From Coptis chinensis (lineage: Eukaryota > Streptophyta > Magnoliopsida > Ranunculales > Ranunculaceae): 64,000 nt of DNA. Below are positions 1 to 64,000 of the stretch, in pieces. The notes beneath the pieces are model-generated. The model was not told the origin of the DNA, ran no database searches, and was given only the letters and a program-made list of their open reading frames with translations. The stretch covers positions 104,801,501 through 104,865,500 of the forward strand of contig CM027378.1 in NCBI GenBank assembly GCA_015680905.1. Reading direction: 5' to 3'. Numbering within the stretch: position 1 is the stretch's first letter; every line of letters begins with the position of its first letter. A program made the translations under genes and the position numbers.

Positions 1-299
1 GAGTTAATACAAGGAAACAAATATATGTGTATGTACGTAAAAAAAAAAAATCAAAATTTTGGGGTTAGATATTTGATTATTTTAATTTCTATATCAAAGC
101 TTGAAATTACATATGTTTGAATGGTAAATATTTTAACGTGTATGATTGATATATGTTCATAGATTGATGTAAATATGATTATTGATACATCACTAATTAT
201 ACATAAAATATTATCATGTAGAAAAAGAAAAAAAAAAATAAAAACAAGTTTTAGTGTTTAAATGATTGAAATTGTTTAAAAATCATAATAAATAATAAA
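1..299. other. AT-rich sequence without recognisable gene
   Basis: Low-complexity AT-rich DNA with A-runs. I see no coding frame, repeat boundary or RNA gene in it. Confidence 0.6.
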
Positions 300-475
300 G
301 ACCCGAATTAGAACCGAAACCGATAAAAAAAACCATGGGTTTTGATGGTTTTGGGTTGGGTTCTATAATTCTCATACTAAAACCGTTGAGAACCAAAACC
401 GATAGAACTGCAAATAGTAAAACCCAAACCGAAACCGTTAAAATCTAACCCAAAACCGACCCATTGGCACCCCTA
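300..475 (-). mobile_element. Fragment of a hAT-like element (one terminus)
   Basis: The stretch carries many copies of AACCGAAACCG-like and CCCAAACC-like subterminal words and ends in CACCCCTA at 468-475. That is the mirror of the TAGGGGTG terminus seen in the complete hAT at 33925-34880. The other terminus is not found, and no 8-bp duplication can be paired, so this is a partial or truncated copy. The assignment rests on terminal sequence only. Confidence 0.45.
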
Positions 476-655
476 ACTCTAATAAGTCAATCAACATCTC
501 ACAAGGAAATTTTATACAACTCCAATAAGAAAACATTGCTAAATCAACTCCAAAAACTTATGCTAATAATTATCAATCATTGAATTCCTCACAAAAATTT
601 AAGGGATGTGAATTTTAAAAATGATTCTGGCCATATGGCCAGGTCTAAATCCTTG

Positions 656-1093
656 TCTTAATATTAAAGCTCCCACAAGGGGTATTTTTTGAGCTCTATA
701 TCATCTCCTATTAAAACGGGAATTTCTCTCCTATTTAAAAAATAAGAATCTTTTTTTTTTTTTTTTTTTACAACGGGAATTTCTCTAAAATTAAAACAAA
801 TTATAACACTTCTAATTAAAGCGGGAATCATTCTCCTATTAAAATGGGAATTCCTCCCTTATTAAAAAGAGAAAATCTAGCATATTTAATTAAAATAGGA
901 ATTAGTCTCCTATTAAAACAGGACCTCTCTCCCAATTGAAAAAACCAATTTTTTAAATTTAATTAAAACTTCATTTAAAACAATTTATTAGAAAATTAAA
1001 ATGGGTTAGGGACTAAAACGGTAGTCCCAATTTTCTAAAAAAATCTAAATGTTTTCAAAAGAGCCGGTGCGTATGCACGGGCCTACAAGCTAG
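656..1093 (+). mobile_element. Non-autonomous Helitron-like repeat, copy 1
   Basis: The element starts with TCTTAATATTAAAG and ends with CTAG at 1090-1093, followed by T. About 10 nt before the end is a short hairpin (GTGC-GTAT-GCAC, 1068-1079). A 5' TC, a 3' CTRR and a subterminal hairpin are the Helitron hallmarks. The interior is made of repeated TCTCCTATTAAAACGGGAAT-like words and is non-coding. Copy 2 follows without a gap, and a third copy lies inverted at 7875-8282. No terminal inverted repeat or target duplication is seen, as expected for Helitrons. Confidence 0.65.
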
Positions 1094-1687
1094 TCTTAAT
1101 ATTAAAGCTCTCACAATTGGTATTTTTCGAGCTCTATTAAAATTCCACGTCATCTCTTATTAAAACGGGAATTTCTCTCCTATTTGAAAAATGAGAAATT
1201 TTTTTTTACAACGGGAATTCATCTCCTATTATAACGGGAATTCCTCTCCTATTAAAACAAATTCTAGCACTACTAATTAAAGCAGGATCATTCTCCTATT
1301 AAAATGGGAATTCCTCCCCTATTGAAAATGGAATTATTAAAACGGGAATTTCTCTCCTATTTGAAAAATAAGAATTTTTTTTTACAACGGGAATTCCTCT
1401 CCTATTAAAACAAATTCTAGCACTACTAATTAAAGCTGGGATCATTCTCTTATTAAAATGGGAATTCCTCCCATATTGAAAAGGGAAAATCTAGCATATC
1501 TAATTAAAACGAGAATTATTCTCCTATTAAAACATGATCTCTCTCCCAATTGAAAAAAATGGGTTTTTAAAACTTAATTAAAACAATTTGTTAGAAAATT
1601 AAAATGGGTTAGCGACTAAAATGGTAGTCCCAATTTTCTAAAAAAAATATAAATATTTTCAAAAGAGCGTATGAGCCTACAAGCTAG
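1094..1687 (+). mobile_element. Non-autonomous Helitron-like repeat, copy 2 (tandem to copy 1)
   Basis: It begins with the same TCTTAATATTAAAG directly after the CTAG of copy 1 and ends in CTAG at 1684-1687. It is longer than copy 1 because an internal block (fitting ATTAAAACGGGAATTTCTC through ACTAATTAAAGC) is repeated. The terminal hairpin is eroded: bases corresponding to the left arm are missing near 1668-1676. Confidence 0.62.
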
Positions 1688-1777
1688 TGATAAATATTGT
1701 TTCTAAAAGATTGTTGATTATAAAGGGCAAAACCAGAAAGAAAAACGCTGGTGAGTTTTGGACTTTTGGTCGGCGTT

Positions 1778-1786
1778 TATATATAA
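1778..1786 (+). promoter_or_regulatory. Probable TATA box of the F-box gene
   Basis: TATATATAA lies about 60 bp before the ancestral start codon (left copy of the target duplication, ATG at 1845-1847). Spacing and sequence fit a plant core promoter. The retroposon at 1849-2830 now separates this promoter from most of the coding sequence. Confidence 0.5.
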
Positions 1787-1848
1787 AGAAGGGGTGTTGT
1801 ACGCCAAGTGAAAAAAAAAGAAGCTAAGGATTGAAGAACTTGAAATGG

Positions 1849-2830
1849 GTGTGTGCGTTTCTAAATTTTAATTTTATTGTGCCTCTCCTGGCGGGAGATA
1901 GCTGTGGTTCTCCTCCTTGTTCCACGCGAGAAGAAATAAAGCGTACCAACCCATATCTCTTCTCAAACCCTAGCCTCTCACATTCAAATCTCACCTCCTC
2001 CACAACCTAAACCTCATAGATTATTTTAGATCTCTCAACTGGAAGTGATGAAGAAGAAGAAAAAGAAAAAAAAAGCTATCTTTTTTTTCTTCTTCTTTGT
2101 TTGTATGTAGGTGTTTCTCTAACCCTTTGGAAGATTGGCACTGGTCCTGCTCTTCAGTTTCATGAGATCTGGGTGTGGGTTATAGGATTGGCTTTGATGC
2201 CCCTTTTCCGAATTTTGCATATCCTTTCTTGTATGAAGACCATGAATAAGTCAGATCTAGGCCTTTGTTGGTGGTGTTTGGTTCAAGCTAGCTCTTCTAG
2301 GTCTAGCATCTCTCAATCGGCGTCAATGTCATGGGTTCAGCCCCTTGAGTCTGAAATTCTGGTTTGGCTTTAAATTTTGTTTGTCCAAAGCCATGGCTCT
2401 CTCCCTAAATCTACCCCTTCTCCGGATTGCTGGTTTGGGTACCTTGGTTAGGCCACCGCTCATTTATTGGGCTTATGGTGGGGCGTTCTTTTTTAGAATT
2501 GCCAATCTACTACCTTTGTTGTGGAGTTTTATACTATGTGATTTGAAGACTTTCGAGTCTTTACTTTGGGAGATCCAACACGGTGGATGTACGAGCAAGT
2601 TTGAAGCTGGTCCGGGGAAGAAGATGGGGTTTCCAATGTGGTTTTTATGCTGCTGTTGGGTGCTTGGATTTGGTGGAGTTTTGTTGAGATGACATGATTT
2701 TTAGTGCTCTTGTTTGTTCCAGTTGTACTGATTACATTCTTATTTTTCTTGCTTGCAGCTTGTTGTTATGAATGTAATGTTTTTATCTTTGAATGAATAC
2801 AATTAGGCAGTTATCAAAAAAGAAGAAAAA
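1849..2830 (+). mobile_element. Poly(A)-tailed retroposon (LINE-type or processed transcript) inserted at the F-box start codon
   Basis: A 982-bp insertion is bounded by perfect 15-bp direct repeats (AAGAACTTGAAATGG at 1834-1848 and 2831-2845) and ends in an A-rich tail (ATCAAAAAAGAAGAAAAA). A 5' end without LTR, a 3' A tail and a target duplication of this size are diagnostic of LINE-machinery retroposition. The body has a pyrimidine-rich leader-like start (1960-2050). Two overlapping frames at 2101-2373 and 2345-2692 encode hydrophobic, Trp/Cys-rich peptides that I do not recognise, so I do not call them genes. The 3' end (TTTGAATGAATACAATT before the tail) resembles plant LINE or mRNA 3' ends. 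It could equally be a processed pseudogene of an unknown transcript. Confidence 0.8.
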
Positions 2831-2841
2831 AAGAACTTGAA

Positions 2842-3265
2842 ATGGCGAAAATGAAGAGAACAAGAATTGGGGCAAAAAGAGATGACAGTAAGAGTAGTAA
2901 ATCATGTGAGTTATTTATTATATGTTATGATTTGATAGCAGAAATTCTCATCCAAGTTCCTACAAAAACTTTAATGAGATCAAAGTGCATGTGCAAAAGC
3001 TGGAGAGATTTTATTTCTGATCAAATTTTTATGAACAGCTTCGTAAGAAGGTTGAAATCACTATCTCTCCCTCCTCTAATCACTGGTTACTTCTATTGGT
3101 CAAGAAAAGAGGTAAAATTCCATGAGACCTATACCATACACAAGTGGTAGATACTAGTTAAAGCTTTCTTCAACATTTATTTTTGCCCAGTGGCTTCTCA
3201 CAATGGCTCTATACTTTGCGCAGAAATGCCAATTCATTTCTTAACTCCTTACCATTATCATATTT
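2842..3265 (+). pseudogene. F-box protein gene, 5' half (split by MULE1)
   Basis: Translation from ATG 2842 gives a basic N-terminus followed by an F-box at about residues 32-72 (motifs LIAEILIQVPTKTLMRSKCM and CKSWRDFISDQIF). F-box proteins bind SKP1 in SCF ubiquitin ligases. The same frame continues past an in-frame TAG at 3148-3150 (readable as a former CAG) into a stretch with CPVASHNGSILCAEMP. This fits the start of the F-box-associated (FBA) repeat region. At 3265 the frame runs into MULE1 and resumes at 28464. The start codon sits in the 15-bp duplication left by the upstream retroposon. The gene has one nonsense codon in each half and a 25-kb insertion, so it is dead unless the F-box end alone is expressed (102 codons). 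Confidence 0.85.
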
Positions 3266-3857
3266 GGGTTAATTTGTTAAAACCCCCCATTTTTAGATAT
3301 GCATTTGTGTTTACTCCCAAATTTGGAATCATCACACACTACAAAAAAACAGTCAAAAAATAACGGCCCATAGTTGTCGTTTACAAGAAAAACATGTGCT
3401 ATATTTTGTCGTTAGGGTCGTAATAAAAACTGTTGTAGTTTTTGCAAAACGACGGCCCGGGGCACTTGTAATGTTTAAATAAATACGACAGCTTTTAACA
3501 CTTGTAAATTAATGACGGCCATCAGCTCATGTTTCTTTTAAAATTGGTCCCATGTATATTTAGAATAGAACCACAGACTTTAGCCGTCGTTTATGGGAGA
3601 AATTTTTCAGTAGTTCTCATTGTCATTTATTTATTTAGTATCATTTATTTTTTTTTTCCTCATTGCACTGATAGAAAAGCATGTATTCATATTACTATAA
3701 GGCTGTAACTAAAGAACATTAACAAAATATAAGACAAGAACTTGAATCAAATCAAAATATTTCCATTGAATACTTGGAACTTTAACAAAACAAATCCCAT
3801 CCAACAACTTTGTACACAACCAAGTCTTGACGATAACTTAAAAAAGTAATTTAGATT

Positions 3858-4090
3858 ACATTAGTAAAAGCTTTAGGCCATGTAATAGTAGATCCTACAT
3901 CAATGTCACCAAAAGTCTGTCCTTTAGCACCAAACAACTAAGCGTTAAATTCCAAAATCTCGTCCACTATGAACCGATATGCATTCGCATATACATTATT
4001 TCGATCACCAAACATTCTTCCAATGGCAACCACTTTACCCCTATGGTTTGCAGCTCGCATGTTTGTACAGAATGTGATATCATTGGTCAC
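3858..4090 (-). pseudogene. Remnant of plant En/Spm-type transposase (Transposase_24-like)
   Basis: On the minus strand a frame reads through NHRGKVVAIGRMFGD and then DIDVGSTITWPKAF, with one in-frame TAG between them. A 'K-V-V-A-x-G' segment followed about 50 residues later by 'G-D...I.WPK' is typical of the C-terminal part of plant En/Spm Ptta-type proteins (Pfam Transposase_24). Only this fragment is left, and no TNP2-type transposase is visible. The element therefore looks non-autonomous. Confidence 0.6.
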
Positions 4091-5107
4091 TTAGACAATG
4101 AATGACCTGTTGTCTGCGACGAACAAGATATGAAGTAATAAGAAAATCTCAATACGGCAAACATGCCAACTAGCAGATTCAAATGTAAAATCAAGAGTTG
4201 TATAACAAATATATAGCAATATTACATATTTATAGTTGATAACTTCTTATAGACTCAATAAGGAACACGTAAACTTGGCAACTTATATATAAGCAAGAGG
4301 GAATTGCCAAAATTCTTCTGGTGTTAATTAAGTTATACGAACAGTCCACGTCGTTGCCAAAATCCAAACGACACACTAAACTAAACCTCAAACAAATTAT
4401 TTTCATCACGTATACGATACAATATATTAAACACATTATTTCCATATTGCCCAAACATTCACTACATATAGCCATAACCACTTAAATAGTTAACTACACA
4501 AACAAAAATACACTCAAACCTACTTTTACCAACTTGATGAAGGCTTCAAAATTCATAAGCAACAAAGTGATATAACACACTTAACCTTGGACAAAAAGCA
4601 CTTTCAGACAAGAAAGCAACATAACCCCACTAAGATCCAATGTGAAAATAGATACTATATTGTATACAAAGAAATTCATGGATGCTTCCAGATACTCTTA
4701 AGCATCTTAACAAATAGAACACAAGAAAATTAAGCTTAGCTAGAAGAGCTACATTTCACAAATCAGTCCACCATAGTATTCAATCACATACATTAATAAG
4801 TTCAATCACATTAGTAGGAAACAACAAGCAAAGCATATTGATTCGAACTATCAAGCTTGAACGACGAATATTAGAAAAAGAAAACTAACATAGTTAATAA
4901 TTCAAATTGAAAGTGTATACTTATACAAGCAACGGTTAGAATTACAAGAAAACAATAATGCCATTCATAGAACAACAACAAAAATTCAAGTCTAAACAAT
5001 ATATCTAACTTCGAAATTCAATTCAATTCCCAATACCTGATAAGTGAAACCGAATGATGGAAGTGTTGTTGATGTTGCTTTCTTGGCTGGACCGTCGAGA
5101 GATAAAT

Positions 5108-6235
5108 TTATAGGGAAATTTTCAAAAAAATCAAACCTTGAAGAAGAATGGGGATATTCAACTCAAACAACATGTTTGAATCCTCAACTTGCAATATCTC
5201 CAATTCAAACACACGAGACCACTTACACAGTTCCGAACATATACTTATCTGAGACCTTAAACCAAGCATCGAATCTTTTGCAACACCACTCCCTCCAGAA
5301 AACCCACTCTCAATATCATTAACAACAAGTGAATACACATATCATAATTTCTAGGAAAAAATGTCAACACGGATATCGGTTCAAAATAATTGACACTATC
5401 ACCACTAACCACACTATCTAAACTCCCACAAACCAAACTAGTAAAAACAGTCGAGTTATTCAGATAATTAAGCTTACAAACGATAGAAAGATCAAGTAAA
5501 TTACCTTCTTTTGAATAGCCTACACCAGTTCCAACCATTATTCAAATAATTAAGCTTAAAAATGGCAGAAAGATCAAGTAAATTACCTTCTTTTGAATAG
5601 CCTGCACCAGTTCCAACCATTATTCGGATAATTAAGCTTAAAAACGGCAGAAAGATTAAGTAAATTACATTCTTTTGAATAGCCTACGCCAGTTCCAACT
5701 ATTATTCAGATAATTAAGCTTAAAAATGGCAGAAAGATCAAGTAAATTACCTTCTTTTGAATAGCCTACACCAGTTCCAACCATTATTTGGATAATTAAG
5801 CTTAAAAACAGTAGAAATATCAAATAAATTACCTTCTTTTGAATAGCCTACACCAGTTCCAACCATACAAAGCTTTCTAGAATCATCAGACCAAAAGCCA
5901 TTCAAGTTAATGCTCACTTTATTCCTCCTAACAGTAAATCTAGGTCTTCTAGTCTTAAATCGACTCGACTTTGTTCCTTCAAATGAAACTTTACTTCCCA
6001 TAGGAAACATACTACCAACTCTAAACACCAAAGACGCTTCAACATATAAAACACCATCTAAGTCAGTTTTATAAACATTTTGTGTACGGAAAACAAATGA
6101 TTCTGGTGAATTTTTATGAGTAAAGGTAGTATTTTTAACTATTTTTTTTTCTCCACCAATGAAATAACCAATTTTTAATTGTGAGAAACTTGATTTAGAT
6201 AAAAGTGAACCATTTGGTGTAGATTTTCAGTATGA
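5108..6235 (-). pseudogene. Captured fragment of a DUF2921 (plant membrane protein family) gene
   Basis: Read on the minus strand from about 6235, one frame carries FVFRTQNVYKTDLDGVLYVE, then an Arg-rich stretch, then NLNGFWSDDSRKLCMVGTG. The phrase 'GFWS..S.KLCMVG' is the hallmark of the DUF2921 N-terminal domain, and YFEPISVLTFFP farther on also fits. The frame is broken by a five-fold 82-bp duplication (5457-5866). The last part (GFSGGSGVAKDSMLGLRSQI at 5108-5338) is in another frame. Function of the parent family is not well defined. Position inside the CACTA element indicates transduplication of a host gene piece. Confidence 0.75.
5457..5866 (-). repeat. Five tandem copies of an 82-bp unit inside the DUF2921 fragment
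   Basis: The word CCAGTTCCAACCATTATT recurs at exact 82-bp spacing (its G at 5528, 5610, 5692, 5774, 5856). Copies differ at a few positions. Each unit covers the coding segment MVGTGVGYSKEGNLLDL onward. Because 82 is not a multiple of 3, every duplication shifts the reading frame. Confidence 0.95.
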
Positions 6236-7029
6236 GAGAACAACACAGATAGAAATTAAACATACCTTTGAAAGCACTCAAATTCGAAAACATACCTTTG
6301 AGCTCAGCTACAATCCTAAATCAAAGAATCAGCCCACAATTGAAGAAGAAAAGAAATCCTTATGAAAATTTTATGAATTTCTTAACAAATAAAAGAGAGG
6401 TTACCAGAAGAACAAGAGATTTCGTCACTGCAATCGGGTGCACCATAACAGCAACAAAAAATTATTTTGTTGATTAATACTAGCCATTACTCAAATAAAT
6501 AAGAAGAAAATGGGTTTAAATTACCTGTTAATTCGACACCTTATCAAGAGCTCTCCACCAGAGACAAGATCCAAATGAAGAACTGAAAGCAAAAAAGAGA
6601 AAAGAATGAGAAATCACCTGAAACCCGAGTTCTTGATACGAAGGGAAGGATAATTTACCTGAAACCCTAGTTCTTGATGTGAAGGAGAAGAGAGAAAGAA
6701 CTTAAACCCTAGCTTTCGAAGTGAGGTGAAGAGAGATCGAGAACTGAAATTTTGAGTAGTTTTCTCTAAAATTTTCAGTTGGCCTCGAAAAATCGAGCGG
6801 GACAACTCAATATTTCACTAAAGTCTACAGCGGGAAAGAGCCCAATTTTTCAGAGACACGCTACGACAGACTTTGAGTTACACTATGATGGCCATTGGCC
6901 TTTGTTCAATTACTACAGCTATTAACTGTCGTTTATCGCCCTTTGTTGGTGTCGCTTTTTGGCCAATTTTGTGTAGTGACAAAAAAGCCCCCATTCTATC
7001 CCAGCCCAGTTCATAAATCATCCATATTT

Positions 7030-7820
7030 TCTCTATTACCTAAAATACCCCTAAAAAAGAGCCCTTGGCATCTCTGCAGTATCCCCCCCCTCCCCTCCCC
7101 CAAAAAAATAATATTGTAACCTTAATTAAGAAACCCTAGTTCTCATAACTGCTACTGTCGTTGATGGCTCTCCAACCGTACAAATGGTAAGAAACCCTAG
7201 TTCTCATAACTGCTACTGTACAAGGATGATTTCTTTGTGTTAGAAGGCCTATCTAGCTGTTTGTGCAACACCTGAGGTATGTTGTTGAACTTTTACTTAA
7301 GCATTTGAAGTTTTGTGTATAACCTAGCTAGTTCTTGACCTTGTTGTATTTGTTAATAATGTTTGTACTATCACCTCGATCTCACCATTTGTACTTCATT
7401 CCACTAAAAAATGTTACTTTTTTGTTCATATTGTTTCCTTATTTGTTTGCTATATATATACAGTCCTTCTCTAAAAAGTAGCTACTTAAGTTAGCTTTGA
7501 AATAAGTACGTAAGTAAAACTTCACCTACAAAATGAATTTAAATCTATATTTTTGTGGATATGATATACTCAATATTAAGATCATCTCTACAAAATTTCA
7601 GCTCATTTGGAAATTTCTAACAATGGCAAAAAACGATTACAAAACATTTATGGACTGTTAGATTTCTTTTTAAAGATGACAACAATTTTTCTATATGTTA
7701 GAGGTTTCCACATGAGATGAAATTTTGGGAAAATAACCATTATGGTGAGTGCTTCATAACCACAAAGAATTAGGTTTGAATTCATTTTGTATGTGAAGTT
7801 TTACGTACGTACTTATTAGA
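7030..7820. other. Left internal non-coding region of MULE1
   Basis: No gene seen. It holds the inner end of the left TIR and a 31-bp direct repeat (AAGAAACCCTAGTTCTCATA onward) at 7128-7158 and 7189-7219. The remainder is AT-rich, leader-like sequence. Confidence 0.6.

Positions 7821-7822
<2 letters not shown>

Positions 7823-7872
<50 letters not shown>
7823..7872. repeat. (AT)n microsatellite
   Basis: About 25 uninterrupted AT dinucleotides next to the Helitron-like insertion at 7875. Confidence 0.95.
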
Positions 7873-7874
<2 letters not shown>

Positions 7875-7876
<2 letters not shown>

Positions 7877-8282
7877 AGTTTTAGGCATGCATACCGACTC
7901 TTTTGAAAACATTTAGATTTTTTTTAAAAAATTGGGACTATCGTTTTAGTCGCTAACCCATTTTAATTTTCTAACAAATTGTTTTAAATGAAGTTTTAAT
8001 TAAATTTTAAAAACCCGTTTTTTCAATTGAGAGAGAGATCTTGTTTTAATAGGAGAATAATTCCCGTTTTAATTAGATATGCTAGATTTTCTCTTTTCAA
8101 TAAGAGAGGAATTCCCATTTTAATAGGAGAATGATTCCCGCTTTAATTAGAAGTGTTAGAATTATAATAATAAAAAAAAGATTCTCGTTTTTCAAATAAG
8201 AGAGAAATTTCCGTTTTAATAGGAGATGACGTGGAATTTTAATAGAGCTCGAAAAATACTCCTTGTGGGAGCTTTAATTGGA
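7875..8282 (-). mobile_element. Non-autonomous Helitron-like repeat, copy 3 (inverted)
   Basis: The reverse complement matches copies 1 and 2 over most of its length (TTTTCAAAAGAGTCGG end, TCTCCTATTAAAACGG words, GAGCTCTATTAAAATTCCAC start). Its 3' end reads CTAA at 7875-7878, followed by T, next to the AT microsatellite. Helitrons insert at AT. The 5' end is near 8282, where TC is found, but this boundary is less certain. Confidence 0.6.
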
Positions 8283-8330
8283 AATTTTATTGATACTGAT
8301 GAGGAATTTTACAAATAATTAGGATAAGCG

Positions 8331-9107
8331 TGCAACAAGCTGCGCCGCAAGTCCATTATGAATAGCAAATCCTATTCTTCTAAAAACAAACTCGTTAGAA
8401 CCAACTGTCATAATATTATTATCCATAACTTTCTGAAGTCTCTTGAGAAGCTCAACAGACTGTTGTTCTAAGAAACCGAAAGTGTCGAAACTAAACGGAA
8501 TGAAACAATGCTAGTTAACCGTGCAAACTTCCTCATGCTTCTCCATCTTCCCTGTCGCTGCTCTCTTAGCTGCTTCTCCCACCTCAAAGACTCCATTCCC
8601 AAGCCCTACCAAGGGAGAGTCGCTAGTTACATCAACACATGCATGTCTCCCCTCAAACCAACTGTATATCAATACATCTGCAGGTCGAAGTGTAGATCTT
8701 CCCTCATTCGGATCAGTAAGAAAATTCACGGGAGCCTCTTTCTTCACTTGTACCCTAGCCCTCCAAAATGCATCACATAAAATATCTCTGACATGATCAT
8801 GTTGGTATTTGAAACCTAAAAAATGTTTACAATGTGGTGCATGGTCCCCGAAAGCATCTAGTTTACTCTTTTTGAAAACAGGGCATAGACCACCATCAGA
8901 GTACAAAAGAATCATGAGACGGTACCGGAGAATAAAACGATACTCCACCGGCGACATACGCTGTCCAAGTCCCTCCATTGGAATATTAAGGAGAAAATCC
9001 TTTGCGTGTTCTGAATACAAGCATCCAGTGACTGCTTTCTGATGAGCAGATAACACAAACTCCCTCTCAAGACCAGCAACAATCTTACCATAGAACGCTT
9101 CTGCCAA
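8331..9107 (-). pseudogene. C-terminal piece of a plant 'putative reverse transcriptase' type protein
   Basis: A 198-codon frame (9107 to 8511) contains FGDHAPHCKHFLGFKYQHDH, followed by VRDILCDAFWRARVQVKKEA and later RPADVLIYSWFEGRHACVDV. After an in-frame TAG at 8511-8513 the same frame continues with HCFIPFSFDTFGFLEQQSVE to about 8331. This C/H-rich tail is widespread in plant genomes at the end of proteins annotated as putative reverse transcriptases. Its biochemical role is unknown to me. No polymerase domain is present. It reads opposite to the MULE1 transposase and lies just before it, so it may be a captured or independently inserted fragment. Confidence 0.55.
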
Positions 9108-9173
9108 AATTTTATTGTAAATTTGGTTAATAGTGTTGTTGATGTTGTACTATTATTTGTTTGCAAGACAAAA

Positions 9174-9468
9174 ATGGTTGTGTACGATGATAGAACTTTT
9201 AGATTTAATTATGGTGGGGGTTTTAAAGTAACTAAGAGGAACAATGTTAAAGTGTTACATTACAAGGGAGGGGATATTGTGGATACTGAATGTTTGGAGG
9301 ATGAAGAAACAACCTTGTTGGGATTGGTTTCTTGGGTGACAAAGAGAATTCCGTCCTCCTATTCCTGTGATTGAAGTCAGTTGGATTGAAGGTCATGGTG
9401 TTAGAGTTATTACTTCAGATGCAGACTTGTTGTATATGTGGTCTGATGCTGTGAATGATAACAAATGA
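9174..9468 (+). pseudogene. MULE1 transposase, N-terminal (MuDR) region
   Basis: From ATG 9174 the frame reads FRFNYGGGFKVTKRNNVKVL, then HYKGGDIVDTECLEDEETTL and GLVSWVTKRIP. This 'GG.F....YVGG..D..D' layout is the MuDR N-terminal region of plant Mutator-like transposases. At about 9358-9366 the frame shifts, continuing as VIEVSWIEGHGVRVITSDAD to a TGA near 9468. The catalytic DDE domain that should follow is absent: the next recognisable segment is the SWIM finger at 9484. This is an internal deletion. Confidence 0.72.
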
Positions 9469-9483
9469 TACACTCACTTATAT

Positions 9484-9990
9484 TTGAAGATGGTGTCATG
9501 TATCATGATTTTAAAGTTGTTGTATGATTGGAATGAGAAAAGTAAATATTGGAGTGATGATAAGTTGGTGCCTAGGGTTAAGAAGATAATCCGCAAAAGG
9601 GAAGATGAAATTAGGGAATTCATTGTTGCTCCATCAAATGACAACAAGTTTTTTGTGAGAAAGACTTATGGAAAGTGGTGGGTTATTAGTTTGGTGAACA
9701 TGACATGTGACTGCAATGAATGGCAAGTTACAGAGATCCCTTGCATTCATGTTGTGACAGTGCTAAAACCAAGGAGGTTTCAATATGTTGAGTAAGTAGT
9801 TATGTTTTGTTTTTAAAATTAACTAAATGTGTTTTACTCATTAATACAATTTACATGCATATTGTTTTATTTGTTGTTGGGTTTTGAAGGCACTGTAGCC
9901 CTTACTTAACTAACTGCCAAAGTTTACAAAGCTACCTATATTGGTCATAACACACCTTACTTGCATGAGGATGAGTGGGAGTTGGTTAGT
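9484..9990 (+). pseudogene. MULE1 transposase, SWIM zinc finger and downstream part
   Basis: The frame 9484-9795 contains FVRKTYGKWWVISLVNMTC followed by CDCNEWQVTEIPCIHVV, a CxC...CxH SWIM zinc finger as found after the catalytic domain of MULE transposases. GTTGA|GTAAGT near 9791 looks like a splice donor. Coding character resumes at about 9918 (TAKVYKATYIGHNTPYLHED), reaching a second probable donor (TTG|GTTAGT) near 9985. MULE2 is inserted in the intron that follows, and the next exon begins at 26373. Confidence 0.75.
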
Positions 9991-10356
9991 TTATGGTTAA
10001 TTGTTTTATGGGTTTTTTAGACATTAGTCCTACTATTATTACGGAATTAGACTTTGGTCCAGAAATGTTGAAATATTAGGTTTTAGTCTTACTTCTGTTA
10101 CTTGAGCATCAGTCAACTTAGTTGAATGTGGTCATGTCGTTTGCTCTTTTGAGCGTGCGTCACACGTGCTTACAAGTAGGACTAAACTCTAACATCTAAC
10201 TTACAATAAGACTATTATTTACTTGAGAGTTCTAATTGACCATTTAGATGGAATTTGATTCCCATATATATTGAGGAAAGTTTTTTTCACGTTCTACAAT
10301 AAATTGCCTCGAAATTGGTTGATATGTTGCATAAACCAATTCTCTCAGTGGGGAAT

Positions 10357-11865
10357 TGATAAAAGATAAAAATGACAGTTTTACCTATGAATAAGCGATA
10401 AAACTCAAATGTAAGTAAAACTAAAGCTATTTTCGTGCTTATATATCAAAATTCTACACTCTCGATGCTATTGCAATAAGTGGAGTAGAGAATTCGTTCC
10501 ATTCCTAGTTCTTTAGAATTAATGTTAACGACAATTATCAGTTCTATCAAAGTCAATGAGAGTACGGATTAATGTAATTATGCTATCAACAAGGGAAATA
10601 ACGTAATCGAAATGTTCTTAATAATAAGACGACAATTAAAATACTAAGGTTCGAATCTAGATAAAGAGTTAGGGGGATTTGATTCCACCTTAATTCGACT
10701 TAATAAACTAGCAAGAATTGTTGTAATCCGAATTGCAATGCTTTCGCATAACAATTAGGTCATTCTAATCCTTAATTGTTCATAGTAATCTCTACCAACT
10801 AACAACTAGCATGTAAAGCAATCAAACACATTCTCATGGTGAACTAACTACTTTCTAGAATGGAATAGATTATTACCAACAATTCTACGCTAATAACAAT
10901 CAAGTTTCATCAATTAATCTTGAATCATTATACTATTATTTCTAACACAAGAACAAATAGAACAACTCATTATTGAATAAATGATTAAACTTTATAAATC
11001 TAATTTAATAATAGTCTAAGATTCAAAATGAATTAAAACTGAATTTAAAACTATGATTAAGAATAACTAATTATCAAATTAAGACAAACTAATTATGAAT
11101 TTAAGACAACTAAAGCTAAATAAGAATTGAATCATAAAACTAAGTTGAAATGATAAAACTAATTCTTTATTATAAACTAAATCTGATTCTAAATAACATT
11201 CATTTCTTTGTTCTAAAACTAATTAACTGAATGTAAAAAACTAGATCTAAAAACTAAGTTATTGGATTCTTCCTAAGTAAAAAACACAAGATATCTTAAG
11301 AGCTAAGTCTCTCATATGGAGGATACAAGATCCACAAATTCGTGCATGGGCTGAGGAGCCATGTTTTGGGCCGAAAATCAAGCCCAAAACCTTATTACTT
11401 CAGTCCACAAAGGGATTTTCAGCCATATTTGACTTCAACAGCCTTTTTGTCTACTTTTGTTCTTTTTATTGGATCAAGTCTTGTACCATTAGAAAGCTCT
11501 TTCCGAGCCGGTCGTTTTGACATAAGATAGGCCCAATTCCGAGCTCTGAGTACAAAGATACGACCTTCGGAAGTTCTGCTGACTTTTGTGCGCTGTTTCT
11601 GCCCGCGTTGACTTTGACTTTTCAGCTTTGACCGGGCTTTAAAAAGGCTTTTTTTCCTTGAATCTTGGCCTTTTATCATAGAACTTCTTAGCAACCAACT
11701 TTTGCTCCTTTATCTCGCAAAAAGGGCGCATTTCTGCACATATTTGACTCCAATGCCTGAAATACATAAGAACACGATAACAGTACTAACTTTTACTTAT
11801 TAATCACATAATTGGTTCATAGCGATAGTTAAAGGGGTTAAAACTACAATTTTGGGCTCTTATCA
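10357..11865 (-). repeat. 3' LTR of the Athila-like element
   Basis: 1,509 bp, direct repeat of 23750-25308. It differs by scattered substitutions and small indels. A 35-bp block present in the other LTR near 24306-24340 (AAGGCTTTCTCAAACCCC...) is absent here. Confidence 0.93.
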
Positions 11866-11881
11866 AACCACCCCCAAACAG
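11866..11881 (-). other. Polypurine tract of the Athila-like element
   Basis: Directly before the 3' LTR the minus strand reads GCTGTTTGGGGGTGGTT. The same TGTTTGGGGGTGG core recurs at 15308-15322 and 17308-17323. Confidence 0.75.
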
Positions 11882-13540
11882 CATTTTGCTTGTTCTCAAG
11901 CAAATATGAGAAATTAGAATAAGTGACCAAAAATGGAGTTCTAACTAATCTCGTTTCGCCGAGTGCGATTGCATTGACCATATGCAACAAGGCCTTAAAC
12001 CACTAGGAATTCTCTAGTGAACGAGTTATAGTCTCGTGAGAGTTTTCCAGTGAAGATACTCACAAACTTCATTTATACTACAACGACTAAGAAATAAAAC
12101 TATTGTTTCTTTATTTATGTCTCAATTATCTATACATCCCACTAAAACTAGCAATGAATACAGAATAATCAAGTCGAAACCTAAGCTAATATATGCATAA
12201 TAATCAATCATCTACGAATAAACATATATACAATGAGTAATACTATGAAATGCACTAATAGATCCGTTTCTGAAACCTTAGAATAGCGTCCTTAAGTAGG
12301 TCCTCACATAAAAGTCAAGACAAAAATACTCTGATTTTTCCGCTCAAGTTTCGCTACTCCAGTGTGCAGTGGGCACACTTTACTTTACAAACTCAATGAC
12401 ACATAAGGAAGCCGAAGTCGATCAAACACATCTGCCACTTACTATCACACTAATATATTCCTAATTGAGCTAGTGGTCTTTATTAGGTGTTGCGGGGATT
12501 AGGTGATGGTTTAAGAATGAAGGAAATGGATATTCAAAAAGGACAAATTTGAGATAATAGAGTCTTTATATTATGTAACTAGAGAAAACCTTGTTATTTT
12601 GCTTCTACACTTTGTTTCCATCCTTAGCCATTTTTTATTTTTCTTTGGCTTTTGACTCCTTTGATTTATGTTTTTTTTTTGGAGTTCTAACTCTTTATTT
12701 TATTTTTTTTTTTTTTTTTTTTTTTTGGATGAAACTTTCTTTTCTTATTTGAAGCAACTAACAAATTCTTGATTTCAAAGGTCTTTCTCTTTTCTATTCT
12801 TCATCTATATTCTCAGACTCATTCAAAGAATGGGTAGGTTGATTTTTTATTTTGTTTTGTTTTTGTAAAAGGGCAAAGGAATTGTGGTTTATGAAAGGCT
12901 AAAGAAATGATCAGAGGGGCGACTAGCGGAAAATAATTCATAGGTTTGAATTTTTGGCTATATCGATCCAAAGAGGGCCTAAATTCTCGTTTAGGATATG
13001 GTATAGTGATCAAGCAAGTGGACGTGTGATTTATCTATCCGGAATTTACTTCTCCCTTGTGTCATTTCTCAAATATTTCACTCATATAAGGTTTTAGGCT
13101 ATATTCTCACAGGATTTGTAGAATAAGTGCTCTAGCCTAGATTTCAAAAACTTACTGCCAAACAATCATAGATACTCATGTAATATATTTATAGAAAGAT
13201 ACAAAGATTATTACCTACATATTAACCTAAGTTTCTAAAAACTATTCTAATGCAAAAGCTAACATGAGACTTCTAGATTATTAAAAGCATAGAGAAAGAA
13301 AGCAATACCAATATTCCTAAGTGTATAACATAATTTTTTTTATTATTTATTTATATATATATTTTTTTAATTTTGAAATTTTTACTAGAAAACAAGTGCA
13401 TATTGTACATATCTATATCCTAACAGATGCTTTAAATTATGTGTGTTTCAATGCCACACCCAAACAAGAAGCATGTCTTGTCCTCAAAGTATTGAAATAA
13501 AAAGGGTAGAAAAATACTATGGAAACGCATGCAATTTTAG
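11882..13540. other. 3' untranslated region of the Athila-like element
   Basis: No recognisable coding sequence. Contains T- and AT-rich tracts (12690-12726, 13330-13375). Short frames here have no support. Confidence 0.6.
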
Positions 13541-13703
13541 AACATCTGCAAAACAAGGTTAAAACATACTAATATAGAAAAATAAAAACAGACGCAACTC
13601 TATATGAGTTCCACCCGTTATGGGGTTAACAAAAGTAAATTGCTTGGGACATAAGCAGACACTAACTGAAACAAATAAAAAAAACTTACCTTATCTCCAG
13701 CGT

Positions 13704-14632
13704 TTAAGCGTCATCACTCTCCTCTTCATAGGACCAAGGTTCTTTTGCGTCCTGCCACGCTATGATAACTTGCCAAGCCTTTCGCCATGTATCATCAACC
13801 CGTGCTAACCTGTCAAGTGTTACTCGGTCTGATGGGGTGTAAGGAGCAATCAAATGATGTTGCACCTGCCATCCCTTCAAATATTTTAAGTTATAACTTC
13901 GAAAAACAGAACGAACCACACGAATTGGTGGGTCTCATGATTTCAACCCTAACCCAATCCGTGAACTGGGTACAAAATTCAGGTAAACAACTGCACATGA
14001 TGCGGCAAACCAAGACAGGCATAAAAAGATACTTATGCCTCATGCTATGAGCTCTCTTGAGACTAGCCACTAAAACTCTGGGAATGTCATATAGGCGACG
14101 TCCCTCAACTAAAGCAAGGAAAATGTCACCCGGCCGTAGTATTTGCGTAAAAACCGCCACTCCCTAAAATATTCATCAGGATGAATAACATGGTGGTGCC
14201 TACATTCTGGGATAGGCTACCAAGAGCTATGTTATATCGCCCTTGGTCCATTACACGAAACAAGCCTCCCCCATAATACTCGTGGAAACACGCATAGTCA
14301 TAGAGGTATGCATTATCAGTCATATATCCCCACGTGTTTGTAGGATCAAGCAAAGGCAATCCCGAAACCAACGCTACCAAAGACTTATTGAATTTCATTG
14401 TCGTGTCATTAATTACAATGGAGAATTTTTGTTCTCCATCAGGTTGACAAAATAAATTAACATTATTGTAGAAATATGCAGTAAGCTGAGGTGAATACAA
14501 GTCGTCATCACTTACCAGTAGATGCCGCCATCCTAACTGCAAGATCCTATCGCGGAACCAATCTCCATAGGTCTCGCTTCCCAACAAGTCTTCGAAAGAC
14601 TGCTCAGGTATGACTGTAGGAGATGTCATCAC
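13704..14632 (-). pseudogene. Env-like / Athila ORF-1 family module 2
   Basis: A 168-codon frame starts at ATG 14632 (MMTSPTVIPEQSFEDLLGSE) and includes WFRDRILQLGWRHLLVSDDD and YSPQLTAYFYNN. It then continues in shifted frames to about 13704. The pattern (an aromatic region, then 'FY.N.....' and a conserved 'PLLDP' segment) fits the Athila ORF-1 family found between integrase and the 3' LTR in these elements. Its function is unproven; it has been compared with retroviral envelope genes by position. I see no clear signal peptide or transmembrane segment. A GC-rich tandem repeat lies just upstream (14715-14905). Confidence 0.5.
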
Positions 14633-14714
14633 AATAACTACTCTCTAGAAGAGCTGCAAATGACCCTGGAAAACTCACAAAAAATCAAAAAAAATTCGGG
14701 GCTACAAAGGTCAG

Positions 14715-14905
14715 GGCGCGGGGTGCGCTCAGAAATAGCCTAGGTCGCGCTGTGTAACTCGAGCTCCAGGCGTTTCAACGCAGGGTGCGCTCAAAAATAG
14801 CCTAGGTAGGGCGCGAGTCGCGCTCCTATGTAACTCGAGCTCCAGGTGTTTCAGCGTAGGGTGCGCTCAAATATAGCCTAGGTAGGGCGCGGGGCGTGCT
14901 CCTTG
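14715..14905 (-). repeat. GC-rich tandem repeat before env-like module 2
   Basis: Three copies of a unit with GGGTGCGCTCAAAAATAGCC (starts at 14721, 14783, 14859) and CTCGAGCTCCAGG. Related copies lie at 23465-23605, ahead of gag in the same element. Confidence 0.85.
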
Positions 14906-15594
14906 TGTGAATAGCAGGATGAAGTGAAAAACAGAAGGAAAAAATTTAGAGGTTTAAGGTGAGAGATGCAAGTGAGATGTGTGGATTGTGAGTGTAGAAT
15001 GAATCAAGTATATATAGGGTTTTAGTTTCTAAAACGAATCAACAAGTTGCCAAAATTTTTGAAGGCAATTGCCGGAAACAAAATATTTCCAAAACCTAAA
15101 ATGGAAACAACCCAGATTCATTATTCCAAAACAAACCTAATATATTTTAGATTGAATTTAGAATAACAACTTCCTAACTGATTGAAATTTCATCCTACCA
15201 CAATATCTAATCCTAGCCACACCAATATTGGCAACATTCTCAACCAACTCATTGCAAAATTACTTCTAAAATGGTGGATCAGATAAAAGCAATGCTAAAA
15301 ATAATAATACCACCCCCAAACAATTCGGGAAGGTGGGATTTACGCAAAAATCATTGCATGCTTAGACAAAACCCAATTTAAATTAAAATAGAAATTCAAA
15401 TAACAATTAACTACATAATTCAAATTTAATTACTGAATTTAACAACTTAATATCCAAACTACTAAAAACAATAAAAACAACGTCAAAACAACAAATTTCC
15501 TAAACTACTAGCCACGAGATGAAGATGGGCCCTGGAATGAAGATGGACCCGAGCCATCCGTCCTTCGGCGACGACGATCATGCCTCACAGACTC

Positions 15595-16629
15595 TTATAA
15601 GGAAGAACCCCCCATGGGGGGCATACGTTCTAAAATTTCCACTTGGAACCGGTGCTGTGCCTCCATAAATGCCTTCATCTCTACCCAACGCTCATCCTCA
15701 CGCTGGACGATAGTCTCCATGTTAGCATGGAGATCCTTTTGACCATCGTTGAGCAATTCAAAATTCGTCTGAAGGTTCTTTTGGTTTCGTTGGATTCTAA
15801 CTTGCCTAGTCCGAAGGTCTTCACAAATATTATTAAGGGAACGCAAGCCACGATGCAGCATTGACATGCGTTCTACATCAGAAATACACCTCTATAAGGC
15901 ATTGGCATCAAAACATGTCGTATCCTCCTCCTCATCATCCGAATCAACTACCCTATCCTCCGGCAACCTCCAAGTCTTCTGGATACACTCCGTATAAATA
16001 TTTGCATTTGAATGCAACTTTAACATAATATGATCAGATTTTGTAACAGCCCCAAAAGACATCATGATCTTAGTGATCAAAACAGGGAAGGATGCAATAT
16101 TCTTTCCAACTCCTCTAATCATATTTAATATAAAATCGAGGATGCATAATTTATACCTCTTATCCTGCAATATCCAGAGAATGTGCAGACAATTCAACCT
16201 GATGTCGTTGACTTTCTCTTTCCCAATGACGTTCTTACCAATCCACTGAGCTACATCCAGCTGGTTGGTTCACAAAGATGACTGTCGGACACAATGTGAA
16301 TTCGGATTATATTGTCCCTCCATGACAGTGTCTCTCATCAATGCAGGAACTCCAGCATACTGGGATTCCTGCAAGGTGGCTTCTAGATGGGGTTTTAGCG
16401 TAATGCCTAAAATATCAGCCAACAACTTTCTAGAAACTTCTCTCCTCTTCCCAGTCACCTTCACAAAAAATTTCTGACCCTCCAACTCCCTCTTCTTATA
16501 AAATTGCAACACCAAATCGGAGTGGTAGAAGTCATTCTCCGAATACCACAAACCTTTCCAATTCCGCTGAATCATCTCGTCACTAAAAAACGGCGTAAAG
16601 TGGTCGGCAGTAAAAGCTTGTTCCGGCAA
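15595..16629 (-). pseudogene. Env-like / Athila ORF-1 family module 1
   Basis: Three minus-strand frames in succession. 16629-16270 begins MPEQAFTADHFTPFFSDEMI and includes WYSENDFYHSDLVLQFYKKR and VSRKLLADILGI. 16197-15892 ends in an acidic stretch (DSDDEEEDTT). 15867-15595 looks coiled-coil (RIQRNQKNLQTNFELLNDGQ). The 'FY....V.GK....S...I...LGI' arrangement fits the Athila ORF-1 family. Together they look like one protein broken by frameshifts. It is similar in plan to module 2, and each is preceded by a polypurine-like sequence. Confidence 0.5.
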
Positions 16630-17689
16630 AAGTCTTCGTTTTTTAGTCGTTGAAGTTTGGAGTCGATTTGTGGGCTTGAGTGCAATGTGGGGAATGAGTT
16701 TGAATCAAACTCACTCAAAATTTTGGAGTGGGCGCAGTGGTGGTTGAATTTGTTGGTTTTTTCTCTATATTTTTGTGGTTAAACTGTTGATAATGGTGGT
16801 GGAGATGATGTGGAGAAGATTTGGAGTGGGGGAAACCTTTTTGGTGTGGTGGTATTTGGATTTCTCTTTTTTTTTGTTAGGGTTTGGCTGGTGTTAATGG
16901 CGGAATGAAGAAGATGAAATCGCGATCTGTTTTGTGTTTGAGGAAGGAGACGCACATGCGTGCGAGATTTGGGCCCAAGCCCAATAAATTTCAAAAATTA
17001 CCCATTTTATCTTTATGCGCACAAACTTCAAACTAAATTTCTCGGTTCGTTATCGGTCCGATATTTTCGAATGAGATATGGAAACGATCAGGAGAATTTT
17101 CCAATCCAATGATCCATAAAACACTCTATTCTAACTATGGTTGACATATAAAAAGGTGAAAAATGCCTCGAAGTGTGTGAATGACGTAAATTATGCGAAC
17201 AAATGAAATCTAAATTCATAGATAATGTCAACCCGAATCAAAATACGATTAAACGGCATACGCAACAAAAATGGAAAGTTGAACAATCAAAGATGGAAAG
17301 ACCAACACTCCACCCCCAAACAAATTTTATAGAACAGAGTTTAGAAAATTTGTTTTAAACATGAGTCTTTTAAAGTCAGATTCCCGAGACTTCTTAGATT
17401 ACTATTTTTATGGTTTTAACTTTTTTTTTTCTTTTTATAAATACGTATTAATATAAGGAAAACAAAAGCAATAAAGACATAATTCACACCATAAAGGAAC
17501 ATGACTCAAAAACCGAGAAAACATGCAAGAGCGGAAAACGTGAATTATGTTAAACGTGGTTTTAGGATCCAGTACTTACAGCCACACACTCCATAGGGAG
17601 GGTCCGGTTACCTGAATGGTGCACTTATCAATATATGGAAGTGTAAGGAAGTACACCAAACAACAAAGGTCAGTCCTCATAGACGGGGT

Positions 17690-18960
17690 CCTATAAAAGG
17701 ACTTCTTCCACATCAGGGGACATTAACTCGTGAAAATGTTTTAACCGTTGGCCATTGACTTGAAAGGTACTGTTGTCCTTGGGATTTACCAAGGTGATTG
17801 CCCCGTAAAGAGTGACTTCAGTAACCAGAAGGACTAGACCAACGGGTTTTAATTTTCAAGAAAAATATGCAAACGGGAGTTATAAAGCAAGACCTTTTGA
17901 CCAACCACAAACTCTTTGTGCAAGATTTGCTTATCATGAACACGTTTCATGTTAGCTTTATAATCCTTTCGCGAGATCATAAGAATCGCTCAGATTTCTT
18001 CAAGCTCATTCAATTACAACTTGCGCTTGACACCCGCCTCATCAAAATTGAAGTTAAGGCTTTTTATAGCCCACATAGCACTGTGCTCCAATTCAATGGG
18101 CAAATGACAAGGTTTACCAAATACAACTCTGAAGGGAGACATACCTATAGGAGTTTTAAAAGCAGTCATATACGCCCATAAGGCATCAGTTAGACGTTTA
18201 GACTAATCTTTCCTATCAGGATTTACAGTTGTTTATAAGATCTTTTTTATTTCTCTATTAGAAACTTATACTTGGTCGCTAGTTTGTGGATGATAAGGAG
18301 TTGCCACTTTATGTGTAACTCCATACTTTTTAACTAGAGACGCAATAACTCTGTTGCAAAAATGTGCTCCACCATCACTAATGATGGCTTTAGGAATGCC
18401 AAACTGACAGAAAATGTATTCCTTAACAAAAAAACACAACTGTCTTATGGTCATTGCTACGACAAACCATGACCTCTATCCATTTAGACACGTAGTCCAC
18501 GACAACTAGAATATATATAAAACCATGGGAAACAGAAAAAGGACCCATGAAATCAATGCCCCATACATAAAAAATTTCTACCACCATGATTGGGTTTAAT
18601 GGCATCATGTAACGCTTAGTGATTTGCCAAAGTTGTTGGCAACGAACATATGTCTTGCAATGCACTTGGGCATCTTTAAAAAGGGTAGGCCAATAAAACC
18701 CACATTGAAGAATTTTAGCAGCTGTTTTCATAACACTAAAATGGCCACCACACTCTTTGTCATGGCAGAACGATATAACCTCATTATATTCCCACTGGGG
18801 AATACAACGACGAATAATCTGATCCGCACAATACTTAAAAAGGTAGGGCTCATCCCAGTAGTATAGCTTAACTCTGGCCAAGAACTTCTTACGTTCATTT
18901 CTTAACCAAACATCAGGAAGAATATCAGACGCTAAATAATTCACAATGTCAGCATACCAT
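17690..18960 (-). pseudogene. Integrase of the Athila-like element
   Basis: Frame 18944-18423 carries the HHCC zinc finger (CHDKECGGHF ... CKTYVRCQQLW) and the first catalytic region WGIDFMGPFSVSHGFIYILV. Frame 18454-18266 carries the second (AIISDGGAHFCN) and TPYHPQTSDQV, followed directly by TAA where the catalytic Glu codon of the D,D-35-E triad is expected. Downstream, in broken frames, are [20 protein letters not shown] and [14 protein letters not shown] (integrase C-terminal region), with a tail ending near 17690 (NGQRLKHFHEL). It inserts retroelement cDNA when intact. Here it cannot be functional. Confidence 0.88.
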
Positions 18961-19044
18961 GGTGCAGAAAAAATAGCATACAGATGCTCATCAGGAAATG
19001 AGTTAGGTATGGACTCAGAATCATTATCATCATCATTTGTTAGT

Positions 19045-20568
19045 CTAGATAAGTGGTCGGCAACTATATTTTTGATCCACCCCTCTTTTGTCCTTTATTT
19101 CTAATGTGAACTCTTGCAGGAGAAGAATCCATTGGATTAATCTTTGCTTAGCATCCTTCTTTGCGAGAAGGTACCTAATGGCTGCATGGTCCGTGTAAAC
19201 TAAAGTCTTAGTACCAACCAAATAAGGACAAAACTTATCTAAAGCATAAACGACATCTAAGAATTCTTTTTCCGTAGTTGTATAATTCCTTTGAGCATCG
19301 TTTAAAGTTTTACTAGCATAATAAATGACAGTGGACTTATTATCTAGTTTCTGACCTAACACAACACCAACGACATAATCACTAGCATCACACATGAGTT
19401 GGAAAGGTTTAGACCAATCGGGAGGCTGTATAATGGGTGCAGATGTTAAGGCAGCTTTTAAAGTTTCAAAAGCCTGTTTACAGTTAAAATTAAAATCAAA
19501 GATGACATCCTTTAAAAGAAAATTAGTCAAAGGCCTAGCTATTTTTGAAAAATCTTTGATAAAGCACCTATAAAACCCTGTATGGCCTAGAAAGGCTCTA
19601 ATATCACGGACAGTCCGTGGTATAGGTAGAGACGCTATCTTATCTAGTTTGGCCTTATCTACTTCGATGCCATCACTAGATACAATGTGACCTAGCACTA
19701 TTCCCTTTTTCACCATGAAATGACATTTTTCCCAATTTAAAACCAGACTCTTCTCTTCACACCGTGTCAAAACCTTAGATAGGTTAGACAGGTAATCAGT
19801 GAAAGAGTCTTCATAGATAGAAAAATCATCCATGAAAACTTCCATAAAGCGTTCTACCATGTCACTAAATATATGAAGCATACACCGTTGGAAGGTACCA
19901 GGAGCATTACAAAGGCCAAAAGGCATTCGTTTATAGGCATATGTTCCAAAAGGACATGTGAAGGTAGTCTTTTCTTGGTCATCAATATCAATAATAATCT
20001 GAAAATAGCCAGAGTAGCCATCCAAAAAACAATAAAAAGTATGACCAGCTAGACGTTCAAGCATCTGATGTATAAATGGTAAAGGAAAATGATCCTTTCG
20101 TGTCATGGCATTTAAACTTCTATAATCAATAAAGATCCTCCATTTCATAGGACCATGCGTGGAAACATATTCACCCTTAGCATTACATATCATGGTAATC
20201 CCTGATTTCTTAGGAACTACATGAATGGGACTTACCCATTCGCTATCGGAGATTGGGTATATGATACCCGTATCGAGTAAACGTAAAACTTCTTCCCTGA
20301 CCACCTCTTTCATGGCAGGGTTCAAGCAACACTGAGGTTCGCGAGAAGTCTTTGTGTTATCCTCCAAATGGATACGATGAGTGCAAACATTAGGGTCAAT
20401 TCCCTTAATGTCGTCTAGGGACCAACCAATCGCAGAACGATGTTCCCTAATTACCCTAATCAACCGTGCCTCTTCATCCGCATATAACAGAGAAGATATA
20501 ATTACCGGATGACTACCATCCGGATCAAGTTGAATATACTTTAATTCAGAAGAAAGAGGTTTAAGCAT
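19045..20568 (-). CDS. Reverse transcriptase and RNase H of the Athila-like element
   Basis: A 507-codon open frame. RT motifs in order: [73 protein letters not shown], and the catalytic FMDDFSIY (F-x-D-D). Then [33 protein letters not shown] and the RNase H domain with [25 protein letters not shown] and [12 protein letters not shown]. The Asp and Glu residues expected for activity are all visible. It is separated from the protease frame by a stop/frameshift region (20568-20774) and from integrase by another break, so the polyprotein is no longer continuous although this segment is open. Confidence 0.95.
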
Positions 20569-20774
20569 CAGGGTGGTGGGAATGTCGATAAAGGTTTCTG
20601 GTGGTTCCTCATCTTGAGTAGTGAAGACTTGTTTAGGTAGCAGGTCTTCAAACTTCGATAGATGGAAAACGAGAGATGGTCTATGGTAGGTGTAGACTCG
20701 AAGAGGGCATTTACTTCCTCTACGTAGGAGTCATCCTCAAAATCTGAACTTCCAAAGGAAATGAATTTATGCAT

Positions 20775-21824
20775 CTAGTTTTCTAGAAATGTGTTATTAA
20801 AATAGTCTTGAACTAAGCTCTCGATCATGCTAACCTCCCCATCTACAGATGAATCTGGTAAATGTTTCATCATTTTAAAAGCATTGACCTCAACAGAAAG
20901 ATGGCCAAAAGACATGGACATCGAACCATCGCGGTAATTTATAAACGCATTGGCAGTTGCCAAGAAGGGACGCCCTAAGATGATCGAAACAGAGTCATTA
21001 GTGACTTCTGTATCAAGGATAACAAAATTAGTAGGATAGTAGAAATCCTGAATCTTAACAAGCACGTTTTTAACCACACCCTTAAGATACTTAATAGACC
21101 GATCCGGTAATTGCAACGTCATTTTAGTAGGTTGCATCTCCCGTAGACCGATTTGTTTGTATAAATAATACGGGAGTAAGTTAACACTCTCCCCCAGGTC
21201 TAATAAAGCGGTCGTCGTGTGGGAATCTCCTAAGGTGCATTGTATAGTAGGACGACAAGGGTCCTTGTAGTTAACGATTCCATTATGTTCGGATAAAGTT
21301 GGAAACTGTTCAGTTAAAAAGGTATCTTTAGGAATATTTGTTTTATGCCTAGTAATGCACAACTCTTTAAGAAACTTAGCATGATAAGGTAACTTTTTAA
21401 TTGCTTCCAGAAAGGGTAGGCTTATCGTTAGATTTTTGAAAACCTCCCTAATCTTATCGAAATTCGTATCCTTGGTTAACATGGCTAATCTTTGAGGAAA
21501 CAGTGGTTTTTCTCTATATTTAGCATATGGATCAACATAATGTCTAACCTTGGCTTTTTGTTTCTTAGGTTGTGGTTTAACTGGTACCTCTACAGGGGTA
21601 GGATCTTCAATTTCTATTTCGATATCTAGTTCAATATCCGGTGTAGGGATGATTGGTGGGGTAACTACAGGCATAGTTACGGCTTTATCAACCACTCTAC
21701 CATAACAGAGAGTGGTGATGGCCTTTAGCTCACCTACGTTTCCATTTTCATTACTAGTATTACCGTTTACTTCAAAGGCTATGTTTGTTGTTTTAGGATT
21801 AGACATCGCTTGACCTGGAAACAC
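20775..21824 (-). CDS. Gag C-terminus and aspartic protease of the Athila-like element
   Basis: A 349-codon frame. The first third is Pro/Glu-rich linker (IELDIEIEIEDPTPVEVPVK). A conserved RLAMLTKDTNFDKIREVFKN block follows, then the protease: ALLDLGESVNLLPYYLYKQI (active-site D-L-G) and SIILGRPFLATANAFIN. This order is characteristic of Athila-type gag-pol. It ends in a stop at 20775, short of the RT frame. Confidence 0.88.
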   Translation of the reverse strand: MFPGQAMSNPKTTNIAFEVNGNTSNENGNVGELKAITTLCYGRVVDKAVTMPVVTPPIIPTPDIELDIEIEIEDPTPVEVPVKPQPKKQKAKVRHYVDPYAKYREKPLFPQRLAMLTKDTNFDKIREVFKNLTISLPFLEAIKKLPYHAKFLKELCITRHKTNIPKDTFLTEQFPTLSEHNGIVNYKDPCRPTIQCTLGDSHTTTALLDLGESVNLLPYYLYKQIGLREMQPTKMTLQLPDRSIKYLKGVVKNVLVKIQDFYYPTNFVILDTEVTNDSVSIILGRPFLATANAFINYRDGSMSMSFGHLSVEVNAFKMMKHLPDSSVDGEVSMIESLVQDYFNNTFLEN

Positions 21825-21839
21825 ACCTTTGGGTTGTAC

Positions 21840-23227
21840 TTTCTCTTGGGCTAATTGCTATAAGGAAAGTTGGATGGACTGTAAAATCTATTGTTAGGTT
21901 TGCATAAAGGCGTCGAAACGATCCGGTTGTGGAGGAGTGTTTGTTACAGATTGTGTGACAGGAACTATGTCACGTTGATTATTAATGGGTGGGTTGTGAT
22001 AATTATTATTTACCAGAACGATACCTCTATTAGCATTATAATTATTATTGTTATAATTATTATAATTCCCTTGTCCTTGTCCTTGTCGTGGTAGAGCTTG
22101 GTTATAATTGTTTGCTAGCCTAACATTTTGATTATTATACCCTGGAGGTGTAACTTGTTGATTATTTCTCCATCTGAAGTTGGGATGTTGTCTCTAAGGG
22201 GCGTTAGGAATGGGATAGCTATTAATGGAGCAAACATTATCTGTTTGTGATGTTTGATGCTCGTAGGCGAAAGGACAATAGGAGTTGGGATGCTTATGAC
22301 TCAAACAGAAATTACATGGATTAGAGTTGACATTCATAACGGGGATAGGCTTTTGTTGAATAGAAATAGCTTATACCTTTCTAGTGAGAGATTCAATTAA
22401 AGTTTTAAGCTAAGGATCAGGTTTAATCTCAAACATACCGGCAGCCTTAACTGTTGAAAAAGAACTAGCGGAGTGGGGGATATCGTCACTACCCCCCCAG
22501 TTATTATTACGCTTTGTTTGATCTTCTAAAAACTTATAAGCCTCTGAGGCTCCTTTACTGAGGAAACTACCCCCATTCATTATATATAGGACCTCTTTAT
22601 GGTGGTGTAAAAGTCCCTTGAAAAAGGCACGAACTAACATGTTTTTCGCGAGGTTATGAAGTGGACACACTATAAGAAGGTCAATGAAACAATTCAAGTC
22701 TCTGAAAAGGATTCATGAGGATTCTGTCAAAAAAAATGAATCTTGGAAAGCATTTCATCTGTCTTCAGTGGTGGGTAAAAATGTTCCATGAATAGTTGAA
22801 CAAGTTTGGCCCATGAGTCCACAGAATTAGGCGCTTGGGTAGTTAACCAAGACGCCGCCTTGTCGGCTAGGGTGAAAGGAAATACCCCCAGTTTAATTTG
22901 TTCCGCACTAACCGTAGGATGATGGAATGTGGTAAGGACTTGTTCAATCCTACGCATATGCTGATAAGGTTTTTCATGGTCTAACCCATGAAAAATGGGT
23001 AACAAATTAAATATATTTGGGGGGATTCAGAAATCCCCCACTGGGTCTGCAAGAACGATGCAAGATTTTGGGCTATCGTTCAAGGATTTGTAAAAGTCAA
23101 AGAGAGGAGACTCTCTTTCTTCATCCATTATTTCAGGTGTGGTGTGTGGTATACGAGATAGGTTTGTGTGTTGACGTTCACGATAGATTACGTTAATCGT
23201 TTTTTCTCTACCTGACATTAATCTCAT
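21840..23227 (-). pseudogene. Gag of the Athila-like element (broken)
   Basis: Fragments in several frames. 23227-23027 is the N-terminus. 23005-22727 carries the Retrotrans_gag signature (LGVFPFTLADKAASWLTTQA, then SWAKLVQLFMEHFYPP). 22697-22410 carries CPLHNLAKNMLVRAFFKGLL and a conserved GGSFLSKGASEAYKFLED. Around 22255-22305 is a zinc knuckle, CNFCLSHKHPNSYC, with exact C-x2-C-x4-H-x4-C spacing, followed by an Asn/Gln-rich stretch. Gag forms the particle and binds element RNA. At least three frame breaks disable it. Confidence 0.82.
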
Positions 23228-23464
23228 GCAAGGCTAAGTCTAATATTAAAGAAATACGACAACAGTCAAAATAACCCTGATATGCTAGTATAAATCCTCT
23301 AATAGGAGATGCGAGGAGTGGAAGAAAGAAGTATCTGAATGCCTCCTTGCTTCGCTTATGAATAGCGTCTTGTATACGCGAGCTCAGTGTATTTAACAAG
23401 TTAGAAACACTGAATAACTTGAAGAAATGGAAGTCTGTACTAACTGGTAAAAATTGGGCTATTC

Positions 23465-23605
23465 AGAAGAGGGCACGGGTAGCGCTCACAAGTAGCCTAG
23501 ATAGGGCGCAGATCGCGCTCCTTGTCAAACTCGAGTTCCAGGCGTGTCAGTGCAGGGGGCGCTTAGAACTTTGCCTTAGATGGGCGCAGGTCGCGCTCAG
23601 GCTTT
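23465..23605 (-). repeat. GC-rich repeat in the leader before gag
   Basis: Carries GCGCTC, TAGCCTAGATAGGGCGC, CTCGAGTTCCAGGCG and a second partial copy. It is the same repeat family as 14715-14905. Confidence 0.75.
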
Positions 23606-23731
23606 TTCTGGGAATTTTTTTTTAGTTTATGAACCAAACAATCACTGTTAGAACCAAACAAGGGTGGGTGGGTTTAATGGGACTTTGGGAAGACTAAAAA
23701 TACTAATGAAAACAATTCTAAACAAAACTAA

Positions 23732-23747
23732 GATGGCAGCGACACCA
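23732..23747 (-). other. Primer binding site of the Athila-like element
   Basis: Two bases inside the 5' LTR the minus strand reads TGGTGTCGCTGCCATC. It resembles the TGGCGCCGTTGCC-type site (complementary to tRNA-Asp) usual for Athila and Tat elements, with a few transitions. Confidence 0.55.
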
Positions 23748-23749
23748 TT

Positions 23750-25308
23750 TGATAAAAGGTAAAAACGATAGTTTTACCTACGAATAAGCGATAAAACTCA
23801 AACGTAAGTAAAACTAAAGTTATTTTCGTGCTTATATATCAAAGTTCTACACTCTCGATGCTATTGCAATAAGTGGAATAGAGAATTCGTTCCACTCCTA
23901 GTTCTTTAGAATTAACGTTAACGACGATTATCAGTTCTATCAAAGTCAATGAGAGTACGGATTAATGTAATTATGCTATCAACGAAGGAAATAACGTAAT
24001 TGAAATGTTTTAAATAATAAGACGGCAATTAAAATACTAAGGTTCGAATCTAGATAAAGAATTAGGAGGATTTGATTCCACCTTAATTCAATTTAATAAA
24101 CTAGCAAAAATTGTTGTAATCCGAATTGCAATGCTTTCACATAACAATTGGGTCTTTCTAATCCCTAATTATTCATGGTATTCTCTACCAACTAACAACT
24201 AACATGTGAAGCAATTAAACCCATTCTCATGGTGAACCAACTACTTTCTAGAATGGAATATATCATTACTAACAATTCTACACTAATAACAATCAAGTTT
24301 CATCAAGGCTTTCTCAAACCCCTCTAATGGAGGTTTTAGCCTTGAATCATTATACTATCATTTCTAACACAAGAACAAATAGAACAACTCATTATTGAAT
24401 AAATGATTAAACTTTATAAATCTAATTTAACAATAGTCTAAGATTCGAAATGAATTAAAACCAAATTTAAAACTAATTTAGAACTATGATTAAGAATAAC
24501 TAATTATCAAATTAAGACAAACTAATTATGAATTTGAGACAACTAAAGCTAAATAAAAATTGAATCATAAAACTAAGTTGAAATGATAAAACTAATTCTT
24601 TATTATAAACTAAATCTGATTCTAAATAACATTCATTTCTTTGTTCTAAAACTAATTAACTGAATGTAAAAAAAAACTAGATCTAAAAACTAAGTTATTA
24701 GATTCTTCCTAAGTAAAAAAACAAGATATCTTAAGAGCTAAGTCTTTGTCTCTCATATGGAGGAGACAAGATCCACAAATTTGTGCATGGGCTGAGGAGC
24801 CATGTTTTGGGCTGAAAAATCGAGTCCAAAACCTTATTACTTCAGTCCACAAAGGGATTTTTAGCTTGATTTGACTTCAATAGCCTTTTCATCAACTTCT
24901 GCTCCTCTGATTGGGTCAAGGTTTGGACCATTAGAAAGCTCTTTCTGAGTCGGTCGTTTTGAAATAAGGTAGGCCAATTTCGAGGTCTGAGTTCAAAGAT
25001 AAGGCCTTTGGAAGTTCTGCTGACTTTTGTGCGTTGTTTCTGCTCGTGTTGATTTTGACTTTTCAGCTTTGACCGGGTTTTAAAAAGGCTTTTTCTCCTT
25101 GAATCTTGGCCTTTTATCATAGAACTTCTTAGCAACCAACCTTTGCTCCTTTATCTCGCAAAAGGGGCACATTTCTGCACATATTTGACTCCAATGCCTG
25201 AAATACATAAGAACACGATAACAGTACTAACTCTTATTTATTAATCACATAATTGGTCAAAAGCGATATTGTTAAAGGGGTTAAAACTACAGTTTTGGGC
25301 TCTTATCA
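23750..25308 (-). repeat. 5' LTR of the Athila-like element
   Basis: 1,559 bp, direct repeat of 10357-11865 with TG...CA ends. Small differences (for example the 35-bp block at 24306-24340) show the pair has diverged since insertion. Confidence 0.93.
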
Positions 25309-25313
25309 GGAAT

Positions 25314-26094
25314 AAATTCAAAGCACTACCTTCAGTGGTATCTTTTGTGCTAGAAATAGTAATATGTATGATAGATAAGAAACTAAACAACATATAACCA
25401 GCATCGGACACTATAATTATTTTAGGATCTATAGGATTTTCTATTAGAGTAAAGATTTTTCTTGTTTCTTTATTTTTAATCGTGCTAGGGTTCATATTTT
25501 CACGACACAGTTTTTGATCAATGGATGTTTTACAAGTGTATGTATTGAATCTTTGTAGGTATTAAGAACGTGTATTCGAGGAAAAGATTGTGGGTATAAT
25601 TCCAGAAAGTAGAATTGTCATTCAATGTTCAAGCTAAGTAAAAACTTAATATGTTCCATCGTTCCACCTCATATATATTGGGCCGAACATGTAAAGATTA
25701 TATGAACCTTTATGTCTTTGATTTGGATAACATGTTCCAAGATCCTACTAGAAAGATGCATATTTATTTCTTTTGTGACTACTTACTTTGTAGTGAGATA
25801 CTCACGACACCACAGTGTTTTTCTATGCATGTGTTTTCAAAACAATTTTTCTAGTTTCCTTCTTCTATGTATGTGTTTTCTACACAATTCTTCTAGTTTC
25901 CTTTTGTTTTTTGATTCTCTGCGTAGCATATACTATAGAACTAGAAGAAAAACTTGCAAAACTTAGAGAGCATAAGGAAGAATTCCAGAAGATTGAAACA
26001 GGAGTATTGGAAGATACACATTGTCTAAACCATCGTCCTTTCTCACTCTTAAAGATAAGTTAGTATTTGACCCAGATAATAATGTCATTGTTAG
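25314..26094. other. Internal region of MULE2, right side
   Basis: AT-rich with short unsupported frames. A near-duplicate pair of T-rich segments (TTTTCTAGTTTCCTTCTTCT-like) occurs at 25840-25905. No domain recognised. Confidence 0.5.
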
Positions 26095-26372
26095 GACATG
26101 GTCCTTATTATAAGTTAGATATTAGAGTTTAGTCCTACTTGTAAGCACGTGTGACACACACTCAAAAAAGCAAACGGCATGACCCCACAGTCAACTAAGT
26201 TGACTGACGGTCAAGTAACAGAAGTAGGACCAAAACCTAATATTTCAGCATTTATGGACCAAAGTCTAATTACCATAGTAATAGTAGGACCAATGTCTAA
26301 AACCCCTTGTTTTATACTTATTTGTTGATGGTATATATATAGATGCTTATTTGTTGTACTTTTATTTTATAG

Positions 26373-27229
26373 CCTCAACCAGTTAAGTACATTTACCCCC
26401 TAGTGAGACAAAGACAACCAGGGAGGCCTAAAGTCAACAAAAGGAGAGTTGATGATGAAAATGTGAACTCAAGTAGGTGTTCAAGGTGTGGAGTAATTGG
26501 GCATAATATAAGGGGGTGCCAAGGTGGTTAGGTGGGTTCAAATCCACCTTCAAAACCAAGGGGAAGAGGTGGGAGGCCTAGAACTTGAGCACTTCCAAAC
26601 CCATACCTGACTAGACCACTTGACCTTGAAACTAGGTTACAAGTTCCTTAAGGTAATGAACCTATAAGAGGCAGAGGAAGGGGCACTAGGGGAAGAGGAT
26701 GAGGAGCACAAGGTAGTGAAACTAATCAAGTTCCTGAAGGTACTGAGGCTACTCAAGTTGTGAGAAGCAATGAAACTAATCAAGTCAATGAAAGTGTTGA
26801 AGGTGTTGAGGCTATGAAAGGAAGAGGAAGGGAAGCAGAAGTCAATGAAAACTTACAAGTTGCTGAAGGTGCTGAGGCTGTGAGAGGAAGAGGAAGGGGA
26901 AAGGGAAGGGCAAGAGGAAGAGGCAGTGATCAAGTGATTGAAGCTAACACAAGCAATGAGGGTGATGTACCTATAAGGGGTAGAGGAAGGGACAGTAGGG
27001 GTGGCAGGGGAAGAGGAAGGGGTAGGGCAAATGTAGAAAACCAAACTAAAGCATCTTATGGCCATTGACAGACTTAGCCGCCAGCTCAGTCACAGACTAT
27101 AACTTTTGCAGAAAGATAGTGCAATAGCTCTGTCACAACACCCATGCCTCCACCAAAGAGAAAAAGGAAAGAAGCTTCCTTGAATGATATATCAAGTCAA
27201 GTTTCTTGCACTGGAGGTGTTTCATAGGA
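26373..27229 (+). pseudogene. MULE1 transposase, last exon: CCHC zinc knuckle and Arg/Gly-rich tail
   Basis: After a probable splice acceptor (TTTTATTTTATAG, ending 26372) the frame reads PLVRQRQPGRPKVNKRR and the knuckle CSRCGVIGHNIRGC (C-x2-C-x4-H-x4-C). This matches the C-terminus of MuDR-type transposases (a 'GRPKK' motif, then the knuckle). The same frame continues through four stops (TAG 26529, then TGA, TAA, TGA; each one C-to-T step from CAG, CGA or CAA) into a long Arg/Gly-rich repetitive tail (VRGRGRGKGRARGRGSD), open at 26760-27068. It ends near 27229. It belongs with 9174-9990; MULE2 separates them. Confidence 0.75.
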
Positions 27230-27689
27230 ATCATAGCCCGGCTTCACAACAATGATGACCTAATATTATGATTGGTATTTTGGAAACATGTTGTTTGTTA
27301 GACACTTGGTTATTGTCATTTGCAACTTGGTTATTGTAATCTATTTTGGTGCTTGGTTATGCTGTCAGTAATTGTGTTATTGCAGTTGCAATGCTATGTT
27401 TGGGCATGTACTTATGTCTGCAGTACTAAGGTTGTTTTGGGGACTACGATCTTATTTTGTGAATGAATGTGTGTTTCTTAGATTTTGAATGTGGTTAATA
27501 ATGCTGCAGACATGTAAAAACTCCAAATATGAAATGTCATCCATTAATTTATGGAACATTCACATATATTATTTTAGAAGTAATAACTTCTTGACAAGTT
27601 CTACTACATCAGATGTATTGCACTCTATTTGCATATTAACAAAGCTATCAATACATATATAGCTTCAGTTTACCCTCTTCTTCTGTTGG

Positions 27690-27955
27690 CATCTTCAATT
27701 TACCCTTTTCTTCTTTTCGCTTCTTTAGTTTCTCATCGTCCAACCACTTAAAACCACTGCATATTGTGATCCCTTACACCTAAAAAACCTTTTCCCCATG
27801 CTGTTTTCCTGGACACTCTTCCTAACTACCATGGTTAGCTTGCAACCAGGGTAGACACATGGATAATCTAGCCATTTACACTGGTACTTCTAATGATCCG
27901 ATTCTCCACAATTAAAACAACCTCCAAAACCTTCATTATTGTCACCTGATGTTAT
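27690..27955 (-). pseudogene. Zinc knuckle plus GRF-type zinc finger fragment in MULE1
   Basis: On the minus strand one frame shows CFNCGESDH, a stop, then KYQC (knuckle spacing C-x2-C-x4-H-x4-C). Next come CVYPGCKLTMVVRKSVQENS and MGKRFFRCKGSQ. A one-base shift then gives CSGFKWLDDEKLKKRK. 'C..GC......S...N.GKRFF.C.......FKW.DDE' is the GRF zinc finger pattern, which binds nucleic acid. It reads opposite to the transposase near the right end of MULE1. It could be a second MULE gene or a captured host fragment. Confidence 0.6.
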
Positions 27956-28463
27956 TCATCCCTGATATTAACACAGAAAAACAAAAAAAAACTTAATTCG
28001 TATAAACCCCCCATTTTTTAACATACATTTGTTTTGACTCCAAATTTGGCAAACTTCATCCACAAAAAGAGATGAGGAAGTCAGTTATAATAGATGCAAA
28101 ACAAGTTTAAGAATTACTAACCTGACTTGATGATGCACCTCAGAACCACCACCGCCTATCTTCTCTGAATAAAACATGAAAGAAACAAGATTGGAGGTAA
28201 AAACAAGAAATTGGAGACTAATGAACCCAATTTATAGCCATCACGAAGGGTAAACTTGGCACTTCACGTACAGTTAAACTGGTTAGAGTCAACAGATGCC
28301 AACGACTCATTTTTAAGGATGCTTGAGATAATAGAGCAAATATGGATGATGTTTGAAAGGCGGATGAAATGGGGTTCTTTTGTGATGATTTAAAAATTTC
28401 GGGATAAACACAAATGCATGTCTAAAAATGGGGGGTGGGGGTGGGGTTTTAACAAATTAACCC

Positions 28464-29212
28464 TTATATCCTTTGCAACCCTTTAACCAAGGAATGGGTG
28501 TCTCTACCCCAACCGCGAGCACGGTTTTAAAAAGACCATTTTGTATTGGAAGTTTGGAACGACAAAGATTTAGAGTCCAATCATGGTTTCAAAATCAAAT
28601 TCAAGGTGGTTTCGTTTATTGAGATCCACAACAATGTCTTGGAAGTGGAAACTTATTCTTCACAGTTTGGAAAATGGAAGGAGTCTCCAATTTCCGATGA
28701 TGTTATTAAACCAAGTCGGCTGGATCGTAGAACTTTGTTGAATGGACCTGTCTACTTCTGGAATTGGGAGAACATATTCGTTTATGACCTGGAGAAAGAC
28801 AGTGTAAGTTTCCCAGAACTGATATTGTCCCCACGTTCCGCTCTGAGGGGTTTCATTGGTGAATCAGCTGGCTCACTTTGTTACTTCGAAACTAGCCAGC
28901 ATCAATTCCATGTATGGTCGTATGGACCCTTGTTGACAGAGTGCCCTGGTCGTTGAGCTATAGTATTGAACTTATCATGTTAAATGAGTTCCTACATATA
29001 CTTGAATCTGTGGATACGTACTTTCCAATTACTGCTCATCCACAAAACCGCTAGTTTCTTTTTGCGAGTTTTCGACAGGACAGGGCATTTTCACATCGAA
29101 TCAACACAAGGAGAGCAGAACTCAGCATGGATTGTGTATTCCATTGTCGTTACCCCCACTCGCCCATCCCTTATTCTCTTCCAACATGGCTTGATTGCTT
29201 AAGGATTAGTAA
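28464..29212 (+). pseudogene. F-box protein gene, 3' half (F-box-associated domain)
   Basis: Immediately after MULE1 the frame reads YILCNPLTKEWVSLPQPRAR, an in-frame TAA at 28528-28530, then FKIKFKVVSFIEIHNNVLEV and ETYSSQFGKWKESPI. This is the F-box-associated domain pattern ('...VCNP.T.EW..LP', 'FKVV....', 'E.YSS..G.W.ES'). The open part 28546-28956 has no ATG of its own. Past 28940 the C-terminal tail continues in another frame (LSYSIELIMLNEFL) to about 29212. It pairs with 2842-3265; the two halves are the same gene interrupted by MULE1. Confidence 0.83.
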
Positions 29213-29305
29213 GTCGTATTGATTACCTTTTGTATTATAATTACACCATTTATTATGGACTTTTACAGTTTTCCTATCTATAGTAGCTTATTATTCCTTT
29301 AGGAT

Positions 29306-29483
29306 TTCTCTTAAATGGACATGTCGGCATGTTATATAGTGTCTTGAGCAGTTTATATAATATTATCCGTTAAACAAATTAATAAGCATAAATTAAAAAG
29401 TTGTTCAAGACTAAATAATTTGTTCAAGACACTATATAAACTGCCCACGAACATGTCCAGTAGACACGTTGTTTAAGAGAAAG
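29306..29483. repeat. MITE-like short inverted-repeat element
   Basis: TTCTCTTAAA...GGACATG...TATATAGTGTCTTGA at 29306-29354 is mirrored at about 29415-29483, giving a 178-bp fold. No coding capacity. I could not pair a convincing target duplication. Confidence 0.5.
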
Positions 29484-30169
29484 CTTGATTATCCTTGGTA
29501 CTAGTTTTGGGTACTAGAGTGTTGCGCTAATTAAGACTTGAGCTAGTATAGTTGCTACAAGGATAAGTTGGTCGATTTTTTGCAACTGAAAAAGCACTTC
29601 TCAATATTCACACTATTTATATGTATTTCATGCAATTGCAAGGCGTCTTCTTCGAATGTAGATGTAATCGAAGGTCATTAGTACCTATGCATTATAAGTT
29701 TCCTTTCAGCTCAAGCATGTAGTTTGTGTCTAAATTATTCAATATACATATGGCAGTGGTGACGTAAGAGACAAAGAGTTCCTTCCACGGAGAGGTTTAA
29801 TGGAAAATACTTTCCACTATATCTCACCAAAACCAGATTGTTCATATAATGTTGGAAACAAATAATGCTACTCATCATGCTTCAAGATCATAGAAAATGG
29901 ATTTTAGCTGGAACAATTGTGTAGGAAAAATGGCACTTATATTGACAAATGAAGTTGAGAATGCTTACAATAGGTTGGCATTGGTTCTTTAAACATTGTG
30001 TGATCCAGGATCTCTTTTGGATGAAACGTTTGATGTGGCCTTAGTAATACAGCTGCCTTATGCAAAGATTAATACAAGTTACAAGGACAAGTGGACAACT
30101 TCCGTATCTACACAGAATCGAGAAAAGTAGCTTCTTCAAAAAAGAGACCCATGCATGTAGAAGCAGTTA

Positions 30170-33081
<2,912 letters not shown>

Positions 33082-33300
33082 GGTGCAAAATGAGAATAGA
33101 GAAAGAGGAGAGAGGTTTGAAGTGAATACTATTAAGAAAGATAAGAAAGATGAGGAGAAGAAAAGAGTGAGGAAGAATGTGGGGTTTTTGAAAGGATCAT
33201 AAATTGGGTGGAGGAGATTGTGAATGAAATGCAGTGGTCGTTATATGGTTTAGAGTGGTTTTTCCTATTTTCATGTGGTGAGGTTCTGTTTTGGATAAGT
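33082..33300 (-). promoter_or_regulatory. Leader and probable core promoter of the reductase gene
   Basis: Upstream of the start codon the minus strand is pyrimidine-rich (CTCTCTCCTCTTTCTC, about 33100-33115), common in leaders of photosynthesis genes. CCATATAA at 33241-33248 could be the TATA box (about 160 bp before ATG). A GATAAG (I-box-like) word lies at 33294-33299 on the plus strand. These are motif matches only. Confidence 0.35.
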
Positions 33301-33924
33301 ATAATTGTGTCTGTAATTGACATTTTGCTTTCACAGCAAAAGCCCAACCCAGAATCAGGTTTCTATTGGATCTAACCAGTAGGCCCAGAATGATTTTTAA
33401 ATGTTTGAGGCCCTGGTCTGAAGTCTGAACAATCAAACACAGAGAACGAAATTTTGCTTATGTCTGCCGTTGGGCTATTTGGATCGGATCCAAAAACCAA
33501 ATTTGAAATATCAGCCGAAGTTCACGATTACGAATTTCTTCGTCATCTGGTGGTGAAGTCTTTCACAATAACCAGATAATGATCTTAGCAAACCATATTA
33601 ACTTTGATAATTTGCATTGGACTATTGGAGTAGGTTCATTTGGTTGCAATATACAAAATTTATATCTTTAGAATGAGATGGATGTTAATTAAATAAACAA
33701 CCATAGAATCCATATGCTTTAAGATATATTAGAATTTAACTCGTGGCTATGCCACTTGAGTTATTATGGGTGAATTTAGCAAAATAAAATTGTGTTAATT
33801 TATTATTTTAACTCCAATTTTATTAGAAAAAAATCGAGAGTTTTCACTACTATATAGAGTTTTCAAAGTCTCCATCGGTTGAATTGGACGATTAGCCCAT
33901 AAGGGCTGAGTCTTGGGTCCCATG

Positions 33925-34880
33925 TAGGGGTGTTTCTTTTTGTCGAATTTCTGATTTTTCTGAAATCCGACCCGAAATTGGTCTGGCTCTGGGTGTAGTT
34001 TTCATGGGTCGATTTTCCGATTTTCTGATTTCCGAAAATTCCGAAAAAAAATTGGATGGGATTTGGATATAATTCTAAAATCCGATCCGATCCGAAAATT
34101 CCGAAATTTCCGATATTATTGCCAATTTATTCAAAAATATATACTTCTCACTATCCACTTGATTAGATCTCGACCGTTCATTCATTTTATAGTTTTTTTA
34201 CTCCAAAACAAAACAAAAACATAACCTACCAAATTTCTTCCCCACTGAATTGGACCACTCTTGTCATTACACCGTCGCCCGCCATAACAACAATGATATG
34301 AAGAAAAAAAATGTAATTGAGTCATACAATGACTTCCAGACCAATCCAAAAGCCAAATTCCAATAGATAGAATATTATGTAAAGCTACTTAGAGTCCAAG
34401 ACCATAATCCATTATTTATGCAGACACTTCACGCTTTAATTTCCACACACGAAAAAAGATTGAAACATTACAAATACCCAGACCTTAACAGAATGCAATG
34501 CTTGCTATTGGTGGCTGCAGGTTCTTTTTCTCGTTTTTTCTTAGATCACTTGTTTGAATGAAAATGAGTTTTCTCAGTAAACAAGTGCGTATTGTTGTTG
34601 GTGCATTGGTGTTGTGGACATGGTTTTCTCTCCCTACAATGAACATTGACGTATGATATTCCAAAAATAATTGAAAGTAAAGAGATTTTTGAAAATTTAC
34701 CAAGTATTCCGAAATTTCCGAGTTATTCCGAAATATCCGAAAGTTCCGAAATTGGAAATATATTTTGAATCCGAAAAAAAATTGGATCGGATTTGGCTAG
34801 CATATTAGGTTCCGAAAAAAATTTGGAAAAATTCCGAAAGAGGTTAATCCGATCCGATCCGATCCGATCCGTCACCCCTA
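33925..34880. mobile_element. Non-autonomous hAT element
   Basis: 956 bp starting TAGGGGTGTTTC and ending GTCACCCCTA, flanked by a perfect 8-bp duplication GTCCCATG (33917-33924, 34881-34888). Both subterminal regions are packed with TTCCGAAA/CCGAAAATT and GATCCGATCC words, the kind of array that hAT transposases bind. No transposase inside; short frames at 34485-34703 are unsupported. Confidence 0.93.
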
Positions 34881-34920
34881 GTCCCATGGGCTGGGCAAAA
34901 GGTCACTCTTTAATTCTTTA

Positions 34921-35087
34921 TCTAGTGAGCATGTCTTCAGTGCGCGAGATGTATGGTGCGCAGGTAATGTGAGCCTTTGGATCAGTACTTTTGCCATGCA
35001 ATACACACACACCCCTTGGTATGAGTGGCCCAGATTTGATAACATACCATAAGACCTGTGCACCATAGATTTAGCCTTATCTAATAG
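34921..35087 (+). repeat. Short interspersed repeat (MITE-like), copy 1
   Basis: Contains GAGCATGTCTTCAGTGCGC, GCCTTTGGATCAGTACTTTT and CACCATAGATTTAG. The reverse complement of 45906-46055 matches along its length. Internal CGAGATGTATGGTGCGC words occur at different positions in the two copies. Confidence 0.7.
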
Positions 35088-35099
35088 CTTAAACATTTT

Positions 35100-36240
35100 C
35101 AGTTTTGAGAAATGAACAAATCAAAGAAGCATGACCTCAACTCGATAGTCATGATACACAATACAGAATTCCCAAAATGCCTCTACTCTAATAACATTTT
35201 TATGTAAAACCGAACTTATGGTTTGCATCTAAAAGTACTTAAAATTTTTAGATTTGATTTTTTTAAATGCAAAGCAAGGCGATGAAGGGCAAAGCTAACA
35301 ATAGGCTTCTGATCTGTTAGATTTTTACGCATCGGTTAATGGTCTACTAAATCATGCATGTCGTCATGGTTATAGGACCTCGAAGGCTCTAAATAAACCA
35401 AACAGAGATAAAGATGTCTAAACGTTGATCATGGTAGGAAAGAAACTTTAATCAGCACACATAAATATCCATACATGTAACATATTGTTAGACACATCCA
35501 GTGGATCTCTATAGTACATACGCCCTATGGTCTCTATTAGACCTTTTTTATTTTCTACCATACACAGACTTTGACTGCATCTGAACCACAATATGATAGA
35601 ATAGGATACAAAGAAGGTGTAGAAAATCTAGCAGTTTTGCTTTACTCAAGAAACACTATATGTAAGTACATAACACCGTTATAACTTATAAGCATATTCA
35701 ATGTTTTGTTGCTAACGGTCCATAGAAGCAAGGGAAATAGAGGTGTTACCGAATCAAGAAATAAAGACCGGTCTAAAGTACAAAGTAATTGACATAATTA
35801 CTTTATATATTCCAATGACATAAGTCTATTTAATTATAGAGCTGAAATGAGATAAAGATAACATATTGATGAACCTTAGTTGAAGACTGAGTTGTAAAAA
35901 CAGTTTCCGTGCATCAAGTATTCTACTATGCACTAACAACATTGTAATCATTGAGTATGTCTCTGGAGTTTGGCCTATGTTCAAACTAAAAGCGACAATA
36001 TGAAGAAGTTTATTGAAGAGTTTGGCCTCAAACAAAAGGATGTCACTGAAAACCTTGAACAAATAATGAATGTAAATAGTTGTGCTTAGTGTAGTATGTT
36101 AGTTATCTTCAAAGTCGCTAATGATGCGGCATAATAAGATAATTCCACTGCAAGAATAATATTAATAACTTTAGAAGTAATTTGGTATAAACTTTAGATT
36201 TTGTATAAAAAAAAATTGAGAAATAAACATCAAAGCTCAA
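35100..36240. other. AT-rich sequence without recognisable gene
   Basis: No domain, RNA gene or bounded repeat recognised. It may include untranslated 3' sequence of the Helitron whose helicase remnant follows. Confidence 0.5.
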
Positions 36241-36262
36241 AAGTTATGAAATATACCTTCTC

Positions 36263-36466
36263 TTAAACTAAAGCACGCAGGACTTCAAGATACACGATAT
36301 TAGTTGTATGGTTTGAAGAATCAAGAGGGATGATGACACTGATTCGTTTTGAAGAAGTGCATCTTGATAACACCACATATAATTTACCATGGCTAAATAC
36401 CAGGTTTCGCAAATCAATATAAACGTACTTAACAGACTACCCCTGTGATTTGTTTATCGTCATTGC
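36263..36466 (-). pseudogene. C-terminal remnant of a Helitron Rep/helicase
   Basis: The minus strand reads AMTINKSQG, an in-frame TAG (CAG expected), then [37 protein letters not shown] and [13 protein letters not shown] before a TAA at 36263. 'TINKSQGQ' and 'LYVALSR' are the last conserved motifs of PIF1-type helicases in Helitrons. Upstream (36467-36560) is a local duplication of AATGGTATTTCATTGGC, and the rest of the helicase is gone. Confidence 0.82.
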
Positions 36467-36469
36467 AAT

Positions 36470-37319
36470 CAAATCGATCAATCAAAATGGTATTTCATTG
36501 GCGAAACTATCGCTAGACTTGAGTCATTTGAAATGGTATTTCATTGGCCGAAAGTATTAATGATGTTAGACTTGAGTTTTTGTGTCTGGGGTATATCCAA
36601 TCTCTAATCATGCCAAGTCCTGCATTTATGGACATGTATACTTTAGGGCATAGCCTTTCACTTTTAGAGTCCTTCATCTTTTGTTTGTTCTATATATTCT
36701 CTTAGATTTGTAATTTGAAAAAAATTATAGTCTCCATCCTGTGGAAAACAAACTCAAAACCCTGCCGTTAAAAAAAACCCTTTTTACCTAAATAAGTTAT
36801 CAATCTATTAATGTTGAAGAATGCAACAATACAATAAGAAAGATAGGGGTAATAGAGGGAGAACTAAAGGGGCGCGTAAAAGCTAATTTGAAACCACTAA
36901 TGCTTCCTACCTAAAGGGGCTATATGGGATCCTCCATTTTATACAAAACAAAAAGGTAAAACCATGTCCTTGAGCTGCCCCATATTTAACCACAGTGTCT
37001 TCTGCGCAATTCCCCTCCATGTCAGAGATTACCATGTGGATAAAATTTTCATAGCTCGTGTCCACCTGCACCTCAATGCCCATAGTATGTCCCCATTTCC
37101 GAGAGTTTTAAAACAAAACTTCAACCACTCACATATGTCTATCAAAGTATGATATTCGTAAATAAATGTTTTTCATATAGCCAAATAGTCTGTCATGCAT
37201 GAAAAAAAAATACATTCTTGTGGTATTGAAATAAGATAAAGAAAGAAAAAGAGAATAACCAACCAAGTTTAGAAAATAAGTAACGTTGATGTAGATGTGT
37301 AGATTTCTATCTACCGACC
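36470..37319. other. Non-coding or heavily decayed sequence
   Basis: A minus-strand stretch at about 36965-37075 (VDTSYENFIHMVISDMEG) has coding character but I cannot assign it. Otherwise AT-rich with no recognisable feature. Confidence 0.35.
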
Positions 37320-37762
37320 TGATGTTAAGGTTGTTGGGGAATAGCTGTACTCTTTCTTGGAATAAGAGTTGCTTATGTATTAAGTTTCTTGGGTGAACTT
37401 GAATCAAACCTTACGTAGTTCATCTCTCTCTATTTATAGGTGTTTGATATGACTTTCTTTATTTGCCTCAAACCGTTGTCAAGTGTAGATCCATATATTG
37501 TGCTCTCGTGATTATCCGTCATTACTTCTGCTATTACAAAGTAAATACCTCTTTCATTGATGCGTTGACTGAGCTTCAGGATCGCAGTAGATCATTTGTT
37601 TCCATGTATGGCTGTATTTGATATTTGGGATGACCTGAGTTTAGGTCGTGGTTACGTCCTGTTGGCGTAGTACGACCTAGGGATATATGAGTTGTGAAGA
37701 TACGACCTGGTGTGTGGACACGTGTGCTGTAGTGATTGGTTTGAGAATGGAGGGTACTTACA
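37320..37762 (-). repeat. LTR of Tat-like element B (left copy)
   Basis: 443 bp, direct repeat of 43781-44223. Read on the minus strand it starts TGTAAGTACCCTCC and ends CTTAACATCA, and is preceded by a purine tract (AAATAAAGGAGGCTG). This marks it as the 3' LTR of a minus-strand element. It carries the CATAAGCAACTCTTATTCC segment common near the start of transcription in such LTRs. Confidence 0.8.
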
Positions 37763-37950
37763 CAGCCTCCTTTATTTTATTTATTTTTTTGGATAGTGGT
37801 GGTGTGAAAAGAAAAGATAAAATAAAGCTTTTTACATGTGTCATACAACTGGTTTATTTGAACAGTTTTGGAAAATGTGTGGGAACTGTTTGGATTTGAT
37901 CCATGGGCCCAACTCGCGGCGGGTTTGTGGGCGAGGTAAGTTGGTTATGA

Positions 37951-38535
37951 TTGTGTTTTGTGAGGAAGGCAAAATGTTTTGGTTTTTTTGAGATTTGTGT
38001 AGCTAAAGGGTTTTTTGTGTCTGAAGGTCATTCGTCTCTTCATTTTATCAAAACAAAGGAAAAAGCCAGAAAAAGAAAACCAAAAAAATTTCCAACCCTT
38101 TGCCTTCAGGTGCGTTTCTCTTTGATAAACAAAGTTAGATCTTTTTGTATCCTTTTCGCTTTTGTGTTTGTCATTTCGATTACTAGTGGGAGTGTGAGCG
38201 GGGAAGTGTTAATGAAGTCGAGGGAGACAACTGTTAGTGATGGAGATGGTGGTGTTAGGGCATGTAGTGGAGATGAGGTGTCATCATTTTTGTTGTTGGG
38301 GACGATGGTTGAGGAGGCGGGACTTGGGTCGGTGGGAAATATTGTTGATATGAGGCCGGGGGAGTTTGGTTGGGTGAGCTCTAATCTGACAATATACGAC
38401 CTGAGTGGAGTGAGAAATGTATTTGGCTTGGATTACGTTCCTCGAGATGGGGGTGTTGTGGTTTGTTATGGTCAATTGAAGGCTAGGATGAGGTTACCGT
38501 TCTCACATCTTACAGGGTCATCTTGGATAACATGA
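37951..38535 (+). pseudogene. Probable antisense extra ORF fragment of element B
   Basis: A 194-codon frame. The central part shows a hydrophobic segment (FCILFAFVFVISITSG), then DMRPGEFGWVSSNLTIYDLS and VVVCYGQLKARMRLPFSH. The last piece resembles the '...YE..L.AGLR.PLH.F' phrase of plant gypsy-type extra ORFs (Transposase_28-like). Being plus-strand beside the 3' LTR of a minus-strand element, it sits where Tat elements carry an antisense ORF. The end at 38512-38535 already belongs to the integrase of element A, so the ORF is truncated by the junction. Confidence 0.4.
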
Positions 38536-39035
38536 AGCGTAAATTAGATGAAGTGAAAGGTTTATGGGTCGAGGAACTACCTAAGGTCCTATGGGCATAC
38601 TGACCTACACCTAGACGATCAACTAGTGAGTCCCCATTTTTACTGACTTACGAAACTGAAGCTGCCATACTTCCAGAATTGGTAGCTCCCACTCAGAAGT
38701 TAGATGTTGTGCACACTTTGGATAATGAGGAGATGTTATGTAGAGAAATGGATCTCCTAGATGAAAATCGAGAAGGTATCGCACTTCGCTTAGCTGCTAA
38801 CCAATAGATTATGAAGAGATCATATGATAAGAGAGTCCGGATTCGATCTTTCAAATCTGGAGATCTAGTTTTGCACGAGATCCCAGAGCCCAACGGCAAG
38901 CTTGGGCCCAACTAGGAAGGATCATACATCATCGACAAGGTTGGTCGAACTGGTTTTTATTATCTACGCACTGTTGAAGGGGACGTTCTTGTCAAACCAT
39001 GGAACACGCAGCACCTTCGCAAGTACTATCAGTAA
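38512..39035 (+). pseudogene. Integrase C-terminal part of Tat-like element A
   Basis: One frame reads LDEVKGLWVEELPKVLWAY, ESPFLLTYETEAAILPE, LLDENREGIALRLAANQ, KRSYDKRVRIRSFKSGDLVL and ends KPWNTQHLRKYYQ with TAA at 39033. It is interrupted by TGA (38601), TAG (38805) and TAG (38913), all in the same frame and all one transition away from CGA, CAG and TGG. These phrases are typical of the end of Tat-lineage Ty3/gypsy integrases. Everything upstream (gag to integrase core) is missing. Confidence 0.88.
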
Positions 39036-39198
39036 ATTATTGTTTTATGCTTTTCTACGCATTGTTTACTCCTCTCCAAGTCATCAATAAAGTTCTCCAT
39101 ATTGCCATCGAATTTATTCCTTGTATTAGTTCTTTATTTATGATCCACAATGGACTAAGTTTTTAGGGAATTATCTTCTCACTATCTGTTCAAGAATA

Positions 39199-39540
39199 TT
39201 GTATGCCAATTTGCTTTAGAACCAGTGATACTGAATATGGGAAAGTTGAACTGTATGCCAGATCCTTTCCCATTCCCCCGCAGCTGGAACTGTATGCCAA
39301 TTCTTTCAAACTGCGATTATCCTTGATGGGTTAAACATTTAGGGAAACATACCACGCTAATTGTTCAGTAAACTGTATGCCAGTTTGACTTGGGGCAAGA
39401 GATAATATTCTTGAGAGCTTGAACTGTATGCCAGTTCCTAGCGCTCTCAAAACATCAACATAGGAGTTGCTAGGAAGATATAGGTTGGATCCAGATCCTA
39501 GCACGCAAATCATAGGCCTAGAACTGTATCGGCATGATGG
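39199..39540 (+). repeat. Dispersed AACTGTATGCCAGTT repeats
   Basis: Six occurrences of a short word around (GA)ACTGTATGCCA(G/A)TT at about 39199, 39250, 39288, 39367, 39422 and 39522, the last degenerate. They are irregularly spaced (about 35-100 bp) just after the integrase. Confidence 0.8.
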
Positions 39541-40161
39541 TGGTGAGGAAGACTCCCCCACTACTGTTATGGCGATACCCTAATTATTTTTTAAATAAAT
39601 AGAACCTATCGTTATTAAACACAGTGTCGTGCTCATAGCACCAAGTTACTTTCGCAAAGACATGACTCTATTGCGATCGAACTCCTAATTACAGTTAACT
39701 TAAATGACTTCCATGATATCCTGATCAGATTTTGGTCATGCTTCATTTTAATATATTTAGCCTACTAGAGTCACCTATTGTTATTCCAAATGAACTTTGG
39801 GGGTATCAGGGGTAGAGTATGCATAGTAACATATGTCATATAACATAAAATGCTTCTAATGTATACATAAACTATAAGAGCTACAGAGCTCAGTAAGTAA
39901 ATAGCATGCATGCATAAAATAGAGGAGCTGCAGAGCTCAGTAAGTAAATTGTATGTGAGCTACATAGCTCAATATTACAGACCCATAGAATAATTGTTTA
40001 TATGAATCATCAACTGAAAAGGTTATAAAGTAAGGGTAGAATCAAACTTTGGTTCACCATCAGTGCTTGTTGCTGCACCATCGTCAGGAACTCTTGTTTC
40101 ACTCTCAAGAACAGATTATGTGGTTGGATTAGTTGGAACGGTTGAAGGCTGAACAGAACGC

Positions 40162-42744
40162 TCACTTGAAACTAGAACTGCAAAAAGGAAGTTGAACAGG
40201 AGGCATGTCATCATCGGTGTCTTCTTCAGAAGATGAGGAGGCATCAGGCATAAGTTCAGTTTGAATAGCAGAGATACTGGTGTCCAAGTCAGGAAACAAG
40301 ACAAAAGGGTTGGTTACCCGCCCTTGATCATCCAACTTAGAAACATATCCAGTAGCATCAATTGCCTCCTCGAACTTTACTTGTCTGGCAGCATCGAAGG
40401 ACTCTTGAGAAACATCAAGCACTCTCAGAGCAAATCGGATGACATTTTCAGCTGACCTCTTCTTCACCTCCTTCACTACTTGAAAATAGAACTCATAAGT
40501 CTCCGCCAAGAGGTCACCAGCCTTCTTATCAGAGCGAATCCATTTCTCTTTTAGAGCCCTCTCATAGCCTGACATGACCTTATTTGCATGGGCAATGGCT
40601 TGGCCAAAGGTCCTCATCTCGGTGTTCTTACGGTGAAGTTCCCCTTGGACCTGGTCATGTTTTGCTTGCATAGTAATGAAGCAAAACATGACCAGGTGGC
40701 AGCATCAGCAGCTCCTTTTTGGCAGCATCAGTAGCTCCTAAGAACTTCACTTTTCAAGTGGCAGCATCAGCATCTCCTTTTTGGGCTTTCTCCAGAGAGC
40801 TCCGAAAGTTGGAGATAGTGTCTCTCATATTCTTGGAGCCAGTATCAGATTTCTTCTATTTCGCCAAGAGCTGGTCAACATGGATTTACAGATCCGCAGT
40901 TCTCTTCTCAGCAGCCTCTTTCGCCCAGATCAGCTCACCGGTAGCCATGGCATCAGTGGATGTATCGGCGGAGGCCGCAAAGATGGGTTCTTTCATGGCC
41001 AAAAAGTTATTCACTAACTGGAGAAGAATCTAGGATGTGTAAGTAACACAATGAGAGAAACCGAACATTGAACAGAGAAGAAAGTCTTACCTTGGCAAGG
41101 TGAACAACAGATCGGCAAAAGGACAGGTCCAAGGTCCCAGCTATGTTGGCCAGCCTTGTTGACAGGAAGTCGTGCAGCTTCCAGAACTCCAAGTGTGATA
41201 TCAACATCTTTAACAGAGTGCTTGTTGGTAATAGGTAGTTCATCAGTTCATCCCCAACGCCTCATCTCTACAATCATCTCCCTCTCAGGGGAATTTGGAG
41301 ATCTTGGCAAAAAAGGGAATGTCATCACTCACCCCCCTCATATCACTGAATCGAGGAAGAGGGAGAGCGACAGTTACAGCAGTTGTTTCAGCAATGCCCC
41401 TCCCCTTACGATTATCAGGGAAGGAAGGGTCAATAGTCAAAAGGACATTGTCACCAGTTTCTCCATAACCTATGAGAGGATTTGGAACTGGTAGGGGTAC
41501 AACTACTTTCTCAAAATCAGAACGAGGAATAGTCACATGAACATTAAATAGTGTTTCTTCATGAACAGAGAGAGGGCAAAATTTCATCTTCTTACCAAAC
41601 AGGGCAACATTAAAAGCAGAAGCAGAAGCAACTCTCTTTAGCTTATGATGGTTGGATGCACGCACTTCCCTTTGAAAATTACTAGCCGCCAGCAGTTCAT
41701 GAGGCAATTCAGGGCCTCTCCCGTTAGTGATCACACAATCATCACTAACACCAGGCTCCTGAATTGGGCACGATGCCACAGCATCGCTAGAGGTGGCCAC
41801 AGAGTTCTTCTCCTTGTGGTTTCCACTTCTTCTAGTACTCAAAGAGGATTCATCCTGAACTGGAGGAGGAAGAAATCCAGCATCCTGATCTACAGGAGGA
41901 GGAAGTGTTGTGCGCCCAGAATTTACAGTACTTATCCCAAAAGGGGAAAAACTAGGGATAAGTTGCAGTAATTCTTCAGTAGACATGTTGAAATATTCAA
42001 AAAGACAGGTGGGATCAGGAACTATCACCCAAGGCATCCTCTATTCCTTGGAGATCTTCTTGATAATGTCCACCATAGCAGCATCAATTGCAGTTAGTTG
42101 ATTCTAGGGGGAAGAGTCATCTAAGGAATAATGGCAAAGAAATTCAGGCGAAAGACTCTTATATCAAGTTATAAAGTACTTGATCGAGTACGAAGACTTA
42201 CTGGTTGGAGCATGGGTGTGTTTTCTGGGAATAGGAATTTCTATTGGCTCACCATCAACATCAGAGGGGCGAACATCCCACACATCACCCAACACACGAA
42301 GGTGGTGATCAGCCCAACCTTCGTCACTCTACTTCCCCTAAAAAAAGACGATTGTAGAGTTCTTGTCTCTGATCATGAGATAATAGTATGATTGGTCTCG
42401 AATACCCCGGACCTCATAAAAGTAACCAAACACCTAACGGTTTAGAGCAAATCCATGTCTCTTGGCAAGAAGGGCAAAATACATGACAGTTCTATAAAAT
42501 AGGGGTGATGCCTAACCAAGAGCAAGATTGAAGTGAATCAGACACTCTCTTAGTAATGGGTGGAGGGAAGAGTGAGTCCAACCCTAAGTTGACCAATGGT
42601 GATAAGCGCCACCTCCTTGTAGGCCAACTCATCAGATAACCTCCCCCATTCCAGGTTGATATCTTCAGGGATGTGAAATTTCTCGCGGATCAGTTCCAGG
42701 GAGGAAAGATCTCCGAAGTCTACAAGTGACCAGTTGGGATTCAT
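40162..42744 (-). pseudogene. Antisense extra ORF of Tat-like element A (Transposase_28-like)
   Basis: Read on the minus strand, opposite to the integrase. 42744-42550 contains LELIREKFHIPEDINLEWGR and VALITIGQLRVGLTLPSTHY, the 'putative gypsy type transposon' domain. 42037-41285 is Pro/Ser-rich linker. A 61-bp GT-AG intron (41090-41030) is likely. 40689-40162 is charged, coiled-coil-like (KKAGDLLAETYEFYFQVVKE) and ends in an acidic tail (SSSSEEDTDDD). Frame breaks exist near 40680 and 42050-42540. Such antisense ORFs between pol and the 3' LTR are known from plant Tat elements; their function is unknown. Confidence 0.68.
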
Positions 42745-43093
42745 GATCGAAAAAGAGGAAAAGTTTTAAGTTTTGGTTAAACTCTAACGGGAGATCAAAA
42801 TGTTCAATATGCAGAAAAAGGTAGAAGAAGAGATAATGAGAGTTCTCTCACCAGATCCTTTATATACATATAAGATGGGCGGATAGGATGAGCCCAAGCG
42901 GTGCGTCTTTTCGGGATGGAACTGCCATCATTACCTTTTTTGGGAAACGACATGTCTGTTCGAGCCGTCTTTTCAGAGCCTTAATTAGTTGGATACATCA
43001 GCAGTTCCAGTAACAATTTTGTAAAAAGATTCTCGCGCCAAAAGCAGTGTCGCTTCAAGTGCCCACGTGCTAGATGGCACGAGAGTGGGCATC

Positions 43094-43776
43094 TGTAGGG
43101 GGATTTTCCGTCACTGAACAGATGACACATGTATGGGAAATAACCTAAGACTATAGATGTCCAAAATAAGATGAGGACCATCGGATCAATTATGTGAATA
43201 AGTGGTCTCGTGCTTAGCACGAGTATTTAGTGGACATGTGCTAGGTACATGACTGACCACCTTCAAATATAACAGTTACCCCAGTCGTTAGGAACTGATA
43301 TAGACAGTTCCTGAACAGAAGAAAATTGAAGATGGTGATCTTTGATGATAAGGAAGGAATCGTGATGACATATCTTAGGAGTTACCTTTTAGATATAATC
43401 TTTCCATACACGATGAGATATTATGATCAACAAAGAAACTTACCTCTCATAAGATATGGTATAGATTCAGACTTCCATAAGAAGAGAAATCCTAATAGGA
43501 AGGCATAGTCCAAAGATAGAAAGGAACTCACAAGCGGTGAGGACAACCCTAACCCTAGGGCTCTCGTAGCCCTTTCTATATAAACCATAGGGATTCGCTC
43601 TTAAGAACTACGCAAAATAGGGTTTGATTCTCCTTAAGAACAAAGGAGATACGTAGGCAGCAGTCAGATGGTTCAACCCTGAACTTACCATCATCTCATC
43701 TCTTCTCTATTCAGTAGAGGCTTCAAGAGCACAAGGCACAAAGGAAGATCAAGGGATACTCGGAATTTTCCCTACA
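43094..43776 (+). repeat. 3' LTR of Tat-like element A
   Basis: Starts TGTAGGGGGATTTTCC and ends GGAATTTTCCCTACA (TG...CA, complementary ends), preceded by a purine-rich tract (GGCACGAGAGTGGGC). A TATA box (TCTATATAAACC, about 43575) and GGAGATACGTAGGCAGCAG lie inside. No matching 5' LTR is in the window, so the element is 5'-truncated. Confidence 0.75.
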
Positions 43777-43780
43777 AACT

Positions 43781-44223
43781 TGATGTTGAGGTTGATGGGG
43801 AATGACTGCACTCTTTCTTGGGATAAGAGTTGCCTACGTATCAAGTTTCTTAGGTGAACTTGAATCAAGCCTTACGTAGTTCATCTATCTCTATTTATAG
43901 GTGTTTGATCTGACTTTTCTTATTTGCCTCAGACTGTTGTCAAGTGTAGATCCATATATTGTGCTCTCTTGATGATTCGTCAATACTTCTGCTATTACAA
44001 AGTAAATGCCTCCTTCATTGATGAGTTGACTAAGCTTTAAGATCGCAGTAGATAATTTGTTTCCATGTATGGCTGTATTTGATATTTGGGACGACCTGAG
44101 TTTGGGTCGTGGTTACATCCTGTTGACGTAGTACGACCTAGGGATATACAAGCTGTGAAGATACAATCTGGTGTGTAGACATGTGTGCTGTAGTGATTGG
44201 TTTGAAAACGGAGGGTAGTTACA
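43781..44223 (-). repeat. LTR of Tat-like element B (right copy)
   Basis: Direct repeat of 37320-37762, minus orientation, ending TTACA at 44223. It begins 4 bp after the end of element A's LTR, without a recognisable primer site between them. The flanking pentamers (CGACC, GTTGT) do not match. Confidence 0.8.
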
Positions 44224-46527
44224 GTTGTTATGTCAACTTAAGTTTTCATTCTCGTGCTATAGTGCTATATTACTGGGGAAATTAGGTAAAAAAAATAGAA
44301 ACATATAACCAAGTCGTCTGTAACTATGTAATCCAACTTGAAAGTCAACATTGAATCCACACCCTATCGAGTTTGCTTTCAAGTGAACCACTTCTCCAAC
44401 TTGTTTCATGAAAGTAGTTCCTTTAAATTCTCAATAAACAAAAATACGTAAAACAGCCAACAAATATAAGTTTCATGAAGGTGGCCGGAAGTCTGAACGT
44501 AAAATTGAAAAAACCCCATTGTACCTGTAGATTGAAACTTCAGTAAATCTGGCATTCCGATCATTTACTTAAATGTGAAGCGTGCGCTTATTTATATTAC
44601 ATGAGGAACCGTTATATTACACGATTAACGGAAAAAAATGATTTGGATATTCAGGAAATTGAATTGGCTTGGTTGAGGGAGATACTTTTACTTAAAGTAG
44701 GCATTGACACGACCTATGCATGTGTAGTCTATCACGTCCAACACAGAATTCCAGCAATCTTTTACACTTCAATCATCGAGGCTTGACAAAACATGGCAGC
44801 TCTGAATATCCATAAGCCGCCATAGCAGCCACGGAATCAGATGCCCCCTATAGTCGCCTCACCCATTATTGTTCACTCCAAAATCGCTAAATGCCCAGCC
44901 ACATTGCTTGTGTTAAGCTAACACCCATATTCTTACATATCACCTGAAGTATGACACATTTACGATCTCTATATACCACTCCAAAACATTTTATCAGTCA
45001 TTTAGATACTCTATTGGCTGAATGGGCATCTGTCGGCAAAACCTTGGAGTTCATTTCCTCTTTCTTCTCAACTCACAAAGCTTTATGGATAATAACTGAA
45101 TAAACTAACTTACTTAGCCCACCCCGAGATCGAACTATGATGATAGGAGTCATTAATTTTGCTTATTGGGAACTTACCCAGAAGGGTCCATGGATTTATT
45201 AGATCCCTCCGAAGTCTCAAAACCTCAAGTACCATATCACTGAACACGTATTATTATTTACAAGAGTGAGCAGCTAGAAAGATGAGCATCCAGAATATAG
45301 TGAAAACAGTCTGCTATCTTCCTTTCTCTATTAAACACCTACATGCACACTTACACAAATAAATAATAATATATATAGAAACTAACCAAGTACTATTTGA
45401 AGAAGTGTACTATTCGGAGTAGCACCAAATATTAACATTAACATTAACATGTGCAGCAGTGGCGAGGGATTTGGAATTAGCATATATTAGATACACGATC
45501 GCACGTCCTGTAGAGAATAAGAAGTGGAATAGTGAGACTTTACAAAGGTATATCCTAACGAAGTCCCTAAATAGGCATAAATATGCATGGGTTGCACTAG
45601 ATTTTTTTCAATAATCTACTATGATTTTTTGTGTGCCCATTCATGGATTTTGTGTGTGTGTGTGATGGCTGAAGCAACCCAACAAATATTATTCGAAAGG
45701 TAACTGTGGAAATTGTATCACTTGTTGGACTAAATGACCTATGACAAACTACCCTGCTACTTAACATCAGGAGGCCAGGAGTCCTCATGGACTATTGCTT
45801 TGGGACCCATTCCCTCAAGCTTTAGTATATAATAAAATATCAACATCAATCTATTCGAGAAAAAAAGGAAAGCAAGAAGTAAGCTAGCTTAGAATGGTTT
45901 TTTTTAGAGCTAAATCTATGGTGTGCGAGATGTATGGTGCGCTATTATATCTCGGCCACTCATACCAAAAGGTGTGTGTGTATTTAATGGCAAAAATACT
46001 GATCCAAAGGCCCATATTACCTGCGCACTGAAGACATGCTCTTTTTTTAGTGATGTTTCCATTTGCATAGAAAACAAATAAAACTAACAATTGTCCTTCA
46101 AAATACACAGGAAAAAAAAAACTCGAGAACTGTTTTTCGATGTAATTGATAAATCGTTTGCGATATGCTTGAGAATTGGAACGATTCAAAAATTTGTAGT
46201 TTGATGATGAACAAAACTTTAGTGTCGATGGAGAGAGAGTAATGATTCAAAGGAAGGGAAAGTGAGGTTGACATTAACATATTGTAACATTTAATTGGCA
46301 TCTATCAGTGGTCTTTGGGTACGTCAAGACTCGAAAGGGTAACCTCACTGGAAAAGATGCAAGACAATATAATGCAAGAAAAAACACTTCCTGTCCCAGT
46401 GTTCACTATGAGATAGTGTGTTGCGATAAATTAATTAAGGAAACCACAGTTACCTTGGTTTCATAAAAATTTCCATTATGAATTCTCATGTTTAATGATA
46501 CTTCATTTAGAACATAAACATCATACT
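44224..46527. other. Intergenic sequence, no gene recognised
   Basis: Minus-strand coding character at about 44300-44420 (KQVGEVVHLKANSIGCGFNV) cannot be assigned. (AACATT)3 occurs near 45430 and a TG microsatellite at 45650-45662. The repeat copy at 45906-46055 lies here. Confidence 0.45.
45906..46055 (-). repeat. Short interspersed repeat (MITE-like), copy 2
   Basis: Reverse-complement match to 34921-35087, including GCCTTTGGATCAGTATTTTT and the CATAGATTTAG end. Confidence 0.7.
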
Positions 46528-47159
46528 TTAAGTGAAGAGAAATATCCTAAACAAAGCAAGAAAAGTGCCCTTTCTTCTCAATTCATACAAAATACTCAAT
46601 TTTGACCAATTCAATGGAAATTTGACACTTTTACCATTGTTCATGTCCAGACAAACAATTCTCTCTCCAACAGAAAAAAAAAAAAAAAATTTCTCTCTCC
46701 TATCTTTTTGGCTCTTTTGATGTGAACTTGTCTCTTGTTCATCACCACACGATTTTGTTGAGATATGTGTGGTCGTTTAGAACTGTTGGATCTCAACAAA
46801 TTCAAAATAAAACCACAACTATCTCTTCTTCAATACTCTTTCTTTTCCTTCTCTAACACTCTTCACGCACAGTCAAATTTTGATGTGAATTGCTTTTATG
46901 AAAAATCACAAGAATTTCTTAAAAGCAACTAAATTAAGGACTTTTCTAAACACTGATTTATATAATATCAAACTTAATTACAATCATTTATATAATATCA
47001 AACTCTAAATACACTGAAATCCAATTGAAAACAAAATAAAGCATATAAGATTTAGAGGAACCAGGATTTAAAGTCTTAATAAACTAAACCAGGATCTAAG
47101 AATGTATTGAAATTAAGTACAAAATGTATTAAAAAATTTCATCTTACAAAGATTTAAAA

Positions 47160-47943
47160 TAAAAAACTACCACCACCAGATTAGTACCAAAAACCATAAA
47201 AGTAGCTGAGTTATGGTTTCAAAATAACTACCGTATTAACACGTAAGTTATATACAAGAGAAACTTAGCTCAAAATTAACTGAAAAAACACAAGCTAATT
47301 GCTTAACAAATATCATCTGTAAGTGAGAAACAAATTCTTCAGTGTGTAACTCACATATCAAAAATTTATAATTTGGTAAAAATATACATATCATCCATAT
47401 GTGAGAAACAGATTCCTCAATATATATATATATTGATGAATCTATTTCTCACATATGGATGATATATCAATAAATTATATTTCAGTAAAATTTAACAAAA
47501 TAAATAGAAAACAATGAAATAAGATAAAACAATTAAATTAAAATTAATAAAATCACCATCAATTCAGTACCATATTAACACATTTCTTTTAAGAGCAACT
47601 CAGTTCAACATATATTGAAAAATCGCACATTTGGTCAACACAAATCATATGTAAGTGATAAACAGCTTCTCATTATATAACTCATAGATTAAAAAATCAC
47701 CAACAGTTTGGATTACAAAAACTACTCAAGTAGCTGACATAAAGTTTAAAAGTAACTACCACTTTAAATATTACACCCAATCGAAATTTACTCCAAAATA
47801 TATTTAAAAAATACAAGTTTATTTTTCACTATATATCATATAAAAGTGACAGATATATTCTTCAATCTATAACTCACAGTTTAAAATTTTACGTTTCAGT
47901 TAAACTTAATACATTTTTAAAAATAAACAGTAAAATAAAAAAT

Positions 47944-47996
<53 letters not shown>

Positions 47997-48560
47997 AGAT
48001 CAAAGGATGCAAACCCGAAACCGGAACCACACCCCAAATTTCTTGCCCAAGAACAAGTATATATATATATATATATATATCACTAATGATTGAGTACCAA
48101 AAGCTATTAAAGTAGCTGACAAATGGTTTGAAAGAAACTACCATATCAATAAATTGTATCCAAAAGAAACTTAGCCCCAAATTTACTGAAAAAGAACAAG
48201 TTCATCATTTAAACAATATCATATATGAATGACAAACAAGTTTCGTAGTATGTAACTCACAAATCAACAAACTATATTTTAGATAAACTTAATATAAAAT
48301 TAAAAGAACAAAAGACACACAAGTTCACTAAGTACCAAATATACAATTAAAATAGCAAACATGTGGTTTGAAAGTCACTACCATATTAATACATTACATC
48401 CAAATGAAATTTAGCCTAAAATATCTTTAAAAAGTATAAATTTATTTTTTTATATATCATATATCAAATGGAAGTGACAAACATATTCTTCAATTCGTAA
48501 CTCATAGTTCAAAAAATTACATTTCAGTGAAACTTAGTAACAAAAAATAGTAACATAAAA
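47160..48560. repeat. Diverged subrepeats in the left arm of the foldback element
   Basis: A unit carrying 'AGTACCAAAAACTACTAAAGTAGCTGAC', 'AACTACCATATTAA', 'GAAACTTAGCC', 'ATGACAAACA' and 'GTAACTCACA' motifs recurs at about 47190, 47570, 47700, 48090, 48330 and 48590, continuing at 51830 after the solo LTR. The right arm has the mirror copies (53830-54620, 60780-61330). Confidence 0.75.
47947..48080. repeat. Two (AT)n microsatellites
   Basis: AT runs at 47947-47993 and 48057-48080 flank a 63-bp unique segment. The mirror position in the right arm (about 54415-54445) lacks them, so they arose after the palindrome formed. Confidence 0.85.
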
Positions 48561-48617
48561 AATAATAATATCACCAATTATTGAGTACCAAAAACTACTA
48601 AAGTAGCTCACATATAG

Positions 48618-51600
48618 TGTCACAGCCCGAATTTCTAAACAATTAAAAAAATGAACATTTGAAATATAAATATCTCAAACATCACTATATTCAATTGTCT
48701 AAAACCCAAAGCATGACGGGTGGATCTGACACATGTCAAAACCTAAAACCCACATCATAAAGAATCTTAACAACAAAAATCTCCAAAATTTCTCAACCAT
48801 CACTTTATTAAAGACTATCTTCCGTTCAAAAACATCATATAAAACTCTAAGAATAAAAGGTCCTCAACATCGTATTCTCATGTCATATGAACAGGAACTA
48901 AGCTATTACATACCTTACAAAAAGAACAGACCTAAAAATAAACTCCCGGATTGCTCCAGGCACGAATCCCAATCACACGCCATGGTTCCAATGCCTTCCA
49001 CCTATGTTCCCAAGAACACACCCACGCGTTACAAAACAAAGCAAACATAGGTCGAAGAAAATGGAATTTCTTTGGTATGAGTGTACTAACCACATATAAA
49101 CATTCAAAACTTTTCTTATCCCACTAACACTTTAACTCTATCATAACCTAATCATTCACAAACTTGGAAGGCAATTGGTTCCATCATTTCAACCGCATAG
49201 CTTCTTCCCAAGCAAAACTTCCATTATATAACTCATTATAATAACTTCGTTTTAATATCTAAACCATTGAATTTAAAACTTACCGATATCCATTTTTTTA
49301 ATCCAGATAAAGGGTAGGACCGCGTCCCTCACACAAAATATTATTAAGTCCTACCCTCCTCAAAAAAGAAAGTTAGCAATTTTATATAAGATGTGTAGAT
49401 ATCCTATAGGTATTCCAATGCAAGCCCAAATACACTCGCGATAATCAAATTAATTTATCTTATTAATTAATCAATTACTTTTCTTATACACATATTTCAC
49501 AACCTATGTGCCTTAGGTCATTCCATACATTCAAGGAATACCCAACCTTACATTCCCGTCATACACTCAGGAATACAACTAACCCGGTGAAGGTGAATAC
49601 CTTAGTTCCTCTCTGTGGTAGTCCAAACAATCCGGTCATTCATGGCACATTCAATGAATACCGGGGTCATTCATGGCATTTCAATGAATACCCATAGATA
49701 ACGCTTAACGGGCCATTTATGGCACATTCAATAAATGCCCACCTAACATATGACATCAATCGTATAAACTAAATTCTAAAAATTGAGGGCGTGGAGTTCT
49801 AAAGAGTCGCGGTAAATTTTGTTTATGCATTATTGAACTTTATTTTATATATCATTTCAGAGAACGAATGAGTAGCTTAATAAATGTATTTTTGGTTTAC
49901 GCGTTATTAGTTTCATGGATGTCTAAGTGTCAACGTTGTATATCATAAAATACTGCACAATCACATATTAGTTAATACACGTACACACGTATATATAGAA
50001 AGGTCTTAGCCTAAAGCCAAGCACGTTAATAGTCATAAACTTATCCTATTAGACCGAATCATAATTTTAGGAAAAAGTCAAATTTTCGGGTCAATTGGTC
50101 AAAGTCAACCCTGGTCAAAGTCAAAGTCAAAGTCCACTCTGGTCAACCGTCAAAGTCAGAGTCCACTCTAGTCAACAGTCAAAGTCAACCTAGCCTAAAC
50201 TCCAAAACCCAAAAGCCCAAAGCCTAAAAATTTAAAAAACCAAACAAAAAAACATATAGCCCACCACGATTTGGCCCTAAGCCCAAATCGTGGTTCACTG
50301 CTTCATCTCCTTCCTCTCAAATTCTCCACCACCACCGACCACCACAACAGCCACCACCGGCCACCTCTACAAAAAGAACCCAGTTTTGATCCATTTTCAA
50401 ACCCCTACCTATCTATACTAACAAATCACGATTTCCTTATACTGGAAAAATCGCGATCTACGGCCATTACTAATCCTTCAAGCTTCAATCGCCCCCTCTG
50501 AACACCCAAATCCACCACCAACAATCAACAAAAACCCAACAACAAAAACTCACAACAAAATTCATACACAACAACATTCAAAGCAAACAAAAAAAAACAG
50601 AACGGTTTGGGTTCTTGTTTGAACGCCATTAATGGCTGTTCAAAGCTTCCCAACGTTCATAACTCAATTCCACCACTGCTCGTCATTCCCCGGCAACCCA
50701 CACAACCTATATAGATCATCCCCTACCACAACACTTCCAATCACCCACCAAATTCCTCTGGACCAACAATAGCAGTAAAACAAAACCCTAGTAATTGAAT
50801 TCTATTCAAATCAAATTAATCAATGAAGTTGGTATTTACTAATATCTATTCTCATCCTCATCACAAGATAATAAACTCATGAAATTTAGATTTTTGTCGA
50901 GTTTTTATACAACTGTAGAACTTCAAAATTTGATCTAACAAAGGCACCATTTCGGATATGATTAGCGATTAACGAGATATCAATTAATGAAAACACTATT
51001 TCGGATATGATTAGCGATTAACGAAAAAAAGTAAAATAATTTTTTCGTACTACTCCGCGGTTTTAAAACCGGCAGTTTTTACCAATATATAAAAAGCAAA
51101 ACCTATACACCGATATCTGGCTGTAAATCGGTGATATAGCAAAATAGCTACTCACCTTAACTAACGATTTCGGCGAATTTTTTCTCAGCCGAATCGTTAA
51201 ATTGCTCCACCTCTCCAAAAAAACCAACTTCTTTCTCTGCCTCCATTTTTTTTTTATATTTTATTATCTTCCAAACCCTATTCTCTAGAACAATGTGTTT
51301 ATATACTTGGGTCTGAAACCCAAGCCCAACACCGACTCGGGCCCAAAACCAAGCCCACGTATCCCGAGTCCAATCCGGCCAATTTTTAAAATAAATAATT
51401 AAATTAATTAATTAAATAGAAAAATCGTTATTTAAAAATCTGACAATTCTGGGGCCTCGTGCTCACGCCGCCATTAACGGCCTCAGAGCCCGGCAGTTCA
51501 ACAAAGACCGCGATATCCAGAATATCTGAGGTTTGACGGTTCTATATCAAATCCGAGTTTCTCTAGAGTTTTAACAACTTCGGCGACCACGTAGAATAAA

Positions 51601-51816
51601 AAAACAAGACAATGAGCAGTATAAAAACATTAGACAGTATACACCGATATACCAAAAACTCTACGTGAGAAAACTCCCCGAAAAACAATGACAACATTTA
51701 TCCATTTACCTACGGGCTTTCATCCGTAACTGATAGTTATCATCTATCCATTATCTATTTTTATTATCTTTATTATTATTATAAAAAAACAAATAATAAA
51801 AACACGGGGTGTTATA
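48618..51816 (+). mobile_element. Solo LTR of a Ty3/gypsy-type element
   Basis: 3,199 bp from TGTCACAGCCCG to GGGGTGTTATA, flanked by TATAG (48613-48617, 51817-51821). Removing it restores the ACATATAG-TTT sequence seen in the right arm. TGT(A/C)ACA(C/G)CCC...GGGGTGTTA ends and multi-kb length are common in chromovirus (Tekay/Del) LTRs; the last CA has become TA. No gag-pol is present and short frames such as 50271-50501 are unsupported. TATATATAG at 49988-49996 may be its TATA box. Confidence 0.72.
50075..50192 (-). promoter_or_regulatory. Cluster of W-box cores (TTGAC) in the solo LTR
   Basis: About a dozen GTCAA words (TTGAC on the minus strand) occur in 118 bp, mostly as GGTCAAAGTCAA repeats. 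TTGAC is the core of the WRKY-factor binding site. The cluster lies about 80 bp after the putative TATA box, so its position relative to transcription is uncertain. Confidence 0.5.
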
Positions 51817-52055
51817 TATAGTTTAAACGAAACTACCATATCAGCACATTATTGTATCCAAGAGAAACTTAGCCTCATATGTACTGAAAAAGAACAAGTG
51901 CACCATTTAACCTATATCATATATGAATGACAAACAAATTTCACAATATGGAACTCATTAATCAATAAGAAAAATATATCTCAAAATATATTTGGTAAAA
52001 AAAAACATTCAACAAATATTTCAAAAATACCCAAAAATATATTTTTTGTATTTGT

Positions 52056-52250
52056 TTAACAAGACAAAAACTTAATGAAGCAAACAAAAGTTGCAGATAT
52101 AATGCATTGGAATACCTTTTTCTTTTTGATATAATCTTTTAGCTGACACACGATAACCATTTTGCATACCTTTGTAATTCTATTTACTTCCATTTGACTG
52201 GCCACTTCTTGCTGATTTAGTAGACCAACTAGAACTTTCATCACATTCAT
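52056..52250 (-). other. Unassigned small frame in the left arm, mirrored at 53428-53628
   Basis: A 64-codon frame (VLVGLLNQQEVASQMEVN) occurs in the left arm, and its inverted counterpart at 53428-53628 on the plus strand is also open with about ten replacements. Both are simply the two arms of the palindrome. I recognise no family. It might be a relic exon of the ancestral element. Confidence 0.3.
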
Positions 52251-52794
52251 ATTAAAGTCTTACACATGGTAATAACCATGACCAATTTCAACATTCTTCT
52301 TGTTGAACTAAGGTTTTCATATTTCTAACAAAAATTGGTTTTTTGGAAATGAATAATGAAGAGACGAATTGTACAAAATAACCAACCAACCACCAACCAA
52401 ACCAAATGGGACAAATTCATAAAAATTGGTTGATTGTTACATTAGTTTATTTCATGTGAAACATGAGCACAAACTGGAAAAAAAAAGGGTTTTGACAAAT
52501 GAATTCTTGAAATGAAATAGAGAAATAAAGATAAAATGAAAAATGCAAAGTGATAAGGTGAGTGGTAGGAGAATGATAATTAAAAAGTTGCAAAAAAGTG
52601 AGAGAACTGATAAGGAGAAGTGTAAGAAAAATGTAAGATACAACTGGTTTTCCCGCTAATAGTTTTTCCCGCCAAATTATTTTCCCGCCCAAACTGTTAT
52701 GACCATTGTCATCTTTCATGTGAGAGATTGACAAACTTGAGTGCATTGTATGTCAGCAACTGTACTGTATGCACTTTGACTTTATTATAATAGT

Positions 52795-52842
52795 GTTAGC
52801 TAATGAAGATTGGGAACAAAGTGACTTTATTCATTAGCTAAC
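52795..52842. other. Apex of the foldback: hairpin with 22-nt loop
   Basis: GTTAGCTAATGAA (52795-52807) pairs with TTCATTAGCTAAC (52830-52842). Pairing extends outward through GCACTTTGACTTTATTAT and on through both arms. Confidence 0.93.
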
Positions 52843-54622
52843 TATATAATAATAAAGTCAAAGTGCATCTGATCTGTTGTCGACATATTAAGATACTCGA
52901 AGTTGTCAATCTCTCACATGAAAGATGACAATGGACATAATTTGCCAAGAAAAACGTTCGTTAGGGCGGAAAATAATTTGGCGGGAAAAACTATTAGCGG
53001 GAAAACAACTATATCTCTCATTTTTCTTACACTTCTCCTCATCAATTCACTATCCTCATCAGCTCTCTTACTTTTTTTATAACTTTTTAATTATCATTCT
53101 CCTACCACTTACCTTATCACTTTGCATTTTTCATTTTCTCTTTATTTCTCTATTTCATTTCAAGAATTCATTTGTCAAAACCCCTTATTTTTTTCCTTTT
53201 TCAGTTTGTGCTCATGTTTCACATGAAATAAACTAATGTAACAATCAACGGCGACGACTTTGTCCCATTTGGTTTGGTCGTGTTGGTTGGTTATTTTGTA
53301 CAATTTGTCTCTTCATTATTCATTTCCAAAAAACCAATTTTTGTTAGAAATATGAAAACCTTAGTTCAACAAGAAGAATGTTGAAATTGGTCATGGTTAT
53401 TACTATGTGTAAGACTTTAATATAAATGTGATGAAAGTTCTAGTTGGTCTACTAAATCAGCAAGAAGTGGCCAGTCAAATGGAAGTAAACAAAATTACAA
53501 ATGTATGCAAAATGGTTATCGTGTGTCAGGTAAATGATTATATCAAAAGGAAAAAGGTATTCCAATGCATTCTATCTGCAACTTTTGCTTGCTTCATTAA
53601 ATTTTTGTCTTGTTATACAAATACATAAAGTATATTTTTTTGGGTATTTTTGAAATATTTGTTGAACGTTTTTTTTTACCAAATATATTTTGAGATATGT
53701 TTTCCTTGTTGATTAGTGAGTTCTATACCGCGGAATTTGTTTGTCATTCATATATGATATGGGTTAAATGGTGTACTTGTTCTTTATCAGTACATATGAG
53801 GCTAAGTTTCTCTTGGATACGATAATGTACTGATATGGTAGTTTTTTCCAAACTATATGTCTGCTACTTTAGTAGTTTTTGATACTCAATCATTGGTGAT
53901 ATTATTATTTTTTATGTTATTGTTATTTTTTATATAAAAAAAATTACTAAGTTTCACTGAAATGTAAATTTTTTTAACTGTGAGTTACGAACTGAAGAAT
54001 ATGTTTGCCACTTCCATTTGATATATGATATATATAAAAATAAACTTATACTTTTTAAAGATATTTTGGGCTAAATTTCATTTGGATGTAATGTATTAAT
54101 ATGGTAGTGACTTTCAAACCACATGTTTGCTACTTTAATTGTATATTTAGTACTTAGTGAACTTGTGTATCTTTTGTTATTTTAATTTTATATTAAGTTT
54201 ATCTAAAATGTAGTTTGTTGATTTGTGAGTTATATACTATGGTACGGAACTTGTTTGTCATTTATATATGATATTGGTTAAATGATGAACTTGTTCTTTT
54301 TCAGTACATTTAGGGCTAAGTTTCTCTCGGATACAATTTATTGATATGGTAGTTTCTTTCAAACAATTTGTCAGCTACTTTAATAGCTTCTGGTACTCAA
54401 TCGTTGGTGATATTATTATTTTTTAAAAATTTTTTGTTTGTTTTTAAAAATTTATTAAGTTTAACTGAAATGTAAAATTTTAAACTGTGAGTTACAGATT
54501 GAAGAATATATTTGTCACTTTTATATGATATATAGTGAAAAATAAACTTGTATTTTTTAAATATATTTTGGAGTAAATTTCGATCGGATGTAATGTTTAA
54601 ATTAGTAGTTACTTTTAAACTT

Positions 54623-54923
54623 TGTAGTAGCCATATTGAGGGATGTATCCATAAGTCTTGGGCAAGAGATCTGCCCGGACCGTGAGTGTGTATTGGCCCG
54701 AAAAATGGGCCCAAGACCAAACTATGCCCTAGGAGTAACCCTAAAAGGGGGAGGAAAAGAAGGAGGAGGGGGGGTGAGAATGGAGGCAGAGGGGGTGAGG
54801 AGTGTGAGGTGAACTCTGGCGCTTGATCCCTCGAAAAATGTGCGTGAAACCTAATTGGTGCAACCGATCTAAAAGAAGCGAGAGTGAGTAAAATAGGGGT
54901 CAGCGGTGTTGTGTGGTGCGACA
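54623..54923 (+). repeat. 5' LTR of the CLASSY-carrying element
   Basis: 301 bp. Matches 60489-60752 with scattered differences. G/A-rich middle (AAAAGGGGGAGGAAAAGAAG). Confidence 0.85.
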
Positions 54924-54949
54924 AATGGCGCGTCTGTGGGGATCGGTTT

Positions 54950-56820
54950 CTCAGCGGCTTATTTCGTTTTTCACCAATCGAGGACTTAGTCACCGACTCA
55001 TTTTGAACCGAGTGAGTCAATCAGAAAATTATTGGTGGGTTGGTGTCGTCTAACAGCAGTTCTTAAAGGATCGAGTTTGATTGTGGAGAGCAAATTACCT
55101 AATGAAATACTCAAAACAAGCAGCTCATTTGATGCGAAATCAGGTGATAGTTTGATTAGATTTCATAAATGGGGTATGAAGTAATATAAGATGATGAAGA
55201 CATGTACTTTCGAATCGGGGATAGCCTCGTCCCTAGCTTTTGGGCCGGTATTAGGAAGAAAGATGTTTATGCATTGTGGAATTTGGTTAATGAGATAGGT
55301 GAGAATGATGTGGGTGTATTGAATACTGAGAGTCTGAATGAAGTGAATAAGTGGAGAAATAGAAGTTGGTGTTAGAGGACCATGGTCACCAAGAAGGCAA
55401 TTTTGAGTCGATTAGTAAGTAAATTTGGACCGAAATTGGAGTGTTATGGCCCGTGGAATTCGAGGAAGGTGCAGTAAATCTTGTAGACTTAGTTGGTGTA
55501 ACTTTCGACACTTATGTTGAGCATGAACCTTTCGAGGAAGAGGACGCATTATAGTTCTTTAGCGCATGCTATTCATGGAAACAAATGGGCGTAATTGCTA
55601 GGATTTTCTGAGGGAGAACCCGACAATGCTATTAAGAACCACCTTTGGAATTCCACTCTTGGCGTGGCGACAGGTTGAAGATTAGGGGACCATCCTTGAA
55701 AGAGGATGGAACATATCAACCTTGACAAAACCAAAGCGTCCTGAAGAAACATTGTCATCGCGGAGATGTCAATTCATTTAGGTCCTCGGAGGGAAAGATG
55801 TGAACTTTGTTGAGAGCATGTCCGTCGATGTGATGATAGAGCACAAAGTAATTACATTATTCTTGGGAGCTAATGAACCACCGAGAGCCTCTTCCGTCCG
55901 ATTGGCTCGTGTTAGTGCATTTAACATTTATATTCCTCCAAACGGCACGAAATGTTTCAATTATCTAGGAAGTCCCGTGTCTTGGGCCTCTCAATCAAGT
56001 GACACGACCGGATATCAAGTATTTGCAGGTTGCTTTCGAAGGTGTTTGTGGTGAGCCACCGGTGCCTTCTCGGTGTGGACATGGTTGTTGTGGTACTAAA
56101 GGGAAAAATCCACGAGAGAGTTCACTTTTAGGGCGAGTTTGTTGAATTTGAAGAACCTCCATACTTCTCGATCCGCGAGTTGGCTTCCATAGCGGCATGA
56201 TTTAAGTAAAATCGCTTGGCTCAAAAGTGGCTTGGAGAATTCCAACACCAAAGGCAATCTTGGGTAGTAGTTGTGTAATGCCTCAAGGAGCTTGTCTTGA
56301 GATGGGAAACCTGAAAGAAAGTAGGATGAATGAACTTATCTTGCGGTTTGAAGAGGGTAGGATCGGGGTAATGGGTTTGATGATGGATGTGATGTCGACC
56401 CGAATGTCTAGTCAAACGTTTGCACTACCAGCTAGGAGTTGACTAGTTCAAAGAAAATAGGACTTATTATGGGTCTGTAGAACTGCATGTAAAGAAGATT
56501 CAAGAGAGTTGCTATATGGGCTGGTGTTCATTTTATTACATTTATTTTATGAAGCGATTCTGGTGTAGAGCTTCATTTTGGTGTGATTGTGTGAAAATGA
56601 GGGTCTGCTTTTTTATTTTGTTTGATTGATGGGCTGATGGTGTGCGATCGGCTAGTCACGAGCATCTTCAAGCACACATCAAAAGGGAAGTTTGCTTTTA
56701 TACTACATATGTTACAGCAGGCTTTCTTTTAGAAAGCATGTATGTTACAACTTTTTCGTTTAGGTTTTGTTTAGAAGTCTGTAGCGATAGGTCAAAAAGG
56801 ATATATAGGTGGGCGGGGTA
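54950..56820 (+). other. Internal region of the LTR element, not recognised
   Basis: Gene-like base composition but no frame longer than about 100 codons and no domain I can name. It may be further, more decayed, parts of the captured gene or non-coding element sequence. Minus-strand frames here have no support. Confidence 0.4.
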
Positions 56821-56823
56821 ATA

Positions 56824-58470
56824 AATTGAGTCATGAAAGAAGTCCTCAAAGAGATCCGATGATGGTCTCGAGACATATGGAGGGAAATGTCACTAGCATT
56901 GGAATGCTCTAAGGATGCTCTGAGAGACACCGTTGAAAACAATGTAAATCTGAAAAAGAATGTGGCCATTCCTTTGTTCTCAAGGATGATCTGGGGTATG
57001 TTTGTCGGGTCTGCGGTGTTATCAGAAAGAGCATGGACACTATGTTTGACTTCCAGTGGGGAAGGGTTTCAAAGACCACGCGGACTTACATGTCTGAACC
57101 TCAGAGTACAAAAGAAAGAGAAGAATGTGGCGCTGCTCCCTTTCCTGGAGTTAATAGTTCTCATGATCTCGCAAAGTTTGATATATCTGTGCATCCGAGG
57201 CACATGAAAGAGATGAAAGTGCATCAGCTTGAGGGGTTCAATTTCTTGGTTAGGAATTTGATATCTGATAACCCATGTGGTTGCATCCACGCACATGCTC
57301 CAGGATCTGGAAAAGACGTTTATGTTGATCGGGTTTCATTCAAAGCTTTTTAGCTAAGTATCCACGAGCTAGACCACTGGTTTGTATTCTTGAAAGGCAT
57401 TTTGGCTACATGGAAGAAAGAGTTTGCAATATGGCAAGTAGAAGACTTTCCTTTATATGATTTTTATTCTTCCAATGCATTGAGTCGGGAGGAACAGTTA
57501 ATGGTCTTGAAAGAATGGGTTGAACACAAGGGGATATTGTTCTTAGGTACTCACGGTTTGCTAGTATTGTGAGTAAGAGTGAAAATAGCGAAGCCGATGG
57601 TGAAAGGCGTCATGATATACTTACTGGGTTCCTTCAATTTTGATTTGTGATGAAGGCCACACTCCTAGAAATGAGGAAACAGATGTCTTAAGGTCACTTT
57701 TGAAAGTTCGGACACCTAGGAAAGTTGTATTGGCGGGGACCTTGTTTGAGCCATGTGAAAGAAGTATTCAACATCCTAAATCTTGTCCGCCCCAAGTTCT
57801 TGAAGTCCGATACTTTTTCAGATTATTAAAAGCGTGTGATGAGTAGAGTACAGATTTCTAGTGGGAGGAGGCAAGTGAAAGCCGAAGTGCGGATGCATTG
57901 TTCTTTGACACAATCGTCGGGGACACTTTGCGAGAATGATGATAACCTTAGAAGAAAAGTTACATCGGACAAGACCTGCCGGAAATGACAAGCAATGTTC
58001 TCCACTATTACAAAGGAGATTTTTAGAGGAACTTCCCCGGTCAGTTGATTTCTGATCCTACTCAATCTCGATCCACAACGAGACGCATTATAGACGGTTT
58101 GAAGAAAGTGGAGCAGTTCAAGAGAACGGCCATTGGATCTGCCGTTTCTCTGCATCCTATGTTAAAAAAAGAAATCTCGAGGGTCCATTTGTTTTGGCGA
58201 CAAAATTTCTGCGTTAATAATGAAAGTTGGATAAGTTGTTAATGAAACTTGATGTTAGAGGCGGAGTGAAGGCCAAGTTTTTACGTTAACATATTGGGAC
58301 TCTGTGAATCTTAAGGGAAAAGCTGCTTGTGTTCTGCAAGTATCTCCTTCCAATGAAGTTCTTGGAACGGTTGGTCGTTCGCACCAAGGGTTGGAGGGTT
58401 GGCAAAGAGATCTTCATGATCAGTAGTTATGTTTCACAGCCAAAGTAAGTGCATGAGGAATGTTTGGCCC
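56824..58470 (+). pseudogene. Captured fragment of a CLASSY (CLSY3/4-like) SNF2 chromatin remodeller
   Basis: Segments in shifting frames, in family order: IWREMSLALECSKDAL; a CxxC region (ECGHSFVLKDDLGYVCRVCG, about 56960-57020); DISVHPRHMKEMKVHQLEGF; helicase motif I HAHAPGSGK (Lys present, next residue Asp instead of Thr); [20 protein letters not shown]; motif [89 protein letters not shown] (to about 58415). CLASSY proteins are plant SNF2-family factors that recruit RNA polymerase IV to loci for 24-nt siRNA production in RNA-directed DNA methylation. At least six frame breaks and stops; introns are absent where I can follow it. It lies inside an LTR element, so it is a captured copy, not the host gene. 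Confidence 0.85.
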
Positions 58471-58959
58471 GAAATCGCCAAAAAAGATGTTTGTTCTGTG
58501 TGCATGGTGAAAAAGGGAATCCTTCATGAAGGTTGCATAGTGATATGAAGGCGAGTTGCATGCAACGAATAACTCGGAAATCCAGAGGAACAAAGAGATC
58601 TAGAGTTTGGGACTGAGATCAACAGATTGGAGCGTCCCTAATACAAATGGTAAGAGGCGATTCTGAAGAGATCTGAGACATACAAATGGCGATTCTGAGA
58701 AAAAGAAAGATTTGCGGTACCGTGGAAACGAGTGGAGATGGAGCTGATATTTACTAGATGATGTTTGGTCTATTCTTATGTGGGAAGAGATAGAGATGAA
58801 AGCTGCCTTTAAGCCCGAGAGGGGGGGATGAGCCACTCAGCGGACCCTGGTGTCCGAATCAAACATGGGGGCAAGCCGGTTGCCCCTCACCGATCATTCT
58901 GGCCAGGAGATAGGCGGGGGATGAGCCCTCCGACAACCCGAGCAAACCCGGGAGTGGGA

Positions 58960-59770
58960 TGAGCTCTCCATGGACCAGAGATGCTAGAGATACATGGGGC
59001 AATGAGAGAGCCCTAACCGGGCGACAACCGGTCGAGCCGTGGAGTGGGATGAGCCCTCCGGATCGAGATGCTAGAGATACATGGGGCAATGAGAGAGCCC
59101 TAACCCGGCGACAACCCGTCGAGCCCGTGGAGTGGGATGAGAGCCTCTACGGATCAGAGATGCTAGTGATACATGGGGCAATGGGAGAGCCCCAACCGGG
59201 CGACAACCCAAGAGAGCGGAGTGGGATGAGCCCCTCCGCGGATCGAGACGCTAGAGATACATGGGGCAATGAGAGAGCCTAACCGGCGACAACCGGTCGA
59301 GACCGCTGAGTGGGATGAGCCCTCGGCGTGTTAGAGATGTTAGAGATACATGGGGCAATGAGAGAGCCCCGGCCGGCGACATCCCGGTCGAGCACTGCTT
59401 GAGTGGGATGAGCCCTCCGCCGGATCGAGAGATGTTAGAGATATATGGGGCAATAAGAGAGCCCCAACCGGGCGATAAACCGGTCGAGACCGCTGAGTGG
59501 GATAGCCCTCCGCTGATCGAGAGGCGCTAGATATACATGGGGCAATGAGAGAGCCCTAACCGGGCGACAACCGGTCGAGACAGCGGAGTGGGATGAGCCC
59601 TCGCCGTATTAGAGATGTTAGAGATACATGGGGCAATGAGAGAGCCCCAGGCCGGCGACATCCCCCGAGAGCCCGGAGTGGGATGAGCCCCTCCGGCAGA
59701 TCGAGATGTTAGAGATACATGGGGCAATGAGAGAGCCCCAACTGGTGAAAACCGGTCGAGCTTCCTTGAG
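58960..59770 (+). repeat. Nine tandem copies of an approximately 90-bp repeat near the 3' LTR
   Basis: CATGGGGCAATGAGAGAGCC recurs at 58993, 59080, 59172, 59260, 59349, 59444 (as TATGGGGCAAT), 59536, 59627 and 59718, spacing 87-95 bp. Each unit also has GAGTGGGATGAGCCC and CGGGCGACAACCGGTCGAG. Frames through it on either strand are repeat artefacts. Degenerate related sequence continues to about 60260. Confidence 0.93.
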
Positions 59771-60488
59771 GGGGATGAGCCCCTTCCGCGGACGGAAAGG
59801 CAAAAGAAACGAGGCGGTCAAAGAGAGTAGCCCCGAGCACGGTTGAGCCGGTCGGAGTTACAAGAGATATCGTTGGACATGAGATCCGAATCAAACATGG
59901 GGCAAAGCGGGGTTGGCCTCTCACGAACTTCTTTCGGAAACGAGAGGCAGTGGGGTGATGAGTCTTCCGCCAAGCGAGTTCAAAACTACAATTGGAAGGG
60001 GCGAGAGTCCGCTTTCGGATGACGGGATATTGAGGTCCATGAGTAAGGGCAAAGGGGATGAGCCCTTTGGCGGATACAATATTGAGTTCTGTGAAAGGGT
60101 GAGACACTCTGTGCACATAGTAGTAAGTTATGTGGAGGAGAGTTTATGGCCGGGACAAGACACTCTGCGGGTATGGTAGTGAATTTTGTAGATGAGAGTG
60201 GATAGGCTGGGTGGAACACTTCACATGAGAATGGAGTTTGAAGAGTGAGAGTGAAGGGGATGAGACCACTCGTGGATCGCTAATGAGTTCTATGAATGAG
60301 AACCGATAAAGTGAGACACTTCCACGGACATCTGATCTAGTAGCCGAAAGATGCGTGGATATGAGATGTCCCGGGAGAAGAAGGCTACGTCTGATCCGCA
60401 GGGACAATGTGGATATCTAGAGTTGAGAGAAAGAGACAAGGGCGCTTGAGGACTTCGGGTCCTTATGCGCCGAACCGAAAGGGGCAAT

Positions 60489-60752
60489 TGTAGTAGCCAT
60501 ATTGAGGGATGTATCACATAAAATCTTGGGCCAAGAATCTGGCCCGGACCGTGAGTGTGTATTGGGCCCAAAAATGGGCCCAAGACCAAACTATGCCCTA
60601 GGAGTAACCCTAAAAGGGGGGGGAAAAAAGGAGGAGGGGGTGAGAATGGAGGCAGAGTGGGGTGAGGAGTGTGAGGTGAACTATGGCGGCTTGATCCCGA
60701 AAGAATGCGTGAGGCAACCTAATTGGTGCGGCCGATCTAAAAGAGGCTGAGA
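60489..60752 (+). repeat. 3' LTR of the CLASSY-carrying element (truncated)
   Basis: About 264 bp of LTR, losing homology at GAGGCTGAGAATG, some 40 bp before the LTR end. It is followed directly by the duplicated target sequence. Confidence 0.75.
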
Positions 60753-61972
60753 ATGTTTAGGGGGATGTAATGTTTAAATTAGTAGTTACAAACTTTATGT
60801 CAGCTACTTGAGTAGTTTTTGTAATCCAACTGTTGGTGATTTTTTAATATGTGAGTTATATAATGAGAAACTGTTTGTCACTTACATATGATTTTTGTTG
60901 ACCAAATGTGTGATTTTTCAGTATATGTTGAATTAAGTTTCTCTTAGAAGAAATGTGTTAATATGGTACTGAATTGATAGTGATTTTATTAATTTTAATT
61001 TCATTGTTTTCTATTTATTTTGTTAAATTTTACTGAAATGTAATTTATTGATATATGAGTATATATATTGAGGAATCTGTTTCTCACATATGGTTGTTGA
61101 TATATATATTTTTACCAAATTATAATTTTTTGATATGTAAGTTACACACTGAAGAATTTGTTTCTCACTTATATATGATATTTGTTAAACAATTAGCTTA
61201 TGTTTTTTCAGTTAATTTTGGGCTAAGTTTCTCTTGTATGTAACATACGTGTTAATACGGTAGTTACTTTGAAACCATAAATCAGCTACTTTTATGGTTT
61301 TTGGTATTGATCCGGTGGTAGTTTTTTACTTTAAATATTTGTAAGATGGAATTTTTCAATACATTTTGTACTTAGTTTCAATACATTCTTAAATCCTGGT
61401 TCCCTTAAATCTTCAATGTTTTATTTTGTTTTCAATTGGATTTCAGTGTATTTAGAGTTTGATATTATATAAATGATTGTAATTAAGTTTGATATTATAT
61501 AAATCAGTGTTCAGAAAAGTCCTTAATTTAGTTGCTTTTAAGAAATTCTTGTGATTTTTCATAAAAACAATTCACATCAAAATTTGTTCAAAGTTGCTGA
61601 CGTTGTTTTAATGTATTACTACTTAATGGATTGTGCGTGAAGAGTGTTAGAGAAGGAGAAGAAAGAGTGTTGGAGAAGAGAGAGTTGTGGTTTTATTTTG
61701 AATTTGTTGAGATCCAACGGTTCCAAACGACCACACAGATCTCAACAAAATCATATAGTGATGAGCAAGAGACAAAGTCACATCAAAGGAGACAAGGAAA
61801 GAGGAGAGAGAAATGTTTTTTTTTTTCTGTTAGAGAGAGAATTGTTTGTTTGGACATGGGCAAGGGCAAAACTGTCAAATTTCTGTTAAATTGATCAAAA
61901 TTGAGTGTTTTGCCTGGATTGAGAAGAAATGACACTTTTCTTCCCTTGTTTAGGATATTTCTCTTAAGTGAA

Positions 61973-62835
61973 TGAGTGTATCATGTATGTGCTATGGATC
62001 AGTTCCATCCTTTCATTATAATAAGTAGGTGAATGAGTAAAACTTAATCAGTTCCATCCTTTTATTAAAACTCAATAGGTTTCCAAAGAAAAAAAAAATG
62101 AAAACATGAAACTACAAATGACAATTTCCTTGCTACACCCCACCTTGTATATCGAAACACAAAATGCTCAAAGGAAAATCAATAATTCGAATAGGAAACA
62201 ACTCAACATTGACTCTAGTCTAGATTGCATCCCACCTTGGGATTGCATTCTCATATATGCCTTTTGAGTCCGAATTTGTTGCACACTGATAAATCAGGGT
62301 GCTTGTTAACACTTTTTCTTATTGGTCCACATCTTAATTTCTTCCACCTCAGCATTTGACTTTAAAATCAAACAAAAATACGAGATAAAGTTTCTCACAA
62401 CTCATGAGAGGAGAAAATGAAACACAAAGAAACAAAAGTTGTCTCCCTCCATTCTCTGTATCGTCACTTTCCATTCTTCCATTCTTCAATTTATGTTTCA
62501 ACATAATCTAATTGTCACCAATACTCTTTCTCATCGCTAAAGGTATCTCCACTCACCATTTCCAACTCTCATCAATTCACATTCCATATTCACCTCCAAA
62601 ACTATTGTCCACATTAATTAATGGATCACTACTTTAATTTTTTCCTACTAAAACATCACCTTTTAATTTTTTTTCAAGCTAGTTTCTTGAAGTGATCATT
62701 ATTGTAAACTTTGTTTTTTTTTGCTCAACATTACAGATTTTATTTTTAATAAATATTTTCTTGTTTAAACTTGTTCAATGTCAATGTAAATGAAATAAAT
62801 ATATTTGATATTGATATACTACCTTTCTTTTGTAG
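61973..62835 (+). other. Upstream region and probable 5' UTR intron of the FAR1-related gene
   Basis: No coding sequence. A local duplication (CAGTTCCATCCTTT-ATTA) occurs at 62000-62070. A T-rich stretch ending CTTTCTTTTGTAG (62835) directly before the ATG looks like a splice acceptor; AAAG|GTATCT near 62541 is a possible donor. Confidence 0.45.
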
Positions 62836-64000
62836 ATGGATGGTGAAGATTTCCAGGTCCTAGATTCCCTTGATTTTGATGATAATAGTCCGGAGGCTTT
62901 CGACAGAACACAGTTGGGGTCTGATGATGATATGGCAGAGCATGATGAGTATAACTTAGAAAGTAGCATCTTGGCTGATGAAGATCCCAAAGTTGGTATG
63001 GAGTTTAACACTACAGAAGAGGCGTACAATTACTATAATCACTATGCAAGAGTTGTTGGATTTAGTGTTAGAAAACGGAGAACAAATAAAAGCGCAGCTG
63101 ATCGAAAGAAGATACTGAGATATACATTATGTTGTTCTTGTGAAGGTACTTATACTAAGATCAAAACTCAATAAAAAGAGAGATGAAAGACGATTTAATT
63201 GTAAAGCAGAATTTGTTGTTAAGCAACAAAAGGGAATATGAGTTGGTCAAGTTTATTGCGAACACACACTCATGAAGTTGTCGCACTAAGAGTGCACATT
63301 TGATGAGGTCCACAGAAGTGTTATGTTTTCACAAGCAGACTTTTTTAGTAAAATGTATTCTTGAGAATTGACAATCGATATATTCAAATATTTCAGATTG
63401 AAGAAGCCGGAGGAGCTGAATATCTTAATTTCACAAGAACTGATCTCAATAACTTCTTTCAAAGACAACATGCAGAAATTCGTAAAAGAGGTGATGCACT
63501 ATCTCTACTTGATTATTTTAGAGCAAAAAAAGAGGAGAACAAGAATTTTTATTATTCTATTCGAACCAATGATGATAATGAAATTTGTGGGGTCTTTTTC
63601 TGTGATGGATTGTCAAGGCGTGACTATGCGTTGTTTGGTGATGTAATGAGTTTTGATACAACATTTAGAACAAATGACTACAACATGCTTTGCGCACCGT
63701 TTGTTGGTGTCAACAATCATGGGCAAACAACTATCTTCGGATGTGGTTTGATAGAGAGAGAAACAACTGAGTCTTTTATATGGTTGTTCACTACTTTCTT
63801 GAATGCTATGGGAGGAAAAAACACGAAGCCATTTTTTTCAGATCAAGCTATGGCTATTCGAATGCTATCGGTGATGTGTTTCACGGTGTTTATCATGGAC
63901 TATGTCTTTGGCACATTTACAATAATGCATTAACAAACTTGAATCACATGTTTATAAGAAAGTACAATTATGAATTTAATCGCCGTTTCAGAGAATGCAT
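62836..64000 (+). pseudogene. FAR1-related sequence (FRS) gene, broken, cut by window end
   Basis: ATG 62836 opens a 112-codon frame with an acidic N-terminus and the FAR1 DNA-binding domain (VGMEFNTTEEAYNYYNHYAR, VVGFSVRKRRTNKS). The frame stops at 63172. The domain continues in other frames (RDERRFNCKAEFVVKQQKG; AHLMRSTEVLCFHKQ). From about 63385 a long frame has EEAGGAEYLNFTRTDLNNFF, then the MULE-type transposase domain FGDVMSFDTTFRTNDYNMLC, APFVGVNNHGQTTIFGCGL and ESFIWLFTTFLNAMGGK. A shift at about 63853 leads to GLCLWHIYNNALTNL. FRS proteins are transcription factors domesticated from MULE transposases. At least three frame breaks, so likely a pseudogene; sequencing error cannot be excluded. 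Confidence 0.83.

Follow-up and report, generated by a model that had tools for sequence, protein, structure and literature searches.

The stretch of DNA analysed here, called the window, comprises 64,000 nucleotides of the genome of the medicinal plant Coptis chinensis (C2:104801501-104865500) and includes an LTR retrotransposon spanning positions 54623-60755, which encloses a fragment of an SNF2-type gene (Table 1). The two LTRs can be aligned at 90% identity over 275 columns, 17 of which are gaps, and this confirms the placement of the fragment between LTRs by a first-pass annotation. The end of the 5' LTR was placed from the LTR ends of three copies of the same family located elsewhere in the genome (L013, L014, and L016), to which positions 54621-55346 are 83-86% identical; the 5' LTR and leader together reach 85.8% with L013. 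The leader opens with AATGGCGCGTCTGTGGGG, which we take to be primer-binding-site-like. No gag or pol domain was detected in the 10 distinct open frames scanned (three in the window and seven in L013), and a 90-aa open frame in the internal sequence (55782-56054) has no Pfam match.

Table 1. Features of the element and of the surrounding inverted repeat, in window positions (a slash marks an exon junction or the capture breakpoint; subfamilies are defined in the text).
Feature	Position	Strand	Remarks
Inverted repeat, left arm	46535..48618	-	Empty site at 47741-47778
Inverted repeat, right arm	53852..61965	+	Broken by the LTR element
Inverted-repeat-arm flank	54586..54622	.	Repeated at 60763-60797 beyond the element
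5' LTR	54623..54923	+	TGTAGTAGCC...GTGGTGCGACA; aligned to its 3' partner and to LTRs of other copies
5' leader after the LTR	54924..55346	+	Begins AATGGCGCGTCTGTGGGG; common to subfamily A
Subfamily B internal sequence	55347..56795	+	Also in L015, part in L012
Spliced, frameshifted DRD1/CHR35 cDNA fragment	56800..58423	+	About residues 297-869 of P0003
Exon-exon junction ALECSK/DA	56913..56914	+	Host intron precisely absent
Exon-exon junction FDFQWG(K/R)/VSKTT	57065..57066	+	Host intron precisely absent
3' capture breakpoint	58423..58424	+	ATGATCAG/TAGTT; common to 8 of 9 copies, those keeping this stretch
Tandem array of ~91-bp G+C-rich units, part of the element	58915..59792	+	
3' LTR, final ~45 bp absent	60489..60755	+	From LTR alignments
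Second copy of the duplicated flank	60763..60797	.	34 of 38 columns identical to 54586-54622

The fragment had been described as embedded in an arm of a giant inverted repeat. The element does sit in the right arm, but as an unpaired insertion and not as part of the repeat: the left arm is uninterrupted across the empty site, and only the right arm received the insertion. Because the element is unpaired in one arm, the hairpin route to siRNAs suggested for it fails, and the inverted repeat loses its proposed role as an siRNA source. In the window, no other significant match to the fragment was found on either strand (next best E = 0.087). The insertion is bordered on both sides by about 36 bp of arm sequence, where a 5-bp duplication is usual; no 5-bp target duplication was seen on reading the flanks of this copy, the 3' LTR of which is truncated. 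Elsewhere in the window, two direct repeats at 10356-11827 and 23749-25268, 85-95% alike and about 13.4 kb apart, may be the LTRs of a further and larger element, and a tandem array with a unit of 82 bp occupies 5374-5947.

A three-frame reading of 56790-58700 reveals a single SNF2 protein split across several frames. The tblastn search of the window with a 717-aa Coptis protein gave E = 7e-153, a match that chance would not produce, and residues 34-582 of P0005, a DRD1-like Coptis protein, are matched with 24 stops read through. The fragment contains a zinc-like motif, SNF2 lobe 1, and the start of lobe 2, and ends within Helicase_C, leaving the two-lobe ATPase incomplete. The motifs first quoted from it are all present, CRVCGVI, VHPRHMKEMKVHQLEGF, and HAHAPGSGK in the open frame 56937-57353, DEGHTPRN and LKKVEQFKRTAIG in a different frame of the same stretch. 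Its limits, initially given as 56824..58470, had to be moved, as the DRD1 homology extends from about 56800 to 58423 and the remainder up to 58470 lies beyond the breakpoint of the family. Resemblance to DRD1 stops at 58423, and copies elsewhere switch in the same way. This breakpoint is based on an alignment of six copies, five of which keep it and one of which (L016) does not, and L047, L048, and L049 align across it. The capture starts at about residue 232 in L013 and L014 and at about residue 297 in the window, in each case later than the host peptide formed by residues 74-132 (peptide 7), which is thus missing. The captured piece is a fragment and not a DRD1 gene. Searches of Pfam and the PDB with the first 138-aa window piece were without useful result.

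The silencing component carried by this transposon is indeed broken, as first reported, but the gene is DRD1 (CHR35) and not CLASSY; DRD1, CHR35, and At2g16390 are names of one gene. The 138-aa window piece was placed by maximum likelihood among 25 of 240 listed proteins and four Coptis loci (30 chosen rows in all; midpoint root). It occupies 17% of the kept columns and pairs with P0005 (100/99) within a CHR35 clade of 17 rows (100/100), away from the CLASSY rows; for the CLSY1/2 type, the tree has one Coptis locus on a long branch, L034, which we take to be of that type from its motifs. With the four unbroken window pieces A, B, C, and D as blastp queries, P0005 comes top and other CHR35-clade proteins next, each of 16 CHR35-clade rows scoring above every CLASSY row; the best matches thus belong, at the subfamily level, to SNF2 proteins other than those first named. 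Independent evidence comes from P0003 (IFM89_013686), a host protein of Coptis chinensis with 100% identity to the translation of the L010 stretch: its residues 74-132 match chain G of PDB entry 6oit (CHROMATIN REMODELING 35, E 1.6e-6), a DRD1 peptide solved with DMS3 and RDM1. A protein search with host L010 returned 908 proteins, and among the best 120 many are named CHROMATIN REMODELING 35 and a few CLASSY. The same kind of search with the Coptis CLASSY-type L029 returned 465 proteins, the best 120 of which were listed, the informative names among these being many CLASSY 3 or CLASSY 3-like, one CLASSY 4-like, and one chromatin remodeling 31. Because the gene is DRD1 (CHR35) and not CLASSY, the step of the pathway concerned is the recruitment of Pol V instead of the Pol IV and 24-nt siRNA step to which the fragment had been assigned.

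The fragment was correctly described as intronless, since introns are missing where host genes carry them. At the equivalents of both junctions, introns interrupt host loci L010 and L011, and the window joins the exons exactly. At the first junction, CTCTAAG^GTATTT...TTTCTAG^GATACT in L010 stands against CTCTAAG/GATGCT in the window and, at the second, GGGGAAAG^GTTTGG...TTTACCAG^GTTTCAAAG stands against GGGGAAGG/GTTTCAAAG. L013 and L014 are also exactly joined at the first junction, and L013 retains one extra upstream exon, joined by alignment where L010 has an intron. As the introns are precisely gone, the donor molecule was therefore a spliced RNA, captured via cDNA. The residues of P0005 (IFM89_006562, 717 aa) suggest that it is most likely the donor or the sister of the donor, because it shares 34 of the 46 element-specific residues found among 412 codons compared and runs on past the breakpoint as an ordinary DRD1 gene. 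Ten of the 12 unshared residues lie past the breakpoint, and within the captured stretch 34 of 36 are shared. The P0005 locus did not appear in the results of either of two protein searches run on this genome (one of which scored 62 of 83 candidates), even though loci that are shorter and more distant did. Neither the window nor any of L009-L016 encodes P0005, since none of them is 100% identical to it over its length.

The family carrying DRD1, which is probably non-autonomous, has at least nine copies, the window included, nine being a lower bound from protein searches of the plant's own genome, one of which scored 62 of 83 candidates. The longer DRD1 copies are, besides the window, L012 (C2), L013 (C38), L014 (C7), L015 (C9), and L016 (C5), and a shorter DRD1 piece is found in L047 and L049 (C1) and L048 (C2). 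Three subfamilies were defined by structure: A with L013, L014, and L016, B with the window, L012, and L015, and C with L047-L049. When the DNA of the six longer copies was placed in a tree with three hosts, the copies grouped in a single clade (100/100) that keeps B together (99.9/100) but does not resolve A as a clade (0/28). The clade of the six copies, the shared breakpoint, and the 34 of 36 residues in common with P0005 show that DRD1 was taken up in one capture and then spread.

TG...CA LTRs and 5-bp target duplications were found in seven of the nine copies (L013, GTGTT; L014, CTTTC; L015, ATACC; L016, GTTTA; L047, AGTTT; L048, TGAAG; L049, GTGAT), and no 5' LTR was seen in the stretch of L012 examined. 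The LTR pairs of six copies are 96.6-99.1% identical, with 4 mismatches over 318 aligned bases in L013, 5 over 319 in L014, 6 over 322 in L016, and 3 each over 332-335 in L047, L048, and L049; the window has 11 over 258 and L015 25 over 275. At a substitution rate of 1e-8, as applied in the Coptis assembly paper (PMC8172641), the six copies would be about 0.45-0.94 million years old, the window element 2.2, and the L015 element 4.9, although sequence errors perhaps inflate the ages of the window and L015. Two candidates were not counted as copies of the element. L050 (C8:33.13 Mb) is the remnant of a diverged DRD1 sequence and has no LTR match, and L051 corresponds to upstream exons near host locus L009. 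L009 itself is a host DRD1 gene with one stop in its frame; it and L050, about 30 kb before it, lie within C8:33.13-33.16 Mb.

A second silencing gene is represented in L047, L048, and L049, where a spliced SUVH piece precedes the DRD1 piece, with a 216-aa open frame in L047. Its best match outside broken copies, at C4:7414325 (93%), lies in a 1139-aa frame. The host locus L052 (G000:C4:7413600-7418600) has SRA, Pre-SET, and SET domains, and its closest PDB match is Arabidopsis SUVH6 (6a5k, E 6.9e-192), followed by SUVH4 (4.6e-101) and SUVH9 (5.8e-97); SUVH5 figures in the PDB list as an SRA domain only, so that SUVH5 and SUVH6 are not separated, and L052 is classed by these matches as an SUVH5/6-type H3K9 methyltransferase. 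The captured part covers 1.4 kb, is 94.1, 93.9, and 91.7% identical to the host in the three copies, and stops before the SRA domain. The 5'UTR intron of L052 is exactly absent on reading L047 and L049, and L048 aligns likewise. Exactly shared 24-mers with L052 number 428, 417, and 233 in the three copies, and none is shared by the window or L012-L016. At codon positions 1/2/3, the sites variable among the three copies number 27/39/42 and those fixed relative to the host 9/10/13. As a query against Pfam and NCBIfam, the N-terminal SUVH piece gave no useful result. Four further loci bear the SUVH piece at 85-90%, and 801-base stretches of all four gave no DRD1 match; the sequences of L054, L055, and L056 part from that of L047 some 40 bp short of the DRD1 piece. 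More diverged matches to the SUVH piece occur on C4 and C6, and L052 itself is one of several long frames matching it between C4:7.348 and 7.422 Mb.

Other host genes have also contributed to the family. L013, L014, and L016 carry a piece like AT3G52110, a conserved plant protein (91 proteins found, one so named), the final 43 bp of which also directly precede DRD1 in L047-L049; this suggests that recombination or template switching between copies gave rise to subfamily C. A short kinase-like piece, presumably STN7-like, is present in L047-L049 and continues in L054-L056 (Pfam Pkinase E 2e-6, below the curated cut-off); its comparison with the PDB was without useful result. A PPR piece is common to L053-L056 (Pfam PPR, E 1e-8). 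This brings the donor genes to about five, two of which act in silencing. With its kinase, PPR, and AT3G52110-like pieces, the family has thus captured more than silencing genes. Two annotated Coptis 'genes', P0243 and P0244 (193 and 196 aa), match the AT3G52110-like piece at 89% and 76% identity and are possibly copies of the element.

Codon variation was compared between the window with L012-L016 and three agreeing hosts. Variable sites among the six copies number 85/82/78 at codon positions 1/2/3, split into 56/49/49 where one copy differs and 29/33/29 shared, and the differences fixed in all six number 22/8/47. Away from CG/CWG sites, the variation is still even (35/27/26 and 10/8/12). The piece evolved as a coding sequence before its spread and, since the variation is even over codon positions, without visible coding constraint afterwards; coding selection on the captured piece was rejected on this ground, also off CG/CWG sites. 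Private changes accumulate within two bases of CG/CWG (21 of 38 short deletions, 24 of 48 insertions, and 68 of 162 substitutions), being 2.4 to 3.2 times commoner there than the background of 17.4%. For nanopore R9.4 reads, from which the assembly was built with Albacore calling and Racon and Pilon polishing (PMC8172641), this suggests deamination, methylation-linked errors in base calling, or a combination of the two. Given the CG/CWG-linked changes and the nanopore reads, the frameshift count is not to be taken at face value, and some frameshifts may be nanopore errors; likewise, the evidence for neutrality comes from six copies, and the nanopore assembly that contains them probably still has errors.

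Most probably, the window element is an older, damaged copy of a non-autonomous LTR family that repeatedly transduces pieces of host mRNAs in a Bs1-like manner, the captured pieces decaying neutrally. A spliced DRD1 (CHR35) mRNA would have been packaged with the RNA of the element, and the reverse transcriptase would have switched template, inserting a piece of DRD1 cDNA cut short at both ends; template switching between co-packaged RNAs is described for LTR elements in a recent review (PMC13317346). The piece was then copied by transposition, together with the element, to at least nine loci and, in some copies, lies beside other host-gene pieces, including that of the SUVH5/6-type H3K9 methyltransferase. 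The only likely biological effect of the captured piece, if any, would be as a source or target of siRNAs.

This kind of element is already known. Maize Bs1 is an LTR element without full-length host genes that has transduced segments of three host genes (PMC13317346), and in Coptis, too, spliced host pieces lie between LTRs and move with the element. Unlike Bs1, the Coptis family has about five donors, combined differently between copies, and two of them are silencing genes. Host genes inside full-length LTR elements are also described in rice and sorghum, some with small RNAs and many being pseudogenes in rice (PMC3726574); that survey began with annotated genes, whereas the frameshifted Coptis pieces were traced to host relatives and to a breakpoint. 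In the titles and abstract beginnings of the papers listed, a set with few subscription papers in it, no capture of DRD1, CLASSY, or SUVH was found.

Against the transduction reading counts the share of silencing genes, two of about five donors, which is above what blind sampling would usually yield. If silencing genes are taken as about 100-200 of some 41,000, the probability of finding one or more of them among three to five further captures is about 0.7-2.4%, a post-hoc figure that ignores expression bias. The best-surviving alternative, although unlikely, is a silencing conflict in which siRNAs from the DRD1 and SUVH5/6 pieces match the host genes, silencing of the element either weakens these genes or is held back by selection so that they are spared, and such captures are preferentially kept. 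It would fit the presence of two separate silencing genes in one family, the many 24-mers shared by the SUVH pieces with L052, and the fewest LTR mismatches being those of the copies with both pieces, although L013, L014, and L016 have barely more. The window copy, however, shares only 0, 9, and 10 of its 1604 24-mers with the three DRD1 loci compared, the closest gene, IFM89_006562, standing outside these three. Coding or length conservation of the pieces is also absent, and at least three other captured pieces (kinase, PPR, and AT3G52110-like) are not known to act in silencing. Such a conflict would fit the copies with both SUVH and DRD1, which are young, better than that of the window.

The idea of a conflict is legitimate because donor-gene silencing from captured pieces, and conflict with it, have been reported in maize (PMC13317346). 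According to the same source, TE silencing may oppose the donor gene in the siRNA reservoirs formed by Sirevirus, Pack-MULE, and Helitron captures, and the Coptis family differs from these in having two donors that belong to the silencing machinery itself. VANDAL transposons with VANC, in that source, likewise bear something tied to the control of their own methylation, but VANC is an active protein, whereas the Coptis pieces are non-coding host-gene fragments. It is likewise improbable that the family keeps the DRD1 and SUVH5/6-type cDNA pieces as molecular hostages, the SUVH+DRD1 copies of subfamily C being favoured; if this were true, siRNAs against the element would hit host silencing genes, and the host would either spare the element or weaken its own defence. 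The Coptis family suits the question whether captured gene pieces set TE silencing against gene function, through its silencing-gene donors, its several young copies, and a closest SUVH gene known as DNA. As DRD1-only copies, DRD1+SUVH copies, and SUVH loci with no DRD1 match exist side by side, small-RNA and methylation data from one plant could test the conflict directly.

Transduction of mRNA pieces followed by neutral decay is challenged far less by the remaining alternatives. That the captured piece encodes a truncated DRD1 acting as a decoy against RdDM is very improbable: the zinc-like motif and ATPase lobe 1 are retained and the frameshifts may partly be assembly errors, but the piece lacks the peptide docking DMS3-RDM1, terminates inside Helicase_C, and varies equally at all codon positions. 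A degenerate host CLASSY or DRD1 gene caught between unrelated LTR insertions would explain the LTR-fragment-LTR order and nothing further, and it is excluded by the missing introns, the one breakpoint in eight of nine copies, and the separate target duplications at seven. It is hardly credible that the fragment is truly CLASSY, although some databases label CHR35-like Populus and Salix proteins in this way and the CLASSY3/4-type proteins of Coptis also have HAPGTGK and DEGHTPRN, given the blastp scores of all four pieces and the position of both such labels placed in the tree.

Three Salix and Populus proteins (P0026, P0032, and P0040) are labelled CLASSY 2 or CLASSY 3 and match the CHR35/DRD1 query at 69%. 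The labels of P0026 (Salix) and P0032 (Populus) are misnomers, because both fall in the CHR35 clade. Surveys of silencing genes can be led astray by annotation of this sort, with CHR35 labelled CLASSY and element copies perhaps entered as genes. The CLASSY3/4-type loci of Coptis, L029, L030, L042/L045, and L043 (on C1, C1, C2, and C6), comprise several near-identical copies, some with shorter open frames, and a true CLASSY gene was possibly amplified recently in Coptis.
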